Source: Peptococcaceae bacterium (GTDB taxonomy: Bacteria; Bacillota; DSM-12270; Thermacetogeniales; Thermacetogeniaceae). From it: a DNA stretch of 64,000 nt. The stretch covers positions 1 through 64,000 of the forward strand of contig JAHFCR010000004.1 of assembly GCA_023249405.1 (NCBI GenBank). Direction: 5' to 3'. Of the stretch, positions 1-64,000 are shown in pieces. The notes beneath the pieces were generated by a model. It saw only the letters and a program-made list of their open reading frames with translations, ran no database searches and was not told the origin of the DNA. The translations under genes were made by a program, and so were the position numbers. Numbering within the stretch: position 1 is the stretch's first letter; each line of letters opens with the position of its first letter.

Positions 1-145
1 TCTTCATGTATAACCGCGCAGCAAACTGGGGCCATACGGCCAGTCGGGACCGAGCGCCCATCCAGACCCCCCGTGAAACAATAGGCCTGCTTAAATAGAC
101 TGACTTTCCCGGGCCTCAGGCGTTCTATCTCTCAACAGGATGCTA

Positions 146-208
146 ACCATAAAACAGGAGCGCAATAACACTGCACTGATGAGTGTTATTGCGCTCCTGT
201 TTTATGGT
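146..208. terminator. Bidirectional intrinsic terminator (27-bp perfect inverted repeat)
   Basis: Arms 146-172 and 182-208 are perfectly complementary around a 9-nt loop. The core stem AGGAGCGCAATAACACT is followed on both strands by GTTTTAT, so it can end transcription both ways. It lies just past the end of the corrinoid-protein gene (stop at 270) and should end the mtt-like operon. Bases 1-145 show no gene or other signal that I can support. Confidence 0.8.
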
Positions 209-269
209 CACTGTTTTTATAATAACTTTAGTGACTAGTATTATTCAATTATCCGACCACCAGCGTCCC

Positions 270-911
270 TTACTCCCCAAGAAGTGCTTTGCACAGGTCT
301 ATGGCAGAGGCAGCATCGGGAGCGAATCCATCGGCGCCTATTTCGTCGGAGAAGCGCTGGGAAATGGGCGCTCCCCCGACGATTACCTTAACCCGATCTC
401 GCAGCCCCTCTTCTTTTAATAGATCGATAGTGTCTTTCATCCTCAGCATGGTTGTGGTAAGCAGAGCAGACATCGCCACAATCTGAACGTCCTGTTCCTT
501 AACGGCCTGCACAAATCTTTCCGCCGGAAGGTCTATCCCCAGGTTGATCACTTTAAATCCCACGCTTTCCATCATCATGGCGACCAGGTTTTTGCCGATA
601 TCATGAAGGTCGCCTTTAACAGTGCCGATCGCCACTTTTCCGATAGAAGGCATATCTGCATCAGCCAGCACTACCTTTACAATTTCGATGCCCGCGCCCA
701 TGGCTTGCGCCGACATCAGTACTTCCGGCACGAACATCTCGCCGCTTTTAAACCGCGGCCCGACAATATTCATGCCGGCGATCAGGCCTTCGTTGATAAT
801 GCTCAGGGGGTTGTTGCCGGCATCCAACAACGCCTTTGTCGTCTCTCTTACCTTTGCGGCGTTGCCATTGACAACTTCTGTGCGCAGACTTTCGTAATCA
901 GCCATTTGCAT
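270..911 (-). CDS. Corrinoid (B12-binding) methyltransferase subunit, MttC/MtbC family
   Basis: Small corrinoid protein that carries a methyl group between two methyltransferases in anaerobic methylamine or quaternary-amine use. An N-terminal helical cap region (about residues 1-85) is followed by a Rossmann-like B12 domain with DLHDIGK at residues 101-107, where His103 is the lower cobalt ligand. The next stretch, VINLGIDLPAERF, is typical of the family. At 213 aa it is a normal length. The start is ATG 911 (AAGGAGG 4 nt upstream) or ATG 905 (10 nt). It is the last gene of a three-gene operon, 31 nt after the methyltransferase. The cognate substrate cannot be read from this subunit. Confidence 0.9.
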   Translation of the reverse strand: MQMADYESLRTEVVNGNAAKVRETTKALLDAGNNPLSIINEGLIAGMNIVGPRFKSGEMFVPEVLMSAQAMGAGIEIVKVVLADADMPSIGKVAIGTVKGDLHDIGKNLVAMMMESVGFKVINLGIDLPAERFVQAVKEQDVQIVAMSALLTTTMLRMKDTIDLLKEEGLRDRVKVIVGGAPISQRFSDEIGADGFAPDAASAIDLCKALLGE

Positions 912-942
912 ACTTCCTCCTTGCCCTTGGTTGTTATTTTCG

Positions 943-2373
943 TTAATTGTTATTCTCAACCGTTTTAATGTAATCTTTCAAATCTTTGTCCAGCTGGTCA
1001 TCGATGAGTGAATCCGGAGCGTTGTTCAGTATTTCTTTGCATTTCTTATTGGCGGTAACTACTATTTCTTCGGCGCCGTTCTGCTGCCATTGATCGTAGG
1101 AGTTCCAGTCAGACAGCGTGGGCTGCCATGCCGCCCGGCACTGTTCGACAGTATCTGGATGCCAGAGGTATCCTGCATCATGGCCCACTTCCCGAATCAG
1201 CTCGACCGAGAGAGCCTTATCGGACGTGTCTATACCCTTCAGAAGACGCCTAATGCGGCTGATCACCTCAGTATCGATCAAGAATTTTTCATAAGAAGTG
1301 GTTAGCAGGTTTTCCAGGGTGCCAACGGACTGGCTAGTTAGTTGAACACCCGCCAGGGCCGTGAACAGCATGCTTTGCATTTCTTCAAACCCGGCCTGAT
1401 AGTCAACCAGCTTGGAACTGGTAATGCCTACTTGACCCCTGGCCGGCAAATGGTAAAACTTGATCATCTGCAGGCAGGCAACAAGCAATAGGGCTGTTTC
1501 CGGACAAGCACACTCCCAGGTTGCCAGCCTCATGTTTCCGAAAGTGGAACTGGCGGAAGGTATGAAGGGAACTCCCGGATTGACCAGTTGAGCGAGAACA
1601 AGTCCCGCTAGCATCTCGGTATTCTCTAGGACCACTGTTCCCAGAATGCTGACAGGAGCAGTAATTCCGGACATCGGAGCCGTGACTACAAGAACCGGCT
1701 GATTCCATCTGGCATACTCGATGATGCCATCACACGCATAATCCGAATAAACCAGTGGGCTGTTCGGACATACTGCATGCCAGGTTACGTAATTATCCTT
1801 CAGGAATCCCTTTTTTCCAAAAGAGATCTCCATCATTTCAAGAGACTCACGCTTTTGTTGGGTATCATCTAATTCCATAGGGGCAAGCAGGGGTTTATCT
1901 GAGTTCCTGATCGATTCATAGGTCATGTATACCCCCCTGAGTCTCTGCTTAACATCTTGGGGGCTAATTGGCTCAAATCCCGCGATATCTATGTCATCAC
2001 AGGCCTGAAACAGCTTCTGCAGCTTCACGAAATCATTGATGGTACCGCTCCTGCGCCCGTTGTCCATGTCGGTGACATAGATCTCTCCTCCTGGAGGATG
2101 GATCAGCAGGCCTTCACCCACTATTACGGACCGCTGGTCATTACGGGCCCTCAGCTTAAACTTGCCGGGGCATTTCTTCAGAGAATCCTCTACCAGTTGG
2201 CGAGTTAAATAAACTGTTTTCCCCTCAACTTTTGCGCCATGCTCCTTGAAGATGCTCAGCGCTTCTTCACCATGAAACACGACTCCCGTCTCTTGCAAAA
2301 TCTTGAGACTGGCCTCATGAACCCTGACGCAATCCTCTTTGGTCAACACTTCAATTCTGTAATTTACTGCCAC
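943..2373 (-). CDS. MttB-family (COG5598) corrinoid-dependent methyltransferase, non-pyrrolysine type
   Basis: Member of the trimethylamine methyltransferase (MttB) superfamily, 476 aa, which moves a methyl group from a methylated amine to the corrinoid of the partner protein. True TMA methyltransferases have an in-frame amber codon for pyrrolysine; this frame is open throughout with no internal TAG. By family knowledge it therefore belongs to the larger non-Pyl group whose characterised members use glycine betaine, proline betaine or carnitine. The start is GTG 2373, with GAGGAGG 8 nt upstream. The corrinoid gene follows directly. No RamA-type activase or MtgA/MtbA-type second methyltransferase is in the window. 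The exact substrate is unknown. Confidence 0.88.
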   Translation of the reverse strand: MAVNYRIEVLTKEDCVRVHEASLKILQETGVVFHGEEALSIFKEHGAKVEGKTVYLTRQLVEDSLKKCPGKFKLRARNDQRSVIVGEGLLIHPPGGEIYVTDMDNGRRSGTINDFVKLQKLFQACDDIDIAGFEPISPQDVKQRLRGVYMTYESIRNSDKPLLAPMELDDTQQKRESLEMMEISFGKKGFLKDNYVTWHAVCPNSPLVYSDYACDGIIEYARWNQPVLVVTAPMSGITAPVSILGTVVLENTEMLAGLVLAQLVNPGVPFIPSASSTFGNMRLATWECACPETALLLVACLQMIKFYHLPARGQVGITSSKLVDYQAGFEEMQSMLFTALAGVQLTSQSVGTLENLLTTSYEKFLIDTEVISRIRRLLKGIDTSDKALSVELIREVGHDAGYLWHPDTVEQCRAAWQPTLSDWNSYDQWQQNGAEEIVVTANKKCKEILNNAPDSLIDDQLDKDLKDYIKTVENNN

Positions 2374-2451
2374 GATAGCCCCTCCTCAGCAATTATTATC
2401 ACCATAATTTTTTATCAATCTCAAACCAGCTAGTGATAAAACTCTGCAGGA

Positions 2452-3657
2452 TTAGATTTCCCCAATCATCTTCACGATCGCTTCCCGATGTTTGTCCACC
2501 CAGTTCATGCACTTCACCTGATGCTGCAGATAGAAAAGGTATTCGTACACGTTCAGGGTCACGTCGTCGTAATAGGCCCGGATGCACCACAAGACCAGGT
2601 ATATGTTTCCGGCATTGAGCATCTCGGGCAGATAGCGCTTCTCTGTTTCGTTGAGCGGGGACAGCCCTCCCAGATCCTTGAGTCTGTTCTGGTAGGCCTC
2701 CAGGAAAACCTTGCAGCGATCCAGGTGCAGGACTCCGTCCAGTTCACTTATCCAGGAAGCGCAGAAGTAAACGAGGGCGAGACCGATTTCAAAGACCCGC
2801 AGGTCGACCTTCGACCAATCAAAGTCGAAGACGCCGACTACCTTGTTGTCATGGAACTTCATGTTGCCGGGGTGGCAGTCGCATTGAATCGGATTCAAGG
2901 GCAGCTTGGCCCTGTCTTCCCTGGAAATTGTGAGTTTGCCAATCACCTCTATAATCCTGGGAAGATTCTTTCTATAATAGTCGGTAAACATGTTATTAAC
3001 GTCCACTGCGGCCCATTCTGTAAATCTTCCGGGAAGCGTGGGCAGCAGGTCCAGGATCTCCAGCTCCTGCCTTGCCCATCCTTTAGGATCGAAATCCTTC
3101 ACTGCGTTATGGAAGGTAGCCATGACTTCAGCAACGCTGGCAAGCTCCCCGTTTGTCAATTCATTTTCAACCCAGTTATACTTGTCCTCGCCTTCTAAAA
3201 ACTCGTAGACCGCAAAATAATAGTTAAGCTGGTCCTCGCCCGTACCCTCAGACGCCACGACGAAGCTTTTACCGTTACGAGCGGAGATGGTATTGGCCAC
3301 CTCTTTGGCGCCATTCTTCTTGGCGTAGGCCAGCAAGTTGTGTTCCAGATAAATCTCCTTCTCGACTTTGCCCTTACTGTATTTCCTTATAAAGTAGACG
3401 TATTTCTTGCCGTCCTTTTCAGTGTAAAAGGCGAAGCTCCTATTGATATAGCCGCCAAACATCTCGTAAACATCAGTTACCGTGCCAATGTCATAGTTAT
3501 TCTCGACCACGCTTTTAATCTGGAGATACAGGTATCCCAGTTCCAGGGTTTCCTCCGCATCTCTGGCCACCCTGCCCATGCTCTTGTTTTGGATCAGCAT
3601 ATTTAGAATCGTGTCTGCACCCAGATGTTTTACGTGAAGCATTTTACTGGTATCCAA
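2452..3657 (-). CDS. APH/choline-kinase-like phosphotransferase
   Basis: 401-aa protein of the aminoglycoside phosphotransferase/choline kinase fold. The catalytic loop reads CDCHPGNMKF and the metal-binding segment VVGVFDFDW, both in the expected order in the C-terminal half. The N-terminal lobe (YINRSFAF, then KKYVYFIRKY) fits the nucleotide-binding sheet. I place the start at TTG 3657 because GGAGG lies 7 nt upstream; a longer open frame reaches 3840 but has no ribosome site. It is first in the mtt-like operon, downstream of a sigma54 promoter. A role in phosphorylating a small alcohol or amine related to the demethylation substrate is inference from position; other family members are antibiotic or sugar kinases. 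Confidence 0.75.
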   Translation of the reverse strand: MDTSKMLHVKHLGADTILNMLIQNKSMGRVARDAEETLELGYLYLQIKSVVENNYDIGTVTDVYEMFGGYINRSFAFYTEKDGKKYVYFIRKYSKGKVEKEIYLEHNLLAYAKKNGAKEVANTISARNGKSFVVASEGTGEDQLNYYFAVYEFLEGEDKYNWVENELTNGELASVAEVMATFHNAVKDFDPKGWARQELEILDLLPTLPGRFTEWAAVDVNNMFTDYYRKNLPRIIEVIGKLTISREDRAKLPLNPIQCDCHPGNMKFHDNKVVGVFDFDWSKVDLRVFEIGLALVYFCASWISELDGVLHLDRCKVFLEAYQNRLKDLGGLSPLNETEKRYLPEMLNAGNIYLVLWCIRAYYDDVTLNVYEYLFYLQHQVKCMNWVDKHREAIVKMIGEI

Positions 3658-3862
3658 ACCATATTCCTCCCTTTCAATTAACGGTTGTTGTAAATTTAGT
3701 AGAATTATACTTCCATTTAATCGATTATTATTACCTCGATGCAAGCATGTCCGGGGTGCGTCCGCTCCTGCCATATCCCTATTCGCATCACTCCTTCGCA
3801 TGATTCTCCCAGAGTTACAAAATAGTTTTCCTAAACACAATCATTCGCTTACTCAACTGAAG

Positions 3863-3878
3863 AGCAATTTCTATGCCA
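3863..3878 (-). promoter_or_regulatory. Sigma54 (-24/-12) promoter of the mtt-like operon
   Basis: The minus strand reads TGGCATAGAAATTGCT, a close match to TGGCACG-N4-TTGCW with the invariant GG and GC at the right spacing. It points toward the phosphotransferase-mttB-mttC operon and leaves a leader of about 195 nt. A sigma54 activator gene lies at 4780-6240. Confidence 0.75.
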
Positions 3879-3895
3879 TCATAAAAGGCGATAAT

Positions 3896-3918
3896 AAACC
3901 CTTGCACTGCAAGGGTTT
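3896..3918. promoter_or_regulatory. Near-perfect palindrome upstream of the sigma54 promoter
   Basis: Arms AAACCCTTGCA (3896-3906) and TGCAAGGGTTT (3908-3918) flank a single C. It starts 18 bp upstream of the -24 element, between divergent transcription units, so an operator is more likely than a terminator. The binding protein is unknown. Confidence 0.4.
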
Positions 3919-4030
3919 TAAGTTTAAAACGCTATGAGAGTCTCCACAGGTAATACATAGGAAGAACATAATTTGTTCTACCCTGTTCTATTAATATGCT
4001 GCCAGGTACTAGGCCAGGGGGAATCTCTAT

Positions 4031-4052
4031 TATTCATGAACATTTTTTATTC
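4031..4052. promoter_or_regulatory. Putative enhancer (UAS) for the sigma54 activator, copy 1
   Basis: TATTCATGAACATTTT followed by T and TATTC. The same 22 bp with one change occurs at 8254-8275. This copy lies about 153-174 bp upstream of the -24 element at 3878, the distance expected for a bacterial enhancer-binding protein. It is also just upstream of the TetR promoter. Confidence 0.6.
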
Positions 4053-4061
4053 ACTGGCGTA

Positions 4062-4089
4062 TGGACAGAGATCGATAATGTTATATAAT
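4062..4089 (+). promoter_or_regulatory. SigA-type promoter of the TetR gene
   Basis: TGGACA (4062-4067), a 16-bp spacer and TATAAT (4084-4089), in front of the TetR start at 4127. Confidence 0.6.
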
Positions 4090-4092
4090 ATA

Positions 4093-4112
4093 CCTAACGA
4101 ACGTTAGTTAGG
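4093..4112. promoter_or_regulatory. Putative TetR operator (autoregulation)
   Basis: Nested inverted repeats: CCTAAC...GTTAGG as the outer arms and CTAAC/GTTAG as inner arms around GAAC. It lies immediately after the -10 box, at the expected start point, so a bound TetR dimer would block its own promoter. Confidence 0.55.
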
Positions 4113-4126
4113 AAGGTCGTGGTCAG

Positions 4127-4708
4127 GTGACAAAACAAAGGATCAAGCAAGAAGCGCTTGCCCTCTTTGTTAAAAATGGTTATGCGGGGACATCCATATC
4201 TAGTATTGCCATTAATGTAAATATCAGAGCTCCGTCGATCTATGCTCATTTCGAAAGCAAAGAAGCCTTATTCATGACTATTTTTCAGGATGTATTGGAC
4301 GAGAAACTGGATAAGCTTGAAGAGATCAGAAATCAAACTGAAAATAAAGGGATTGAAGAACTGCTGCAGGCTATTTTAGCAGATCACCTGTTACAGATTG
4401 AGACCGCTCGCGATAAAGCAGTCTTTTTCCGAAGAAATAGCCTGTTTCCTCCAGATAATTTAAAAGAAAAAACCCGTAAAATATTAAAATCTTACGAAGA
4501 GAGATATTCAGCATTGTTGATACCCGCTTTTTCCAACGGTGTGCAGCAGGGGGCAATTAAAAATGAAGCTGTTTCCAAATTACTAGCAGCATTTTATTGC
4601 CTTGCGGATGGGCTGTACGTTTTGTCACATTATTACGAAATGGCTGCCTATAAAAAAATTGTCGGGGATGCCTGGGATTTATTCTGGTCGTCCATAAAAA
4701 TATCATAA
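4127..4708 (+). CDS. TetR/AcrR-family transcriptional regulator
   Basis: 193-aa one-component repressor. The N-terminal helix-turn-helix (about residues 5-50) includes GYAGTSISSIAINVNI and the recognition segment APSIYAHFESKEALF, classic for the family. The C-terminal part is an alpha-helical ligand and dimer domain of unknown specificity. The start is GTG 4127, right after a promoter and an inverted repeat that suggest autoregulation. It sits between the divergent mtt-like operon and the sigma54 activator on the same strand, so it may also influence them. The ligand cannot be predicted. Confidence 0.88.
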   Translation: MTKQRIKQEALALFVKNGYAGTSISSIAINVNIRAPSIYAHFESKEALFMTIFQDVLDEKLDKLEEIRNQTENKGIEELLQAILADHLLQIETARDKAVFFRRNSLFPPDNLKEKTRKILKSYEERYSALLIPAFSNGVQQGAIKNEAVSKLLAAFYCLADGLYVLSHYYEMAAYKKIVGDAWDLFWSSIKIS

Positions 4709-4779
4709 TTAAAACATCCAGATGACTCCGTTATTGGCATATTTATGAAATATACATAATTGTCTGGGGGGGTATTTAT

Positions 4780-6240
4780 ATGCTCAATATCGCCGATCAA
4801 CTCCGTGAACTGGAAAATAAATACGCGTCGCTCGAACAGGAAAACCAATTGCTTAAGGATATAATTGAAAAGATTCATGAATCAGTCTTTGTCGTCGATG
4901 AAAAAAGCACAGTAACTCTATATAATCGCGAGACCGAAAGAATCGAGGGCATGAATAAAAAAGATGTCTTGGGTAAAGCGGAGAATGAGGTGTACCCTGA
5001 CTATGCCTGGTCAGAGGACGTGACAAACAGGGTGATCAAAACAGGCAAACCGATCATTGAACAGCCTTACAAATATTCACTCCCCGGTGGGCGTAAAGTC
5101 GATATTATCTTTAGCACCTTTCCTTTTTATTATCAGGGCAAGCTGGCTGCTATCTACACTATCGCCAGAAATATGAATCAGATCGGCGAATTTATCGCAT
5201 ATACCTTAGAAATGCAAAAAAAATCCATCAAGGATGACCATCATCATCATCATCATAATGGCGCCACCTATCTTCTTGACGACATAGTCGGCGCCAGCGT
5301 CAAACATCGTGAAACGGTGTTATCGGCCAGAAAAATATCCGGTCATAATTCACCTGTTTTAATTATTGGAGAAACTGGCACCGGAAAAGAGCTTTTTGCG
5401 CATGGGATTCATAATGCCAGCTTATATTCCAAGGGTCCGTTTGTTCCCATCAACTGTGCGGCCATTCCAGAAACGCTGCTTGAGAGCTTACTCTTTGGCA
5501 CCGTAAAAGGCGCTTTTACCGGAGCCGTTGATATGCCTGGCCTATTTGAACAGGCAGAAGACGGGACTATTTTCTTGGATGAGATCAATTCCATGCAGTC
5601 TCCCCTTCAAGCCAAACTCTTGCGAGTCCTGCAAGACAAAGTGGTCAGAAGAATCGGAAGCAAGGGTGAAATACCGATCAACTGCAGAATCATCAGCGCT
5701 ACCAATGTGGACCCTTTTATATCAGTTAAGGAACCGGTAATTCGTCCAGACCTGCTTTTCCGGTTGGCAACTGTTGCTATCAATATTCCACCGCTCAGAG
5801 AAAGAAAAGAGGATATTCAAGTTCTCACCAGGCATTTTATAAAAAAATACAATGCCAAATTTGGCTTGTTTATTAATAATATTTCCCCCGAATTAGAAAC
5901 TCTTTTTAACCGGTACGATTGGCCGGGAAATATTAGAGAGTTGGAAAACATCATTGAAAGCGCCCTGAATTTTGTGGAGATTGAGGAAAAGGTGCTGGCG
6001 CTGGGTCACTTGCCCGAATATTTTAGATCAAGACTGCTGAACGCCACGCACAACCAACAGGCGGTCCCTAATATTAAAGGAACTCTTCGAACCACTCTGA
6101 TGGAAGTGGAGAAAAACATTATCGTAGCTGCCCTGCAAAAAAATGAGGGCAATGTTACTAAGACTGCCGAAGACTTGGGCGTATTGAGACAGAACTTACA
6201 TTATAGAATCAGGAGATTTAAAATAATAAACAATTCTTGA
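4780..6240 (+). CDS. PAS-AAA+-Fis sigma54-dependent transcriptional activator
   Basis: 486-aa enhancer-binding protein that drives open-complex formation by sigma54 polymerase. A short coiled coil (about 5-30) and a PAS domain (about 30-140, with VFVVDEKSTVTLYNRE) precede an AAA+ domain holding Walker A GETGTGKE near residue 200, the sigma54-contact loop GAFTGA at about 244-249, and Walker B GTIFLDEIN. A Fis-type HTH (GNVTKTAEDLGVLRQNLHYR) ends the protein. Six consecutive His codons (residues 154-159) lie in the PAS-AAA+ linker. There is no receiver domain, so a small ligand sensed by PAS is likely. Sigma54 promoters with a shared upstream element flank this gene on both sides, which suggests its targets. 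Confidence 0.93.
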   Translation: MLNIADQLRELENKYASLEQENQLLKDIIEKIHESVFVVDEKSTVTLYNRETERIEGMNKKDVLGKAENEVYPDYAWSEDVTNRVIKTGKPIIEQPYKYSLPGGRKVDIIFSTFPFYYQGKLAAIYTIARNMNQIGEFIAYTLEMQKKSIKDDHHHHHHNGATYLLDDIVGASVKHRETVLSARKISGHNSPVLIIGETGTGKELFAHGIHNASLYSKGPFVPINCAAIPETLLESLLFGTVKGAFTGAVDMPGLFEQAEDGTIFLDEINSMQSPLQAKLLRVLQDKVVRRIGSKGEIPINCRIISATNVDPFISVKEPVIRPDLLFRLATVAINIPPLRERKEDIQVLTRHFIKKYNAKFGLFINNISPELETLFNRYDWPGNIRELENIIESALNFVEIEEKVLALGHLPEYFRSRLLNATHNQQAVPNIKGTLRTTLMEVEKNIIVAALQKNEGNVTKTAEDLGVLRQNLHYRIRRFKIINNS

Positions 6241-6465
6241 TTCAGGTGTGGTTTTAACCACACCTGAATCTTAGAGGATGTTATCCAGGAGCTTAGCGCC
6301 GCTTGCCTGTGCCGTTTTCTGACGTGCAGCCGTCCTTTGAGGCTGAGACGAAGTCGGGGTACCCACCTTTGGTGGGTCGGGCTGCCTTCAGGCCGGGCGT
6401 CAGCCCGGATACGGCGCTCCCGCTTCAAGAAGCGGGAGTCTTAGCGGCGGTTAGCTATCGGATAA
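6239..6465 (+). repeat. Structured RNA-like repeat, copy 1
   Basis: Longest of three copies (about 227 nt). It opens with a 15-bp hairpin (6239-6270) that starts in the stop codon of the activator gene, followed by a conserved CTTAG box, TTATCCAGGAGCTTAGCGCC, a variable interior with stable hairpins, and the conserved 3' end GGCGGTTAGCTATCGGATAA. TTATCC pairs with GGATAA, and CGCCGCT with AGCGGCG. The 5' hairpin may also end transcription of the activator gene, but no T-run follows it. Confidence 0.75.
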
Positions 6466-6476
6466 ATTGATTGCCC

Positions 6477-6525
6477 AAAGACGGGGGAAGCGGAGAGGCG
6501 TATGCCCGCCGCTTCCCCCGTCTTT
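6477..6525. terminator. 17-bp hairpin, possible terminator of the EamA operon
   Basis: Arms 6477-6493 and 6509-6525 (AAAGACGGGGGAAGCGG and its complement) with a 15-nt loop. On the minus strand it follows the operon ending at 6583, but the T-run is short. Its right arm and loop overlap a second hairpin (6502-6511 with 6541-6550), so the two folds exclude each other. Confidence 0.5.
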
Positions 6526-6582
6526 GATCCAACGGGCTCACGGCGGGCATGTTAGCTCGATCATGTTTTGGATCGCGGATTG

Positions 6583-6882
6583 CTAGCCAATTATTTTTGG
6601 ATCCCAGTTTTTAGGTAATAAACTCAGTCTGCTTCTTCCAAAATCCGTTATTTTAAAGGTTTCAATCAGTTCTCCCTGCTCATCGAGCGTCATGTCGGAC
6701 GCACAAAGCAAGCCTGATGCCTGCATGGAATGAAGGTGCAGCTTGATCGTCGACATCCGGTATTGCCCCTCATTGCCGTACTCTTTCTTCAGGATATCGA
6801 AGACCTCTTGATCCGAGAGCGCCTCGTGTTCATCCATCAACGTCAAGACCCGGAACCTCATGGGCAGTTTCATGTCCTTCAC
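6583..6882 (-). CDS. Small winged-helix-like protein of unknown function
   Basis: 99-aa soluble protein with no family I can name. Its helix pattern (DQEVFDILKKEY, then TIKLHLHSMQASGLL) followed by a short beta-like ending (TFKITDFGRSRLSLLP) resembles a winged-helix DNA-binding domain. The start is GTG 6882 or ATG 6873; both lie just after the transporter stop at 6890, so translation is probably coupled. Being the second gene of a sigma54-driven operon suggests a local regulatory role, but that is inference. Confidence 0.55.
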   Translation of the reverse strand: MKDMKLPMRFRVLTLMDEHEALSDQEVFDILKKEYGNEGQYRMSTIKLHLHSMQASGLLCASDMTLDEQGELIETFKITDFGRSRLSLLPKNWDPKIIG

Positions 6883-6889
6883 CCTTTCC

Positions 6890-7903
6890 TCAGACTTCTC
6901 TGATGTTGATAAGCTCTTTAGGATTAGCCACGATTAGAACAGCACCAAGCGTGATGATCACCGAGCCGGCGATCAGGGTCGGAGTCATCGGCGAATGCAT
7001 GATTAGCCAGCCAAAAAAGACGCCCCAGAGAGCATAGGTGATGTTCAATCCGGTTGTGCGGGCCGCTCCGGTCATATTGAGCCCTTTATAATAGCATAGG
7101 TAAGACATTCCTGAGATAACGCCTGCCAGCAGCAGCCACCACAGACTGGCGTGCACGAAGACTCGGCCAAAGAGCGACAGGGCACCGAACAGGGGGATGA
7201 TCGCCACCAGGTAAACCACAAAGGAAGTGGCCTCACGGATGCCGGAACTCACTTCCGGGTCGACCATATCCATGCCGTAGGTGGCGATCACGCCTTCAGC
7301 CGCCCAGCCAAAGGTTGCCAGCGTTGCAAAGATCAGACCCAAGTAAAAGTGTGGAAAGTTGCCGGTGGGCGGTGCATATCCCACCACGATGGCGCCTACA
7401 ACTGTCAAGATGATGCCAAACCATACGCGGGACATGATCTTTTCCTTCAGGAAGATTGCGGCAAAGATAGCGCCTACTGCAGGAAAAGCGGTTGTGATTG
7501 CCAGTGTGTACATGGGGCCGGCCATGTTGATCCCCACCAGGTAACCGGACATGGCGATCGGCCCGGCGCATAGTGCTCCCAGACAGACCAGCATGCCGGG
7601 TTTTGTGCGCAATGTCCGCCCGTATTCCAAGAATTTACCACTGAACAGGTTGTAGAAAAATAAGAGCAGACTGCCGCCGCCCTCGTTTAAGGTGGCCCCA
7701 ACGAGAGGCGCAGCGTAAAGCGAAACCACTCCGACAAAAGGCGCCATTGCCAGGGCAATACCCAGGATGATACCGTTCATTCCCCATGTGATACCGGATC
7801 CAAGAGCCCATACCAAACCTTGCTTGGCGTGCGATACTCGCAGATCAAGAGCTTTTTGCTGTGCCTTGGCGCGTAGTTCTACTGTGGAGTTGATCACTGA
7901 CAT
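6890..7903 (-). CDS. EamA/DMT-superfamily (RhaT-like) transporter
   Basis: 337-aa integral membrane protein with about ten hydrophobic segments after a 25-residue soluble N-terminus. It shows the duplicated EamA layout, including TAFPAVGAIFAAIFLKEKI at the end of the first half and the matching TGLNITYALWGVFFGWLI in the second. Family members move sugars, amino acids or metabolites. The start is ATG 7903 with GAGGAGG upstream. The leader carries a sigma54 promoter (8095-8110) and the same upstream element as the mtt-like operon. A role in moving the methylated substrate or its product is therefore plausible but unproven. Confidence 0.8.
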   Translation of the reverse strand: MSVINSTVELRAKAQQKALDLRVSHAKQGLVWALGSGITWGMNGIILGIALAMAPFVGVVSLYAAPLVGATLNEGGGSLLLFFYNLFSGKFLEYGRTLRTKPGMLVCLGALCAGPIAMSGYLVGINMAGPMYTLAITTAFPAVGAIFAAIFLKEKIMSRVWFGIILTVVGAIVVGYAPPTGNFPHFYLGLIFATLATFGWAAEGVIATYGMDMVDPEVSSGIREATSFVVYLVAIIPLFGALSLFGRVFVHASLWWLLLAGVISGMSYLCYYKGLNMTGAARTTGLNITYALWGVFFGWLIMHSPMTPTLIAGSVIITLGAVLIVANPKELINIREV

Positions 7904-8094
7904 CCGTTTTCCTCCTCTTCTTATTTTTCAATGCACATCCTTTTTTTCATAAAAACCTACTTTTACGTCCAACAGCTAAAGCTATCTTCCCGACCCCCTT
8001 CTGCCCTCCTTTTCTCCAAGCAACCCCTGCTTGACAGTTTCATTTACGAATCAAAACCAAACAATAATAGTTTTGATTCCTTGTTTTATGCTAG

Positions 8095-8110
8095 CGCAAA
8101 TTTCATGCCA
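8095..8110 (-). promoter_or_regulatory. Sigma54 (-24/-12) promoter of the EamA transporter operon
   Basis: The minus strand reads TGGCATGAAATTTGCG, matching the sigma54 consensus with correct GG-GC spacing. The leader to ATG 7903 would be about 180 nt and contains an inverted repeat (8048-8057 with 8070-8079). Confidence 0.75.
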
Positions 8111-8175
8111 TAAAAGCATAGATCCCGCTAGTTCCTTATTTGCAAGGATCATCCGGTCTTGTTCCGGTCTGAAGT

Positions 8176-8225
8176 CAAAAAGCAACATATCAACTGAACA
8201 GAATGAGTTCAGCTGATATGTTGCT
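8176..8225 (-). terminator. Intrinsic terminator of the nudF-spoIIM operon
   Basis: A 19-bp stem with one mismatch (8181-8199 with 8207-8225) and a 7-nt loop is followed on the minus strand by TTTTTGAC. It lies downstream of the small membrane protein gene at 8317. Confidence 0.75.
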
Positions 8226-8253
8226 ACGCACCAAAACAGGATGTTTTATTTTT

Positions 8254-8275
8254 TATTCATGAACATTTTATATTC
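8254..8275. promoter_or_regulatory. Putative enhancer (UAS) for the sigma54 activator, copy 2
   Basis: TATTCATGAACATTTT followed by A and TATTC, 21/22 identical to 4031-4052. It lies about 145-166 bp upstream of the -24 element at 8110, nearly the same distance as copy 1 from its promoter. Confidence 0.6.
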
Positions 8276-8316
8276 GCTCTATACTTTTTACGCCATAATT
8301 GGCCAGAACTTTCAAC

Positions 8317-8607
8317 CTAATCAGAATCAGGCGGCGCCTGCTTGCCGGTACCAAAATAATATTGCTGCAGCTTTTCCAGAAACAGATCACCCTGATTCAG
8401 ACCAGGCTGCTGCTGAATGCCAGCCTGATGCTCGGCCCTGACCGCGGGAGGCTGACTCTCCCGGTAACGATTCTTAAAACTGGCAATGCTCCCGAATACC
8501 AGACTTAAAAACTGGGGAGTGATCAGTACAATCAACAGTAAAAACAGCAGCAGCCGGACAATGACACCCGCCTTATGCCTCCAGTTGGTGACTGTGATCA
8601 AAAACAT
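8317..8607 (-). CDS. Small single-pass membrane protein of unknown function
   Basis: 96-aa protein with one strongly hydrophobic segment (about residues 15-40) and a Gln/Pro-rich soluble tail. The start at ATG 8607 follows GGAGGGG. It is the last gene of the nudF-ComB-like-spoIIM operon, before a terminator. I do not recognise a family. The spoIIM neighbourhood makes a sporulation or envelope role possible. Confidence 0.6.
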   Translation of the reverse strand: MFLITVTNWRHKAGVIVRLLLFLLLIVLITPQFLSLVFGSIASFKNRYRESQPPAVRAEHQAGIQQQPGLNQGDLFLEKLQQYYFGTGKQAPPDSD

Positions 8608-8686
8608 AGGCTCCCCTCCAGATTAGGGTTTTTTTATAATATGCTTTTCTCATGGTATTTTAGAACATTTTACCCACATATAAGCA

Positions 8687-9319
8687 TTAGCCGATCAGCA
8701 TGGACAACCGGATGATGCCCGGCACGAGGTAGGCTTCAATCCAGCTCCCCAGCAGGATCAGTAACGCACACGCCACAAAGAGCAGGGTGTAGGTCAGTAT
8801 GCCGGTAAACACCGTGGTCTCATGGGATTGCTTAAAGAGGGACAGGGAAAAGTAAAGAGCCAGGGTTCCCGCCACAAATAGCCCCGGCACATAACACAAG
8901 TTCTGGGGCAATACTGCAACCAGGGCCAGCAGTAACCCCTGGCCAGCCTTTTCTTGAACCAGAAAACCGATTGTAAAACCTAAAATAAATCCACGGGCGC
9001 CGGTTAGCAGGATAACCAACGGGGCGCCAACCGCAGTGAGTCCCATAAGCCACATGATGACCAGCGCAAGCAACTGTCCCCGGAGGCTGTCTACCCAGGT
9101 CTTGATGACTGGAAACTGGCCATTCTGGGCCAGGGCACTCATGTTGCTCAGGAAACTGTCCAGATATTGCCTCAGTTCAGCCAACTGGGATGGAGTCAGG
9201 GTGCGAAGGATCGAAGCCCCGCTGATCAGGCCCACTATAAAAGCACCGGCCACATAGGCAGCAGGGACGAGCAACTCCTTCTGTTGGCTCAACCGGAAGC
9301 GCGGCATAGCCTGCATCAT
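8687..9319 (-). CDS. spoIIM: Stage II sporulation protein M
   Basis: Membrane subunit of the DMP complex (SpoIID-SpoIIM-SpoIIP), which remodels peptidoglycan during engulfment of the forespore. The protein is 210 aa from ATG 9319, chosen because AGGTGA lies 6 nt upstream; the open frame extends further without a ribosome site. It has about five membrane segments and the family pattern GARGFILGFTIGFLV followed by PQNLCYVPGLFVAGTLAL. It follows the ComB-like gene in the nudF operon, a common Firmicutes order. Confidence 0.9.
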   Translation of the reverse strand: MMQAMPRFRLSQQKELLVPAAYVAGAFIVGLISGASILRTLTPSQLAELRQYLDSFLSNMSALAQNGQFPVIKTWVDSLRGQLLALVIMWLMGLTAVGAPLVILLTGARGFILGFTIGFLVQEKAGQGLLLALVAVLPQNLCYVPGLFVAGTLALYFSLSLFKQSHETTVFTGILTYTLLFVACALLILLGSWIEAYLVPGIIRLSMLIG

Positions 9320-9389
9320 ATCTCTCACCTGTAGGCATTGAATTGATCGCCGTTCAATAAAATACCTCTTGAGAGATTTTATGCCAGCT

Positions 9390-10148
9390 TCAGGAAAGCA
9401 AGTACAAACTTGTATCCGCTTTGAGATTTCCAGGTAGGGAACAGCATTCATCGTCTGGCGGGCCCTGTTTGCGGAGATACCCCAGTTCCAGCATACGGCC
9501 GGCCAGGTAGCGCACCGCTAACACATCCTCGGCAGCCTTGCCGCTGGCAGCCAGAAGGCAGATATCACGCTGCTGCGCTGATGCTAGATACAGTGCTCTG
9601 TCAATGGCCCGTTCAGCATTATCCCAACCCGTACGTCCGTAAGTACGGGCAACCGTGCCGGTGGTCACGGGAGCGCCAGCGTGCCAGGCCGTATCAAAGG
9701 CAGTGCCTCCGCAATCAGAGATCGCCACCACCACCCGTCCCCGGACATCCACCAGCTTGACCGTCTCCGCGCCGAGGTTGGGATAGATCTCTGCTATCTT
9801 GACGCCAACAGCCCGCAGCCCTTGCAATACCGCCGATGCCCGCTGGCGGCGCTCCTCTGGGCTACCTGTCCGCGGCTCAGCAACCAGCACCACCTCACTG
9901 CCGAAAGCTGCCGCAGCCTCCGCCGCATATCGGCCCACTGACTCGGGCGATACCGGCACATTGGCCTTGCAGGGAACGGGGCTGGCGCCCAGAACCAGGC
10001 GCGCCCCCGATTGCAGGGCAGCCTCCATGGTTGTGCTCATGTCTATCAGATCGACCACCAGCACCACCTTGCCAGCCAGAGCAGCCTCATAAGCCCCACT
10101 GGCATCGGCAGCGACGGTAAAGCTGATCGCTCCATTCATATCGTTCAC
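9390..10148 (-). CDS. ComB-like (2-phosphosulfolactate phosphatase-like) protein
   Basis: 252-aa protein. The segment KVVLVVDLIDMSTTMEAAL resembles the VVVIDVLRATTT signature of ComB phosphatases, and VVVAISDCGGTAFDTA resembles their later core. ComB proper acts in coenzyme M and sulfolactate pathways, and nothing else here points to them, so the substrate is open. The start is GTG 10148, with GGGAGG 5 nt upstream; an earlier ATG at 10202 would overlap nudF and lacks a ribosome site. It lies between nudF and spoIIM. Confidence 0.55.
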   Translation of the reverse strand: MNDMNGAISFTVAADASGAYEAALAGKVVLVVDLIDMSTTMEAALQSGARLVLGASPVPCKANVPVSPESVGRYAAEAAAAFGSEVVLVAEPRTGSPEERRQRASAVLQGLRAVGVKIAEIYPNLGAETVKLVDVRGRVVVAISDCGGTAFDTAWHAGAPVTTGTVARTYGRTGWDNAERAIDRALYLASAQQRDICLLAASGKAAEDVLAVRYLAGRMLELGYLRKQGPPDDECCSLPGNLKADTSLYLLS

Positions 10149-10182
10149 GTACGCCTCCCGTTGAACAACCAGATCATGTCGA

Positions 10183-10749
10183 TCAGCGATCAGATCGTCC
10201 ATCCTGTATCCGGTTGACGGTCAGAATACCGATAATCGTTTTGGCATCCCTGATCTCCCCCCGGGAAACCATGCACAACGCCTCGTCGACCGGAACAGTG
10301 ACTACTTCGATAAATTCTTCCTCATCGGTATGAGCCTGACCCTGCTTCAGTCCGGAGGCTTTGAGGATATACAACAGTTCGTCGCTGAAACCCGGAGTGG
10401 AATAATAAGAAAAAAGCGGCTCCCACTGCTCGGCGCCGTACCCCGTCTCCTCTTCCAGTTCACGGCGGGCGCAGACCAGCGGGCTCTCTCCCCGATCCCT
10501 CTTCCCGGCCGGGATCTCCAGTAATATTTCACCGGTAGGATGGCGGTACTGGCGCACCATGAGCAACTCGTCCTTGTCTGTGAGGGCAATCACCGCAACG
10601 GCGCCCGGGTGCTCGATCACCTCCCGGGTGGCTGTTTCTCCGTTCGGAAGGCGGACGGTGTCCACCCGCAGATTGATCATCTTGCCTTCGAATATCCGCT
10701 CGGTGCCGATAGCTGTCTCCTCGAGCATACTGTCAGTTTTTGTGTCCAT
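10183..10749 (-). CDS. nudF: ADP-ribose pyrophosphatase (Nudix)
   Basis: Nudix hydrolase, 188 aa, that cleaves ADP-ribose to AMP and ribose 5-phosphate. The Nudix box reads GKRDRGES then REL-EEETGY, with the metal-binding Glu residues present. The upstream strand EIPAGK and downstream YYSTPGFSDE are typical of the NudF/YqkG group. ATG 10749 is preferred because GAGGAG lies 7 nt upstream. It is the first gene of the operon leading to spoIIM. Confidence 0.9.
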   Translation of the reverse strand: MDTKTDSMLEETAIGTERIFEGKMINLRVDTVRLPNGETATREVIEHPGAVAVIALTDKDELLMVRQYRHPTGEILLEIPAGKRDRGESPLVCARRELEEETGYGAEQWEPLFSYYSTPGFSDELLYILKASGLKQGQAHTDEEEFIEVVTVPVDEALCMVSRGEIRDAKTIIGILTVNRIQDGRSDR

Positions 10750-10833
10750 CTCATTTCTCCTCTTCTTTAACAATAGTAATAATAGTCATTTTACCGGGAC
10801 CAGCATCGCTTCTGGCCGGCCTTCTCTGCCTTA

Positions 10834-11922
10834 TCATGTCTGATTGCCCGACAGCATCTCATCCGCGATCATTCCGGCAGCACCGGCGGACAGAAAACAG
10901 GCTGGGTCATCGTCAATCCCCCGTCCCATGCTATCAACCGGTATCGCCCGCTGTTCCAATAAACGCAGGGCCGGCCATCCATCTCGCACCAGCAATCTGT
11001 GCCGGTCCAGGATGCCACTCCGTAAAAGCTGCTCCTGTACCACTTGCCACTGGTCGGCAGGCAGCACCGGGCAGGCAATGGCAGCAGAGGATAGGGCCAC
11101 CATCCCTAGCGCCGTCAGCGTATGATGGCTCACCCCGTGATGCCGTTGCCGGGGATCTGCAAAACTGATCCGGGGAATGGCAATGGCCACCCCTCCAAGA
11201 ATGTTGATCGCATTGATGATCTCCCCCTGCTCCAGGGCCGTGGTACCCCACCTGGTGCCGGTGCCGACGATCCCGGGGCCCATGGTCACGATGATCAGGT
11301 CGGCTTTTAAAACCTGCCGTGCGGCAACGAGCCCTGAATAGATATTCACCGCTTCCAGGTCGCCGCCGAAGGAGTGGCCGACCGTGACTGTCCCGGCTAG
11401 CAGCCCATCATCATTAAGTCTGCGCACGATACGGCTGAGAGCCAGCGGCAAGGCAGCGCCATCACTCATCACGTAAGCAATTCTCCAGCCATGGTCAGCC
11501 GCCAGGCAGCCGGCCACTGCAGGTGCTAGTTGGCTGTGCAGCGTCCCCGCGATCACCGGGGTTCCTTCAAGGGAGGAAAGTTCCGCCAGTGCTGGATGAT
11601 GAGGGCTGGTCTCCTCCTCCACGGCCAGGACGCTCACCTGCAGCGGTGTGTAGCGCAGTTTCATGATATGGCCCTGAGCAGGAGCAGAATCATCCGGTAT
11701 CCGGGTCAGGTTCGCCAGCACAAAGTCGTAGCCACCGCTGCCCAAACCGATGCTGACAGCGGTGGTATTGAGATATACCTCATCCCCGACCTCCACCCTA
11801 CCGGTCAACAGGGGTAAATTCCAGGCCAGGCCTGGAGCGCCGTCAACGGACACTTCAAGCTCCTGCAAGTCCGGTTCGTTCTGGATCACGCGCCACACCT
11901 TGGCCTTGCGCCAGGCAATCAT
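10834..11922 (-). CDS. DUF3866 family protein
   Basis: About 362-aa conserved Firmicutes and Actinobacteria protein of unknown function. Recognisable parts are VGDEVYLNTTAVSIGLGSGG near the N-terminus, MKLRYTPLQVSVLAVEE, and the glycine-rich GPGIVGTGTRWGTTALEQGE. Three ATG codons lie in a row (11928, 11925, 11922); the third is best spaced from GGAGG. It lies between the peptidase and nudF. A nucleotide- or cofactor-binding role is possible from the glycine-rich stretch but not shown. Confidence 0.8.
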   Translation of the reverse strand: MIAWRKAKVWRVIQNEPDLQELEVSVDGAPGLAWNLPLLTGRVEVGDEVYLNTTAVSIGLGSGGYDFVLANLTRIPDDSAPAQGHIMKLRYTPLQVSVLAVEEETSPHHPALAELSSLEGTPVIAGTLHSQLAPAVAGCLAADHGWRIAYVMSDGAALPLALSRIVRRLNDDGLLAGTVTVGHSFGGDLEAVNIYSGLVAARQVLKADLIIVTMGPGIVGTGTRWGTTALEQGEIINAINILGGVAIAIPRISFADPRQRHHGVSHHTLTALGMVALSSAAIACPVLPADQWQVVQEQLLRSGILDRHRLLVRDGWPALRLLEQRAIPVDSMGRGIDDDPACFLSAGAAGMIADEMLSGNQT

Positions 11923-11942
11923 CATCATGCCTCCATTAAGAC

Positions 11943-13082
11943 TTATGACAGGCCGGCGTTGAGTCTGACGATCTCCCAGAGCCAGCGGGCATCAGCTGCC
12001 AGGTCGCTCAAGATGAGGAACTCCTCGGTGGTATGCACCTGCTTCATGCCGATGCCCAGATTGGCGGCGGTTTTTCCGGATGCGTTGATAATATTGGCGT
12101 CGCTGCCGCCACCGCTGGTCTCGTAGCTTATTTTCAAACCAGCCTTTCCCGCAGCCTTGGCAGCGATCTTGAAGGCCTTCAGGCTTTTATTCAGGCGGAA
12201 TTCCGGATATTGGAAGGTAACCCGGACCTCGCTCCTGGCGCCTGCAGCCTCTGCCACCCTGGTAAATTCGGAGGTGATCTGGGTGGTCAGGCTGTCCATC
12301 TTCTTCCGGTCGAGGCTTCTCACCTCACCCTGAATAAAGCAGGAATCGGGAATGATGTTGGTCGCCTTGCCGCCCTCAATGACGCCCATGTTGGCGGTGG
12401 TTTCAGCGTCAATCCGGCCGAGGGTCAACTGTGCCAGAGCCTGGCCGGCTACCTGAATAGCGTTGATCCCCCGTTCCGGTTCGATACCGGCATGAGCGGC
12501 ACGGCCCCTGACAATGATATCCATCAGGTTCTGGGCGGGCGCCGCAACGACCATGGTACCCGGATTGCCGCTGCTATCCAGCACGTATCCGAACTTTGAC
12601 TGCAACCGGTCGCAGTCAAAGTTTTTGCTGCCTAGCAATCCCCGCTCCTCTGCCACCGTCAGCAGTATCTCCAGGTCGCCGTGAGCCAGCGGCTGATGCC
12701 GCAGCATCTCCAGCATTTCGAGGATGGCAGCGATACCTCCCTTGTCGTCTCCGCCCAGAATCGTGCTCCCCTCGCTGCGAAAAACACCCTCTTTGAACTC
12801 CACCTTGACCCCGTTCGCCGGGTTTACCGTATCCATGTGAGAACAGAGAAAAAAGGCGGGCCTGTTCTTTTCTCCAGGCAACCGGGCATAGATGTTCCCG
12901 CAATCGCCGCCGATCTTGTCTCCCGTATCATCCTCCATTACTTCGAGGCCGAGTTGATCGAAGCGATACTTGACGTAATCGGCCACCTCCCTTTCCCGGA
13001 AGGATGGCGAGGCGATCTCCGCCAGTCTGATAAACTCCCGGGCAATGCGATCTTCGTTGACATCCTCCACATTTCTGCTCAA
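11943..13082 (-). CDS. yqjE: M20-family (peptidase T-like) metallopeptidase, YqjE type
   Basis: 379-aa di-zinc aminopeptidase-like enzyme. Metal and catalytic motifs are in order: FLCSHMDTVNPANG (His, Asp), ILGGDDKGGIAAILE (bridging Asp), and LTVAEERGLLGSKNFD (catalytic Glu pair). A dimerisation insert follows, and the last third has ETSGGGSDANI. The start is TTG 13082, with GAGGAGG 9 nt upstream. The usual role of the group is tripeptide or small-peptide hydrolysis in the cytoplasm. Confidence 0.85.
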   Translation of the reverse strand: MSRNVEDVNEDRIAREFIRLAEIASPSFREREVADYVKYRFDQLGLEVMEDDTGDKIGGDCGNIYARLPGEKNRPAFFLCSHMDTVNPANGVKVEFKEGVFRSEGSTILGGDDKGGIAAILEMLEMLRHQPLAHGDLEILLTVAEERGLLGSKNFDCDRLQSKFGYVLDSSGNPGTMVVAAPAQNLMDIIVRGRAAHAGIEPERGINAIQVAGQALAQLTLGRIDAETTANMGVIEGGKATNIIPDSCFIQGEVRSLDRKKMDSLTTQITSEFTRVAEAAGARSEVRVTFQYPEFRLNKSLKAFKIAAKAAGKAGLKISYETSGGGSDANIINASGKTAANLGIGMKQVHTTEEFLILSDLAADARWLWEIVRLNAGLS

Positions 13083-13140
13083 AGATAATCCCCTCCTCTA
13101 CGTTATTAATGGTCATAGCGAACATCGGGAGTACAGGGTG

Positions 13141-13971
13141 TTACCTGATGCCCGCTCGACCGAGGTTGTCGATGTATCGTAAAAAACTGTTGCCCTCGAT
13201 AATGCCGGTCAGAGAATGTTGCTCAGAAATTATATGCAGCAATATCAAAATGCTCACTACCGCTACTTGGGCGGTTGCTGCCAGGCTGCCCGACATGACC
13301 ATTCCCAGAGCATAACCTAGCAGGTTGGCCCCTGTATCCCCAAGCATCACCGCGGCCCCCAGATCGAAGGGCAGATAGGCCAGGATACCGCCTGCCAGTG
13401 GCGCCAGGGCATAGGCCAGGCCCCTTCCCCCGGGTGGTATCAGAAGCAACAGATCCCAGACCAGAAACAACTTGGCTGCCCTGCCGGGACGCAGATCAAA
13501 GAGATTGATCGTATTGGCGGTCAGAGCGATGAGCAAGACGCTGATCACCAGTTCCCACCAGAAGCGTCCGGGCCAGGCCAGCATGGACAGGAACAAGGCT
13601 CCGCCTACCCCTCCCAGGGCCTTGATGCCGCCGGTGGTCAGTTCGCCCTGACTGAGCGCCTGTAAATGGCCGCGTAGCCCGCGCCTGTTTGGAGAGCCAA
13701 GCAGATCGTCCAGAAATCCCAGCAATCCGAACCAGACCAGGCCTAGCATGAAGATCACTGAAAAGCGATCAGAAAACCAATGAAACAGGATCAGGGCAGT
13801 CGACAGATAGACAAAGAGCAGTAGAACGCCCATGGCGGTGGGGATCCGGCATTCGCCAAAGTTGACCCTGGACAGACCGGAGGCGATAAACAGGCGATTG
13901 AGCGATGGCAGCAGCATGTAGGTCAAAATAATACTCAAGCCAACTGCGATCACAGGCAACGCCCTTTCCAT
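13141..13971 (-). CDS. MraY/WecA-like polyprenyl-phosphate glycosyl-1-phosphate transferase homologue
   Basis: 276-aa membrane protein with about nine or ten hydrophobic segments. LLGFLDDLLG holds the Asp-Asp pair of the MraY/WecA superfamily, NTINLFDLRPGRAAK corresponds to the NLxDG loop but lacks the usual Gly, and MLGDTGANLLGYALG matches the later MGDTGS motif. The loops are altered, so activity is uncertain. I use ATG 13971; the preceding gene stops at 13980. It travels with a GT2 enzyme and the SteA/SteB pair, which suggests an envelope glycan or cell-separation function. Confidence 0.7.
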   Translation of the reverse strand: MERALPVIAVGLSIILTYMLLPSLNRLFIASGLSRVNFGECRIPTAMGVLLLFVYLSTALILFHWFSDRFSVIFMLGLVWFGLLGFLDDLLGSPNRRGLRGHLQALSQGELTTGGIKALGGVGGALFLSMLAWPGRFWWELVISVLLIALTANTINLFDLRPGRAAKLFLVWDLLLLIPPGGRGLAYALAPLAGGILAYLPFDLGAAVMLGDTGANLLGYALGMVMSGSLAATAQVAVVSILILLHIISEQHSLTGIIEGNSFLRYIDNLGRAGIR

Positions 13972-13979
13972 ACCTAAAA

Positions 13980-14645
13980 TCACTCCTGCCTGCATAACTG
14001 CATCAGCGCCCGGGATATCTCCACGAATTGCCGGCCCCGGTGTTTAAATCCCGCCCAGTCACGGCCGGTAGTGCGATGAACCATCCCCGTCGGCACCTCC
14101 AGGACTCGCAGACCCCGCCTCGCTGCCTCTATAGTCATGACCACTTCTACTCCATAACCTTCAGCGAAAGGCATCAACAGCTCCATTGTCCGCCGGGTCA
14201 TCACCCGCTGCCCGGAGAGGGGTGAAGCCAGGCGCAAACCGGTAGTCAACCAGATCCCGCACCCGGATAGCCCCTTGAGCAGGCCCAAACCGCCCGACCC
14301 TTTTACGGTAGGGAATTTAGCAATCGCCAGATCAGCCGTACCGTTCAGCACCGGCTGCGCCAAACTGCCCAATTGCCCGGCGCTGGCACCCAATTCACCG
14401 TCCAGCAGGGCAATGTAGGACTCCGTCACCATGCCGGCCCCCCGGTTCAAAGCAGCTCCCTTGCCCATGTTGCGAGGCAGCCGCAGCACCTGCGCCCCGG
14501 CGTCTGCCGCCTGGAAGGCGGTTTCGTCCTCTGAACCGTCATCCACCACCAACAGCTGCCCAACTTCCGGTACCGTCCAAATTGCGGCAATGGTGGCAGC
14601 GATTGATTCTCCCTCATTATAGGCGGGAATGATCACAGAAATCAA
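13980..14645 (-). CDS. Family 2 glycosyltransferase
   Basis: 221-aa GT-A fold enzyme. It starts SVIIPAYNEGESI, followed by LLVVDDGSEDET and NMGKGAALNRGA, as in dolichol-phosphate-mannose-synthase-like enzymes. The acidic metal motif appears as LLDGELG rather than DADLQ, a notable variation. There are no clear membrane helices. The start is TTG 14645, with GGAGG upstream. It lies between steB/mctB and the MraY-like gene, so it may decorate a lipid-linked envelope precursor. Confidence 0.8.
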   Translation of the reverse strand: MISVIIPAYNEGESIAATIAAIWTVPEVGQLLVVDDGSEDETAFQAADAGAQVLRLPRNMGKGAALNRGAGMVTESYIALLDGELGASAGQLGSLAQPVLNGTADLAIAKFPTVKGSGGLGLLKGLSGCGIWLTTGLRLASPLSGQRVMTRRTMELLMPFAEGYGVEVVMTIEAARRGLRVLEVPTGMVHRTTGRDWAGFKHRGRQFVEISRALMQLCRQE

Positions 14646-14661
14646 ACGAAAGCGCCTCCGG

Positions 14662-15537
14662 CTACAGCAGCGGCGGAATAAAGGACTCGGCTGTCTGCTT
14701 GATCCCGTAATGTCCGGGATGTCCCGCCATCGCCCCCACCAGGGCTACCTGCCCGTAGGCAGTGTCGATGTCGTCGATGGTGGCGATACCCGCCTGTTCG
14801 TAATACCGCACATACGAAACCGGCGCCATGCTGTCCTCAGTTCCAAAAACCCGCGCCCCTTCTGTTTTCCAGGTTTTGATCATGATCAGATCGAAATACC
14901 TGGCATAATCAAGCTCTCTTCCGTTGCTGCCTCCGATCAGGATGATGTCCTGCGGAGGGGCGCCCGTATTTACGGTTGCCTTTATTATTTCCAACTCTCG
15001 CAGAGATTGTGCAAGATTGTCGGGGCGCCCTATCGCTATCGCCGATGCCAGCGAACGTGCCAGGTCGGGCAGATATTTTTCAGGGGCTGCGCCTGGTTCC
15101 TTACCGAAATAAAACGCCAGCCTCCTGTTCACTTCAACATCCTTGAGCACGCCCAGATTAACTACGGTAGTCGATTGAATCAAGGCTCCGGCAGTGCGCA
15201 AAGCCGCTGCCAGCCTCTCATGCTCCTTCTGGTAATCCAGGTCGATAATGGCTACGGTCCGCCCCTGCAGCCTGTCCCGTATTAAGATCGGCAGGGCAAC
15301 CTGATTGAACTGCTTCTGGAAGGCGGAGTCCTGCTCCATCGCGGTTAAAGCCCGTGTCGTGCGCCGGTTGGCCTCCTGCTGGGAGGAGACCTGAGCCTGA
15401 ATATCCCTGATCAATTGCTCCTGCCTGGATAGAAAGAAGTCGTTGCCGGCCATGGCGGCTCCCGCCAGCACGCCGATCCCCAGGGCAAAAAAGACTGCAG
15501 CCAGCGAGGCAACATGGTACTTCAGGTTGATGATCAA
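14662..15537 (-). CDS. SteB/MctB-family envelope protein
   Basis: 291-aa protein with one N-terminal membrane helix (HVASLAAVFFALGIGVLAGAA) and a short coiled coil (about 40-75), then an extracytoplasmic domain. This is the MctB/DUF3186 family, called copper transporter in mycobacteria and SteB in corynebacteria, where it works with SteA in daughter-cell separation. The adjacent steA-like gene supports the SteB reading. The start is TTG 15537 after AAAGGAGA. Copper transport is less likely here. Confidence 0.8.
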   Translation of the reverse strand: MIINLKYHVASLAAVFFALGIGVLAGAAMAGNDFFLSRQEQLIRDIQAQVSSQQEANRRTTRALTAMEQDSAFQKQFNQVALPILIRDRLQGRTVAIIDLDYQKEHERLAAALRTAGALIQSTTVVNLGVLKDVEVNRRLAFYFGKEPGAAPEKYLPDLARSLASAIAIGRPDNLAQSLRELEIIKATVNTGAPPQDIILIGGSNGRELDYARYFDLIMIKTWKTEGARVFGTEDSMAPVSYVRYYEQAGIATIDDIDTAYGQVALVGAMAGHPGHYGIKQTAESFIPPLL

Positions 15538-15559
15538 GCAGTTCGGGTCTCCTTTACGG

Positions 15560-16687
15560 CTAGATCTGCAACAGCAGCAGCAGATGAACCATTAACAGCT
15601 GAAAATAATGCCTGCTGGCGGGAGAGGCGGTAAGCACCATCACCAGGGGAATCAGGGCAGCGGCAAAGATACCGGCCAGGTGGCTCCAATGCAAACTCTG
15701 GTGGTAAAGCCTGCTCACTCCCCTGGCGTCAACCAGCCTGGAGCCCACCTTCAGACGCACCAGAAAGGTACTGGCCATACCCTGACGGCCCTTTTCCAAA
15801 AAATCGAGCATGTTGGAATGCGTCCCCACCGCCACGATCACCTCAGCGCCCTGGTCATAGGCTAGAAGCAGGGCAATATCCTCGCTGGTGCCTGGCGCCG
15901 GCCAGAACACCGCCGGCAAACCAAGCCTCTCGATCCTGGCGGCTCCCGGCGCTGTTCCATCAGTATAGGCATGCACAACAATTTCAGCGCCCGTTTGCAG
16001 GGCGCTGTCGGAAACGCTATCCATATCGCCGACGATCAGATCGGGTCTCATACCCAACTCCAGCAGGGCGTCAGCGCCGCCATCGACACCGATCAGCACC
16101 GGTTTCACTTCCTGGATATAAGTCCTGATCGCCTGGATATCCTGGCGGTGATGATGCCCGCGCACTACCACCAGGGCCTGGCGGCCTTTAATATTGGTAC
16201 GGATGGCAGGGGCGGGGTAGCCGCCAAGGATCAGCCCTTGTTCCTGTTTGGCATAGACCAGGGTGTTGTCCACAAAACTGGCCAGTTCCAGCTTCAAACG
16301 GTCCTGGGCCAGGGCCAGTTTGGCTAAAATGGTATCCTCATCAAGCCAGATGACTGCAGATACCAGGTTCCCGTTCCGGTAGATGGCATCCCGGGTGATC
16401 AGGACGGAGTCTCCGTCGCGGATCTCCTGCATCACCAAGGAACCGGAGGCCTCAATAATAGGGACCCCTGCCCTGATCAGGGATAGGGGTCCGGTATTGG
16501 GATATCTTCCGGTTATGGAAGCGCTGCAGTTGACCACCGCCCGCGGGCGACAGCTGATCAGGCTCTCCGCAGCCAATTGATCCAGGTCCGCATGATCAAT
16601 GATCGCTATATCGCATGAGGACAGGCGTTTGACCAGGCTCTTGGTGCGCCCGTCCACCCTGGCTTTGCCCCTGACGACATTCTTCAC
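15560..16687 (-). CDS. steA: SteA-like cytokinetic protein (thiamin pyrophosphokinase-like fold)
   Basis: 375-aa protein. The central part has ILIGVDGGADALLELG-like and PDLIVGDMDSVSD motifs of the thiamin-pyrophosphokinase catalytic fold, and a C-terminal hydrophobic segment (about 335-375) anchors it to the membrane. This layout is that of SteA, reported in actinobacteria to act with SteB and a peptidoglycan hydrolase in cell separation. The order recN-...-steA-steB is shared with actinobacteria. The start is GTG 16687. True thiamin kinase activity is unlikely. Confidence 0.78.
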   Translation of the reverse strand: MKNVVRGKARVDGRTKSLVKRLSSCDIAIIDHADLDQLAAESLISCRPRAVVNCSASITGRYPNTGPLSLIRAGVPIIEASGSLVMQEIRDGDSVLITRDAIYRNGNLVSAVIWLDEDTILAKLALAQDRLKLELASFVDNTLVYAKQEQGLILGGYPAPAIRTNIKGRQALVVVRGHHHRQDIQAIRTYIQEVKPVLIGVDGGADALLELGMRPDLIVGDMDSVSDSALQTGAEIVVHAYTDGTAPGAARIERLGLPAVFWPAPGTSEDIALLLAYDQGAEVIVAVGTHSNMLDFLEKGRQGMASTFLVRLKVGSRLVDARGVSRLYHQSLHWSHLAGIFAAALIPLVMVLTASPASRHYFQLLMVHLLLLLQI

Positions 16688-16746
16688 AGGCTCCGCAACC
16701 TTCTCTACGAGATTTCAACTGAACTGGTTACGGAGCAGGGAAATAT

Positions 16747-17514
16747 CTAGCTAACCTTAACCCCCACCCGCAACCGGTCGGCTACCATGGCGATAAATTC
16801 AGAATTGGTCGGCTTGCCACGCTCGACATCGATAGTGTAACCGAACACCTTGTTCATCAGTTCCACGTTCCCCCGGTCCCAGGCCAGTTCGATGGCATGA
16901 CGGATCGCCCGTTCCACTCTGCTTGGCGTGGTGTTGTACTTCTCGGCGATCATCGGATACAGTTCTTTGGTCACCGCTCCCAGCAGCGTCATCTCTTTGA
17001 TCACAAAGATGATCGCATCGCGCAGGTACTGATATCCCCGTACGTGCGCAGGCACTCCCATCTGGTGGATCAGGTTGGTCACTTCCACGTCCAGGTTGCG
17101 TGTTCTCGGATGAAAGTTCAGGATCTGGGCGCCTGTAGTGCCGTTGGCCAGCTGCCGCACACGATTGCCCAGCACCTCCAGATCGAAGGGTTTCAATATA
17201 TAATAGTTGGCTCCGAGTTCCACCGCTCTCCTGGTTGTCTCCTCCTGCCCGAAGGCAGTCAGGATGATCACCTTGGGGCGCTCCTCGTATTCGGTGTTAA
17301 GCTGCTCCAGTACCCCGATCCCATCAAGCTGGGGCATGATCAGATCGAGTATCATCACGTCAGGAATGTCCTGATCCAGCATCTTCAGGGCTTCATGACC
17401 ATTGTGAGCGATACCTGAAATGGCACAGTCATCCTGCCCTTCGAAATAATCCTTTAATATCTCGCAAAATTCCCTGTTATCATCCACTAACAACACTTTT
17501 ATTGAATTTTCCAA
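16747..17514 (-). CDS. spo0A: Sporulation master response regulator Spo0A
   Basis: 255-aa regulator that starts sporulation when phosphorylated. The receiver domain (about 1-125) has the acidic pocket VDDN and the phospho-acceptor Asp in [12 protein letters not shown], plus the conserved Thr (ILTA) and Lys (LKPF). The C-terminal effector domain has the 0A-box-binding helix [14 protein letters not shown]. The start is TTG 17514 after GGGGGTGAAAGGG. Upstream is a good sigma-H promoter with an overlapping 0A box, so positive autoregulation is likely. It follows spoIVB, the universal order in spore formers. Confidence 0.97.
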
Positions 17515-17571
17515 TCCCTTTCACCCCCTAGAATAATAATTCCTTGTATTTCTATTTCATGTAGATTATAG

Positions 17572-17598
17572 ATTCGACACCCTCATTTTAGTTCCTGC
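17572..17598 (-). promoter_or_regulatory. Sigma-H promoter with overlapping 0A box, upstream of spo0A
   Basis: The minus strand reads GCAGGAACT, an 11-bp spacer, then GTCGAAT, matching RnAGGAwWW-N11-12-RnnGAAT with one mismatch. TGTCGAA (17573-17579 on the complement), a perfect 0A box, covers the -10 element. The start codon of spo0A is about 58 bp downstream. Confidence 0.65.
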
Positions 17599-17750
17599 AA
17601 CGAATTATGACATATGCTGGGTCTTCCTGACGCCAGGAGGGGACCGGCATAAGAATAATATGCCTAAAAACTACAGCGTTTATGTGCCAGAGGGAAAGGC
17701 GGGAATAATTGTCGCGATACGGGTTGATAGCAAGTCTTTACAGTGCCAGG

Positions 17751-19124
17751 CTACGCTGCTTGATCCGGAATTTCCTGACCAATCCAAGAGATTTGATTCT
17801 GGGGTTGTTTTCCAGGAAATAATCCAGCCTCATCCAGCATCAGTTCAGCGGCAATACCGTAGCCCAGGGTGGGATCGTTGATAAAAACATGGGTAACCGC
17901 CCCGATCAGTTTGCCGTTCTGGATGATCGGGCTGCCGCTCATCCCCTGGATAATGCCTCCGGCACGGTTGAGAATCCGGGGATCGACCACCTTGACGATA
18001 AAGCTCTTGCCGTCAGGGCGGGGTTGGGGAAATACGGTTTGAATGTCGATATTGAAGGCCTCGACATTTTCGCCGTTCAATACAGTCAGCATCTGCGCCG
18101 GGCCCTCTTTGATCTGGCCGCCGACAGCAACCGGAACAGGCTGCGGGTACAATTGGTTGACCAGGTTATTCTGTAGCACTCCATAAATTCCGTAGGTCGT
18201 ATTTTTATCGATGTTGCCGGATGTTTTTTGATCGTTTAGAAACAAACCGATCTTTTCCCCGATCTTTCCTCGCTGCCCCTTCTGAATTCCTTCAACGGCA
18301 GCGCCGACAATCTTTCCCTCTTTCAGGTCCAATAATTCACTGGTCTCGGAATTTGTGATCACATGTCCCAAGGCGCCATACCTTTTAGTCACCGGATCGA
18401 AAAATGTGAGTGTCCCCACGCCGGCAGCCCCATCTCTGACAAAAAGTCCGATCCGGTAGCGCTTGGTTTCACGGCAGAAGACTGGCTTGATCTGATAATT
18501 TTTGACCGTCTCCCGGTGTTTTACCTGAAGACTGACCGTATCCTGGCGACGGGCAAACTGGTCTATGAGCAGGCTCACCTCGGCATCGCTCCGGATCTTC
18601 ACACCCTGGATGCTGAGGATCAGGTCTCCGGCCACGATGCCTGCCTGGCGAGCCGGGCAATAGGTTTTTCCGTCAGTGGATGTAATATCGGAAAATCCGG
18701 CCACGATCACTCCCTCTGAGTGCAGGAACACGCCGATGGACTGCCCCCCCACCATCACCTGAACAGGCGGCACAACTTGCAGGGTGACATGCTTAAGGGG
18801 CAGAACGCCGAATAGGCGCAGGTCCAGATCGACGTTTCCGGGCCTGGCCGCCACCGGCGCCCGCCCCTGAAAGGGCAGAAACCCCTGCGCCACTACCTGC
18901 CCTGTCTGCCAATTCAGCCTCTCCTCGCTTTCATTGGAGACGAAAGCCACAATCCGCTCGGAGAGCCGGGGAGGAAAAATGTTTCCGAAAAAGACCTGAT
19001 CCCCCACGTTAACCCGGTAGTGAGAGGGGATCAGGTTGAAGGACTGAAAAAATATGGTATAAATGCAGGCTGCCAAAAATAATGCCGAGAGAAGACTGTG
19101 AAGCCTTCGCTTGCTCAATTCCAA
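17751..19124 (-). CDS. spoIVB: SpoIVB serine peptidase
   Basis: 457-aa S55 peptidase secreted from the forespore that triggers pro-sigma-K processing by cleaving SpoIVFA. It has an N-terminal membrane anchor (about 8-30), a PDZ domain around 150-215 (RQAGIVAGDLILSIQGVKI), and the catalytic segment GMSGSPIIQNGKLIGAVTHV near the C-terminus, in which the first Ser of SGSP is the nucleophile. The length is normal. The start is TTG 19124. It sits between recN and spo0A as usual. Confidence 0.95.
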   Translation of the reverse strand: MELSKRRLHSLLSALFLAACIYTIFFQSFNLIPSHYRVNVGDQVFFGNIFPPRLSERIVAFVSNESEERLNWQTGQVVAQGFLPFQGRAPVAARPGNVDLDLRLFGVLPLKHVTLQVVPPVQVMVGGQSIGVFLHSEGVIVAGFSDITSTDGKTYCPARQAGIVAGDLILSIQGVKIRSDAEVSLLIDQFARRQDTVSLQVKHRETVKNYQIKPVFCRETKRYRIGLFVRDGAAGVGTLTFFDPVTKRYGALGHVITNSETSELLDLKEGKIVGAAVEGIQKGQRGKIGEKIGLFLNDQKTSGNIDKNTTYGIYGVLQNNLVNQLYPQPVPVAVGGQIKEGPAQMLTVLNGENVEAFNIDIQTVFPQPRPDGKSFIVKVVDPRILNRAGGIIQGMSGSPIIQNGKLIGAVTHVFINDPTLGYGIAAELMLDEAGLFPGKQPQNQISWIGQEIPDQAA

Positions 19125-19164
19125 TCATCCCTTTGTCCTCTCTTGGCCTGTCCCCCGTGATGGT

Positions 19165-19194
19165 TAAGTTATCCCCTTCCCAGAGCTTTTATGC
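19165..19194 (-). promoter_or_regulatory. Candidate sigma-G/F promoter of spoIVB
   Basis: GCATA (minus strand, 19190-19194), an 18-bp spacer and TAACTTA (19165-19171). The -35 fits forespore promoters; the -10 is only a partial match. The known sigma-G dependence of spoIVB makes it worth noting. Confidence 0.3.
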
Positions 19195-19255
19195 ACACTT
19201 TTCATGGCAGATCCGCCCTGCCGGATCGCAGACGCGGCGAGTTAAAAGAACAGGG

Positions 19256-20935
19256 TCAACCCTGCTTGAGAATCTTTTCCGCATGGATGCGGGTGATCTC
19301 CTCATCTTCAGCGCCACCGAGCATCCTGACCAGTTCCAATACCCTCGACTGGTAATCCAGCGGGCTGACCACCGTCCGGGTCAGTTCTCCGGTGATCACT
19401 TTTTCAATATAGAAATGCCTGTTGCCCCTACCGGCAATATGCGGGGAATGGGTGACGCACAAGACCTGCTTGAGTTTGGCCAGGGTGGCCAGGCGTTCGC
19501 CGACGATCTGCAGAGTCCTGCCGCCGATGCCGGCGTCGATCTCATCGAAGATCAGGGTGGGAATCTCATCGTTGGCTGCAAAGATCACCTTGAGGGCCAG
19601 CATCACCCGGGACATCTCCCCACCGGAAGCGATCTTGGCCAGAGGCTTGAGCGGTTCGCCGGGATTGGCGCTGAACATGAATTCCAGCAGGTCGTAGCCC
19701 CAGGGCGCCGGTGACGTTACGGTCTCCCATCTGATGTCAAACCGGGCCTTCTCCATGCCCAGTCCCTGCAGTTCGCTGACTATGGCCGAGGTAAAAGTGG
19801 CTGCCTGCAGGTGCCGCAGTTCAGACAATCTCCTGGCTGCAGCATCGTATGACTGCAACATCTGCTGATATTCGGTCTCCAGTTCCCGGGAGCGGGACTG
19901 GCGCTGCTCCAGGGATCTCAGCTCAGCATCAGCGTCATCCCTGAAGGCGATCACCTCTTCCAGAGAGGGCCCATACTTGCGGACCAGAGTACGCAAGGCA
20001 TGCAGCCGTTCTTCCGCCTCCTGGGCCCGGGCCGGATCGAACTCCAACAGGTCCTGGTAGCGCCTCAGTCCTTCCACCAGGTCCTCCAGGCGGTACCGCA
20101 AGTCTGCCATCAGGGAGGAGATCTCCTGCACCGAGGTATCGTACCGTGACATCTCCGCCAGATTGGACTCAGCCTGGCTCAGAAGGTCATAGGCTGCCAA
20201 TTGGCGGCCTTCTCCCTCGTAGATCGCTACCGCCGCCTGCTTGGCCAACTCGGTCAGCCGGGCAGCGTGGCGCAAACGCTCAGTTTCCTGCTGTAGCGTC
20301 TCATCCTCTCCCGGAATCGGTTTTAACCGTCCAATCTCCTCCACTGACCGGGCCAGATAGCCGATCCGTTCAGTCACGCTCTGCTCCCTGGCGCTGCCCG
20401 CAGAACGTTCCGCTGCCAGATCGCAGAGTCGGGTATAGAGCGATGCCACCAACAACCGCTGGCGCTCAATCTCATCGCCTCCGAAGCGGTCAAAAAGTTC
20501 CCGGTGCTTGTCCACTTTCAGCAAGGACTGGTGTTCATGCTGGCCGTGCAGGTCTACCAGCATCTCGCCCAGCGTGCGGTACATGGCCAATGGCACAACC
20601 CTCCCATTGACCCGGCAGGTGCTCCGGCCGCCAGCCATGATCTCCCTTGATAACAGCAGTGAATAATCCTCGCTGACGGGCAGGCCGTATTCGGTCATTT
20701 TCTCAGTCACCGGCGACAGTTCGCTGCAATCGAACAGCCCCTCGACAACAGCCCTCCCGGCCGCAGCCCGCACCAAGTCGCTGGAAGCCCGCCCACCGGT
20801 CAGGATATCCATGGCATCGACCAGGATCGACTTGCCGGCCCCGGTCTCGCCGGTCAGGATATTCAATCCGGCGCCCAGTTCCACGCTTACCTGCTCGATC
20901 AAGGCCAGATTCTCGATTGTTAGCTGGATCAGCAT
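19256..20935 (-). CDS. recN: DNA repair protein RecN
   Basis: 559-aa SMC-like ATPase for double-strand break repair, of full family length. Walker A is GETGAGKSILVDAM near residue 31. A long coiled-coil middle (about 160-380) follows, then the ABC signature KIASGGEMSRVMLALK and Walker B PTLIFDEIDAGIGG, and a late His in CVTHSPHIA. The start at ATG 20935 follows GAGGCGGAG, just after the argR stop at 20946. Confidence 0.96.
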   Translation of the reverse strand: MLIQLTIENLALIEQVSVELGAGLNILTGETGAGKSILVDAMDILTGGRASSDLVRAAAGRAVVEGLFDCSELSPVTEKMTEYGLPVSEDYSLLLSREIMAGGRSTCRVNGRVVPLAMYRTLGEMLVDLHGQHEHQSLLKVDKHRELFDRFGGDEIERQRLLVASLYTRLCDLAAERSAGSAREQSVTERIGYLARSVEEIGRLKPIPGEDETLQQETERLRHAARLTELAKQAAVAIYEGEGRQLAAYDLLSQAESNLAEMSRYDTSVQEISSLMADLRYRLEDLVEGLRRYQDLLEFDPARAQEAEERLHALRTLVRKYGPSLEEVIAFRDDADAELRSLEQRQSRSRELETEYQQMLQSYDAAARRLSELRHLQAATFTSAIVSELQGLGMEKARFDIRWETVTSPAPWGYDLLEFMFSANPGEPLKPLAKIASGGEMSRVMLALKVIFAANDEIPTLIFDEIDAGIGGRTLQIVGERLATLAKLKQVLCVTHSPHIAGRGNRHFYIEKVITGELTRTVVSPLDYQSRVLELVRMLGGAEDEEITRIHAEKILKQG

Positions 20936-20945
20936 TGGCTCCGCC

Positions 20946-21404
20946 TCATTTCAGGAGGGACTCAAACCGTTGTAAAAGCTCCTGCACAGCCTCTCTAGGT
21001 TTGACCACCACCAGGATGGCATCGTCTCCGGCCACGGTGCCGATGATCTCGCGCCAACCGCTCTGGTCCAGGGCTGAAGCCACGCCCTGGGCAGCGCCCG
21101 GCAGCGTATGGATGACGATCAGATTATCGCTCGCATCGTACTTTACCACGGACTCCTGAAACAGTCGGCGCAGGCGCTCGTAAAGTCTTGACAGGTCAGG
21201 CTGTCCGCCCTGCGGCTTGGTGTAACGGTAAGTATCGCCGCCTACCGGCGTCTTGACCAGTTGTAGCTCTTTAATGTCCCGTGAGATGGTGGCCTGGGTG
21301 GTGCGTATCCCCTTCGCCCTCAGGGCGGCGGCCAGATCCTCCTGGGTCATGATCGGCTGTTCGTTGATAATCTCCAATATCAGTTGCTGGCGGCGTAATT
21401 TCAA
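20946..21404 (-). CDS. argR: Arginine repressor ArgR/AhrC
   Basis: 152-aa hexameric arginine-dependent regulator. The N-terminal winged helix has TQEDLAAALRAKGI and the recognition segment TTQATISRDIKELQLVK. The C-terminal arginine-binding core has TLPGAAQGVASALDQ and GTVAGDDAILVV. The start is TTG 21404, placed 8 nt from AGGAGG and overlapping the nadK stop as TTGA; an upstream GTG lies inside the ribosome site and is unlikely. Confidence 0.95.
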   Translation of the reverse strand: MKLRRQQLILEIINEQPIMTQEDLAAALRAKGIRTTQATISRDIKELQLVKTPVGGDTYRYTKPQGGQPDLSRLYERLRRLFQESVVKYDASDNLIVIHTLPGAAQGVASALDQSGWREIIGTVAGDDAILVVVKPREAVQELLQRFESLLK

Positions 21405-22297
21405 CAGGTCCACCTCCTGCTATCCGGTTCCACACATCCGTCCTGTCTGAAGACTTCTGAATCTCCCTCCCGAAGCTTCAAACGCACGATCTCAAAGAAC
21501 GGCCTGCCGCGCAATCGCACCAGATTAGCCGCAGCAACAGCCCTTACGACCAGAACCTCGTCATCCTTTTGCAATGCAAAACCGGTCTGCCCGTCAATGG
21601 TCAGCATGACATCCAGGGGATCCGATTTCAACACGATTCTGATGGCATGGCGGTCTGAAGTGATGATTGGCCGGGCAGAGAGGGTATGCGGACAGATAGG
21701 CGTCACGATCATGAGATCGAGTTCCGGGCTGACGATAGGCCCCCCGGCAGACATGGAATAGGCGGTGGATCCCGTTGCAGTGGAGATGATAATGCCATCT
21801 GCCCGGTAAGCGGCCAGATACTCGTTGCCGACATAGGCCTCCAGGGTGATCATCCGGGAAAGGGGGCCCTTGGTGACGACCGCATCGTTGAGCGCCAGGA
21901 ATCTAGCCACAGACCGGCCATCACGCCTCACCTCGGCATCCAGCATCATGCGCGGCTCCACCAGATAATCTCCCCTGACCAGCTGGTCCAGTCTGGGAAA
22001 TAGATCCTGCATCTCCATGTCGGTGATGAAGCCCAGGTGGCCCATGTTGACTCCCAAAATCGGTATTCTCAAACCGGCGGTACGGCGGGCGGTGCTGAGC
22101 AGCGTCCCGTCACCGCCCAGCACGACGATCAGATCGACAGTGCCGATACTATCCGGGAAACCGCACCGATCCTCCTCGGCAACACATTGATAGCGGGTTA
22201 CCTGGATATTTTTTCCGGCAAACCATGCTGCCAGGTCGTCAAGGTACTGTTGATCCCTGACCTTGGCAGAGTGCACCACCAGACCGACGTGTTTCAT
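21401..22297 (-). CDS. nadK: NAD kinase
   Basis: 298-aa cytoplasmic enzyme that makes NADP from NAD and ATP. The signatures are VVLGGDGTLLSTARR (phosphate-binding and catalytic Asp) and ATGSTAYSMSAGGPIVSPEL. The start is ATG 22297 after CCGGAGG. The stop overlaps the argR start. The group tlyA-nadK-argR-recN is a standard Firmicutes order. Confidence 0.96.
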   Translation of the reverse strand: MKHVGLVVHSAKVRDQQYLDDLAAWFAGKNIQVTRYQCVAEEDRCGFPDSIGTVDLIVVLGGDGTLLSTARRTAGLRIPILGVNMGHLGFITDMEMQDLFPRLDQLVRGDYLVEPRMMLDAEVRRDGRSVARFLALNDAVVTKGPLSRMITLEAYVGNEYLAAYRADGIIISTATGSTAYSMSAGGPIVSPELDLMIVTPICPHTLSARPIITSDRHAIRIVLKSDPLDVMLTIDGQTGFALQKDDEVLVVRAVAAANLVRLRGRPFFEIVRLKLREGDSEVFRQDGCVEPDSRRWTC

Positions 22298-22340
22298 GGA
22301 GACCTCCGGAAGTTGAACTCTGGCTATTGCTCATTCATTG

Positions 22341-23144
22341 TTAATTTTTAAGCTGGGCATGGGCTGTCCGCACGATCTGCTCCACCTGAAATGTCGAAAG
22401 AGGTGTGCAATCAGCCTCCGAATCACTGCCCAACCAGATAAAATATTCTATGTTGCCGTCAGCGCCCGGGACGGTGGAATAGGTAGCCCCCCGGACTTGA
22501 AACCCCAGTTGGCAAGCCCCGGCAGCAACCTGTTCCAGGACTGAGCGCTGCACTGCCGGGTCTTTGACGATGCCCCCCTTGCCCACATGCTGCCGTCCAG
22601 CCTCAAACTGGGGCTTGACCAAAGCAAGCACCTCACCGCCAGGCTTCAACAACGCCTTGACCGCAGGCAGCACCTTGAGCAGGGAGATGAAAGACAGGTC
22701 CAGGGTGACCAGATCCACCTGCGCCCCCAACTCCCCGGGGGTCAGATAACGCAGATTGGTTCGCTCCAACACCTGCACCCGCTCATCCTGGCGCAGGTTC
22801 CAGGCCAGCTGCCCATAACCGACATCGACCGCATAAATTCGGCTGGCGCCATGCTGTAGCAGGCACTGGGTGAAACCGCCGGTGGAAGCGCCGGCATCCA
22901 GGGCCACCTTGCCGGCCACCTCCATGCCAAATTCCTCCAAGGCGGACTCCAATTTCAGCCCACCCCGGCTCACGAAAGGGCAGGGGTCCCCCTTGACCAG
23001 GATCGTTCCCTCCGGCAGCACTGCAGTGCCGGCCTTGTCGATCAGGCTGCCGTTGTAGTAGACGCTCCCAGCCATCACTGCCCGCTGCGCCTGCTCCCGG
23101 CTGGAGAAGAATCCCTGATCCACCAGCAGCAGATCGATCCGCAT
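22341..23144 (-). CDS. tlyA: TlyA-family 16S/23S rRNA (cytidine-2'-O)-methyltransferase
   Basis: About 267-aa protein. An N-terminal S4 RNA-binding domain (MRIDLLLVDQGFFSSREQAQ) is followed by a FtsJ-like methyltransferase domain with ALDAGASTGGFTQCLLQHGA as the SAM motif and LVTLDLSFISL. ATG 23144 gives the usual family N-terminus; ATG 23171 is an in-frame alternative right after the dxs stop. In mycobacteria TlyA methylates rRNA and affects capreomycin sensitivity; here the annotation is by homology. Confidence 0.92.
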   Translation of the reverse strand: MRIDLLLVDQGFFSSREQAQRAVMAGSVYYNGSLIDKAGTAVLPEGTILVKGDPCPFVSRGGLKLESALEEFGMEVAGKVALDAGASTGGFTQCLLQHGASRIYAVDVGYGQLAWNLRQDERVQVLERTNLRYLTPGELGAQVDLVTLDLSFISLLKVLPAVKALLKPGGEVLALVKPQFEAGRQHVGKGGIVKDPAVQRSVLEQVAAGACQLGFQVRGATYSTVPGADGNIEYFIWLGSDSEADCTPLSTFQVEQIVRTAHAQLKN

Positions 23145-23174
23145 TTTACTGCCCCGTCCTGATATGGACATCTG

Positions 23175-25046
23175 TTACCAGCCTTTCGACTGAATAAAAT
23201 CGGTGATACCGCCGGCATCGAGTCCGTATGCGCTGCATAACAGCTCTCGCTTGCCATGCGGGACGAAGCAATCGGAGACACCCAGGCAATAACACTCGCC
23301 ACGCCAGCCACGCCGGGACAACAGTTCTAAAACGCTGCTGCCAAAGCCCCCGGCGATCGTATTGTCCTCTATGGTCAACAGGCGCCCGGTCCGCTCGGCC
23401 CAGGTCATGATCAACGGTTCGTCAAGGGGTTTGACGAACCGGCAGTTGACTACCGCCGCCTGTCTCCCTCGTTTTGCCAGTATTTCCGCCGCTTCCAGGG
23501 CCGAATATACAGTCGGCCCGATAGCCAGTATCGTCAGGTCTTTACCCTGGCGCAACAATTCACCCCGGCCCAACTCCAGTGGCGAGTGCTTCTCGTCAAT
23601 AACATCCGACATCCCTGACCCGCGGGGGTAACGAATAGCTGTAGGCCGCCCATAGCCAATGGCGCTGCCGAGCATGGCCGCCAACTCGTTCTGATCTTTG
23701 GGGGCCATCAAGATCATGCCCGGTATGTGGCGCAGGTATGAGAGGTCGAAGATGCCCTGATGCGTTTCGCCGTCTTCCCCCACGATGCCCGCCCGGTCAA
23801 CCGCAAAGATCACCGGCAATTCCTGAAGGGCCACGTCGTGGACAATCTGGTCGTAGGCGCGCTGCAGAAAAGTGGAATAAATGGCCACCACGGGAAGGTA
23901 TCCGGATCTCGCCAGACCTGCAGCCATGGTGACGGCGTGCTGTTCGGCAATCCCCACATCGAAGAAACGATCGGGAAATTTTTTAGCAAAGCACTTGAGC
24001 CCGGTCCCGTCGGACATCGCTGCCGAAATGGCCACCAGCTTGGGGTGCTCCTCACCGAGCCTGATCATGCAGTCTCCGAACACCCTGGTGAAGGTGGGGT
24101 TGCCCTCTTTAGCTATGGGCTCGCCTGTTTTGATGTCAAACTGTCCAATGCCGTGAAAGGTGTCCGGGTTCTTCTCCGCTGGCCGATAACCTTTTCCTTT
24201 CTGCGTATACACGTGAACCAGGACCGGCCCCTTGACTCCGCGGGCGCGCTCCAACACCTGCCTGAGCGCCTGCAGGTTATGCCCGTCAACCGGGCCTAAA
24301 TAGGTAAATCCCAATTCCTCAAAGAAGATGCCGGACATCAGGAGATATTTCAGGCTATCCTTGAAACGCTCTACCGTCCTGACCATCTTGGGGCCCAGGC
24401 TGGGGATGCGCCGCAGAAACTCTTCGATCTCACCCTTGCTCTTATAGTAGCGCGGATCGGTGCGCAATTTGCTCAGATATCCGGACAGTGCGCCCACATT
24501 GGAGTCGATGGACATTTCGTTGTCGTTCAAAACAACGACCAGGCGGGTTCCCACATGCCCAGCATGGTTCATGGCCTCGAAGGACATGCCCCCGGTCAGG
24601 GCGCCGTCTCCGATCACCGCCACCACCGCGTGTTTTTCCTTATTCAGGTCCCGGGCCAGCGCCAGCCCGAGAGCAGCAGAGATCGATGTACTGCTGTGAC
24701 CGGTTTCGAAGCAGTCGTGCACGCTTTCCCGGGTCTTCGGAAAACCGCTTAAGCCGCCATATTGCCTGATGGTGGCAAATTGTTCCCGGCGGCCGGTGAG
24801 TATTTTGTGGACGTAGCTCTGGTGGCCAACATCCCAGACAATCTTGTCTTCAGGGGTATGAAAAACCAGGTGCAGGGCGATGGTCAACTCCACCACGCCC
24901 AGATTCGGAGCCAGATGCCCACCGGTATGCGACACGGTCTCTATCAGTATTTCCCTGATCTCTCGGGCCAGGGTCTCCAACTCGATAGGGGAAAGCCCGC
25001 TCAGATCCGCTGGTTGCTCGATTTTATCGATGATCCTCGTATTCAC
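23175..25046 (-). CDS. dxs: 1-deoxy-D-xylulose-5-phosphate synthase
   Basis: 623-aa ThDP enzyme that starts the MEP isoprenoid pathway from pyruvate and glyceraldehyde 3-phosphate. Motifs: [36 protein letters not shown], the ThDP motif [20 protein letters not shown], and in the second domain [17 protein letters not shown] and [20 protein letters not shown]. The start is GTG 25046, which overlaps the oapA stop as GTGA, so translation is coupled to oapA. ispA lies upstream across the OLE RNA. Confidence 0.97.
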
Positions 25047-25624
25047 CTTTTCGCCCTTCTCGGGCTTGCCGGAGCAAATAATTCGTAACCGGTCATGCGC
25101 TCCACCCAAGCCACCACCTGCCCCAGCCGGAGCATGATCTCATCGGCCTCCTGCATGGCAATACCTTTTCCTAGAGCCTTGCCACCCACAGTCACCGCTG
25201 CCACCAGGGCGGTCATCACAATCGTATACCAATTAGAGATCAGTTGGTATTGCGTGATCAGCCGGAAAATAATTGTAGCGCCCATGGCTCCGGCCAGGGT
25301 GCTGGAGATATCCCCCATCACGTCGCTGCAGAAGACGGCCACCTGGTCGGCATTCTTGACCAGCCTGACCGCCTGGCGTGCCCCTAAAACTTTATTCGCG
25401 GCCTTTGCATTCAACGGAGTGGCATCCGCCGCAGCAGCCGCGAAACCGATCATATCTACCATTACTCCTAACAAAATGACGAACAGCAGCATCACAAACA
25501 TGAAAAAATACACAATTATCTGCCGCAGGAAAACATCGGCCACATAAGTAAGAATCAGGCTGAGAAAAAAGGTGAGTAGGGCGTTGCCCAATCCCCTGCG
25601 CAGCCACTTGGTTCGCTCCGGCAT
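25043..25624 (-). CDS. oapA: OLE-associated membrane protein OapA
   Basis: 193-aa protein with about four membrane helices in two pairs (about 13-60 and 112-150). The inter-helix part has [19 protein letters not shown], which contains the DxxxD motif described for OapA. OapA binds OLE RNA and carries it to the membrane in Bacillus halodurans. Position decides the case: directly after the 650-nt non-coding OLE region and directly before dxs, as in known OLE loci. The start is ATG 25624; the stop overlaps the dxs start. Confidence 0.88.
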
Positions 25625-25654
25625 AATTACGAGTCACCCATCAGCGGTTCTCAT

Positions 25655-26290
25655 CTATTCATATTTTTGGACATCACAAATTTTATCATTATCAGAGTGG
25701 AAGCGGGTGGACACCTGGCAGGTAAATATTGTGGCTTAGGTCTAGCAGGTTTTCCCAACAGAGCGCCAAAACGTCGCCGTTTTGGTGGTTCCCCATTATG
25801 CCCTGTTCTGCTCTCGTCACCGAAAGCAGGGCCAGATTACCACTTAGTCCACACTTTAATCCCTGACAGGTTCTGGGTCAGCAGGCAGTCTAGGAGTTTT
25901 CCTCGGCGTTGTAACCGATTTCTAGCCTCTTTTGCAGAGCAGGTTTCGGAGTCATCTGCCAGCCTTTGCAAGCCGGCAGCGTTGACCGCCATCCACCAAC
26001 CCCACTCAAGGCAGGCTACACTGCACACAGCACTAACTGGTACCGCAAGCAGGTCAAACCCTAGCCGTAGTCTCTCCCACGTACTAGGACCTCCGCGAAG
26101 GAAGGGTCAACGCCCACATGCCATTGTAGATCGCCCTTCCTTCTTATCTCCCAGCACAAGCCCCCGACTGGGCGTCAAAAGCCTGCACCAGGAACTTCAT
26201 CGATGTGCCGGCGACGGATTTTTAGGCCCGCCTTTGAAACCAGCTACCCCGACTAGAATACTGCGCCACCCGTTCCTCTCCAATATTTAC
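25655..26290 (-). ncRNA. ole: OLE RNA (ornate, large, extremophilic RNA), approximate ends
   Basis: About 640 nt with no credible gene in any frame, transcribed with ispA and oapA. Size, orientation and neighbours (ispA upstream, oapA then dxs downstream) are those of the OLE RNA locus in anaerobic and extremophilic Firmicutes. Local stems are visible, for example CCAAAACG/CGTTTTGG near 25767-25786. OLE RNA forms membrane ribonucleoproteins with OapA and is linked to tolerance of alcohol, cold and magnesium stress. The 5' end is set just after a structured repeat; the 3' end before the oapA ribosome site. Ends are estimates. Confidence 0.85.
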
Positions 26291-26305
26291 CGGACGAAAC
26301 CGGTT

Positions 26306-26435
26306 TTATCCGATAGCCAACCGCCCCTAATACCCCCGCTTTTGTAAGCGGTGGCATAAAGGGCGCTAAGCTCCTGGATCTGCTCAACTAAGTATCAGGT
26401 GGGATTAAAACCCCATCTGATACAAGTTTCGCTTT
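26306..26435 (-). repeat. Structured RNA-like repeat, copy 2
   Basis: 130 nt in minus orientation, directly 5' of the OLE RNA. From its 5' end: AAAGCGAAACTT, a hairpin GTATCAGATGGGG/CCCACCTGATAC, TTAGTTGAGCAGATCC, AGGAGCTTAGCGCCC, a short hairpin, and ATTAGGGGCGGTTGGCTA with TCGGATAA. It aligns over its whole length with copy 3 and over its conserved blocks with copy 1. Confidence 0.8.
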
Positions 26436-26488
26436 AATGCTGTTTCATTATAACATAACGGCCAAATACAAACAAATATGCGTTTCTA

Positions 26489-27376
26489 TCAGGATTGACG
26501 GTCTAATAGGTGCTGGGCGGCGCCAATCATAAAGGCCGCTCCGGCTCCCAGCCGATCAATGCTTTGCAGGGCTTTGTTCACCTGCACAGCAGCCAGCCGG
26601 CGCGCCTGTTCCAGTCCGTACAGGGCGGGATAGGTCGCTTTCTGGTTGGTCAGGTCGCTGTTGAGGGGTTTGCCGAGCAAGTCTTCGTCCCCTGTCAGAT
26701 CCAGGATATCGTCAGTGATCTGGAAAGCCAGGCCGAAATTTAGGCCAAACTCCGTCAGAGCCTGCAGGTCCTGTTGCTCAGCGCCTGCCAGGATGGCGCC
26801 GGTCCTGAGAGCGGCGGCAAACAGGGCAGCGGTTTTGTGGAGGTGGATGTATTCCAGTTGCTGAGGATCGATCGCCCGGCCCTCGGACTCCAGGTCGACC
26901 ACCTGTCCGCCGATCAGCCCGTCAGTGCCCGCCGCACCTGCCACTTCGCCGATCACCCTGGCAACCGCTCCGGCGTCAAAACCCGCTGGATGCAGACTGT
27001 ACAAGGTTGTAAAAGCCAGGGTCAGCAGGGCGTCGCCCGCCAGGATAGCCATCGCCTCGCCATATACCCGGTGGCAGGTCGGCTTGCCCCGGCGCAGGTC
27101 GTCGTTGTCCATGGCCGGCAGGTCATCGTGAATCAGGGAATAGGCGTGGATCATCTCCAGGGCTGCCGCGGCTGGCAACAGCGGCGCCTGGGGCCGCCCC
27201 AGGGCTGCGGCGGCAGCCAGTACGAAAGCCCCGCGCAGCCGCTTGCCCCCGGCAAAGATACTGTAGCGCATGGCCTGATGGATGGAGGCCGGATGACTAT
27301 CAGCGCCTGGCAGGCAGCGATCCAGGGACTCATTGATCATGGCAGCCTTGGCGCTTAGCTCTTGCTCCCAGCTCAT
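26489..27376 (-). CDS. ispA: Geranyl/farnesyl diphosphate synthase
   Basis: 295-aa trans-isoprenyl diphosphate synthase that builds C10-C15 isoprenoids. The first Asp-rich motif is LIHDDLPAMDNDDLRRG and the second is ITDDILDLTGDEDLLGK; GGKRLRGAFVLA near residue 42 binds IPP. The start at ATG 27376 overlaps the xseB stop as ATGA. The OLE RNA follows on the same strand. Confidence 0.95.
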   Translation of the reverse strand: MSWEQELSAKAAMINESLDRCLPGADSHPASIHQAMRYSIFAGGKRLRGAFVLAAAAALGRPQAPLLPAAAALEMIHAYSLIHDDLPAMDNDDLRRGKPTCHRVYGEAMAILAGDALLTLAFTTLYSLHPAGFDAGAVARVIGEVAGAAGTDGLIGGQVVDLESEGRAIDPQQLEYIHLHKTAALFAAALRTGAILAGAEQQDLQALTEFGLNFGLAFQITDDILDLTGDEDLLGKPLNSDLTNQKATYPALYGLEQARRLAAVQVNKALQSIDRLGAGAAFMIGAAQHLLDRQS

Positions 27377-27642
27377 TTCGCCCGGCCACCCGGCTCAAGG
27401 CCTCCCAGCCAAGCGGGAGCCGAAGCGTAGTATTCCGACAACAGCACTTCTATCTGTTCCTCAAAAGCATTCAGGTCTTGGACGCAGATACTCAGGTTGC
27501 TGATGCCATCCTTGAATGCATCCAGGGCTGCCGCCAGGGTCAGATCCCCTTTTTCCAATTCGTCAACCACCGCCTCCAGACGGGCGAGAGCATCCTCAAA
27601 GGTTATGGCCGGTGGCTGGGGCTGTTCGCTTGCTTGATCCAT
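27373..27642 (-). CDS. xseB: Exodeoxyribonuclease VII small subunit
   Basis: 89-aa helical partner of XseA. The core ITFEDALARLEAVVDELEKG and the following DLTLAAALDAFKDGI are typical. It is a few residues longer than usual at the Gly/Pro-rich C-terminus. It is separated from xseA by a REP-like inverted repeat. Confidence 0.95.
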   Translation of the reverse strand: MDQASEQPQPPAITFEDALARLEAVVDELEKGDLTLAAALDAFKDGISNLSICVQDLNAFEEQIEVLLSEYYASAPAWLGGLEPGGRAK

Positions 27643-27664
27643 AACGCTTCCTCCTATAACCGTG

Positions 27665-27728
27665 AACGCGGGGGCGGTTCTGGCGTTTAGATGCCATGTT
27701 ATGAAACGCCAGAACCGTCCCCGCGTTT
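27665..27728. repeat. REP-like inverted repeat pair between xseA and xseB
   Basis: Two REP units face each other: 27665-27688 and 27704-27728, 24 bp with one mismatch, around a 15-nt spacer. Each unit has AACGC ends and a core GGGACGGTTCT. The right unit encodes the last nine residues of XseA, so the repeat has replaced the original C-terminus. Related units occur at 39671 and 39886. Confidence 0.85.
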
Positions 27729-28931
27729 CGTCTCTTCAACTTTGCAGCGCAAGCTTCCCTCGCTGAGGATCACTTCCAGGGGATCGCCTTCTTTGACAAG
27801 GAGGCTGCTCTGGATCAACCTGCCGCTGACCGGGTCCCGGCAGATACTGTAGCCGCGCCGCAATATCGCCAGGGGGCTCAGGCTGTCCAGCTTCTCTGCC
27901 AGCACCTGCTTCCGGTGGCTAGCCTGATCACGCAATAGCTGCATTTTATTGGTCAGTTGCAGGTGCAATAGCCTTAGCTCCTGTTTATGCTGGAACAGCA
28001 ACTGTTTAGGATAACGCCCCAGGTCCCGTTCGCCGATCTCCTGCAACTGCCGCTGTTTCTGTCTTAATATCCCCTGCACTGCGGACAGGATCAGGCGGTC
28101 CTGCAACTGTCGCACCCGGTGCTCCAGTTCCAGGTGCGAGGGCGCCACCAGTTCAGCGGCCGCAGAAGGGGTAGCGGCCCTGACGTCAGCAACCAGATCG
28201 GCAATGGAGTAGTCGGTCTCGTGGCCAACGGCGCTCACCACCGGATGGTGTAAGTGGAAAATCGCCCGGGCCACCTCCACCGTGTTAAATGCCCACAGCT
28301 CTTCCAGGGAACCCCCGCCCCGCCCGACAATGATCACGTCGATATCGGGCCGCTGATCCAGGGCCTCCAGAGCGGAGCAGATCTCCCGCGGGGCCTGTTC
28401 TCCCTGCACGGCGGCTGGAGCCAGCACGATGGCCATACCAGGAAAGCGACGCCGCATGACGGTTACCAGGTCATGCCACGCCGCTCCGTTCTGTGAAGTG
28501 ACCACGCCTACTTTACGCGGCAAATGAGGCAGCGGTTTCTTATGCTCCTGCTCAAACAAGCCCTCAGCCTGCAACTGCTCCTTGAGCCGGCAATAGGCAG
28601 CGTAGAGGGCCCCCATGCCGTCCGACGCCAGTTCTTCGGCGTATAGCTGATACTGCCCATCCCGTTCATAGATACTGATACGGCCACGTACGATCACGCC
28701 CATTCCATTGGACGGCAAGAAATTCAACTGGCTGCAGCGGGAGCGGAACATGACGCAACGCATACTGCTGGCAGCATCTTTCAAGGTGAAGTAGAGGTGG
28801 CCGGAGGTATGATGCTTGCAGTTGGAGATCTCGCCGCGGATCCAGATGCTGTTCAGCAGCGCATCCGCCTCCAGCAGATCCCTCAGGTAACCGGTCGCCT
28901 CCCCCACGCTGTAGATCCTGCGAATCACCAC
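27699..28931 (-). CDS. xseA: Exodeoxyribonuclease VII large subunit
   Basis: 410-aa subunit of the exonuclease that degrades single-stranded DNA. An N-terminal OB fold (SIWIRGEISNCKHHTSGHLYF) precedes the nuclease domain with GVVTSQNGAAWHD, VDVIIVGRGGGSLEELWAFN (residues written here approximate the family motif; the sequence has DIDVIIVGRGGGS) and AVGHETDYSIADLVADVRA. A helical tail ends in KRGDGSGVS, which is encoded by a REP unit. The start is GTG 28931 after GAGGCG, just after the folD stop. Confidence 0.95.
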   Translation of the reverse strand: MVIRRIYSVGEATGYLRDLLEADALLNSIWIRGEISNCKHHTSGHLYFTLKDAASSMRCVMFRSRCSQLNFLPSNGMGVIVRGRISIYERDGQYQLYAEELASDGMGALYAAYCRLKEQLQAEGLFEQEHKKPLPHLPRKVGVVTSQNGAAWHDLVTVMRRRFPGMAIVLAPAAVQGEQAPREICSALEALDQRPDIDVIIVGRGGGSLEELWAFNTVEVARAIFHLHHPVVSAVGHETDYSIADLVADVRAATPSAAAELVAPSHLELEHRVRQLQDRLILSAVQGILRQKQRQLQEIGERDLGRYPKQLLFQHKQELRLLHLQLTNKMQLLRDQASHRKQVLAEKLDSLSPLAILRRGYSICRDPVSGRLIQSSLLVKEGDPLEVILSEGSLRCKVEETKRGDGSGVS

Positions 28932-28933
28932 CG

Positions 28934-29788
28934 CTACGCCTCAGCCGTATCCTTGGCGGCGATGAGTAAATTGTAGATGAGCATGATAATCCGGACCGGC
29001 CCCAATCCACCCGGTACCGGGGTGATCGCTCCGGCCACTTCCACGGCGCTGTCGTAGTCCACATCGCCGACCGACTTGCCGTCCACCCAGTTGGAACCGG
29101 TATCGATGACGATCGCCCCCGGTTTTAGCATGTCACCGGTGATCGCCCGCGGCCTGGCGACTTCGGTGACCACGATGTCCGCTTGCTTGGTGTAGGGGGT
29201 AAAATCCTCGGCAGGGTTGACCAGGGTCACGATGGCGCCCTTCTCGAACAGCATCAAGGTGATCGGCTTGCCGACCTCGATGCCGAAGCCAACTACCACG
29301 GCATGCTTGCCTTTGAAATCGATCCCCTGCTTTTCCAGGATCTTGATGCAGGCATTGGCGGTAACTCCCCAGTAACACTTGTTGCCAATCAACAGATTCC
29401 CAAGATTGACCGGGTGCAGGGCATCGATGTCCTTCACCGGCAGAATGGCATCCAGGACCTGGTTCTCATACTGGTGCAGATGATGCGGCAGTGGAAGCTG
29501 AACCAGGATCCCGTGCACGCCGTCATCCCGGTTCAGTTTATCGATCAGGGCCAGCAACTGCTCGATGTCGGTATCCTCGGGAAGGTGGTGGGTCTCCGCA
29601 AAAGCACCCACGCTCTCGGCCGCCTTGGCCTTGGTGCGGACATACAGGGCGGAATCCTGGGCGCCTCCGACCAGGATCAGGGACATGCTGGGGGTGATCC
29701 CCTTCTGCTTGAGATCTGCGGTCTCCTGGGTCAACTGTTGCCTGATCTCCTCGGCGATCTCTTTTCCCACAATACGTACTGCTGCCAT
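28934..29788 (-). CDS. folD: FolD paralogue 1 (methylene-THF dehydrogenase/cyclohydrolase family)
   Basis: 284-aa FolD family protein. Active-site residues are intact: Tyr49 and Lys53 in ALYVRTKAKA, Gln97 in VQLPLP, Asp122 in KDIDALHPVN. The family PCTPxG is replaced by GVTANA, and the dinucleotide loop GxSxIVG reads VVGFGIEVGKP. By comparison with E. coli FolD (Tyr50, Lys54, Gln98, Asp121) the cyclohydrolase machinery is kept while cofactor binding looks altered. The start is ATG 29788, with GGAGG 9 nt upstream. A second FolD lies immediately upstream. A mainly cyclohydrolase role is inference. Confidence 0.88.
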   Translation of the reverse strand: MAAVRIVGKEIAEEIRQQLTQETADLKQKGITPSMSLILVGGAQDSALYVRTKAKAAESVGAFAETHHLPEDTDIEQLLALIDKLNRDDGVHGILVQLPLPHHLHQYENQVLDAILPVKDIDALHPVNLGNLLIGNKCYWGVTANACIKILEKQGIDFKGKHAVVVGFGIEVGKPITLMLFEKGAIVTLVNPAEDFTPYTKQADIVVTEVARPRAITGDMLKPGAIVIDTGSNWVDGKSVGDVDYDSAVEVAGAITPVPGGLGPVRIIMLIYNLLIAAKDTAEA

Positions 29789-29846
29789 TCGCATAACCCT
29801 CCTCAAATAAGTTCTTCAATTCAACTTGGCCAGCCTGATAAGGAAA

Positions 29847-29880
29847 GGAGAACTGGACCCCTTGCAGCATCCAGTTCTCC
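29847..29880 (-). terminator. Hairpin between the two folD genes
   Basis: Arms GGAGAACTGGA (29847-29857) and TCCAGTTCTCC (29870-29880), 11 bp, followed on the minus strand by TTTCCTT. It could be a partial terminator that lowers expression of the second folD. Confidence 0.45.
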
Positions 29881-29899
29881 GATGTAGACGGCTATTGAT

Positions 29900-30769
29900 C
29901 TAACCCTTTTTCTCGAGCTGCCACTTGGCTGCTTCAATCGTGTTCTTCATCAGGATGGCAGTAGTGGCAGTGCCGGCGCCGCCCGGAACCGGGGTGATCC
30001 AGGCTGCCTTCTCGGCAGCGATCTCGGTCTCCACATCACCGACGATCTTCCCGTCCTTGGTGGCGTTGATGCCGACATCGACGACGATGGCGCCCTCTTT
30101 GATCCAATCGCCCTTGATCAGGTGAGGCACGCCCACGGCCACAACCAGGATCTCCGCCCTTCTGACGTGAGACTCGGACAGACCGCGCTGGCCGGTGGCG
30201 ATATGGCTGATGGTAACAGTGCCGAAGGCATTCAGGAACAGCAGTCCTGCCGGTTTGCCCACGATGTCGCTGTGGCCGACAATCACTACCTCCTTGCCGT
30301 AGATGTCTACTCCGGTGGATTTTACCAGCTCGAAAGCGCCCAGAGCGGTGCAGGGAACCAGGCGTGGCTTGCCGAAGGTGACCAGGCCCATGTTGGTGGG
30401 AGTCATGCCCTCGACGTCCTTCTCGTAGGCGATGCTCCACTGGCAGACCTTGGCGTCGATCTGAGCCGGCAGGGGGGTCTGCAGAATGATGCCGGTGACA
30501 CCCGCGTCGGCGTTGAGGCCGGCGATGTGTTTCAGCAGCTGGTCCTGGGTCAGGTCCGCAGGCAGTTCCTGCAGCTCATACTTGATGCCGACAGCATCGG
30601 CAACCTTGCGCTGGGCGTTGGTGTATACGCGCGAGGCATCGTTCTGCCCCACTTGAACGGCGACCAGGCTCGGTGAAACTCCTTTAGCCTTTAAGGCTCC
30701 TACTTCAGCAGAAACTTCAGCCTTAATTTTTTCCGCCAGCGGTTTTCCTAACAATAATTGTGCAGCCAT
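29900..30769 (-). CDS. folD: FolD paralogue 2 with altered active site
   Basis: 289-aa FolD family protein. The NADP-binding loop IVGHSDIVGKP and PCTALG are near normal, and ITPVPGGAGTATTA ends the domain. The catalytic Lys of the family (E. coli Lys54) is Gln53 in RVYTNAQRKVA, and the substrate Asp (Asp121) is Glu120 in KDVEGMTP. Work on the human enzyme, from memory, showed that Lys-to-Gln at this position removes cyclohydrolase but not dehydrogenase activity. It may thus be a dehydrogenase that pairs with the downstream paralogue. ATG 30769 follows AGGGAGG. It is preceded by the nusB terminator, so it has its own promoter. Confidence 0.88.
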   Translation of the reverse strand: MAAQLLLGKPLAEKIKAEVSAEVGALKAKGVSPSLVAVQVGQNDASRVYTNAQRKVADAVGIKYELQELPADLTQDQLLKHIAGLNADAGVTGIILQTPLPAQIDAKVCQWSIAYEKDVEGMTPTNMGLVTFGKPRLVPCTALGAFELVKSTGVDIYGKEVVIVGHSDIVGKPAGLLFLNAFGTVTISHIATGQRGLSESHVRRAEILVVAVGVPHLIKGDWIKEGAIVVDVGINATKDGKIVGDVETEIAAEKAAWITPVPGGAGTATTAILMKNTIEAAKWQLEKKG

Positions 30770-31024
30770 TGCTTTTCCTCCCTAAATATATTTTCTGTAA
30801 TCTGAGTGAACGCAAAAAAGCCTGTCTACACCTCCTCCATCAGTACGAACTTTCCCCATTCACCTTAGAAGCTCCGGTAACAATCACCCAAACAAAGCCG
30901 GCAGCTTCATGAAAAGACCGACTGTTATTAAAATAACCTGATAAAATATCAGCTATTGACATGATCTATTCGTAAATAGCGCTCAAATTCCTGCCTGGAC
31001 CCTAAAAACTTTCTATATTCTCAT

Positions 31025-31154
31025 AAAGCGAAACTTAGATCAGAGGGGTTAAAAACCCCTCTGATCTCTAGTTGAGCCGATCCCGCCCCGGTCGGGGCAC
31101 CCGGCTTAGCGCCCTTTATCCCAGAGGGATTAGGGGCGGTTAGCTATCGGATAA
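31025..31154 (+). repeat. Structured RNA-like repeat, copy 3
   Basis: 130 nt, plus orientation, opposite to the flanking genes. It has AAAGCGAAACTT, a hairpin of 11 bp (31038-31048 with 31056-31066), TAGTTGAGCCGATCC, a GC-rich hairpin, GGCTTAGCGCCC, a short hairpin and GGGGCGGTTAGCTATCGG followed by ATAA. It lies in the 454-nt gap between nusB and folD; nothing else in that gap could be assigned. Confidence 0.8.
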
Positions 31155-31205
31155 GGCGCGCCCTAAAGCACTATTCGAACGCTGTTGCCTTGTGAAGCCT
31201 AAAAA

Positions 31206-31231
31206 CAAAAAAACTGGCTGTGATCAGCCAG
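31206..31231 (-). terminator. Intrinsic terminator after nusB
   Basis: Stem CTGGCTG/CAGCCAG (31214-31220 with 31225-31231) and a 4-nt loop, followed on the minus strand by TTTTTTTGTTTTT. The hairpin overlaps the nusB stop codon. It separates the Asp23/AmaP/nusB unit from the folD genes. Confidence 0.85.
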
Positions 31232-31637
31232 ATTCTACGGTGACTTCCTTGGCAATGCGGCCAAGAATTCCATTTATAAAGCGGGGAGCATCTTTGTGGC
31301 TGAAAATTTTAGCCAGTTCGAGGGCCTCGTCGATGGCCACGTTGACCGGAGTGGCAGGATAATACAACATCTCAAACAGGCTCATCCTCAGGATGTTGCG
31401 ATCCACATTGGCCATCCTGGGCAGATCCCAGTCAGTGGCGTAGCGTACGAGGTAATCATCGATCTGATGCTGGTGTTTCAGTGTTCCCTCTACCAGGGTG
31501 CGGGAAAAACCTGCCGTCTCACCGGTAACCCGGGACTCTTTCAGCATGTAGGCCAGGGCGCCTTCCGGCTGGGCCTTGCCCACATCGATCTGGAACAGAA
31601 CCTGTAAAGCTAACTCACGGGCCCGCCGCCTACCCAA
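31224..31637 (-). CDS. nusB: Transcription antitermination factor NusB
   Basis: 137-aa all-helical factor for rRNA antitermination. It starts GRRRARELALQVLFQIDVG, which is the boxA RNA-binding N-terminus, and ends with the family core NVAIDEALELAKIFSHKDAPRFINGILGRIA (positions about 100-130). It is last in the unit Asp23-AmaP-DUF2273-nusB, before a strong terminator. Confidence 0.96.
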   Translation of the reverse strand: MGRRRARELALQVLFQIDVGKAQPEGALAYMLKESRVTGETAGFSRTLVEGTLKHQHQIDDYLVRYATDWDLPRMANVDRNILRMSLFEMLYYPATPVNVAIDEALELAKIFSHKDAPRFINGILGRIAKEVTVESG

Positions 31638-31670
31638 AAATAACCCTCCCTGATCCTACTGCTTCGGGTC

Positions 31671-31904
31671 TCAGCGTTCGCCGAACAGACGCCTCCATAA
31701 AGCGTTCAGGCTGCTACCGTCATCAAAGCTCTTGCCGACGATATAACCGACCACTATGCAGATCGCAATAAATACCGTCTTCCAGAAACCGAAGATGATG
31801 ATCAGCAGGCCCGCCAGCAACCCGAGGATGATACCGATCACTTTTCCCCGGTGTCCATCCAGCAGATCCAGAAAGACCTCATAAAAAGACCGGCCACCCC
31901 ACAT
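31671..31904 (-). CDS. DUF2273 small membrane protein
   Basis: 77-aa protein with two hydrophobic segments (about 22-42 and 43-60, GIILGLLAGLLIIIFGFWKT then IAICIVVGYIVGKSFDDG). DUF2273 proteins occur beside Asp23 and AmaP genes in Firmicutes. ATG 31904 follows AAGGAG. A role in the alkaline-shock membrane complex is inferred from context. Confidence 0.85.
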   Translation of the reverse strand: MWGGRSFYEVFLDLLDGHRGKVIGIILGLLAGLLIIIFGFWKTVFIAICIVVGYIVGKSFDDGSSLNALWRRLFGER

Positions 31905-31934
31905 GTAAATCTCCTTCTTTCTGGCGTCAACCCG

Positions 31935-32474
31935 TTACTCGACCCTGGCACGGGATTCAAAGGAGACGCTGGCAACCAATACCTGCACCTGCAGCACGCG
32001 GATACCCGCCTTTTCCTCCAGGTAGTTCTTAACTGCCTCTTGAACCTCCTGGGTAATCACCGGGATATTGGCATCCGGACTCACATTCAGGTGCAGAACC
32101 ACAACCACGCCGTCTTTTTCATACTGTAGCACCGGCCTGATCTCCCGGATCTCCCGCACCTGGCGGGATGCTCTGCGGATCAGGTCTTCCAGGGCCGGCA
32201 CCGAGATATCCACCCGCCCCAGGCTGGTATCCTGAATCATCAATTCACGGTGCTGTCCTGTCCCCCGGCTGGCAACCACAATCATGTACAGAGCCAGCAA
32301 GATCACCAGGCCGCTGACGACACCGATGATCCAGCGATTATCTGAAATGGACAGGACCGATTGCAGGTATTCCTGGGGGATCACCCATCCCAGGGCTAGC
32401 GCCAACACGATGCCCGCAAATATGATCGTCAGAATGGCAAATATTGATGACAGAAAACGGTGACCTGGCTGCAT
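31935..32474 (-). CDS. amaP: Alkaline shock response membrane anchor protein AmaP
   Basis: 179-aa protein with two N-terminal membrane helices (about 9-30 and 47-67) and a cytoplasmic Asp23-like domain (SLGRVDISVPALEDLIRRA). AmaP anchors Asp23 at the membrane in staphylococci. The Asp23 gene directly upstream and DUF2273 directly downstream support the call. Confidence 0.88.
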   Translation of the reverse strand: MQPGHRFLSSIFAILTIIFAGIVLALALGWVIPQEYLQSVLSISDNRWIIGVVSGLVILLALYMIVVASRGTGQHRELMIQDTSLGRVDISVPALEDLIRRASRQVREIREIRPVLQYEKDGVVVVLHLNVSPDANIPVITQEVQEAVKNYLEEKAGIRVLQVQVLVASVSFESRARVE

Positions 32475-32506
32475 CAGTATGTGCCCTCTCCCTTCCTTGC
32501 GTAAAA

Positions 32507-32905
32507 CTATTTGACTCGCTGCTGCTCATCCTGCCCCTCGGCAAAGGAAACGCCCTGTACATGAACGTTGACCTCGATCACCGCCAGGCCGGTCATGCTC
32601 TCAATTGCCTGCTTGACATTCTCCTGGACGCGCAAGGCCACATCCGGGATACGTACGCCAAAGTCCACAATGACAAAAAGGTCCACCGCGGCCTCGCGCT
32701 CTCCCACCTCAACCTTGACACCCCTGGACAGGTTGCGCCGGCCCAACATTTCCGCGATGCCTCCGGCCACGCTGCCACTCATGCCTGTAATCCCGTCGAT
32801 CTCCGTAGCTGCCAGTCCGGCAATGACTGCCACCACGTCATTGGCAATGCGAATTGCCCCCAGAGCGGTACGGCTTGTCTCCTCGATCATATTGCTGTCA
32901 ACCAT
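32507..32905 (-). CDS. Asp23/Gls24 family envelope stress protein
   Basis: 132-aa soluble protein. Family features are IANDVVAVIAGLAATEIDGI, GVKVEVGEREAAVDLFVIVDF and the late NVKQAIESMTGLAVIEVNVHV. ATG 32905 follows GGGGGTGG. The group forms membrane-associated clusters through AmaP and responds to envelope or alkaline stress. Confidence 0.92.
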   Translation of the reverse strand: MVDSNMIEETSRTALGAIRIANDVVAVIAGLAATEIDGITGMSGSVAGGIAEMLGRRNLSRGVKVEVGEREAAVDLFVIVDFGVRIPDVALRVQENVKQAIESMTGLAVIEVNVHVQGVSFAEGQDEQQRVK

Positions 32906-32992
32906 GCTTCGCCACCCCCGATCTGTTCGGTATACAAATTATTTCCACTACCAGCATCATTATACCAAACAAAAATGGAATTGCAAGGCAGA

Positions 32993-34339
32993 TCACCTAT
33001 CTGACAGGTGCTGCTGTATAAAATTGGTATAGGTCTCGCCGCGCAGGAAATACTCATCGCTCATGATGCGCTGCAGGAAGGGAATAGTAGTGACCACCCC
33101 GGTGATCCGGAATTCGCCCAGAGCGCGCTGCATACGCCCGATCGCCTCCTGGCGGTCGTTTCCCCAGGTGATCAGCTTGGCGATCAACGAATCGTAATAG
33201 TGGGGAATGTTGTAGCCAACATAGATGCCGCTGTCAACGCGCACCCCGAATCCGCCCGGAGGCAGATAATCGGTCACCCGGCTCGGACAGGGACGGAAGT
33301 CGTAGGCCGGGTCCTCGGCATTGATGCGGCATTCGATCGCCGCTCCCTGCAGTCCGATCCTATCCTGGCGGTATGGCAGCGGCGCCCCGGCGGCCACTTC
33401 GATCATGGCGGCCACCAGGTCGATACCGGTCACCCATTCGGTGACCGGATGCTCTACCTGAATCCTGGTGTTCATTTCAATGAAATAGTAGGCGCCGGAC
33501 TTGTCCAGCATAAACTCCACGGTCCCGGCGCCGGCATAATGCACAGACTGGGCAGCCCGGACTGCAGTCTCGCCCATCTGCTGCCGGAGTTCTTCGGTCA
33601 GCACCGGACAGGGGGTCTCCTCGACCAGTTTCTGGTGCCTCCGCTGGATAGAACAGTCTCTCTCCCCCAGGTAGACCGCCTGGCCGTGCTGATCCGCCAA
33701 CACCTGAATCTCTACATGCCGGGGTTCCTGCAAATACTTCTCCAGGTAAACGCCGCCATCGCCGAAGGCGGCCTCGGCTTCGGTGCGCGCAGCGATCACG
33801 GCCTTCTCCAGTTCGGTCTGGTCGTTGGCGATTCGCATCCCCCGGCCCCCGCCGCCTGCAGAGGCCTTGACGATCACCGGATAACCGATGTCACCGGCAA
33901 TGTCGGCGATCTTGCTATCCTTGGTCAACAACCCCGGAGATCCCGGCACCACGGGCACACCGGCAGCAGCCATCAACTCCCGGGCCCGGGCTTTGGCCCC
34001 CATCGACTCGATCGCAGAGGCAGGAGGGCCGATGAACACGATCCCGGATGTCTCGCAGATTTCAGCAAAATAGGGGTTCTCCGCCAAAAAACCATAGCCT
34101 GGGTGGATCGCTTCAGCCCCTCTGCTGACAGCAGCGCTGATGATGTTGGGAATATTCAGATAGCTGCGGGACGGTTGCGGGGCGCCGATGCACACCGCCT
34201 CATCCGCCATCTGCACATGCAGGGCATCACGGTCCGCCTCCGAATAGACAGCAACGGTCCGGATATTCATTTCCCGGCAACTGCGAATAATCCGCACGGC
34301 GATCTCGCCGCGGTTGGCTACAAGGATTTTTTTGAACAC
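32993..34339 (-). CDS. accC: Biotin carboxylase, acetyl-CoA carboxylase subunit
   Basis: 448-aa ATP-grasp enzyme that carboxylates the biotin on BCCP. It opens MFKKILVANRGEIAVRIIRS and has IHPGYGFLAENP, the Gly-rich ATP loop KASAGGGGRGMR, YLGERDCSIQRRHQKLVEETP and the catalytic EMNTRIQVEHPVTE. The start is GTG 34339 after GGGAGG. It lies after the OadA-AccB fusion, so AccC probably serves that fused carrier, a free AccB, or both. No accA/accD is in the window. Confidence 0.95.
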   Translation of the reverse strand: MFKKILVANRGEIAVRIIRSCREMNIRTVAVYSEADRDALHVQMADEAVCIGAPQPSRSYLNIPNIISAAVSRGAEAIHPGYGFLAENPYFAEICETSGIVFIGPPASAIESMGAKARARELMAAAGVPVVPGSPGLLTKDSKIADIAGDIGYPVIVKASAGGGGRGMRIANDQTELEKAVIAARTEAEAAFGDGGVYLEKYLQEPRHVEIQVLADQHGQAVYLGERDCSIQRRHQKLVEETPCPVLTEELRQQMGETAVRAAQSVHYAGAGTVEFMLDKSGAYYFIEMNTRIQVEHPVTEWVTGIDLVAAMIEVAAGAPLPYRQDRIGLQGAAIECRINAEDPAYDFRPCPSRVTDYLPPGGFGVRVDSGIYVGYNIPHYYDSLIAKLITWGNDRQEAIGRMQRALGEFRITGVVTTIPFLQRIMSDEYFLRGETYTNFIQQHLSDR

Positions 34340-34364
34340 TGAACAGCCTCCCTAAGAAATGAAT

Positions 34365-34389
34365 ACCGCATGCTGGTCGCACATGCGGT
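34365..34389. other. Short hairpin between the OadA-AccB fusion and accC
   Basis: ACCGCATG and CATGCGGT, 8 bp around a 9-nt loop, with no T-run. It might tune expression between the two genes or be chance. Confidence 0.3.
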
Positions 34390-34415
34390 CGAAATGAACC
34401 CCGTTAACGGCATAA

Positions 34416-36383
34416 CTAGGCCTCCGGGGCGATCAGGAACAGAACCTGCCCGTACTCCACCGGTTGGCCGTTCTCCACCAGGATCTTTATAATCTCACCC
34501 GGGCTCTCGGCCTCGATCTCGTTCATCAGCTTCATGGCTTCGATAATACAGAGGGCCTGGCCTTCCTTTACCCTGCTGCCCACCTCGACAAAAGGCGGAG
34601 CGTCAGGGGCCGGCGATTGGTAGAAGGTACCCACCATGGGCGCCACCACCTCCACGAGGTTGGCCATGCTGCCAGCCGCGGCAACGTCCAAGCGATCAGA
34701 AACTGCCGGGGCGGTCTCGACTGCATCAGCTTCCACCGTGCCAGGCCTGGACTTGCCTGCGGTCTTAAACGGATTGTCCTCCCCGGCGGTTCCCTTCTTG
34801 ATCTTTACCTTCATCTCGGCTGTTTCTATATGCAGTTCGTTGACTTCGCTCTCGCTGATCAGCCTGATAAATTCTTTCACGTCTTCGAGGTTCATCTCTT
34901 CGTCCTCTCTGGATGCCTGAGAGGGATGAGCTTTTGGCATCCTTATCGCTCCGGCGCCGGGTGTAGCCTGGTTAGCAGCCGGTTTTGGCGCCGGTCTCGG
35001 TAGTCTTTCCTCTTCCTGCAGGCCTTCTAGCGGTGCCTGCCCCTCGCCATCCCGCATCTTCTTCCGGTGCTCGAAGAACTTTCTGGCTGTCTGGGGGAAC
35101 ATGACATAGGTCAGATAATCCTCTTCAGACTCCGCCAGATCGGCGATCTCCTCTTTCGTTCTGCCGAACCTGTTCTCCAACAGGTCGGCCGGCCGGCAGG
35201 TGATCGGCTCCTCGTCTCCGATGATCAGGTGCTGAATGGCCTGATCGATCGGGGCGGGCGACTGGCCGTAATAACCGCGGACATAGGCCTTGACCTCCTG
35301 GGGGACTATCTTATAGCGCTCGCCCAGCAGCACGTTCCATACAGACTGGCCCCCCACCACCTGGCTGGTCGGTGTGACCAGCGGTGGATAGCCAAGTTCG
35401 GCACGCACCCGGGGGACCTCCTCGAGCACATCCTTCATCCGAAACAGGGCTTTTTGCTCCTCCAGTTGGCTGACCAGGTTGGTGATCATGCCCCCCGGCA
35501 CCTGGTGGTCGAAAACCTGCATGGCGCTGAGCCGGGTGACACCGCGCTCATAGCCGCGCCGGCGCCGGACATCCTCCCAGTAGTTGGCGATCTCGAACAG
35601 ATGGTGCAGATCCAGGCCGGTGTCGTGCTCGGTGCCCTGCAACGCCCGGACCAGGGTCTCCACCGGAGGTTGGGATGAGCCGAAGGCCAGGGGCCCGGAA
35701 CAGGCATCAAAGATATCCACCCCCGCCTCCACTGCCTTCAGACAGGCGCCGATGGCCATGCCGCCGATGTAGTGGGTGTGCAGATGGATAGGCACGTCGA
35801 GTTTTTCCTTGAATAGCGACACCAACTCATAGGAAACATAGGGAGAGATCATCCCGGCCATGTCCTTGATGCAGATGGAATCCGCCCCCAGGTCCTGCAG
35901 CCTCAGGGCATTCTCCAGGTAGCGCTCATTGGTGTGCACCGGGCTCAGGGTATAGACCACGCTGGCCTGAGCGTGCATGCCCGTCTTCTTGACCGCTTTC
36001 ATCGGTACTTCCAGGTTGCGGGTATCGTTCAAGGCGTCGAAAATTCGAAAGACATCAATACCGCACTCGGCTGATTTATCCACAAAAGCATGGACAACAT
36101 CATCGGCATAGTTAGTATAGCCGACCACATTCTGGCCGCGGAGCAACATCTGCAGCGGCGTGTTCTTGACGTGGGACTTGATGACTCTGATCCGCTCCCA
36201 GGGGTCTTCATTCAGATAGCGGATGCAGACATCGAAGGTGGCCCCGCCCCACATCTCCAGGGACCAGTAGCCTACTTTGTCAAGTTCTTCCAGAATGGGT
36301 ACCATATCCTCGGTACGCATTCGTGTGGCCCATAGGCTCTGATGCGCATCGCGCAGCGTCGTATCAGTGATTCTTGGCCTCAC
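34416..36383 (-). CDS. Carboxyltransferase (OadA/PycB type) fused to AccB-type biotin carrier
   Basis: 655-aa two-part protein. Residues 1-480 are a pyruvate/oxaloacetate carboxyltransferase barrel ([39 protein letters not shown] with the metal-binding His residues). After a Pro/Ala-rich linker, residues 497-655 match a complete Acc[21 protein letters not shown] at its start and [11 protein letters not shown] with biotin on Lys618. OadA proteins usually carry a different, shorter biotin domain. An SD-like AGAGAGGA lies before the internal ATG at 34895, so free AccB could also be made. accC follows. It would act as pyruvate carboxylase, oxaloacetate/methylmalonyl-type carboxyltransferase or an ACC carrier. 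Confidence 0.9.
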
Positions 36384-36553
36384 TACCGGCTCCTCCTCGC
36401 ATCACCAGGAAACCGTGCCCTTGGCACAAGTTATTGTAAATTGTATCCTAGAACAGCTGACTTTGCAACCAGCGGTATCCAAGTATACAGTATCCCACAG
36501 TGCGTCGGGAAACGGCTCTCTGCCGCACGCTCCCCGTCAAACAGCCGCAGCAA

Positions 36554-37120
36554 TCAGGGCCTGGGAATGACAAGAACATTGGCGGCAGCAAGGTCAGTAG
36601 CCTTGACTACCAGCGCCCTGATCTGCTCCACGGCGGCAGGCGTAACTGATGACGCCTGGACAACGACAGTGGCCGAGCGGGGCAGGATCATCACTGCGGC
36701 ATCCTGGTAACCCCTGGCCATCACCAGTCTCTCCAGTTCGGTCTCTCTGGACATATTATCAGCCAGCTGCATCAGCGACCGCTGGGCGCTGTCCCGGACC
36801 TCCCCGCTGGAGTTGGACTGGCCGGCAATCTCCTTGAGGGTCTCCATCTGCTGGCTGCGTATCCGGTCGCGGGCCAGGCGGCAATCCACAAAGAACGCCT
36901 GCCCGTTCATGTCCGGCAAGGGGGGCAAAACCGGCGAAGCCGGCAACAGATCCGGTTGCTGTTCCGCCTTTGCCGATCGGTCGTTCATCGGCGCAGCGGT
37001 AGCCGCTTTTCTAGGCGCGGAATTGAAATTGGCAACCAGAGAGTATCCGGCAAGCATCATGAGGAGGAGGAATACCAGACCAAACAGTACCGACCTCTTG
37101 TTGACATACATCACTCGCAT
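36554..37120 (-). CDS. spoIIIAH: Stage III sporulation protein AH
   Basis: 188-aa mother-cell protein with one N-terminal membrane helix (about 10-30) and an extracytoplasmic ring-forming domain that pairs with SpoIIQ across the engulfing membranes. The C-terminal half (SATVVVQASSVTPAAVEQIRAL) has the EscJ/PrgK-like ring fold. It is last in the spoIIIA operon; ATG 37120 follows AAGGAAGG. Confidence 0.92.
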   Translation of the reverse strand: MRVMYVNKRSVLFGLVFLLLMMLAGYSLVANFNSAPRKAATAAPMNDRSAKAEQQPDLLPASPVLPPLPDMNGQAFFVDCRLARDRIRSQQMETLKEIAGQSNSSGEVRDSAQRSLMQLADNMSRETELERLVMARGYQDAAVMILPRSATVVVQASSVTPAAVEQIRALVVKATDLAAANVLVIPRP

Positions 37121-37122
37121 GT

Positions 37123-37740
37123 TTATCGCCTTCCTTTCGGCAATACCATCACCCGGTATGAGGGGACATCGAGCACCGTCTGGACCGCCTGAATAAGCCG
37201 CTCGCGCAGGCTCGGGCTGCTGGCCCCCTCGGCCAGCACCAACACGCCGGCGATCTCCGGATGCATCTCCTTGACCACTACCGGCTCATCTTTGCCTCCG
37301 CTTGCTGCCTGCAACAGCACCAGGTTGTCGGTCTCGTTAGCCTCATTGGTGGTCCGGTTGCCGCCGCTCTGGTCCTTCTCCTGGATCGTCTGGTCCTGCT
37401 TGGTGATGTTCTGGGCGTAGACATGCTCCGCGCCGGCCTTGAGGGTTACTGTCACCTGGACACTTCCCGCCCCTTCCACCGCGCTGAGGATCCCTGCCAG
37501 CCGGCCCTCAAGTTCCTGCTCTACGGAAGTCAGATCATCACTGGGCGCCGGTTGAGCTTGCAACCCAGCAGCCGGTGCACTGGCTGCTGGGTTGCTGCGC
37601 TGGCCAAACCATGGTCCTGAAATAATCAGCAGCATCAAGCCGATCCCAAACACCAACAGCAGCTGCCACATCCGTGGCCCCCGCAAAAAATGGTACCGTT
37701 TCGTGAGATCGCTCCAGATATCCTCCAATTTGTCAGGCAT
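37123..37740 (-). CDS. spoIIIAG: Stage III sporulation protein AG
   Basis: About 205-aa protein with one membrane helix (about 25-45) and a periplasm-facing domain with VEGAGSVQVTVTLKAG and GVLVLAEGASSPSLRERLIQAVQ, which forms a large ring in the feeding-tube complex. ATG 37740 is preferred because GTAGGTG lies 6 nt upstream; GTG 37749 is the alternative, almost at the spoIIIAF stop. Confidence 0.92.
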   Translation of the reverse strand: MPDKLEDIWSDLTKRYHFLRGPRMWQLLLVFGIGLMLLIISGPWFGQRSNPAASAPAAGLQAQPAPSDDLTSVEQELEGRLAGILSAVEGAGSVQVTVTLKAGAEHVYAQNITKQDQTIQEKDQSGGNRTTNEANETDNLVLLQAASGGKDEPVVVKEMHPEIAGVLVLAEGASSPSLRERLIQAVQTVLDVPSYRVMVLPKGRR

Positions 37741-37749
37741 GCCAAACAC

Positions 37750-38358
37750 CTACCTCTGATTAACAAAATTAACCGTAACCTGCTCTTTCTGCAGTCCAAA
37801 CAGGCTGGACACAGTTTCCTGCACATGGACGGCAATCCCCTGTTGATCAACCGCAGGAGTCGATACAGCCGGGGCGCCCTGCCCGATCCGGACCGGCTCT
37901 ACCGGCCGGGCAACTTGCTGTTCGCCGGTTTGCAGCGATACAGCCACCTTCTGAACAGTGCCCAGCGATTGCTGGGGTGATGCGGGAGTCAGCACCACCT
38001 CAGCTTTGGCCGACTTGACCCCCGGGACGAGTCGGCACATGACCTCGATCTGGTCTTCCAGGCGCTGGACATAGGCAGCCTGTTCCTGCGCCGCGGTCAC
38101 CTGCTGCAGGTCCTGCCCCTGGTCCAGAATCTGCGACAGGGCTGCACCGCCCCCGGCTGTGGCGGGCAGGGCAAAGTGCAGGGGCGGCTGCTGCTTGAAC
38201 AGGGTCACGATCGGCCCCAGCACCGCCAGCAGAACGAACAGGCCGATGATCACCTGGACAAAGCGGCGCGTTCCCTGCAGCGGCAGCAACATCTCCAGGA
38301 AGGCCGCCAGCATCACCAGAAATACCAGGTTTCGCACCAGCAGGCGAATGGTTTCCAT
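37750..38358 (-). CDS. spoIIIAF: Stage III sporulation protein AF
   Basis: 202-aa protein with two N-terminal membrane helices (about 5-25 and 33-53, VQVIIGLFVLLAVLGPIVTLF) and a soluble domain with a ring-building fold. It follows spoIIIAE by 20 nt. Confidence 0.9.
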   Translation of the reverse strand: METIRLLVRNLVFLVMLAAFLEMLLPLQGTRRFVQVIIGLFVLLAVLGPIVTLFKQQPPLHFALPATAGGGAALSQILDQGQDLQQVTAAQEQAAYVQRLEDQIEVMCRLVPGVKSAKAEVVLTPASPQQSLGTVQKVAVSLQTGEQQVARPVEPVRIGQGAPAVSTPAVDQQGIAVHVQETVSSLFGLQKEQVTVNFVNQR

Positions 38359-38378
38359 TCCAGCTCACTTTCTCCGGA

Positions 38379-39791
38379 TCAGCGCAGCATGGCAGTGACA
38401 TTGCCCAACCCTACCACAATGGTGATGGTTACAAAAAACATCAGTCCCACAGCCAGCACTGCGGCAAACACGATGAAAAGGTAGTTCCCCAGCAGGTGCA
38501 GGGCATCGCCGAGCCCCTGGGCGCCCAGGGGCTGCATCAGGGCCGCTGCCAGCCGGTAAACGATCACTGCCGACAGAATCTTCATTACCGGCAGGGCGCA
38601 CAGAAAAACCAGGGTCACCGCCCCGATGATGCCGATGGCATTTTTCATGAACAGAGAGCAGCCCACCACCACATCCACGGCGTCGGTCAGAATCTTACCG
38701 ACCACCGGCACAAATACCGCCGTGGCGAACCTGGCGGTGCGGATTCCCACCCCGTCGGTGATCGCACCGGCAGCCCCCTGCACCGACAGCAGGCCTAAAA
38801 ACACGGTGATAAACAGGCTGAGCAGGATGATGCTGCCGTCCCGGAAAAACCCCGCCAGCCGCGATACCTGAATACGCTCGGAAAGCTGGTTGATAATGCC
38901 CAGGATGGCGGCGCAGAAGATCAGGGGGAAGACTACATTGCTGATCAGGGTGCCCAGGATATCCAGCGCCATGACGATCGCCGGCTGCATCAGGGATACG
39001 GTGGTGAGACTGCCCATGGCGGCCATCAGGGTGAGGATCACCGGCAGCAGCGACTGCATCAGCCCGACCATATTGCCGATGGCGTCCCGTCCGGTGTTCA
39101 CGGCCAGTGTGAAGGAACTGAGGGCCACCGTGAGCAGGGCCAAAATCCCCACACCATGGGCCAATTTGGCAACAGTGTTCTCCTCAAAAGCGCTGGCCAG
39201 GTGCTCCAACAGGGCCAGCAGCACCCCCAGCACCAGCAGCTTGCCAAGCAGGGCGGTGTGAGTCAGGAGGTCCTGGAAAAAGACCTTGCCCAGCACCTGG
39301 AGCAGACTGGAGATATTCAGCTTCAATTGCCCATTCCGGATCGATTCCAGGGCCTTGACCAGGCTGAAGTCTGACAGCTGGGTCTGGAGGTCCTGATCCA
39401 CCTGTCTGATGTATCCCTCCAGGTCCTTCAAATTCAATTGCTCAAACTGCCTGGCGATCAGATCGCCAGGGTTCGGCGCAGCCTGACCAGCGGGCACGGC
39501 CTGCGTATCCGGCACTGCCTGGGAGCTGGACGCCGTCTGTGCTACAGACGCAGTTGCCGGCTCCGACCCGGGCTGTTGCGCCGCCCGAGCCACCGCCGGC
39601 AGCAACAGCAGCCACAGGCATACCAGCAAGCACAACATGGGAACGGTTCGTTTCCATGAGACACTGGTGAAACGCGAGAACCATCTCCGCGTTCCACGCC
39701 TTTCAGAATCAAATAAATGTCCCCGCCATCCCCTTAACCATGGGGACGGTTCTGCTGTTCTTTCCGGAAAGCGAGTGGAAACTGCTTTCAT
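38379..39791 (-). CDS. spoIIIAE: Stage III sporulation protein AE, N-terminally extended
   Basis: 470-aa polytopic membrane protein, some 50-70 residues longer than usual. The family part begins with the signal-like helix MLCLLVCLWLLLLPAVARA at residue 52 and continues with a soluble stretch and about seven membrane helices (GVGIRTARFATAVFVPVVGK is typical). Residues 10-50 are encoded by REP-like repeats. ATG 39791 has GAGGTG 6 nt upstream; the internal ATG 39638 has no ribosome site. So the extension is probably translated, although a missed downstream start cannot be excluded. Confidence 0.9.
   Translation of the reverse strand: MKAVSTRFPERTAEPSPWLRGWRGHLFDSERRGTRRWFSRFTSVSWKRTVPMLCLLVCLWLLLLPAVARAAQQPGSEPATASVAQTASSSQAVPDTQAVPAGQAAPNPGDLIARQFEQLNLKDLEGYIRQVDQDLQTQLSDFSLVKALESIRNGQLKLNISSLLQVLGKVFFQDLLTHTALLGKLLVLGVLLALLEHLASAFEENTVAKLAHGVGILALLTVALSSFTLAVNTGRDAIGNMVGLMQSLLPVILTLMAAMGSLTTVSLMQPAIVMALDILGTLISNVVFPLIFCAAILGIINQLSERIQVSRLAGFFRDGSIILLSLFITVFLGLLSVQGAAGAITDGVGIRTARFATAVFVPVVGKILTDAVDVVVGCSLFMKNAIGIIGAVTLVFLCALPVMKILSAVIVYRLAAALMQPLGAQGLGDALHLLGNYLFIVFAAVLAVGLMFFVTITIVVGLGNVTAMLR
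39671..39752. repeat. REP-like pair inside the 5' end of spoIIIAE
   Basis: A full unit (39671-39693, AACGCG...CGCGTT ends with core AGAACCATCTCC) and an opposite-facing variant core (GGGGACGGTTCT near 39740-39751). Both lie within the spoIIIAE reading frame without breaking it. Confidence 0.75.
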
Positions 39792-39885
39792 ACCGGCACC
39801 TCATACACCACTTCATCACCGAAGCCACCACAATAACGTAGATCCTCGTCTTGCATCCATCATGACCGGCAGTAAACAGGAGCGA

Positions 39886-39908
39886 AACGCGAGAACCGTC
39901 CCCGCGTT
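39886..39908. repeat. REP-like unit at the end of spoIIIAD
   Basis: A 23-nt unit with AACGCG/CGCGTT ends and core AGAACCGTCCC. Its last base is shared with the spoIIIAD stop codon. It is the best match to the units at 27665-27728. Confidence 0.8.
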
Positions 39909-40294
39909 CAGGGGAGGAGGCGGATGATGACTTCCAGGATGGCTGCAAAGATCGGGAGGGCGAGGATCATAATCAGGACCTTGCCTGCCATTTCGATCTT
40001 ATTGGCCACCGTGCCCTCACCCGAGTCCCTGCACACCTGGGCGCCAAACTCGGCAATGTAGGCAATCCCCAATATTTTTAGCAGGGTGGCCAGATAGAGC
40101 TCGTCCACCTGGGCGCGCCGGGTCACATCCTGAAACACGGTGATGATCGTCCCCAGCTTGTTCAGCACCATCAGGAAAACGATCACGCCAAAACCGAGAG
40201 CCAGCAGCATGGCCATCTCCGGGCGTTCCCGGCGCAGCAGCACCGCAAAAACCGCCACCACCAGGCCTAGCGCTACAACCTGCAGAATCTCCAA
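39908..40294 (-). CDS. spoIIIAD: Stage III sporulation protein AD
   Basis: 128-aa membrane protein with about four hydrophobic segments (ILQVVALGLVVAVFAVLLRR, then MLLALGFGVIVFLMVLNKL). The conserved IAYIAEFGAQVCRDSGEG is the family signature. The start is TTG 40294 after AAAGGGTG. A REP unit abuts the stop. Confidence 0.94.
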   Translation of the reverse strand: MEILQVVALGLVVAVFAVLLRRERPEMAMLLALGFGVIVFLMVLNKLGTIITVFQDVTRRAQVDELYLATLLKILGIAYIAEFGAQVCRDSGEGTVANKIEMAGKVLIMILALPIFAAILEVIIRLLP

Positions 40295-40318
40295 GGTTCA
40301 ACACCCTTTACGCCAGCC

Positions 40319-40516
40319 TCAGAACAGATGAAATACCGAACGCACCGTGGTAAACAACTGGTTGATCAGCTGTACGACCATGATCAGAACGACGACCACT
40401 CCGGCCAATGTCACCATCTGGGCCTGCTCCTCCTTGTTTGCCTGTTTCAGGATGATGTGGAGCACGGAGATCAGGATCCCGAGTCCGGCAATTCTAAAGA
40501 TCAGGTCAACGTTCAT
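40319..40516 (-). CDS. spoIIIAC: Stage III sporulation protein AC
   Basis: 65-aa protein with two membrane helices (IFRIAGLGILISVLHIILK, then MVTLAGVVVVLIMVVQLI), full family length. It sits between spoIIIAB and spoIIIAD as in all spore formers. Confidence 0.94.
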   Translation of the reverse strand: MNVDLIFRIAGLGILISVLHIILKQANKEEQAQMVTLAGVVVVLIMVVQLINQLFTTVRSVFHLF

Positions 40517-40536
40517 CAGGCAGCCCCCTTTTTATC

Positions 40537-41076
40537 CTATATAAACAACAGCACCAGGCTGATGCCCACCAGAAATCCTCCATACTGCCAGATCCGTTCA
40601 TTTTTCTGGCGGGCCGTCTCGGCTTTATCCGATTCTTGGCGCAGGTGGAACGCAGTCAGCTCGATATGCTTATGCTGCTCGTTCCGGTCCGAGGAACCCA
40701 GTGCCTCTCCAAAGCTTTTTAAAATAGCCAGGTCCTCCTGCCTCAGGGCTGTATGCCGGAAGTTGCGTTCAAGGGCCAGGCTCCAGGCCTCTCCGGCGCT
40801 GTAGCCTTTGCCGGCGCCGAGCAGAGCGCCGGTATCCCGAAATATCAGGCCGATGCAGCCTCCGGCTGCAGCCGCTATCTTACGCAGGGCCGCCGGCAGC
40901 GGGGTGGCCCCGTACATGATCTCCGTGTCCAGCAGCTGCAGTGCTTCCTGCAGTTCTCGCAACTGGCGCGTGCGCAGGGAAAAGACGGCGCCAATCCGCA
41001 GGCCTGCGAGGCCTGCGGAGCAGATGATCAGCAAAGAACCGATCAGTTTCAGCGTGGCCGCATCCCTCCCTTTCAC
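40537..41076 (-). CDS. spoIIIAB: Stage III sporulation protein AB
   Basis: 179-aa protein resembling type II/IV secretion F-type proteins: a helix at each end and a helical domain with LRELQEALQLLDTEIMYGATPLP. The start is GTG 41076, overlapping the spoIIIAA stop; family members usually begin near the KLIGSLLIICSAGLAG helix, ten residues on, so the exact start is uncertain. Confidence 0.92.
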   Translation of the reverse strand: MKGRDAATLKLIGSLLIICSAGLAGLRIGAVFSLRTRQLRELQEALQLLDTEIMYGATPLPAALRKIAAAAGGCIGLIFRDTGALLGAGKGYSAGEAWSLALERNFRHTALRQEDLAILKSFGEALGSSDRNEQHKHIELTAFHLRQESDKAETARQKNERIWQYGGFLVGISLVLLFI

Positions 41077-42056
41077 TGGCCCGGCAGCAGCAGTTTCCGA
41101 TGCTCGTCCCAGATCCCCTCGAGCGTCCCCGGTCCCTTGCGCCTGCTCAGAAAGATATAGCGCTGGAAGACCCTCTCCGCTACCAGGTCCCGAAGATAGG
41201 GGCGCCGTTCCAGTTCCTCGAAGCGGCCGGCATGCACGGTGGCCAGCACGCTCACTCCTGTATAGACCATCTCCCAGACAGCATCGACATCCTGTTGGCG
41301 ACCGATCTCGTCGGTGGCGATCACATGCGGAGACATGGAACGAAGCAGCATCAGCATCCCGATCGCCTTGGGGCAGTGGTCGAGGACATCCACCCGGGGG
41401 CCCAGGTCATGCTGGGGTACGCCCTCATAGCTGGCGGCTATCTCCCCCCGCTCATCCACGACGCCCAGAGAATAACCGGGAATCCTCAACTCATCCACGC
41501 CGTAACTGAGCTGTCGCACCAGATCCCGCAGGATGGTGGTCTTCCCCGCCCGGGGCGGAGAAACGATCAGCGTATGATAGGGCCGCCCTTCCTGGCGGTT
41601 GATCAGGTACGGCAGGAGGCGCCTGGCCGCTCCCGGCACCGCCCGGGCGATCCGGAAGCAGAGGCTGCCAATGTCACGCAGGGTTTTAAGGACACCCCCA
41701 TCCAGTACGGCCTTGCCCGCCAACCCCACCCGGTGCCCACCCGGAAGCGTCAGAAAGCCCTGCCGGAACTCTTCCTCAAAAGCATAGACAGAACTCTGGC
41801 TGATCAGTTGCACTGTTTTCCAGAGATCTTCCGCCGAGACCCGGTAGGCCGCCGTCGGCGAATCCGTCACATTGCCCCGCTGATCAAGAAAGCAGTCCTG
41901 CCGGTCTGTCTTGATCGCCAGGGGGCGGCCCTGCCGCACCCGGATCTCTTCAAGGGCTCCGGTCAGCGAGGGCGGCAGACGCTCCAGGATCTCTCTCAGC
42001 GAGGGCGGCAGATAGACTAGCACCAGGCGCAGATCAACTGCTGTTTCCAGAGGCAT
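41073..42056 (-). CDS. spoIIIAA: Stage III sporulation protein AA (secretion-type ATPase)
   Basis: 327-aa cytoplasmic ATPase of the mother-cell to forespore channel. Walker A is VSPPRAGKTTILRDL, followed by LGVVDERGEIAA and the Walker B-like VIATDEIGRQQDVDA, all as in the family. ATG 42056 follows AGGGGG. A sigma-E-like promoter lies 22-53 bp upstream, as expected for the first gene of spoIIIA. Confidence 0.95.
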   Translation of the reverse strand: MPLETAVDLRLVLVYLPPSLREILERLPPSLTGALEEIRVRQGRPLAIKTDRQDCFLDQRGNVTDSPTAAYRVSAEDLWKTVQLISQSSVYAFEEEFRQGFLTLPGGHRVGLAGKAVLDGGVLKTLRDIGSLCFRIARAVPGAARRLLPYLINRQEGRPYHTLIVSPPRAGKTTILRDLVRQLSYGVDELRIPGYSLGVVDERGEIAASYEGVPQHDLGPRVDVLDHCPKAIGMLMLLRSMSPHVIATDEIGRQQDVDAVWEMVYTGVSVLATVHAGRFEELERRPYLRDLVAERVFQRYIFLSRRKGPGTLEGIWDEHRKLLLPGQ

Positions 42057-42077
42057 CCGTATACCCCCTGTCCTTAT

Positions 42078-42109
42078 ATAGATATGGCTCCATTACCACC
42101 TTTATGAAA
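42078..42109 (-). promoter_or_regulatory. Sigma-E-like promoter of the spoIIIA operon
   Basis: TTTCATAAA (-35, 42101-42109), a 14-bp spacer and CATATCTAT (-10, 42078-42086) on the minus strand, close to the mother-cell sigma-E pattern. Known sigma-E control of spoIIIA supports it. Confidence 0.5.
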
Positions 42110-42111
42110 TA

Positions 42112-42145
42112 ATCAGGCCTTCCTGCTGGTGGCGGAAGGCCTGAT
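42112..42145 (-). terminator. Terminator between the zinc-ribbon gene and spoIIIAA
   Basis: 12-bp stem ATCAGGCCTTCC/GGAAGGCCTGAT around a 10-nt loop, followed by TATTTCAT on the minus strand. It isolates the spoIIIA operon from the efp group. Confidence 0.65.
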
Positions 42146-42195
42146 AGTCCCGATCCCGTTTTTAACTTGTCCGATCACCGGCGTCCAAAAACCGG

Positions 42196-42729
42196 CTAGA
42201 TGTCTTCGGTCTCCTCGGCCCTGGCAGGGTTTTTCTTGGCTTTCCCGGATTCCTGTGGGGCCGGCATCGACCCGTCGTTGACAAACACCACCTGGTTGCA
42301 GTTAGGACACGTGATCTCCACGATCTCGTCGTCATCAAGTAGATCTTCCTCAAAACAGATGATGTCGTGACAGTTCTGGCACTCCACCTCTACATAGTTC
42401 AAATCCTCGTCGGAGTCGCTGTCCGAGATCTCATCCTCATTCTCGATCTCGATCTCCACCTCCGGCACGCCTTCGGCAGGTCCAGTCCCGGATTCCTCAT
42501 CATCTTCCAACTCATCCTCGTCCTCGTCGCCGTACAGGTCCTCATCGATGCTTTCCAGGTAATCCTCCAGATCCTCCTGGGCAGCCTGGACCTCCTCCAC
42601 TTTATCGATCAGGTCGGCGAGAATACCGATTACCTGCTTGAGGACGCGGGCCTCGTCCTTCCCCTCCTCGAATTTTAACCCCTCAGCCAATCCTTGCAGG
42701 TAAGCAATCCTTTCACGCAAGTCATCCAT
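42196..42729 (-). CDS. Acidic zinc-ribbon protein (CD1247 N-terminal domain type)
   Basis: 177-aa protein with a helical N-terminus (MDDLRERIAYLQGLAEGL), a very acidic middle (about 60-110, mostly Asp/Glu) and a zinc ribbon with CQNCHDIICFEEDLL followed by ITCPNCNQVVFV. Genes of this type sit between efp and spoIIIAA in many Clostridia; the function is unknown. The four Cys residues should bind one zinc. Confidence 0.8.
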   Translation of the reverse strand: MDDLRERIAYLQGLAEGLKFEEGKDEARVLKQVIGILADLIDKVEEVQAAQEDLEDYLESIDEDLYGDEDEDELEDDEESGTGPAEGVPEVEIEIENEDEISDSDSDEDLNYVEVECQNCHDIICFEEDLLDDDEIVEITCPNCNQVVFVNDGSMPAPQESGKAKKNPARAEETEDI

Positions 42730-42774
42730 AGCCTTACCTCCCTGACATGTCTACGTCTTGAGTCTGGTATCTAT

Positions 42775-43332
42775 TTACACTCGCTCCAGGTACTGGCCGG
42801 ACCTGGTATCCACCCTGATCACCGTGCCCGCCTCGATAAAGAGGGGCACCTGGATGATCAGGCCGGTCTCCAGGGTGGCCGGCTTGGTACCGCCGGTGGC
42901 GGTATCGCCGCGGACTCCCGGATCGGCCTCGACTACCTTAAGCTCTACGGTATTGGGCAGTTCCACCCCGATCAGGGCGCCGTTGTACGTGAGCAGGTAA
43001 ATATTCATATTTTCCTTGAGGTACTTGATATTGTCCCCCAGTTGGTCGAGCCCGAGGCTGGTCTGCTCGTAGCTCTCATTGTCCATGAAGTTGAAGGAGT
43101 CTCCATCCCGATACAGGTACTGCATCTCCCTGTGGTCCAGATGCGCCCGCGGCATCTTCTCGCCGGCCCGGAAGGTCCGCTCCACCACACCGCCGGTGCG
43201 CAGGTTCTTCAGCTTACAGCGCACAAAGGCCGAGCCCTTGCCTGGCTTGACATGCTGAAACTCCACCACCGTAAAAATATCTCCATCAACCTCGATGGTC
43301 AAGCCGGTACGAAAATCGTTTGATGAGATCAT
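42775..43332 (-). CDS. efp: Translation elongation factor P
   Basis: 185-aa tRNA-shaped factor that rescues ribosomes stalled at polyproline. The N-terminal domain has the modification loop [15 protein letters not shown] with Lys32 at the tip; the C-terminal OB domain has the family pattern [20 protein letters not shown]. The length is normal. No EF-P-modifying gene is adjacent. Confidence 0.97.
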
Positions 43333-43475
43333 GTTTTGGCCTGGCCGATTCTAACAGCATGATCTGAGCCAGGTTTCCTCTCCTTTCGTGTCCATGTCGC
43401 TAGATTAATAATCTGCTCAGGTTATCTATTTTAATACAGTTCCCGGCGACGAGACCGCCAAGGCGCCGTTGCCGA

Positions 43476-44567
43476 TCAGATCACCGTGAAATCCTTGGTT
43501 ACCGGAGTCAGTATCTCGTAGCCGGAGGCAGTCACCAGCACGGTATCTTCGATGCGCACGCCCCCCCACCCGGGCAGGTAGATCCCCGGCTCCACCGAGG
43601 TCACCATGCCTGGCCTCAGGATCACTTCATGCCGCGGAGCGAGTCTGGGTGGCTCGTGAATATTCAGCCCCACGCCGTGGCCGAGGGCATGCGTAAAATA
43701 ATCCCCATATCCGGCCCTGGCGATCACCTGGCGCGCCGCCGCATCCACCTCGTTGGCAGCGACTCCCGGCCGGATCAGTTCCAGGGCGCTGAGCTGCGCA
43801 TCCAGCACCACGTCGTAGACCTGGCGCTGCTTGGCATCGTACCGACCGATGCACACCGTGCGGGTCAGATCAGACATGTAGCCATGGTATGAGGCCCCGA
43901 AATCCATCACTACCAATTGTCCAGCCATCAGCCGGTTGTCCGTGGCGCGCCCGTGCGGCATGGCTGAGCGCTCCCCGGCTGCCACTATGCTCTCGAAGGC
44001 AGGCATACCGCCACCCCGGCTGCGCATGAAATACTCCAGGCGGCTGGCCACCTCCAGCTCGGTCTGCCCGGCGTGCATGTGTCCGAGTATGTAGCAGTAT
44101 GCCGCTCCGGTGATCACGCCCGCTTCCTGCAACAGCACTATCTCATCGGCATCTTTGATCAGCCGCAGCTTTTCCACCAGCCCCAGGACCGGCCGCAACC
44201 TGATGCCGCTGAACTGTTCCTGGAACTGCTCGAACTGCTGATAGGTGACATCGTCTTTCTCAAAGCCCAGCTCTTGTATGCCTTGCTCCCGGCAGGCAGC
44301 AGCCAGCGCCTCCGGCGAGGAGGTCTCCGAAAGCAACACCTGCCATCCCGGGGCCTCCGATTGCGCCTGGGTCCCGTAGCGACCGTCCGTCAGCAGGTAG
44401 GCCTCGTCGGGCGTGACCAGGATAATGCCGAAACTGCCGGTAAATCCACTGATATAGCGCCTGTTTTCCGGTTTGGTTACCAACAGGGCAGTCAGCTCCC
44501 GCTCCGCCATGAATTTCCGGAGCTGCTTCAGCCTCCTGCCCAGGTTGTTCTGGACATCTGCTGTCAT
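43476..44567 (-). CDS. pepP: Xaa-Pro aminopeptidase (M24B)
   Basis: 363-aa pita-bread metalloenzyme that removes N-terminal residues before proline. Metal ligands lie in LVVMDFGASYHGYMSDLTRT, in ALGHGVGLNIHEPP, in TSVEPGIYLPGWGGVRIED and the following region. The creatinase-like N-domain occupies about 1-130. ATG 44567 follows GGGAGG. The pepP-efp order is common in Firmicutes. Confidence 0.94.
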   Translation of the reverse strand: MTADVQNNLGRRLKQLRKFMAERELTALLVTKPENRRYISGFTGSFGIILVTPDEAYLLTDGRYGTQAQSEAPGWQVLLSETSSPEALAAACREQGIQELGFEKDDVTYQQFEQFQEQFSGIRLRPVLGLVEKLRLIKDADEIVLLQEAGVITGAAYCYILGHMHAGQTELEVASRLEYFMRSRGGGMPAFESIVAAGERSAMPHGRATDNRLMAGQLVVMDFGASYHGYMSDLTRTVCIGRYDAKQRQVYDVVLDAQLSALELIRPGVAANEVDAAARQVIARAGYGDYFTHALGHGVGLNIHEPPRLAPRHEVILRPGMVTSVEPGIYLPGWGGVRIEDTVLVTASGYEILTPVTKDFTVI

Positions 44568-44573
44568 GGCGCC

Positions 44574-45017
44574 CTACCTCCCAGACTTAAGCAATTGGCT
44601 GGCCGCAGTCAGGGCCAGGGAGTAGCTCCGGCTCCCAAAACCGGCGATCTGGCCGCTAGCCACCGGAGCAATCACCGACTGACGCCGCCAGGATTCCCGG
44701 GCATAGATATTGCTCATGTGCACCTCGATCACCGGCAGTCCCACCGCTTTCAGGGCGTCCTGCAAAGCATAGCTGTAATGGGTAAGGGCGCCGGGATTGA
44801 TGATGATCAGGGCATAGCCACAGGTGGCCTCATGGATTTTATCGATCAGTTCGCCTTCGTGATTGGATTGAAAACACTCCACCTCAAGGCCGAGCAACTC
44901 TCCTTGGCGCCGCAGGCCATCGTCGATATCTCCAAGGGATGCCGCCCCGTAGATCTCCGGTTCCCGCACCCCGGTCAGGTTGAGATTCGGCCCGTGCAAT
45001 ACCATAATCCGTGGCAC
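44574..45017 (-). CDS. aroQ: Type II 3-dehydroquinate dehydratase
   Basis: 147-aa dodecameric enzyme of the shikimate pathway. It opens RIMVLHGPNLNLTGVREPEI, with the catalytic Tyr in EIYG. Later EGELIDKIHE, NPGALTHYSYALQDAL and VIEVHMSNIYARE are all present. The start is GTG 45017 with GGAGGAG upstream. aroB lies at the far right of the window. Confidence 0.96.
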   Translation of the reverse strand: MPRIMVLHGPNLNLTGVREPEIYGAASLGDIDDGLRRQGELLGLEVECFQSNHEGELIDKIHEATCGYALIIINPGALTHYSYALQDALKAVGLPVIEVHMSNIYARESWRRQSVIAPVASGQIAGFGSRSYSLALTAASQLLKSGR

Positions 45018-45085
45018 TCCGATAACTCCTCCATAAGCTTCTTGCGCCTGATGAGTTCAGGCGTCTCTCTATTTACCGCATCAAT

Positions 45086-46423
45086 CTATTCGCCGCTGAT
45101 AGTCAACCTGGCCACCCGTAACGTGGGCGCCCCCTTGCCTACAAAAAAGCGAATGTCCCTGCCGACGGCGTCGATTCCTTCCAACAGTTCCAGTATATTG
45201 CCAGCTATTACCATACCGCGTACCGGTGTTGTAAATTCGCCATGTTCAATCCAAATTCCTGCCGCACCCACCGAAAAATCGCCTGAGATCGGGTTCACCG
45301 TATGCATTCCCATGACATCGGTCAGGTAGATGCCGCTGGCCGTCTGGCTGATAATCTGATCCTGGCCCAGGTTGCCCGGCGCCAGGTAGAAGTTGGTGCT
45401 GCCCAGTTCCGGAGGTGATTTGTAGGAACCCCGGCTGGCGTTGCCGGTGGAGTCCAGGCCGTCCCTGGCCGCCGTATAGGAGTTCTGCATGAATCCCTGC
45501 AGAATGCCGTCCTGAACCAGGACATTGCGCCGGGCAGGCGCCCCTTCTCCGTCAAAGGGAGCGCTCATCAGCCCGCCCCGCAGGGTGCCGTCATCGATGA
45601 TAGTGACACCGTCAGCCGCCACCCGCTCGCCAATACGCCCCGCGAACAGGGAACGGCCCTTCTGTACCGCTTCTGCCGTCAGGGCCGCGGCGAGCACTGA
45701 CAGGAAATTAGTGACCACATAGGGGTCGAAAACGACCGCCGCCCGCCTGGTGCCCAGCCGTCGCGAACCCAGCAGGCGCACCGCTTTGTGCGCCGCCTCA
45801 CGCCCGATCGCATCCGGATTCAATTCGGCGTAGCTGCGTGTGTATTGGAGGCCGAAGCCGGATTGTTGCTCTCCGTCAGCACCGGCTACCAGGGCGGCCG
45901 CCCCGCCGCAATAGCTGCCCTCGTCCGAGGCGGAGACACCCCGGGAGTTGGCGATGCTCACCTGGTAATGGGACTCCTCGTAGGCAGCCTGCTCGGTGAC
46001 CAGGATGCGCGGGTCGTAGGACCTGCCGCTCTGCTCGATCCGGCGCGCCAGGGCGATCTTATCCTCCAGGGGGATCTCCTTGAGAGAGGGATCTCGCAGG
46101 TCGATTTCAGGATAGGCAGCAGGTGGTTCCGGCAGGTTATTGAAGGAGTCGGGGCTGGCGACGCGGGCGTTGGCCAGGGCGGCGCCGACCGCCTCCTGGA
46201 TGGCCGGCCAGGACCAGTCCGAGGTGTAGGCGAACCCCAGGCAGCCGTTCCGGAGGATGCGGATACCCACCCCGGACTCCTGGGCCACCTTCAAATTTTC
46301 CACCTCGCCGTCCCGAACCTCGATGACGATCTCCTCGCTGCGGTCGAAATAGGCCTCCGCCGCCTCGGCGCCACTCCGCCCCGCCTCTTCTACGGCAGCG
46401 CTGACCAGTTCCAGACCGTTCAT
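45086..46423 (-). CDS. pmbA: TldE/PmbA-family metallopeptidase subunit
   Basis: About 445-aa partner of TldD in a heterodimeric protease that acts on unfolded and modified peptides; this subunit lacks the HExxH motif. Typical parts are SGVGIRILRNGCLGFAYTSD, IANSRGVSASDEGSY, the late DVMGMHTVNPISGDFSVGAAG and the closing GAPTLRVARLTISG. ATG 46423 gives the normal family N-terminus; upstream in-frame ATG codons would overlap tldD. Confidence 0.92.
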   Translation of the reverse strand: MNGLELVSAAVEEAGRSGAEAAEAYFDRSEEIVIEVRDGEVENLKVAQESGVGIRILRNGCLGFAYTSDWSWPAIQEAVGAALANARVASPDSFNNLPEPPAAYPEIDLRDPSLKEIPLEDKIALARRIEQSGRSYDPRILVTEQAAYEESHYQVSIANSRGVSASDEGSYCGGAAALVAGADGEQQSGFGLQYTRSYAELNPDAIGREAAHKAVRLLGSRRLGTRRAAVVFDPYVVTNFLSVLAAALTAEAVQKGRSLFAGRIGERVAADGVTIIDDGTLRGGLMSAPFDGEGAPARRNVLVQDGILQGFMQNSYTAARDGLDSTGNASRGSYKSPPELGSTNFYLAPGNLGQDQIISQTASGIYLTDVMGMHTVNPISGDFSVGAAGIWIEHGEFTTPVRGMVIAGNILELLEGIDAVGRDIRFFVGKGAPTLRVARLTISGE

Positions 46424-46436
46424 GCCTTCTGTGCTT

Positions 46437-47855
46437 CTAATCCTCATCACCCTCTTCCCCGGTGCTGGCGCCATCCTCGATGATCCCGCCCACGGTCAGG
46501 GACGGTATCCTGATTGTCGGCTGGGCGTCAGAGACCGGCACCCCCTGCCCTTCCTTGCCGCAGACCCCTAAGGAGAAGCCGAAGTCGCTCCCCACCAGGT
46601 CGATCTGATTCAACACGTCAGGTCCGTTGCCGGTCAGGGTGGCCCCCCGTACCGGCGCCGTCACCTCGCCGTTCTCGATCAGGTAGCCTTCGGGCACTTC
46701 GAAGACGAAATCACCGTTGGTGGTGTTCACCTGGCCGCCGCCCATGCGGCGTACCAGCAACCCTGATTTTGTCTCCCTGATGATCTCCCCGGGCGGGGTC
46801 TCGCCTGAGGCCAGGTAGGTAGTGGACATCCTGGGGATCGGGCGGTGCTGAAAGGATTGCCGGCGACCGTTGCCGGTCGGTTCGACCTCATCCTTGACGG
46901 CAGTGATGTGGTCATACATGAAACCGCTGAGCACACCCTTTTCGATCAGCACCGTCTTCCGGGCCGGATTGCCCTCGTCATCAAACCGGAAAGAGCCGAA
47001 GCGGCCAGGCAGGGTGCCATCGTCCACCACTGTCACCAGTGGCGAGGCCACCCGCTCTCCCTTTTTCCCGGAGTAAACCGACAGGTTCTTCTGGGCGAGG
47101 TCTGCCTCCAGGCCGTGGCCGCAGGCTTCATGGATCATGGTGCCCCCGGCCTCGCCGGACAGTACCACCGGCATGCGCCCCGCCGGCGCCCGCCGGGCAT
47201 GCAGCATCAGCAACGCCCGCTGGGCCGCCAGGCGGCCCAGTTCAGACGGCTTCTCTTCATCGAATAGCTCGAAACCCTTCGTCCCACCGGCCGAGTCATA
47301 GCCGGTCTGAATCACAGCCCCCTCCGCCGCCACGGCGTTCACCGACATCCGGCAACGCACCCGCTCGTCTTCGACGTAGGCGCCCTCGGTGTTGGCGATG
47401 GTCACCTGCTGGATGGTATCGGCATAGCCCACCGATACCTGCCGCAACAACTGCTCATCCTGGCACCGGGCTGACTGCTCGGCCTCCCGGACCAGGGCCA
47501 CCTTCTCCTCGACCGGCGTGTCGTCTGGGTGCCTGGCCACAGGCAACTGCACCGTTGATGACCGCTGCTTCAGCACCACTGCCGTGGTCTCGTCCGACTG
47601 GGCAGCCCGGGCAACCTGATCAGCCAGTTTCAACAAGCTCTCCCTATCGAGGGCGTTGGTATAGCCGTAGGCCGTATGATCACCGTGCACCGCCCGGATC
47701 CCCGCCCCCTGCTCCCGGCCGGAGATCACTCGCTCGATCTGCCGGTCCTCGCAACCGATCCGGGTCGACTCCAGCTGTTCCATGAAGATCTCGGCAAAAT
47801 CACTGCCCCGTCGGGCAATTTTCAATATCTCCTGAAGATCGGTCCTCTCAAGCAC
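46437..47855 (-). CDS. tldD: TldD-family zinc metallopeptidase
   Basis: 472-aa catalytic subunit. The zinc motif is GTMIHEACGHGLEADLAQK (HExxxH), with MGGGQVNTTNGDFVFEVPEG later supplying a further ligand region, and QGVPVSDAQPTIRIPSLTVGG at the end. The N-terminal domain has VHGDHTAYGYTNAL. It directly precedes tldE; no peptide-antibiotic precursor is visible nearby, so general peptide turnover is the simplest role. Confidence 0.93.
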   Translation of the reverse strand: MLERTDLQEILKIARRGSDFAEIFMEQLESTRIGCEDRQIERVISGREQGAGIRAVHGDHTAYGYTNALDRESLLKLADQVARAAQSDETTAVVLKQRSSTVQLPVARHPDDTPVEEKVALVREAEQSARCQDEQLLRQVSVGYADTIQQVTIANTEGAYVEDERVRCRMSVNAVAAEGAVIQTGYDSAGGTKGFELFDEEKPSELGRLAAQRALLMLHARRAPAGRMPVVLSGEAGGTMIHEACGHGLEADLAQKNLSVYSGKKGERVASPLVTVVDDGTLPGRFGSFRFDDEGNPARKTVLIEKGVLSGFMYDHITAVKDEVEPTGNGRRQSFQHRPIPRMSTTYLASGETPPGEIIRETKSGLLVRRMGGGQVNTTNGDFVFEVPEGYLIENGEVTAPVRGATLTGNGPDVLNQIDLVGSDFGFSLGVCGKEGQGVPVSDAQPTIRIPSLTVGGIIEDGASTGEEGDED

Positions 47856-47970
47856 CTATTTACCCCCAATGCCGGTTATTCATCCACCGATGTATTTATT
47901 TTCCATCATACATCCACTCCCGTTTATTGTCTACCCGCCACTCCCTGGCTATACAAAAGCGGTAATAAAT

Positions 47971-47990
47971 AAAAAGCCCTTTTCGGGCTT
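47971..47990 (-). terminator. Intrinsic terminator after the small coiled-coil ORF
   Basis: Stem AAGCCC/GGGCTT with a 5-nt loop, followed on the minus strand by TTTTTATTTATT. It lies 15 bp past the stop of the small gene at 48005. Confidence 0.75.
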
Positions 47991-48004
47991 GATCTGTGGG
48001 CTTG

Positions 48005-48136
48005 TTAGGTGATGTCTTGCTTGACACCGGCGATGTCCTGCTTTATCGGATCTAACTTTACGTCCAGCTTCTCATCCAGCTTCTGATCAAGCATACCGCT
48101 GATTGCAGCCAGCAGTTCGTTGTCCATTCCGCACAT
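48005..48136 (-). CDS. Short coiled-coil protein, possibly truncated
   Basis: 43-aa open frame (or 40 aa from ATG 48127) with the repeating pattern LDQKLDEKLDVKLDPIKQDI, an amphipathic helix. A good terminator follows, so the unit looks expressed. It resembles the N-terminal part of longer coiled-coil proteins seen in related bacteria, so it may be a remnant. Function unknown. Confidence 0.45.
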   Translation of the reverse strand: MCGMDNELLAAISGMLDQKLDEKLDVKLDPIKQDIAGVKQDIT

Positions 48137-48201
48137 CCCCGGTTCAATAACTATTTTGCCACGTCCTGGAAACAATGAACACGAATCTGGAGATGCTACG
48201 G

Positions 48202-48420
48202 TTATTCTCTCTTCGCCAGATAAGCAAGATAATAATCCCGGTACTCCATAAACCTCTTCAGGATTTCTTTGATGCTGTCGTAGACCAGAGCGTTGTCGAT
48301 CGCCTACCTATCGATGAAACTATTGGCATAGTTGTATCATTGCTTAATTCTCAATCTCCATCAAGAGCATCCAAGATATCTCTATGGCAATCAGCGTCTC
48401 CAGGCAAATGTTTTACTTAA
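48202..48420 (-). pseudogene. Degenerate gene fragment, HepT/DUF86-like C-terminus
   Basis: The minus strand has coding-like text broken over frames: LPGDADCHRDILDALDGD in one frame and, after a shift, YNYANSFIDR, a stop, then AIDNALVYDSIKEILKRFME and YRDYYLAYLAKRE. The order resembles the C-terminal half of HepT/DUF86 toxins (conserved region around the HxY motif, then ID..LVY.I). No MntA-type antitoxin gene is nearby. The family call is tentative. The rest of 47856-48467 holds only the small ORF and its terminator. Confidence 0.4.
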
Positions 48421-48467
48421 GATATCGATAGCAATGACTGCAATAACAACTGTTCCGTTATTTCGGA

Positions 48468-48969
48468 TCAGTGGATCTCACCGTTTTCCGGCGGCCTGTC
48501 GCTGACACGGACCCGGCCGGTGAGAGCCGCCACGATCACGTAAAGTCGCTGATGATTGTTAGTCTTGTTTGTCAGGGTGATGGTGCCGCCGTTTGCATGC
48601 CCGTCAATGCACGGTATAGTCAGCATTTTATTAGGAAAGTTGGATTCCAGGGTTACGGAGGCGGGCAGGTGGACCACGGGAACAGCGCTCATGTAAACCG
48701 CTGTTGGTTTAATCAGATAGGCATTGCCGGGATCCTGATAAAACTGAATGCCATAGGGGCTGTTCTCTGCCAGAGCGTGCTGCTGGGCAGTCCGGATCTC
48801 CTGCGCCAGCCGGTCGCTGGCCAGTCGCAGGTTTGCTGTCGCCGTCAACCGGGTGAAGCTCAGGACGGTGCCGACCGTCAGCACAGCCAGCATCATCATG
48901 GCGATAACGACCTCGATCATGGTAAAGCCAGTCTCTTTACCTGACGTCTGAATGATATTCAATTTCATC
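48468..48969 (-). CDS. GspH/FimT-like minor pseudopilin
   Basis: 167-aa prepilin. The leader ends in KETG and is followed by FTMIEVVIAMMMLAVLTVGT, the class III cleavage site and hydrophobic helix, with Glu at +5. The C-terminal domain has ALAENSPYGIQFYQDPG and GGTITLTNKTNN, typical of GspH-like pilins. ATG 48969 follows GGGGTGA. It is last in the pilus cluster, after the prepilin peptidase. Confidence 0.85.
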
Positions 48970-48973
48970 GATT

Positions 48974-49777
48974 TCACCCCAGAGGGCCAAATAAAAGATT
49001 GAGGATCTGACTGCCCCACAACAGAGCGGCCAGGGTACCCAAGGCGATAAAAGGGCCAAAGGGAATCGGGTCCTTGCGCCCCCTGATACCGGTCATGAGC
49101 AGAATTATTCCTATCAGGCCACCGGCACAGGCCCCGGCAAACAGGCCCACCAGTCCCTGCGGCCACCCCAGAAAGAGCCCGGTTACCAGTGCCAGTTTGA
49201 CATCACCCATACCCATGCCTCCGCGGCTGATCAGGGCAACCAGGAGCAGGAACCCGGAGCAGGAGACGGCGCCTAGCAGCGCCGACCAGAAACTTATATC
49301 CTGGACTATAAACCCGATGCCGATGCCGAAGATGACCCCCGCCAGCACCAAGCTGTCGGGTATGAGGAAGTGTTCCAGGTCAATGAAAGAGACGGCCACC
49401 AGCAGGGCAACCAAAAAGAGGTACTTAATCAACACCGCGGTCAGCCCGGTATGAAGGTATACGATCACGAACAGGGCAGCAGTCAATAACTCCACCAGCG
49501 GGTAGCACCAGGAGATCGGCTCCCGGCAGGACCGGCACCGTCCTCTGAGCAGCAGATAGCTCAGCAGGGGAATGAGGTCATACCAGGCAAGCTCCCGGCA
49601 GCAGCCGAGGCAGTGCGACCTCCCGACCGCGATCGACACGCCACGAGGCACCCGGTAGATGACCACATTGAGGAGGCTGCCGATGCAGAGGCCAAGCACT
49701 GCCACTACTATTATATTGAAAGCTACGAATTGACCTGCGCCGGCCAGGATGCCGATAGGGATAGAATTGATCATCAT
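48974..49777 (-). CDS. pilD: Type IV prepilin peptidase
   Basis: 267-aa membrane aspartic peptidase and N-methylase. The zinc-binding CxxC pairs appear as CLGC near residue 57 and CRSC near 82. Catalytic Asp residues lie in SFIDLEHFLIPD and GGMGMGDVKLALVTG. About eight membrane helices. ATG 49777 overlaps the pilO stop. It should process all the pilins encoded in the cluster. Confidence 0.95.
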   Translation of the reverse strand: MMINSIPIGILAGAGQFVAFNIIVVAVLGLCIGSLLNVVIYRVPRGVSIAVGRSHCLGCCRELAWYDLIPLLSYLLLRGRCRSCREPISWCYPLVELLTAALFVIVYLHTGLTAVLIKYLFLVALLVAVSFIDLEHFLIPDSLVLAGVIFGIGIGFIVQDISFWSALLGAVSCSGFLLLVALISRGGMGMGDVKLALVTGLFLGWPQGLVGLFAGACAGGLIGIILLMTGIRGRKDPIPFGPFIALGTLAALLWGSQILNLLFGPLG

Positions 49778-50625
49778 TTTGCCGGGCCTGGCGGCTTATC
49801 CTGCTGCAAGGGCACGGGCTGCTCCGTGGATGCAGGTTTTGTTGGCCACAGGGACACTGCCTGGGGCAAGGATGCCGAGTTTGAAGACTGCATGGGTACG
49901 GTCTGGGGCAGGACAACCGGCTCCGGCAGCGCTGAGCCACCGCTGACCGGCTGGAAGATGTTACTGCGGCCAATCGCCCATGTCCTGATCTCATCCAGGT
50001 TGATCTTCTCCAGCGGTGTTTTCGCCGCGTAGACGATGATGCTCATGGTGATGGTGACATCGCCGGGGTTGGTGAGGCTTTGGATATAGGAGTTGGGGGC
50101 ATTAGTGCCCGATTTATTAGGGTCTAGGCTAGCAGCGCTCTGACTGCTGCCAGCCTGCGCGCCCTGAATCTTAAACGTCGTGATCCCACTCAGATTGGGC
50201 AGGCGTTCGATATCGGCGCAGAAGTTGATGATGTTGGGATAATCGCCCTGCGCCGTGATGTTCAAGGGCAATTCCCGATAGTTTGGCTTGACGGCGATCT
50301 CTCCGGGCGCGATGGACATAATCTGCACCTTGGAGGTAGCAGCATTCAAACCCAGCAGGATCACGTTGGAGCCATCCTGTATCTCGGTGTCGAACAACTG
50401 GCCGTACTTGTCCAGATCCAGGCTGGTCTGATCATATTTGGCCTTCACCGCTTTTAGCGAATCGGCAATGCCGCGGACGGTATTTACTTTTACCCGCAGG
50501 TCATTCAACTCTGAGCCCATCTTCAGGTAGACCTGGGCCTTCGGCAGCACTACAAAGTACACCAGTATCACCAGGAATACCAGGGCTACCGTAATAATAA
50601 CCAGCGACTGCTGCTTTTTATCCAT
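49774..50625 (-). CDS. pilO: PilO-like pilus alignment protein
   Basis: 283-aa bitopic protein: an N-terminal membrane helix (about 8-27), a coiled coil and a ferredoxin-like domain (about 100-190). A Pro/Gln/Ser-rich tail of some 60 residues with repeated LPQxV-like units is unusual. ATG 50625 is preferred, with AAGGATGA upstream. It follows pilN and pilM as in the inner-membrane PilMNO complex. Confidence 0.85.
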   Translation of the reverse strand: MDKKQQSLVIITVALVFLVILVYFVVLPKAQVYLKMGSELNDLRVKVNTVRGIADSLKAVKAKYDQTSLDLDKYGQLFDTEIQDGSNVILLGLNAATSKVQIMSIAPGEIAVKPNYRELPLNITAQGDYPNIINFCADIERLPNLSGITTFKIQGAQAGSSQSAASLDPNKSGTNAPNSYIQSLTNPGDVTITMSIIVYAAKTPLEKINLDEIRTWAIGRSNIFQPVSGGSALPEPVVLPQTVPMQSSNSASLPQAVSLWPTKPASTEQPVPLQQDKPPGPAK

Positions 50626-50636
50626 GCAACTCATCC

Positions 50637-51260
50637 TTATATATAGACAGTGATTTCAAAGCTGTTACCCTCACTCTGGGCGGTGATCGTCTTGATCACC
50701 GCATCCTTGAAGTAGGGGAGTTGCCTCATGTTCTGAACGAAAATGCCTATCGAAGGCACACTGAGCGCTGTACCCTTCACGGTGAGCGTATTAGGATAGG
50801 GTTCCGGCGCAGCATTCTTCTGAGCAGCAGGCGTAGCGGTGGTTTGCCCGGCAGCCGCTGTTGAACCCACTTTGGGCTGGTTGGCGTTGGCCAGATCCAA
50901 TTCCACCAGCCAGAGATCGGTCGGGGCAATGTCATCAAGTTCATAGAGCAGGCTTGACCAGGTAATCTGCCGGTTCATCAGGGCCTTATAATCAGTTACG
51001 GCTGCCTGCATCGTGTTGGTCTGGTTCTGCAAACTCTGCACATAGTTGACTGAAGGTTGCAGGCTCTCCAACTGTCGGGTCTCGGAGTCGATCTCCTGGC
51101 GCATGTTGAAGTAATTCACCACAAAAAAGATGGCAACCCCCAGGATCAGCATCGTTATGGTAACGCTTACCGCCAGAATCAACAAGCGGCGTATATCGAT
51201 CAGTTCTTCGCGCTGCAGATTCAGCGGCAGCAGGTTGACTTTATACATCGGTTCGCTCAC
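50637..51260 (-). CDS. pilN: PilN-like pilus assembly protein
   Basis: 207-aa bitopic protein. It opens with KVNLLPLNLQREE, the segment that docks on PilM, followed by a membrane helix (about 27-49), a coiled coil and a small C-terminal domain. The start is GTG 51260, one base overlapping the pilM stop. Confidence 0.88.
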   Translation of the reverse strand: MSEPMYKVNLLPLNLQREELIDIRRLLILAVSVTITMLILGVAIFFVVNYFNMRQEIDSETRQLESLQPSVNYVQSLQNQTNTMQAAVTDYKALMNRQITWSSLLYELDDIAPTDLWLVELDLANANQPKVGSTAAAGQTTATPAAQKNAAPEPYPNTLTVKGTALSVPSIGIFVQNMRQLPYFKDAVIKTITAQSEGNSFEITVYI

Positions 51261-52333
51261 TATCCGGCACCTCTCATGGCCAACCCAAGCGCCACTGCAT
51301 AGCTGGGATCGAAATTGGGATCCGGCAGCATCGCGTCGGCAACACCGATAGCCGTCTCCAAAGCGAGCATCTCATGGCAATAATCGGCAATCCCCTTAAG
51401 CCTGCTGGTTCCCCCGCTAAGGATGATCCGCTCCACATTCAGCCCCTCCTGAGCGGCACAGAAACTCAGCGACCGGCGCATCTCTTTCACAAATTCCGTC
51501 AAGGACTCCCGCAAGATATCCCCGATCCGCCGCAGCGGACCGCCTTGCATGTAGATCTCGCTGTTCCGGGAGACACTGGAATCATCCTTATACTGCTGAG
51601 CCTGGGCTTTATCCAGGCCTAGAGCATCCACTATCGATCCAGTCAGGGTCTCACCGCCCACCGGCAACTGACGGATAAACCGGATCGTTCCGTTTCTTAC
51701 CACCACAAACCGGGATGTCTTGGCTCCAAAATCGACGATGGCCACCGTGCCGGCAATATTTTCGCCAAAAACACGCCACAGAGCGAAGGCCTGCAGGTCA
51801 AAGGCAGTCACCGTGAGCCCTGCCCGGGAGAAGATGCTATGGTACTGGTAGATCGTGGCTGCAGGTACCGCCATCAGCAACACGCTCTGGCCTTCAATCT
51901 GGCTCCCGGTAAAGTCCGGGGCTGCCCCTCTGCCCGTCAGTTCATCGGAAGGCGTGGCCAATGTGGTGTGCCTGATAATCATCTGCTCGGTAGAGATCGG
52001 CAAATTCTTGCCGATCTCGAGTTCCACGGCGGCGACCAGTTCCTTATTGTTCATCGCTGGAAACCGCGCGCTGCGGGTGATCACTTTCTCGCCGCCGATA
52101 CAGGCGACGATCTCGTTTAAGGGAGAGGAGACCTGGCCCAAAGCTAAAACCAGATCCTCCTCGTTGAAACTATCAGTCCACACCCCCGCAGGGCTGGGGT
52201 AGGCGCGCTGTGCAATGACATCCACCTTATCGTCATAGATCTTGATCTCGACCATCTTAGTAGAGAATGCCCCGATATCCACTCCTACAAAATGAGTTTT
52301 ACGGGGGATCAAATTTTTTAACAGCCTGATCAT
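51260..52333 (-). CDS. pilM: PilM actin-like pilus assembly protein
   Basis: 357-aa actin-fold protein. VGVDIGAFSTKMVEIK is the phosphate-1 loop, TVAIVDFGAKTSRFVVVRNG phosphate-2, and ERIILSGGTSRLKGIADY the adenosine loop. It forms a cytoplasmic ring with PilN and couples to the assembly ATPase. ATG 52333 follows AGAGGAGAGG. Confidence 0.92.
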   Translation of the reverse strand: MIRLLKNLIPRKTHFVGVDIGAFSTKMVEIKIYDDKVDVIAQRAYPSPAGVWTDSFNEEDLVLALGQVSSPLNEIVACIGGEKVITRSARFPAMNNKELVAAVELEIGKNLPISTEQMIIRHTTLATPSDELTGRGAAPDFTGSQIEGQSVLLMAVPAATIYQYHSIFSRAGLTVTAFDLQAFALWRVFGENIAGTVAIVDFGAKTSRFVVVRNGTIRFIRQLPVGGETLTGSIVDALGLDKAQAQQYKDDSSVSRNSEIYMQGGPLRRIGDILRESLTEFVKEMRRSLSFCAAQEGLNVERIILSGGTSRLKGIADYCHEMLALETAIGVADAMLPDPNFDPSYAVALGLAMRGAG

Positions 52334-52355
52334 ACGTTTTCCTCTCCGCCTCAGT

Positions 52356-53270
52356 CTATTTGCAACCTGCCCTGTCGGTCGTCAGTGTGATTGTTTGTAT
52401 GCCCGATCTCTGGCGAAAATAGACCCTCACTGCGATCGTTGTCAATCCGGCACCATCGGCAACGGACGCTATCTCGTAGTCGTACAGATATAACCGGTAG
52501 AGCGAGGTCTCATTCGGCGCTGCATCCCAGTCCCGATCTAGTAAGACCGTGGTCTGTGGCACGGAGGTCCCATTATAATCCAATACTTTCCTTACCTGAC
52601 CGGAACCGGCGCCGCCGGCAAGGCTTAAATAATATCCGTTATAGAGATCATCCAGAATGCTATCTCCGGTGGCCAGAACCAGTGTCCGGGCTTGGCCGCC
52701 GCGGGCGATTCCCATTCCCTGATAACCATTACCGCAGATCAGGTAAGTTGAAGTATAATCAGGCAACTGCCCGTCAGTCCAGGGTACCCGGGGATCGATG
52801 ACCGCCACCCGGGAACCGCTGTCATATGAGATGATACGTCGTATCTGTCCCCTGCCGGTCCCTGCAGTGATCGCTATCAGCTTATCCTTCATGTCCAAAA
52901 CGCTGGTGCCGCCAGCTAGGCTAACGGTGGTATCTGTGCTGGCACGAGGATTGCCGATCATTTGATAAGGAATGCCCTTGACCGCCTCTTGCAGTTGTTG
53001 AGCGGTATATAGCGCCGCCATCCTGACCCGGGCCTCGGCGGCCAGTCTGGACCCCTGGGCAAACATACCCATCAAGGGAACCGCCAATGCCCCGACCATG
53101 ATCAGCGCCACCATGACTTCCAAGAAGCTCATTCCGCCCTGGCTAGCGGTCAGCCTGCTTCTACCATCCAGTCTATAGTCACCTTTTATGCAGACGGCAA
53201 ACTTATTAAGAATATTACGCCCTGTCCAAATATTTGTTATTTTGCCCGGGCTAGAATTAAGATTCGGCAC
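52356..53270 (-). CDS. PilV-like minor prepilin with a long leader
   Basis: 304-aa protein. The prepilin site is TASQGG followed by MSFLEVMVALIMVGALAVPL, Glu at +5. The leader before it is about 46 residues if GTG 53270 is the start (AAGGA 11 nt upstream), far longer than the usual 5-25; a CTG after AGGTGA nearer the site is an alternative. The C-terminal part repeats a GQ(I/V)R(R/K)(I/V) pattern seen in phage- and pilin-associated beta domains. A tip or adhesin role is inference. Confidence 0.75.
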   Translation of the reverse strand: MPNLNSSPGKITNIWTGRNILNKFAVCIKGDYRLDGRSRLTASQGGMSFLEVMVALIMVGALAVPLMGMFAQGSRLAAEARVRMAALYTAQQLQEAVKGIPYQMIGNPRASTDTTVSLAGGTSVLDMKDKLIAITAGTGRGQIRRIISYDSGSRVAVIDPRVPWTDGQLPDYTSTYLICGNGYQGMGIARGGQARTLVLATGDSILDDLYNGYYLSLAGGAGSGQVRKVLDYNGTSVPQTTVLLDRDWDAAPNETSLYRLYLYDYEIASVADGAGLTTIAVRVYFRQRSGIQTITLTTDRAGCK

Positions 53271-53331
53271 GTTTTATCATATCCTTCTAGATAATGATAT
53301 TTATGGATCAATACCTGACTCCGGACGCAGG

Positions 53332-53823
53332 TCACTGCCAAGAAATCATGGCTACCTCACCGGTAGCGTCCTGCTCTGGATCGCTGCCGTGGGCCCCGGG
53401 TTTGGTAAGCTTGAACTGCGCCGTCACCAGGCCGAAACTGAAAAAACCGGCAGCAGATTTTGTGTGATCCCCAGGGTCTGGATACTCACTAGTGCAGTTC
53501 ACCGTGTAAACGTCCTGCACAGGCCCGGTACAACTGGCAGTTAATAAAATCCCTCCGGCATAAGGTTCATTCACGAGGCTGGCAATATCGCTCCTGCCGC
53601 CGGCGACCATGGCAATCGCCTGGTTGATACCCGCTTCGGCAATATAGTAGGCCTGTTTCTGCCTGGTAGCCAACAGGGCGCTGCGCTGCACGGAGATGCC
53701 GGCTAATAACACGGCTTCCCCCAGTAATAGCAGCAGCAGCATCACAAACAGGGTCAGGATCATGGCCTGCCCGCTCTTGCAAGTCGCTTGGCTCCCCTGT
53801 TTATTTTCCCACTTATAGATCAT
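53332..53823 (-). CDS. PilX-like pilus assembly protein
   Basis: 163-aa protein. It opens with a charged stretch, GQAMILTLFVMLLLLLLGEA as the membrane helix, and KQAYYIAEAGINQAIAMVAGG, the PilX_N signature. ATG 53823 overlaps the stop of the preceding PilW-like gene, so the two are translationally coupled. Confidence 0.82.
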   Translation of the reverse strand: MIYKWENKQGSQATCKSGQAMILTLFVMLLLLLLGEAVLLAGISVQRSALLATRQKQAYYIAEAGINQAIAMVAGGRSDIASLVNEPYAGGILLTASCTGPVQDVYTVNCTSEYPDPGDHTKSAAGFFSFGLVTAQFKLTKPGAHGSDPEQDATGEVAMISWQ

Positions 53824-54294
53824 GGCACACTGACGTATACTTTCGTGGTTAGAACGATGTGCGATGCTGGTGTCCAGCCCTTTGCACTCCCGCTGGCACT
53901 GATGGTGACGACATCGCTGTTGTCTAAAACAAAGGAGAGGGCGCTGATGTTGCTTGCCACCGGCAGCCAGTTAGGCTCAAATTTCTGCTCGACCTGGCGA
54001 TTTGTTTCGTCCAGGCGGTAACCACCGGTCTTGCCCTGTCCGTCGGTGAAGGTAATCTGCTGCCCATTGTCAGCGATATGTACATTCCCGGCCTGGGCTC
54101 GGCAAATGCCACTGCTCATCTTATCCATGGCAACGCGTAGGCCCTCCTGGACATCGACCTGATGGGAAACCAGCACATAACTGGCATATCCCCTGACCAG
54201 CATTACAGACAGCATCATTAATACAAATCCATAGATAGTCAGAGCCACGATCACTTCTACCAGCGAAAAACCATTCTTTTTTATTACGGCTCAC
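53820..54294 (-). CDS. PilW-like minor prepilin with a leader frameshift at an A6 run
   Basis: About 158 aa if joined across a frameshift. The expected start is GTG 54294 (GGAG 8 nt upstream) giving SRNKK; the continuation NGFSLVEVIVALTIYGFVLM lies in another frame and is reached only by dropping one base in or just after the A6 run (T6 on the plus strand, 54277-54282). Without the shift, only an ATA codon could start the mature frame. The rest is a normal PilW-like domain. Sequence error, slippage or true loss are all possible. Confidence 0.7.
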
Positions 54295-54557
54295 CGTCAA
54301 TTCTCCAAAATATATTTCCATTTAAATCTATTATTGCATATACTGACTTATAATTACTAGTGTCTGCATTTATTTACATATATTAATATAGTCATCCGTC
54401 TTTCTTCTATATAAGGTAATCCGTTCTGCGTACCAGATTTCATCAGGCTACGATCTTCAATCATGCGCTGTCCATGATCAGCCAAATAAATAGTTATTGA
54501 CAGAAATAGTGCTAGATACTACCATAATTATTAAATAATCGTTAATCTAGGAGAAAT

Positions 54558-56063
54558 ATGATCAATCCTGAAGTTAAACAGGAGATTCCCTATCAGGTTG
54601 TTCGCAGCAGACTGCCAGGAGTCAGAACAATACCAGCCCTCTATACAATCCCGGCATTGATCATGACCGACGCGCTGGCGCTGAGCGTCTCCCTGTGGCT
54701 GGCCTGGAAGGTCAGGCTCGTTCTGCTGCCCATGTTCGGTTCGCTGTACAGCTTGAAGGTCACCGTCGATTTCAACCACCACCTGCTCTGGGTACTGGTG
54801 GTGGCGATCAGCTACCTGGCCATCGACGGCCTGTACACCTCACGCCTGCCCTTCTGGCGTGAAACCGGCCGGACGTTGAAGGTAATAATGCTCTCTTTCC
54901 TATTGATCCTGGCCTCGGTCTCCCTGGGGAAGATGAGCGGCGAGTTTTCGCGTAGCGTGCTGGTGCTCTGTTGCCTATTCGCACTGGCACTATTGCCAAT
55001 CGGTCGCTGGGCTTCGAAAACACTTCTCTGGCGACAGGGATGGTGGGGCCAGTCGGTGCTGGTGTTGGGCGCTGGTAAGACCGGAGCGCTGGTAGTCAAG
55101 GCATTGCTCAGAGATCGCTACCTTGGTTACCAGATCCGGGGATTTTTAGATGACGAACCTGCCAAGAAAAAATCCGGGCTCAAAGTCAACGGCACCTGTT
55201 TTCCGGTACTGGGCAGTTTTGCAGATTGCGAGGAAATCATGGCCAAGACCGGTGTCGGTGACCTGATCGTAGCTGCTCCCGGTATGGCTGCAACCGGGTT
55301 GGTTGATCTGGTCATCTCTCTGCAACGCATCGCCTCATCCGTCACGGTAGTGCCGGATCTGTTCGGTCTGCCGGCGGAGGGAGTGAAGGCCGACTACTTC
55401 TTTGATGAGCAGATGCTTACCTTCAGGCTGGGCAACAACCTGGCCAATCCGGTCAATCGAATTATCAAGCGTTGCTTTGATTTTATAATCGGACTGCCAA
55501 TCTCTATCATCCTGCTCCCGCTGCTGGCTGTGATCGCCCTGGCCGTTAGGCTGGATTCCCCCGGCCCGGCACTGTTCGCCCACCGCCGCATCGGCCGTAA
55601 CGGCAGGAGCTTCAACTGCTACAAGTTCCGCAGCATGGTGACCAACGCCCAGGATGTATTATCCGATCTTTTGGTGAATAGCCAGGAAGTACAGCAGGAA
55701 TGGCAGTACCATCACAAAATTAAAGATGACCCCCGTATCACGAGAGTCGGTAAATTCCTGCGCAGCGCCAGCCTGGACGAACTGCCGCAACTGCTCAACG
55801 TGCTGAGGGGCGAGATGAGCCTGGTCGGCCCCAGACCAATCACCGATCAGGAGATCGCACACTTTGGGAACCACATTGAGAATTATTACCTGGTGCGTCC
55901 CGGCATCACCGGCCTGTGGCAGGTCAGCGGCCGCAGCGAGATGGGCTACCAGCGCCGCGTCGGCCTGGAATCCTGGTATGTCTGCAACTGGTCCTTATGG
56001 ACGGATATTAGCTTGTTGATCCGAACATTAACTACATTAATTTTAAAATATGGTGCTTATTAA
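54558..56063 (+). CDS. WbaP-like polyprenyl-phosphate hexose-1-phosphate transferase
   Basis: 501-aa initiating enzyme of a lipid-linked glycan. It has about five membrane helices in the first 150 residues, a Rossmann-like CoA-binding-3 domain ([21 protein letters not shown]), one more helix near 310, and the catalytic C-domain: [38 protein letters not shown], and [15 protein letters not shown] 54558 follows CTAGGAGAA. It starts a plus-strand cassette within the minus-strand pilus cluster. Confidence 0.92.
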
Positions 56064-56316
56064 TTACAGGTATTCATTTTTCATGTATATCATTCCAATT
56101 CTCTTATGATTGATGCAGAGATTAATATTCAATCTATAATCATCACTTGTAATATCCAGTATAGTTGCTGTTTTATACGATCTTGTTAGAATTGTTTTTT
56201 TAAAGATCACAAAATTAAAGTTATATATATTGTTAGAGGTATCATCGATGGTCTAAAAATAGGTATGGAATTTATACACCTGATTCAAAAATACAATTAT
56301 TTAACAAGGATTAAAA

Positions 56317-57222
56317 ATGACAATATCTGCGATAATACCGACTCTAAACGCTGGTAATCAACTCAGGTATCTTGTTTATGCGCTAAAAAAGCAAACAGTT
56401 TGCCCAGATGAAATTATAATTATTGATTCATCCTCTGGAGATCAAACTGAGTTAATTGCTACTGAGCTTGGCTGTAGATCCATGGTCATTGATAGGACCA
56501 GATTTGATCATGGTGGTACAAGAAATTATGGGGCAGGACTGGCAATTGGAGATATATTACTTTTTCTTACCCAGGATGCTGTTCCATTTAATTCTCTTCT
56601 TATTGAAAATCTTATTACTCCATTATCAGATTCACAAGTTGTTGCTTCATTCGCCAGACAAATTGCCAAAGCGGATGCCAATCCCCCAGAGCAATTTGCT
56701 CGACAATTTAATTACCCAGCCATCCCTTGTATAAAAACCTTAAATGCCCTACCTGCTATGGGTGTTAAAACTTTCTTTTTCAGTAACGTCTGCTCGGCGA
56801 TTAAAAAGCAGGCTTATCATGATATCGGAGGTTTTCCAGACAAAATAATTATGAACGAAGACATGATTTTGGCAGCTAAACTCATCTTATCAGGAAGTGC
56901 TATTGTCTATTGCCCTGATGCAATGGTACGGCATTCACATAACTATAATATGCTTCAATATTTTAAAAGATATTTTGATATCGGCGTATCATTAAAGATG
57001 AATAGTTGGATTTTTAACTATATACAAGCAGAAAGCGAGGGAATATTTTTTGCTAAACAACAGCTTAATTATCTTATAAATAATAATTATTATCAATGGA
57101 TTCCATATACAATTGCTTTGCTTATTGCAAAATATATAGGTTTTCAACTTGGATTGATCCAAGAAAAGATACCAGCAAGATTTAAACGTTATATTTCAGC
57201 AAATAATAAATTTTGGAGCTGA
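56317..57222 (+). CDS. Family 2 glycosyltransferase, AT-rich
   Basis: 301-aa GT-A enzyme resembling rhamnosyltransferases: SAIIPTLNAGNQLRYLVYAL, EIIIIDSSSGDQTELIA and GTRNYGAGLAIGDILLFLTQ with QDA replacing the DxD motif, then GGFPDKIIMNEDMILA. Codons are strongly AT-ending, unlike the flanking genes, which suggests transfer. The AT-rich gap before it (56064-56316) shows no gene I can support. Confidence 0.85.
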   Translation: MTISAIIPTLNAGNQLRYLVYALKKQTVCPDEIIIIDSSSGDQTELIATELGCRSMVIDRTRFDHGGTRNYGAGLAIGDILLFLTQDAVPFNSLLIENLITPLSDSQVVASFARQIAKADANPPEQFARQFNYPAIPCIKTLNALPAMGVKTFFFSNVCSAIKKQAYHDIGGFPDKIIMNEDMILAAKLILSGSAIVYCPDAMVRHSHNYNMLQYFKRYFDIGVSLKMNSWIFNYIQAESEGIFFAKQQLNYLINNNYYQWIPYTIALLIAKYIGFQLGLIQEKIPARFKRYISANNKFWS

Positions 57223-57226
57223 TAAG

Positions 57227-58489
57227 TTGATTAAATATACGGATAAGATTAAAATATGGCGCAATCAGCAAATAATTGATGGAACATTTAATATACGCTA
57301 TTTAATCCTCTTGTTTATGGTAGCAATCTTTCCTTTAATTGTAATCCCCAATAATTATTTGATAAAATTTCTTTTGGGAGTAACTCCTCCTGATTATGTC
57401 ACTATCCCTAGATATGCTATTTTAGGCATCATAGCAATTATTACCTTAACTATCTTGCTAAAAGACAGAACAAAAGTTAATCATTTTGCTTTTATTCCTC
57501 TGTTTTTCTTTATTCTTTTTGCTACTATTTCTGGCTTTCTTGCACCAATCCCAATGACTGCTTGGATAGGCAGTCCTTACCGTTTTACCGGTCTTACTAC
57601 TTATTATTTCTGCATTATTTTATTTATTTTAGCCCAAGCCAGCAATGGATTTAAAACTAGAAATCTTTTGTTTGGTCTTGTCTTTACTGCAACATTAGTT
57701 TCTATATTGGCAATACTGCAATACTTCGGAATAAATCTTGTTCCACATAAGCTTAATGGTTTTATAGGACCAATTGGGTATGGCACCATGCCTCATCCTA
57801 ATTTTTTTGGAACATATACGGCTTTTATTTTACCTGCAGCAATACTTTTGTTTTTATTCTCTAAAAAGTTTTATAAAATATTATTCCCAACAATAATCTA
57901 CGCCGGCCTTTTGGCCAGTCTCTGTCGCGGGACCTGGATAGCATCAATAATTGGCTTATTGATTATTTTATTATATGTGTGGAATAAACCAGACATTAGA
58001 AATAATTATTTTGTTATTTTGGGGCTCTTTGTAATTATTACTATATTGTTAATGCCCGTAGAACATGGGACTTTGTTCAGTAGAATAATTTCAATAAAGA
58101 GTAGCACTGGGATAAATCTTAATGATACCGCTGGTTCATATCGAATGTATATCTGGCGCGGCGCATTTCATCTATTTTTATTATATTGGCCATTTGGCAT
58201 TGGGCCAGATCATCTCATTTATGTTCATCTAGTCACTCCTGCTCATGAGCTAGCAGATAAGGCGCACAATATTTATCTGGAGATGGGGCTTACTATGGGT
58301 GCTTTTACTCTACTCTCTTATCTTGTCTTCTTAAGCTTCTTTTTTAGAAAATGGAAAACTGAGATCGGGTTTATCCTATTCGAGATGATTACAGTTTACT
58401 TAATACAAGGATTTACTAATATTGATATATTAGTGATCATGCCATTATTTTGGATCATACTCGGATTAGATTTAGTCGAACAGGCTTGA
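57227..58489 (+). CDS. O-antigen ligase/polymerase-like (Wzy/WaaL/PglL) membrane protein
   Basis: 420-aa protein with about twelve membrane helices. The largest loop holds GIGPDHLIYVHLVTP and the signature KAHNIYLEMGLTMG, the conserved His region of Wzy_C/O-antigen ligase enzymes; SLCRGTWIASIIG is the usual Arg-containing helix end. The start is TTG 57227, with GGAG 8 nt upstream. It is AT-rich like its partner. It is convergent with pilA. It could be a capsule polymerase, or an O-oligosaccharyltransferase for pilin. Confidence 0.82.
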   Translation: MIKYTDKIKIWRNQQIIDGTFNIRYLILLFMVAIFPLIVIPNNYLIKFLLGVTPPDYVTIPRYAILGIIAIITLTILLKDRTKVNHFAFIPLFFFILFATISGFLAPIPMTAWIGSPYRFTGLTTYYFCIILFILAQASNGFKTRNLLFGLVFTATLVSILAILQYFGINLVPHKLNGFIGPIGYGTMPHPNFFGTYTAFILPAAILLFLFSKKFYKILFPTIIYAGLLASLCRGTWIASIIGLLIILLYVWNKPDIRNNYFVILGLFVIITILLMPVEHGTLFSRIISIKSSTGINLNDTAGSYRMYIWRGAFHLFLLYWPFGIGPDHLIYVHLVTPAHELADKAHNIYLEMGLTMGAFTLLSYLVFLSFFFRKWKTEIGFILFEMITVYLIQGFTNIDILVIMPLFWIILGLDLVEQA

Positions 58490-58510
58490 GGAATTCTTAA
58501 TAATTTTACT

Positions 58511-58533
58511 GAGGTGGCCTTTGCGGCCGCCTC
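58511..58533. terminator. Hairpin between the convergent glycan cassette and pilA
   Basis: GAGGTGGCC and GGCCGCCTC, 9 bp with one G-U pair and a 5-nt loop, in the 69-bp gap between two converging genes. It has no clear T-run on either side. Confidence 0.5.
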
Positions 58534-58558
58534 TAAATAAATTCGATAAATAATGGAC

Positions 58559-59008
58559 TTATGGCAATATTAACGAAGCACTTGTCGTATAAGCAGAATC
58601 CGATTGTCCAGCAGCAGTTACTCCGCCAGAAGCTACTACATAATTTGTTCCATCAACTTTAGCATATGTATTTATAGCATATTCTGTGGGAGGATCATTC
58701 TTAACTTTATAAATATATGGAACACCTGCTACTCCTGGATCAAGTGTGCACATTGCGGTACTAATGCCTGCATTGTTGAGGTTTGTGACATCTTTTGGAT
58801 AGGTATTATTTGCTGCATAATAAGCATCAAGCGCTGCTGATAGAGTTGAAATATCACCTTTAGCCTTGGTGACCCTGCTGCCACCGATGTATCCCGAGTA
58901 GAACCTGATACCACCGGCGATTAGCACACCGATGATGATCAGCACTACCATCATTTCCACTAGGGTGAAGCCTTTTTCGCCGCGAAGATATTTTTTAAGA
59001 TCGATCAC
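58559..59008 (-). CDS. pilA: Major type IV pilin PilA
   Basis: 149-aa prepilin. The leader IDLKKYLRGEKG is followed by FTLVEMMVVLIIIGVLIAGG, with Glu at +5. The C-domain has DISTLSAALDAYYAANNTYP, and the C-terminus is Ser/Thr-rich (SDSAYTTSASLILP). The start is GTG 59008 with a perfect AGGAGGTGA. A strong sigma-A promoter (59110-59138) lies upstream, as expected for an abundant subunit. Confidence 0.93.
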   Translation of the reverse strand: MIDLKKYLRGEKGFTLVEMMVVLIIIGVLIAGGIRFYSGYIGGSRVTKAKGDISTLSAALDAYYAANNTYPKDVTNLNNAGISTAMCTLDPGVAGVPYIYKVKNDPPTEYAINTYAKVDGTNYVVASGGVTAAGQSDSAYTTSASLILP

Positions 59009-59109
59009 TATATTTCACCTCCTCTCCTCTAAGGCTCGATCTATTATGTCAATTTTCTATTGTTCCCACTAGCTATGTTTAAAATCCATCAATAAACATT
59101 ACATCTAAA

Positions 59110-59138
59110 ATATTACTTTGCTTCCTGGTTTATGTCAA
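59110..59138 (-). promoter_or_regulatory. Sigma-A promoter of pilA
   Basis: TTGACA (59133-59138), a 17-bp spacer and TAATAT (59110-59115) on the minus strand, leaving a leader of about 95 nt. The rest of the 403-bp gap (59139-59411) has a GC-rich patch at 59170-59330 with no feature I can support. Confidence 0.75.
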
Positions 59139-59411
59139 TAGTTATTTGTATCTTCTATCATTTTATCCATCCGGACACTACCACCAAATCGGTGCAGGGC
59201 GCCTACGAGAATGAACGACTGGCATGATCTCGGGCCCCTTTCCGCCTCTGGCTCAGCTTCGTCCTGATTGCCAGGGTCAAGGCCAGGCCACTTTCGAAAG
59301 CTACCGTACGGGATCTGAAAGCAGTTCTGATCATTTTTCGGGATTGAGATAATGAAAAAGGTAATTGGTATTATTTAACCGGAATGTGGGTTTAATGCTG
59401 ATTGTCAGTTA

Positions 59412-60653
59412 TTATTGCATAGGTACGCTGGAACCAGCCTGCATCGCTCCCGACAGGCCGAATAGAGGTAGGTAGATAGAGATGGCGATGAAGCCGACGA
59501 GTAGGCCCACCCCGGCGATCATCAGTGGCTCGATGGTGCTGGACAGGCTGGCGATCGCCGCCTCTAGCTCCTGTTCGTAGAAAATGGCCAGCTTTTCCAG
59601 TAGGACATCCAGGGAACCGGATTCCTCCCCGATGGAGATCATGCTGACTGCCATCGGAGGGAAGAAGTTGCTCCTGGCCAGGATCGGTGACATCCGGTCG
59701 CCCTCCTTGATGTTGCTCCTGGCCTCGGCGATGTCATCGGCGGCTACGGTACTGCCAACCACATCCTCGACCGTCTCCAGCGCCCGCATCAGGGGAATGC
59801 CGCTCTTCAGCAGTGTCGATAGGGTGCGGGCGAACCTGGCCACGGCGGACTTCTTGGTCATGGGGCCCACGATCGGCAACTGCAGGATAATCCGGTCGAA
59901 TGCCCTGCGGCCCTGCCTGGTGGTCAATAGCTGCGAAACCCCGACAGGGAGCACGATAAACAGCAAGGGCAGTATGATAAACCAATCTTTAATCATGATA
60001 TTGCTCAATTCCAATAGTATCTGGGTAGGCAGCGGCAATGTAGCCCCGGCCGATTTAAAAATGTCGACAAAAATCGGCACCACGAAGATCAGCAGGGCGA
60101 TGACGGCCACGACGGCCATGACGCCGATCAGCATCGGGTAGGTCATGGCGGACTTGACCTTGGACCTTAAGGCATGCTCCCGCTCGAAGGTCACGGCCAG
60201 GCGGTCCATGCACTGGTCCAGAGTACCGCTGAGCTCGCCGGCACCTAGCATGCTGACGAATATATCGGGGAATTGCTCCCGGTATCTCCTGAAAGCGTCG
60301 CTGAGACCGGTGCCTTTCTCGATCTCCACGCTCACGCTCTGGAGGATCTTCTGCAATCTGCCATCCTCTGTCTGCCTGTCCAGGATGTGCAGGCACTGCA
60401 GGATCGGTATGCCCGCCTGGTTCATGGTAGCGAACTGTCGGCAGAAAATGGCCAGTGACCTGACGCCGATTCTCCTCTTAAACAGCTTGTCGAAGTCGAT
60501 GGTGGGCAGGCTCCACCGCTGGTTAATGTTGACCACAAACAGGTTGCGCGACCGCAGTTGTGTGACCACCGCTGAAGCGCTATCCGCCTGCGCATTGCCG
60601 GTAATGATCTGGCCGGACAGGTTCCTGGCCCTATAATTAAAATACTGGGGCAT
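59412..60653 (-). CDS. pilC: PilC platform protein
   Basis: 413-aa GspF-family protein with two repeated T2SSF domains (each with FCRQFATMNQAGIPILQCLH / FARTLSTLLKSGIPLMRALE as signature) and three or four membrane helices. It links the assembly ATPase to the growing pilus. The start is ATG 60653, overlapping the remains of pilT. Confidence 0.94.
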   Translation of the reverse strand: MPQYFNYRARNLSGQIITGNAQADSASAVVTQLRSRNLFVVNINQRWSLPTIDFDKLFKRRIGVRSLAIFCRQFATMNQAGIPILQCLHILDRQTEDGRLQKILQSVSVEIEKGTGLSDAFRRYREQFPDIFVSMLGAGELSGTLDQCMDRLAVTFEREHALRSKVKSAMTYPMLIGVMAVVAVIALLIFVVPIFVDIFKSAGATLPLPTQILLELSNIMIKDWFIILPLLFIVLPVGVSQLLTTRQGRRAFDRIILQLPIVGPMTKKSAVARFARTLSTLLKSGIPLMRALETVEDVVGSTVAADDIAEARSNIKEGDRMSPILARSNFFPPMAVSMISIGEESGSLDVLLEKLAIFYEQELEAAIASLSSTIEPLMIAGVGLLVGFIAISIYLPLFGLSGAMQAGSSVPMQ

Positions 60654-60686
60654 TCGCTCTCCTCCTCGCTGGGCTCAAGTGGCGGC

Positions 60687-61019
60687 CTAGATCCGTCTTT
60701 CTTCAGATTCTCCTGGTCCCGGGCATGGATCATGGCCTCTTCCCAGCTGATCAGCAGCTTCTCGAACAGACTCCCCCGGGCCGCGAATTTCTCGTACTGG
60801 TCCGGCCTCATGATCTCCCGCGCCATAGTATCGGTATCGTGTGGAGTGAGCGGTCTGATCGCCCCCCCCGCAACTCCTCGCCAAGGCTATCTTTTTTTCC
60901 GGCGCATCGATGGCATATAATATTCCGTTCATCCTGAAGGACGGCGGCCTGCCTACCGTAATATGTACGTCGGATGCATTCAGTTTGAATGCCTGCAATA
61001 TAATTTCCGTTGTCTTCAT
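60687..61019 (-). pseudogene. pilT: pilT remnant: internal deletion and homopolymer frameshifts
   Basis: The N-terminus (FKLNASDVHITVGRPPSFRM) is PilT-like, as is PLTPHDTDTMAREIMRPDQY in another frame, and then directly the C-terminal tail type LLISWEEAMIHARDQENLKK. The whole ATPase core (Walker A and B, about 270 residues) is missing. Two frame changes coincide with an A7 run (plus-strand T7, about 60892-60898) and a G8 run (plus-strand C8, about 60862-60869). The ATG overlaps the pilB stop. No functional retraction ATPase is encoded here. Confidence 0.8.
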
Positions 61020-62725
61020 CAGATCTCTTCATCCCTGAAGGCCACCCTCATGATCTCCCTGATCGTCGTCACGCCCTGTTGCACCTTATGGATACCGTCA
61101 TCCTTCATGGGAATCATCCCTTCTCTCAGAGCCACCTGCCGCAACTCATCGTTGGATGGTCTGCTGAGAATTAGCTTCTGAATGGCCGGGGTCACCTTCA
61201 ACAGTTCGTGGATGGCAATGCGCCCCCGATATCCGGTGTTGTTGCACTGGCCGCAACCCTTGCCCTCATACAGTTCGGTATTGATGTTTTGCAGCCCGGC
61301 AAACGCCCTCTCCGTCTCTGTAGGCCGGCAAAGGACGCGGCAGTTCGGGCAGATCCGGCGCACCAGGCGCTGAGAGACCACCCCGGTCACCGATGAGGCT
61401 ATCATGAAGGGCTCGATACCCATGTCGATCAGCCTGGCGATCACGCCCGGAGCGTCGTTGGTGTGCAAGGTGGACAGCACCAGGTGCCCGGTGGTTGCCG
61501 AGCGGACGGCGATCTCCGCAGTCTCCGTGTCCCTGATCTCGCCGATCATGATGATATCCGGGTCCTGGCGCAGGATCGAGCGCAGGTAAGTGGCGAAGGT
61601 GGCGCCGATCTTAGCGTGCACCTGGGCCTGGCTGATGCCTTCCAGCACATACTCTACCGGGTCTTCCACAGTGATAATGTTGACATCGACGTTGTTCAGG
61701 ACTTTCAAGGCGGTGTACAGAGTGGTGGTCTTGCCGCTGCCGGTGGGCCCCGAGACCAGGATCATCCCGTATGATTCTCTTAGAAAACCCATAAATTCCT
61801 CGAGGTTGTGCTTGGAAAAACCCAGCTTATCCAAGGAATATTTCTTGATGTTATCCTTGTCGAGGATCCGGATCACCGTTTTCTCCCCGTATACGGTCGG
61901 CAGCGTGGAGACCCGCAGGTCCAGGTTGCGGTCGGAGATCTTCAGGGGAATGCGGCCGTCCTGCGGCGCTCTCCGGTCAGCGATGTCCATGCTGGCCATG
62001 ACCTTGATCCTCGATACCACAGGAAAGGTCATCTTGCGCGGCAGGTTCACCGTTTTGTGCAGTATGCCGTCCACCCGGAAGCGCACCTGGATGCCGTGCT
62101 CAGAGGGCTCGATGTGAATATCGCTGGCATCCTCGGAGATCGCCTTGAGGATGATCGAGTTGACCAGTCTGATGACCGGCGCCTCGTCGACCAGGGCATC
62201 TTCCGGCGCTTCCTCTTCCTCTTCGATGCCCATATTCTGGACTATCTCCAGGATCGCCTTTTCCACCTCAGGCATCCCGAAGTTCTTGTCGATAAAGGCA
62301 GTTATCTCTTTCTCGCTAGCCTGCAGCGGGTTAACATTATAGCCGGTCAGCAGCCTCAGATCGTCCAGGGCCATGACATTGAAGACATCGGCCATGGCCA
62401 CGTAGAGGTTGTTCCCCTTTTTCTTGACCGGAAATAACTTGTATTTGCGGAGCATCTTCTCGGGGATCACCGAGAGCAGATTGGGGTCAACCTCGTCCGC
62501 ATAGGAGGAGAACTGTTCAATGTCCAGCAGCTTGCTATTTTTTTCATCCTCCATCATTTGAATGATATTCTTGAGCTGAACATCGTTGACAAAACCCAAG
62601 CTGATCAGTTCCTGGCCCAGCAAATTGCCTGATTTCTTCTGCCCGGCCAGGGCCTGCTCCAGCTGATCCTCAGTGATCAGGCCGTCGCTGAGCAGCCTGT
62701 CACCCAATAATTGCTTTTTTGGCAC
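61019..62725 (-). CDS. pilB: PilB type IV pilus assembly ATPase
   Basis: 568-aa GspE-family hexameric ATPase. It has an N-terminal MshEN-type domain (LLSDGLITEDQLEQALAGQ), then DIHIEPSEHGIQVRFRVDGI, Walker A SGPTGSGKTTTLYTAL, the Asp and His boxes (TVEDPVEYVLEGISQAQVH) and Walker B IMIGEIRDTETAEIA. The zinc tetracysteine CPNCRVLC...GCGQCNNTG is intact. I place the start at GTG 62725 (GGGAGAGG upstream); the frame extends to 62758 without a ribosome site. Confidence 0.95.
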   Translation of the reverse strand: MPKKQLLGDRLLSDGLITEDQLEQALAGQKKSGNLLGQELISLGFVNDVQLKNIIQMMEDEKNSKLLDIEQFSSYADEVDPNLLSVIPEKMLRKYKLFPVKKKGNNLYVAMADVFNVMALDDLRLLTGYNVNPLQASEKEITAFIDKNFGMPEVEKAILEIVQNMGIEEEEEAPEDALVDEAPVIRLVNSIILKAISEDASDIHIEPSEHGIQVRFRVDGILHKTVNLPRKMTFPVVSRIKVMASMDIADRRAPQDGRIPLKISDRNLDLRVSTLPTVYGEKTVIRILDKDNIKKYSLDKLGFSKHNLEEFMGFLRESYGMILVSGPTGSGKTTTLYTALKVLNNVDVNIITVEDPVEYVLEGISQAQVHAKIGATFATYLRSILRQDPDIIMIGEIRDTETAEIAVRSATTGHLVLSTLHTNDAPGVIARLIDMGIEPFMIASSVTGVVSQRLVRRICPNCRVLCRPTETERAFAGLQNINTELYEGKGCGQCNNTGYRGRIAIHELLKVTPAIQKLILSRPSNDELRQVALREGMIPMKDDGIHKVQQGVTTIREIMRVAFRDEEI

Positions 62726-62791
62726 AGCCTCTCCCTCGTAAATTCGGGTTTTTTCCAAACTAGATGGGGTCTAAAAAGATCGAAATCATCT

Positions 62792-62821
62792 ATTATATTT
62801 GCAATATTCTAATATTGTCAG
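62792..62821 (-). promoter_or_regulatory. Sigma-A promoter of pilB
   Basis: CTGACA (62816-62821), an 18-bp spacer and TATAAT (62792-62797) on the minus strand, about 60 bp before GTG 62725. Confidence 0.65.
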
Positions 62822-62879
62822 AAGATTTTGCGTATTTATCTTCTTGACAGATCGGCGGGGCACCCATTGCCTGGTACGA

Positions 62880-63026
62880 TCAATCTGTTGACGGGTTCGT
62901 AGTGGGACCAGGGGAGTAAGGTCTCCTGCTGTCGCCGGTGGCCATGATATAAATGTTGCTATTTACCGCGTTGATGGTACGTATACTATATAGTTGGGGG
63001 ATCTGATTGGGATACATAATCTGCAT
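62880..63026 (-). CDS. Possible small ORF between aroB and pilB
   Basis: 48-aa open frame starting MQIMYPNQIPQLYSIRTINA and ending in a Pro/Ser/Thr-rich stretch. Third positions favour C/T, as in coding DNA, but the ribosome site is weak and no family is recognised. It is the only content I could find in the 374-bp gap apart from the pilB promoter. Confidence 0.3.
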   Translation of the reverse strand: MQIMYPNQIPQLYSIRTINAVNSNIYIMATGDSRRPYSPGPTTNPSTD

Positions 63027-63099
63027 CTCATTTCCATAATATCTCACTTTAATCCGATATTATCATGATATGTCGCAGGCGTCACCAGTATAATTTACC

Positions 63100-64000
63100 C
63101 TACTGCCTGCATTGTCTAAGAGCAGCCAGGATCTCCTGCTCCTTCACGCCAGTGCAGATTTCGACACGTCCTATTGACAGCGGCATTATGAAGCGCAGTC
63201 TGCCCCTGAGCACTTTCTTATCGTGTGACAGCAGCGCCATCACCTGTTCCGGAGGATAGGGACAGCTGACCGGCAGCCTGGCCCGCCTCAAAAGAGACAC
63301 CAGGCGGTCCCTGTCTGTAGCATCCATACAGCCCCGGTTGACCGACAGCGAGGCCGCTGCCGCCATCCCTGCGGCCACCGCCTCGCCATGCCGGTACACC
63401 TTGTAATCGGTCAGCGTCTCCAAAGCATGGCCGATGGTGTGGCCAAAGTTCAGAATCGCTCTCAGCCCCTGCTCGTATTCATCCTCTGAAACGATCTCCA
63501 CCTTGATGGCGCATGACCGCCTGACTGTCTCGGCCAGGATCTCCGGCTCCAGCCCCAGCAGCTGTTCCAGGTGCTGTTCCAGGAAGCCGAACAGACCGGC
63601 GTCCCGGATCATCCCGTATTTGATCACCTCGCCCAGCCCGGCCCGCAGTTCCCGCTCCGGCAGCGTGCTCAGGACCTTCATATCCGCATAGACGAGCCTT
63701 GGCTGGTAGAAACAGCCGATCAGGTTTTTTCCCCGGGCATGATTGACGGCCACCTTGCCCCCCACCGAACTGTCCACTTGAGCCAGCAGAGTTGTCGGCA
63801 CCTGGACCAGGGGTACTCCACGCATGTAGGTGGCGGCGGCAAATCCCGCCAAGTCGCCGACCACCCCGCCGCCGAGCGCCACCACGGCGCTGCCGCGCTC
63901 GATTCCGGCATCGACCATCCGGTCGTAGACAGCGGCGGCTGTTGTCTGCGACTTGTACTCCTCCCCGTCCGGCACTTCGATATAGCTGACCGCGTAGCCG
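63100..64000 (-). CDS. aroB: 3-dehydroquinate synthase (partial, runs off the right edge)
   Basis: About 300 residues of the C-terminal part. It has VVALGGGVVGDLAGFAAATY (NAD-binding), VPTTLLAQVDSSVGGKVAVN, GLGEVIKYGMIRDAGLF and the zinc ligands in LNFGHTIGHALE. The frame stays open to base 64000, so the start is outside the window. It makes 3-dehydroquinate, the substrate of AroQ encoded at 44574. Confidence 0.95.
   Translation of the reverse strand, partial: GYAVSYIEVPDGEEYKSQTTAAAVYDRMVDAGIERGSAVVALGGGVVGDLAGFAAATYMRGVPLVQVPTTLLAQVDSSVGGKVAVNHARGKNLIGCFYQPRLVYADMKVLSTLPERELRAGLGEVIKYGMIRDAGLFGFLEQHLEQLLGLEPEILAETVRRSCAIKVEIVSEDEYEQGLRAILNFGHTIGHALETLTDYKVYRHGEAVAAGMAAAASLSVNRGCMDATDRDRLVSLLRRARLPVSCPYPPEQVMALLSHDKKVLRGRLRFIMPLSIGRVEICTGVKEQEILAALRQCRQ

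Follow-up and report, generated by a model that had tools for sequence, protein, structure and literature searches.

A tandem pair of FolD homologues predicted to divide methylene-THF dehydrogenase and methenyl-THF cyclohydrolase activities between them

Introduction

Two adjacent folD genes in a 64,000-nucleotide stretch of DNA from a Peptococcaceae bacterium (the window) encode proteins, FolD-1 and FolD-2, whose types have undergone losses of conserved residues that are complementary and conserved. Judged from their sequences, it is likely that FolD-2 is an NAD-dependent dehydrogenase and FolD-1 a cyclohydrolase-only FolD, and that the two jointly do the work of one bifunctional FolD.

Genome annotation assumes that every FolD carries out both reactions. 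If our reading is true, a FolD subfamily of syntrophic and acetogenic anaerobes would be a pure cyclohydrolase with a pure NAD-dependent dehydrogenase as its partner, the cofactor bookkeeping of energy-limited Wood-Ljungdahl metabolism would change, and the state of Y, K, Q, D and the GRS loop would predict the activity of each FolD. Having the two half-reactions separated in nature would also be useful for the unsettled question of the catalytic Lys and its role in each of them. The same division of labour appears, by its residue patterns, to recur in several other anaerobes. What is already known is the Thermacetogenium phaeum pair, as two subunits, and the existence of dehydrogenase-only FolDs with a separate cyclohydrolase. 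To our knowledge no natural cyclohydrolase-only protein of the FolD family has been described; we regard this novelty as provisional, our literature search having covered open-access sources.

The folD locus

Both genes are transcribed from the minus strand in the order FolD-2, FolD-1, xseA (Table 1), and their boundaries are those given in the initial annotation. The FolD-1 start is the ATG at 29788, with an in-frame TTG further upstream at 29806. No minus-strand terminator-like site was found in the gap between the two genes, and one follows nusB at 31231-31214. The identities of xseA and of the upstream NusB were confirmed in the window. FolD-1 and FolD-2 are 38% identical and are the sole FolD genes found in the window's genome, which is 98.8% complete. 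Whether another canonical FolD exists there had been raised at the outset; the search of this genome returned none beyond the pair, the third match being a weak one of 23 bits.

Table 1. Features of the folD locus, in window coordinates. Positions of the two motifs were calculated from codon numbers.
Feature	Position	Strand	Description
xseA	27699..28931	-	exonuclease VII large subunit; two bases past FolD-1
FolD-1	28934..29788	-	FolD family, Y-K-Q-D whole; dinucleotide site degraded (PCTP to GVTA, GRSxIVG to GFGIEVG); predicted to act solely as a methenyl-THF cyclohydrolase
FolD-1 dinucleotide loop	29264..29290	-	GFGIEVGKP, codons 167-175
Intergenic gap	29789..29899	-	111 bases, FolD-2 stop to FolD-1 start
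FolD-2	29900..30769	-	FolD family, PF00763 and PF02882; catalytic Lys to Gln53, Asp to Glu120; predicted to be an NAD-dependent methylene-THF dehydrogenase that lacks the cyclohydrolase
FolD-2 active-site motif	30605..30634	-	SRVYTNAQRK, codons 46-55; Gln53 for catalytic Lys
nusB	31224..31637	-	upstream neighbour of FolD-2

An Rfam search revealed no folate riboswitch upstream of the pair. Its sole match in the window was a full-length OLE RNA (RF01071, 484 bits) at 25691-26285 on the minus strand, in the same gene cluster as the folD pair and between the gene of a polyprenyl synthetase and an ORF of 193 aa that matches no Pfam family. Elsewhere in the window's assembly (G000), acetyl-CoA synthase (PF03598) and MetF (PF02219) are encoded on contig C119; formyl-THF synthetase (PF01268) was not found in G000, which reflects either an assembly gap or a real absence.

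Catalytic and cofactor-binding residues

We aligned both proteins to the FolDs of E. coli and P. aeruginosa, without gaps around the active site, and placed them in an alignment of 179 proteins. FolD-2 has Tyr49, Gln53 (human Lys56), Gln97, Glu120 (human Asp125) and PCTA, so that the substitution of Gln for the catalytic Lys and of Glu for the substrate Asp noted in the initial annotation is borne out in both alignments. FolD-1 retains the full catalytic set that had been attributed to it (Tyr49, Lys53, Gln97 and Asp122), and the alignment likewise agrees with its replacement of PCTPxG by GVTANA and its GFGIEVG loop. The cyclohydrolase set of a bifunctional FolD (the Lys of YxxxK, Gln and Asp) is thus present in FolD-1 and incomplete in FolD-2.

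A lysine from elsewhere in FolD-2 might have taken the catalytic position, which would have undone this assignment. We rejected a displaced Lys standing in for Gln53. No gap interrupts the alignment to solved FolD structures along the helix that carries Tyr49 and residue 53, and the model of this helix is confident (mean predicted pLDDT about 95); therefore no other Lys replaces the catalytic one. The predicted models of both proteins match FolD structures at a TM score of about 0.9 by Foldseek. Among the best 25 of 30 NCBIfam FolD models, both score under the cut-off, FolD-2 with at best 288.9 bits against 355 and FolD-1 with at best 286 against 421.

The cofactor sites diverge in different ways. 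The NADP loop of FolD-2, initially taken to be normal, in fact reads GHSDIVG; His replaces the Arg that contacts the 2'-phosphate (human R173), and Ile replaces Ser197. These are the exceptions in an NADP site (GRSxIVGxP, HS, AVG, DVGIN) that is mostly kept, and both are nearly invariant across the FolD-2 clade in the 179-protein alignment. GHS in place of GRS, together with S197I, suggests that FolD-2 uses NAD rather than NADP. In FolD-1, on the other hand, the residues at R173, I176, S197, T199, A215, C/V236 and I238 (human numbering) have been replaced, and the NADP site of a bifunctional FolD is not present. By homology FolD-1 is not an FchA (PF04961, FTCD_C) either; the FTCD_C matches in the window's genome map to C152 and C164, not to the contig of the pair. 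By its residues FolD-2 would be classed as a dehydrogenase-only FolD with a second candidate cyclohydrolase gene in the genome.

Mutants of known FolDs bear on this assignment. The human Lys-to-Gln mutant (K56Q) reportedly loses cyclohydrolase and keeps dehydrogenase activity, and E. coli FolD R191E is said to keep the cyclohydrolase and lose the dehydrogenase, with the reverse said of K54S. A documented parallel for the human result is E. coli FolD K54N, which has about 19% of its dehydrogenase left and undetectable cyclohydrolase (PMC5688156).

Conservation of the complementary losses

As a yardstick we used 72 canonical Firmicutes FolDs, picked for Y-K-Q-D and GRS, a choice that itself makes those columns invariant and leaves only the remaining columns as independent evidence for this group. 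Y52, K56, Q100 and D125 (human numbering) are whole in all 15 proteins of the FolD-1 type. In the same 15, R173 is lost (to W, H, F or D), I176 has become E or D, and A215, which is invariant among the 72 canonical proteins, has become E; acidic residues thus occupy two cofactor positions throughout. The third glycine is gone in four of them. FolD-1 of the Thermacetogenium family, to which the window belongs, mostly retains G-x-S-x-x-x-G-x-P, and these proteins may bind a cofactor weakly.

In the FolD-2 type, K56 is Gln in 30 of 30 proteins (10/10 from the Thermacetogenium family, 17/17 from outside the Firmicutes, and three further Firmicutes members), and the Asp is Glu in 29 of 30 (26 of the 27 family and non-Firmicutes proteins, plus the three further Firmicutes). 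The glycines of the cofactor site, Ser174, His196 and Gly237 are retained. When we checked whether the pair itself is conserved, both genes turned up in 17 of the 20 genomes of the family; this search gave no FolD match in the remaining three, which are fragmented MAGs. Relative to same-genus relatives both genes have dN/dS of 0.11-0.13, indicating purifying selection. Because both are under purifying selection and the pair is kept in these genomes, the residue losses are not random.

These data bear directly on the idea that FolD-1 is catalytically inactive, a pseudo-enzyme that is either regulatory or in decay, for which the disappearance of several canonical cofactor residues could be cited. 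Purifying selection on FolD-1 and a folate site intact in every member argue against it, as do the high abundance of its T. phaeum counterpart and its presence in a Moorella strain that has lost the native folD; we find this idea scarcely credible.

Partnership with FchA

In the non-Firmicutes genomes searched (Omnitrophota, Poribacteria, Dependentiae, Vermiphilus, Armatimonadetes), the FolD-2 type is the only full FolD. An fchA-type gene adjoins it in 21 of 25 of these genomes, lies on another contig in three, and was not found in one; nearly all of these FchA proteins carry the PxPGGGS motif. In the window's family the slot of fchA beside the FolD-2-type gene is occupied by FolD-1.

We then scored 134 Firmicutes genomes, each at least 90% complete, for a Y-K-Q-D FolD and for a strong FchA. 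Sixty had a Y-K-Q-D FolD without FchA, 51 had FchA without Y-K-Q-D, 23 had both, and none had neither. The FolD-1 type is the sole Y-K-Q-D FolD in nine genomes without FchA (G001, G004, G010, G061, G099, G102, G138, G165 and G167), and in six of the split genomes (G061, G099, G102, G138, G165 and G167) there is no PF04961 match at all. The survey counts are not independent, since loss of Y-K-Q-D in single-FolD genomes amounts to only two changes on the tree, and Fisher's p = 4e-19 for the 134 genomes overstates independence. A test of catalytic loss against FchA on independent pairs had only one or two usable pairs and is powerless, so that no phylogenetically corrected significance can be claimed. 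The weight of the survey lies in an exceptionless pattern and in the occurrence of FolD-1 in several families, f16 included. Three genomes (G118, G151, G179) have three PF04961 matches each and no FolD match at E below 1e-20.

An FchA homologue is encoded in the window's genome and in T. phaeum, inside histidine-degradation operons, and the strong FchA copies examined in the family all sit in such operons, with urocanase or formiminotransferase. FchA homologues occur in only part of the family; G001, G003, G004 and G010 (at least 94% complete) have weak, divergent matches only. We therefore rejected the idea that FchA serves the family as its general partner, the strong copies examined belonging to hut operons and strong copies being missing from several near-complete genomes. 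A divergent PF04961 paralogue without the PGGGS motif is encoded at L145 7679-8290 (contig C164 of the window's assembly), and most genomes of the family have similar weak matches. Methenyl-THF can also hydrolyse spontaneously, and E. coli mutants live without cyclohydrolase (PMC5688156), so the absence of FchA is by itself no proof of replacement.

These observations leave room for a scheme in which both proteins are dehydrogenases, FolD-1 with altered cofactor use, and the cyclohydrolase step falls to the hut-operon FchA or the divergent PF04961 paralogue or proceeds spontaneously. Loss of R173 and S197 would also fit a switch to NAD, FchA homologues are at hand in the window's genome, and spontaneous hydrolysis is known. 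The changes at I176 and A215 in all FolD-1 proteins and the missing third glycine in four exceed an NAD switch, however, the six split genomes have no PF04961 match at all, and the Y-K-Q-D set kept in every FolD-1 would have no explanation. We regard two dehydrogenases as very unlikely.

Origin of the pair

The initial annotation saw in the pair one bifunctional enzyme split in two. As an account of origin this does not stand. In a tree of 55 proteins FolD-1 and FolD-2 fall in separate clades (support 100/100 and 100/99, respectively), and FolD-2 groups with FolDs partnered by FchA (98/90). Tandem duplication in place was likewise rejected, as a tree holding the family's FolD-1 and FolD-2 together gave an AU p of 6e-78.

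Wherever we read the gene neighbourhood in split genomes, Moorella excepted, FolD-1 has nusB upstream and xseA downstream, at times with intervening genes. From this location between nusB and xseA we infer that FolD-1 represents the native folD, cut back once a dehydrogenase-only FolD had been gained, and that FolD-2 is the incoming relative of the FchA-partnered FolDs. A native bifunctional folD at nusB-folD-xseA would then have been reduced to a cyclohydrolase once the newcomer was in place; this order of events is read from the tree and the gene positions.

Moorella thermoacetica DSM 21394 has the pair as well. Of its native folD roughly 66 codons at the 3' end remain, immediately upstream of xseA and 92.6% identical in nucleotides to a congener; the pair lies on this contig too, at a distance of about 8 kb (L193 1-17001). 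Both Moorella proteins nest within the Thermacetogenium-family clades, and there is no PF04961 match in this genome. Taken together, the truncated folD, the nesting and the lack of PF04961 indicate that the pair appears to have replaced the bifunctional FolD in this strain.

Split pairs outside the window's family were found in G099, G138 and three genomes of family f16, where the FolD-1 loop reads GDSFDLIIP and the two genes are unlinked. In G099 (L253 8779-12887), FolD-2 and FolD-1 flank two ORFs with NfnA/NfnB-like domains in one cluster. G098 has a different tandem of unusual FolDs (L188 778-2514): in one, Tyr has become His and Lys has become Ile, and in its neighbour the folate site is disrupted. 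This genome encodes a third FolD as well, next to fchA. The FolD-1-type and dehydrogenase genes are unlinked in G102, G061 and G167, and in the latter two the dehydrogenase partner comes from another FolD lineage (YVRGI).

This scatter of gene arrangements matters for the proposal that FolD-1 and FolD-2 are subunits of an obligate heterodimer with shared or channelled activities. FolD is dimeric in known structures, the genes are adjacent in the window's family, both proteins are predicted to fold like FolD monomers, and the T. phaeum literature speaks of two subunits (PMC6895022). The unlinked genes in G102, G061 and G167 count against an obligate complex, and the other-lineage partner in G061 and G167 indicates that no fixed partner is required. 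A FolD-1/FolD-2 heterodimer is possible and not needed; in its obligate form we consider it rather unlikely. Still more doubtful is the combined scheme in which the native enzyme lost its redox half following the arrival of an NAD-linked FolD, giving the cyclohydrolase-only FolD-1, and a heterodimer passes methenyl-THF between unlike subunits and so fixes NAD as the cofactor of this Wood-Ljungdahl step.

Proposed division of activities

Our preferred reading remains a dehydrogenase and a cyclohydrolase working side by side. FolD-2 would oxidise methylene-THF to methenyl-THF with NAD+, its Rossmann site being kept while the 2'-phosphate Arg and Ser and the cyclohydrolase Lys are lost. FolD-1, with the folate-site Tyr, Lys, Gln and Asp kept and the cofactor site lost, would turn methenyl-THF into 10-formyl-THF or carry out the reverse, filling the place held by the unrelated FchA in other bacteria with a Lys-less FolD. 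We infer both activities, and the NAD preference of the window's FolD-2, from sequence. Of the initial proposal, the division into dehydrogenase and cyclohydrolase is thus strongly supported by conservation, co-occurrence with FchA and the published mutant; the NADP-type loop and the single ancestral enzyme are the parts that had to be given up. Our search of the open-access literature found no assay of either FolD-1 or FolD-2 protein alone.

Comparison with known systems

The orthologous tandem pair of T. phaeum is Tph_c16310/Tph_c16320, which we recognised because its proteins are 54% and 50% identical to the Moorella FolD, the same values as published for Tph_c16310 (54%) and Tph_c16320 (50%). 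Published work assigns this pair the methylene-THF dehydrogenase/cyclohydrolase role in the Wood-Ljungdahl pathway, with NAD dependence in extracts (PMC6895022, PMC6436200, PMC12674515), and treats the proteins as two subunits (PMC6895022, PMC12674515) or as bifunctional enzymes; the excerpts of these three papers say nothing of catalytic residues being lost in one protein and cofactor residues in the other. In T. phaeum fractions, methylene-THF dehydrogenase is reported to be far higher with NAD+ than with NADP+, the printed values being implausibly high in absolute terms. Both T. phaeum proteins of the pair are abundant.

The monofunctional MTD1 of yeast (1EDZ) is likewise a dehydrogenase-only, NAD-linked FolD homologue, very distant from the pair (46 bits to FolD-2 and 23 bits to FolD-1), and we know of no FolD-1-like partner for it. 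With bifunctional FolD/MTHFD1 (E. coli 1B0A, human 1A4I) the window proteins share the fold and two Pfam domains; FolD-1 matches the folate-site residues and FolD-2 the Rossmann glycines, yet each, unlike the bifunctional enzymes, is without residues needed by one of the two activities. Methylene-THF dehydrogenases paired with a separate FchA are known from acetogenic Clostridia, Thermoanaerobacter kivui and Acetobacterium woodii; FolD-2 shares one supported clade with FolDs that have FchA as partner. Common to those systems and to the window is a FolD short of the full Y-K-Q-D set accompanied by a second cyclohydrolase protein, a predicted one in our case; what differs is that the second protein here is itself a FolD homologue, FolD-1, rather than FchA.
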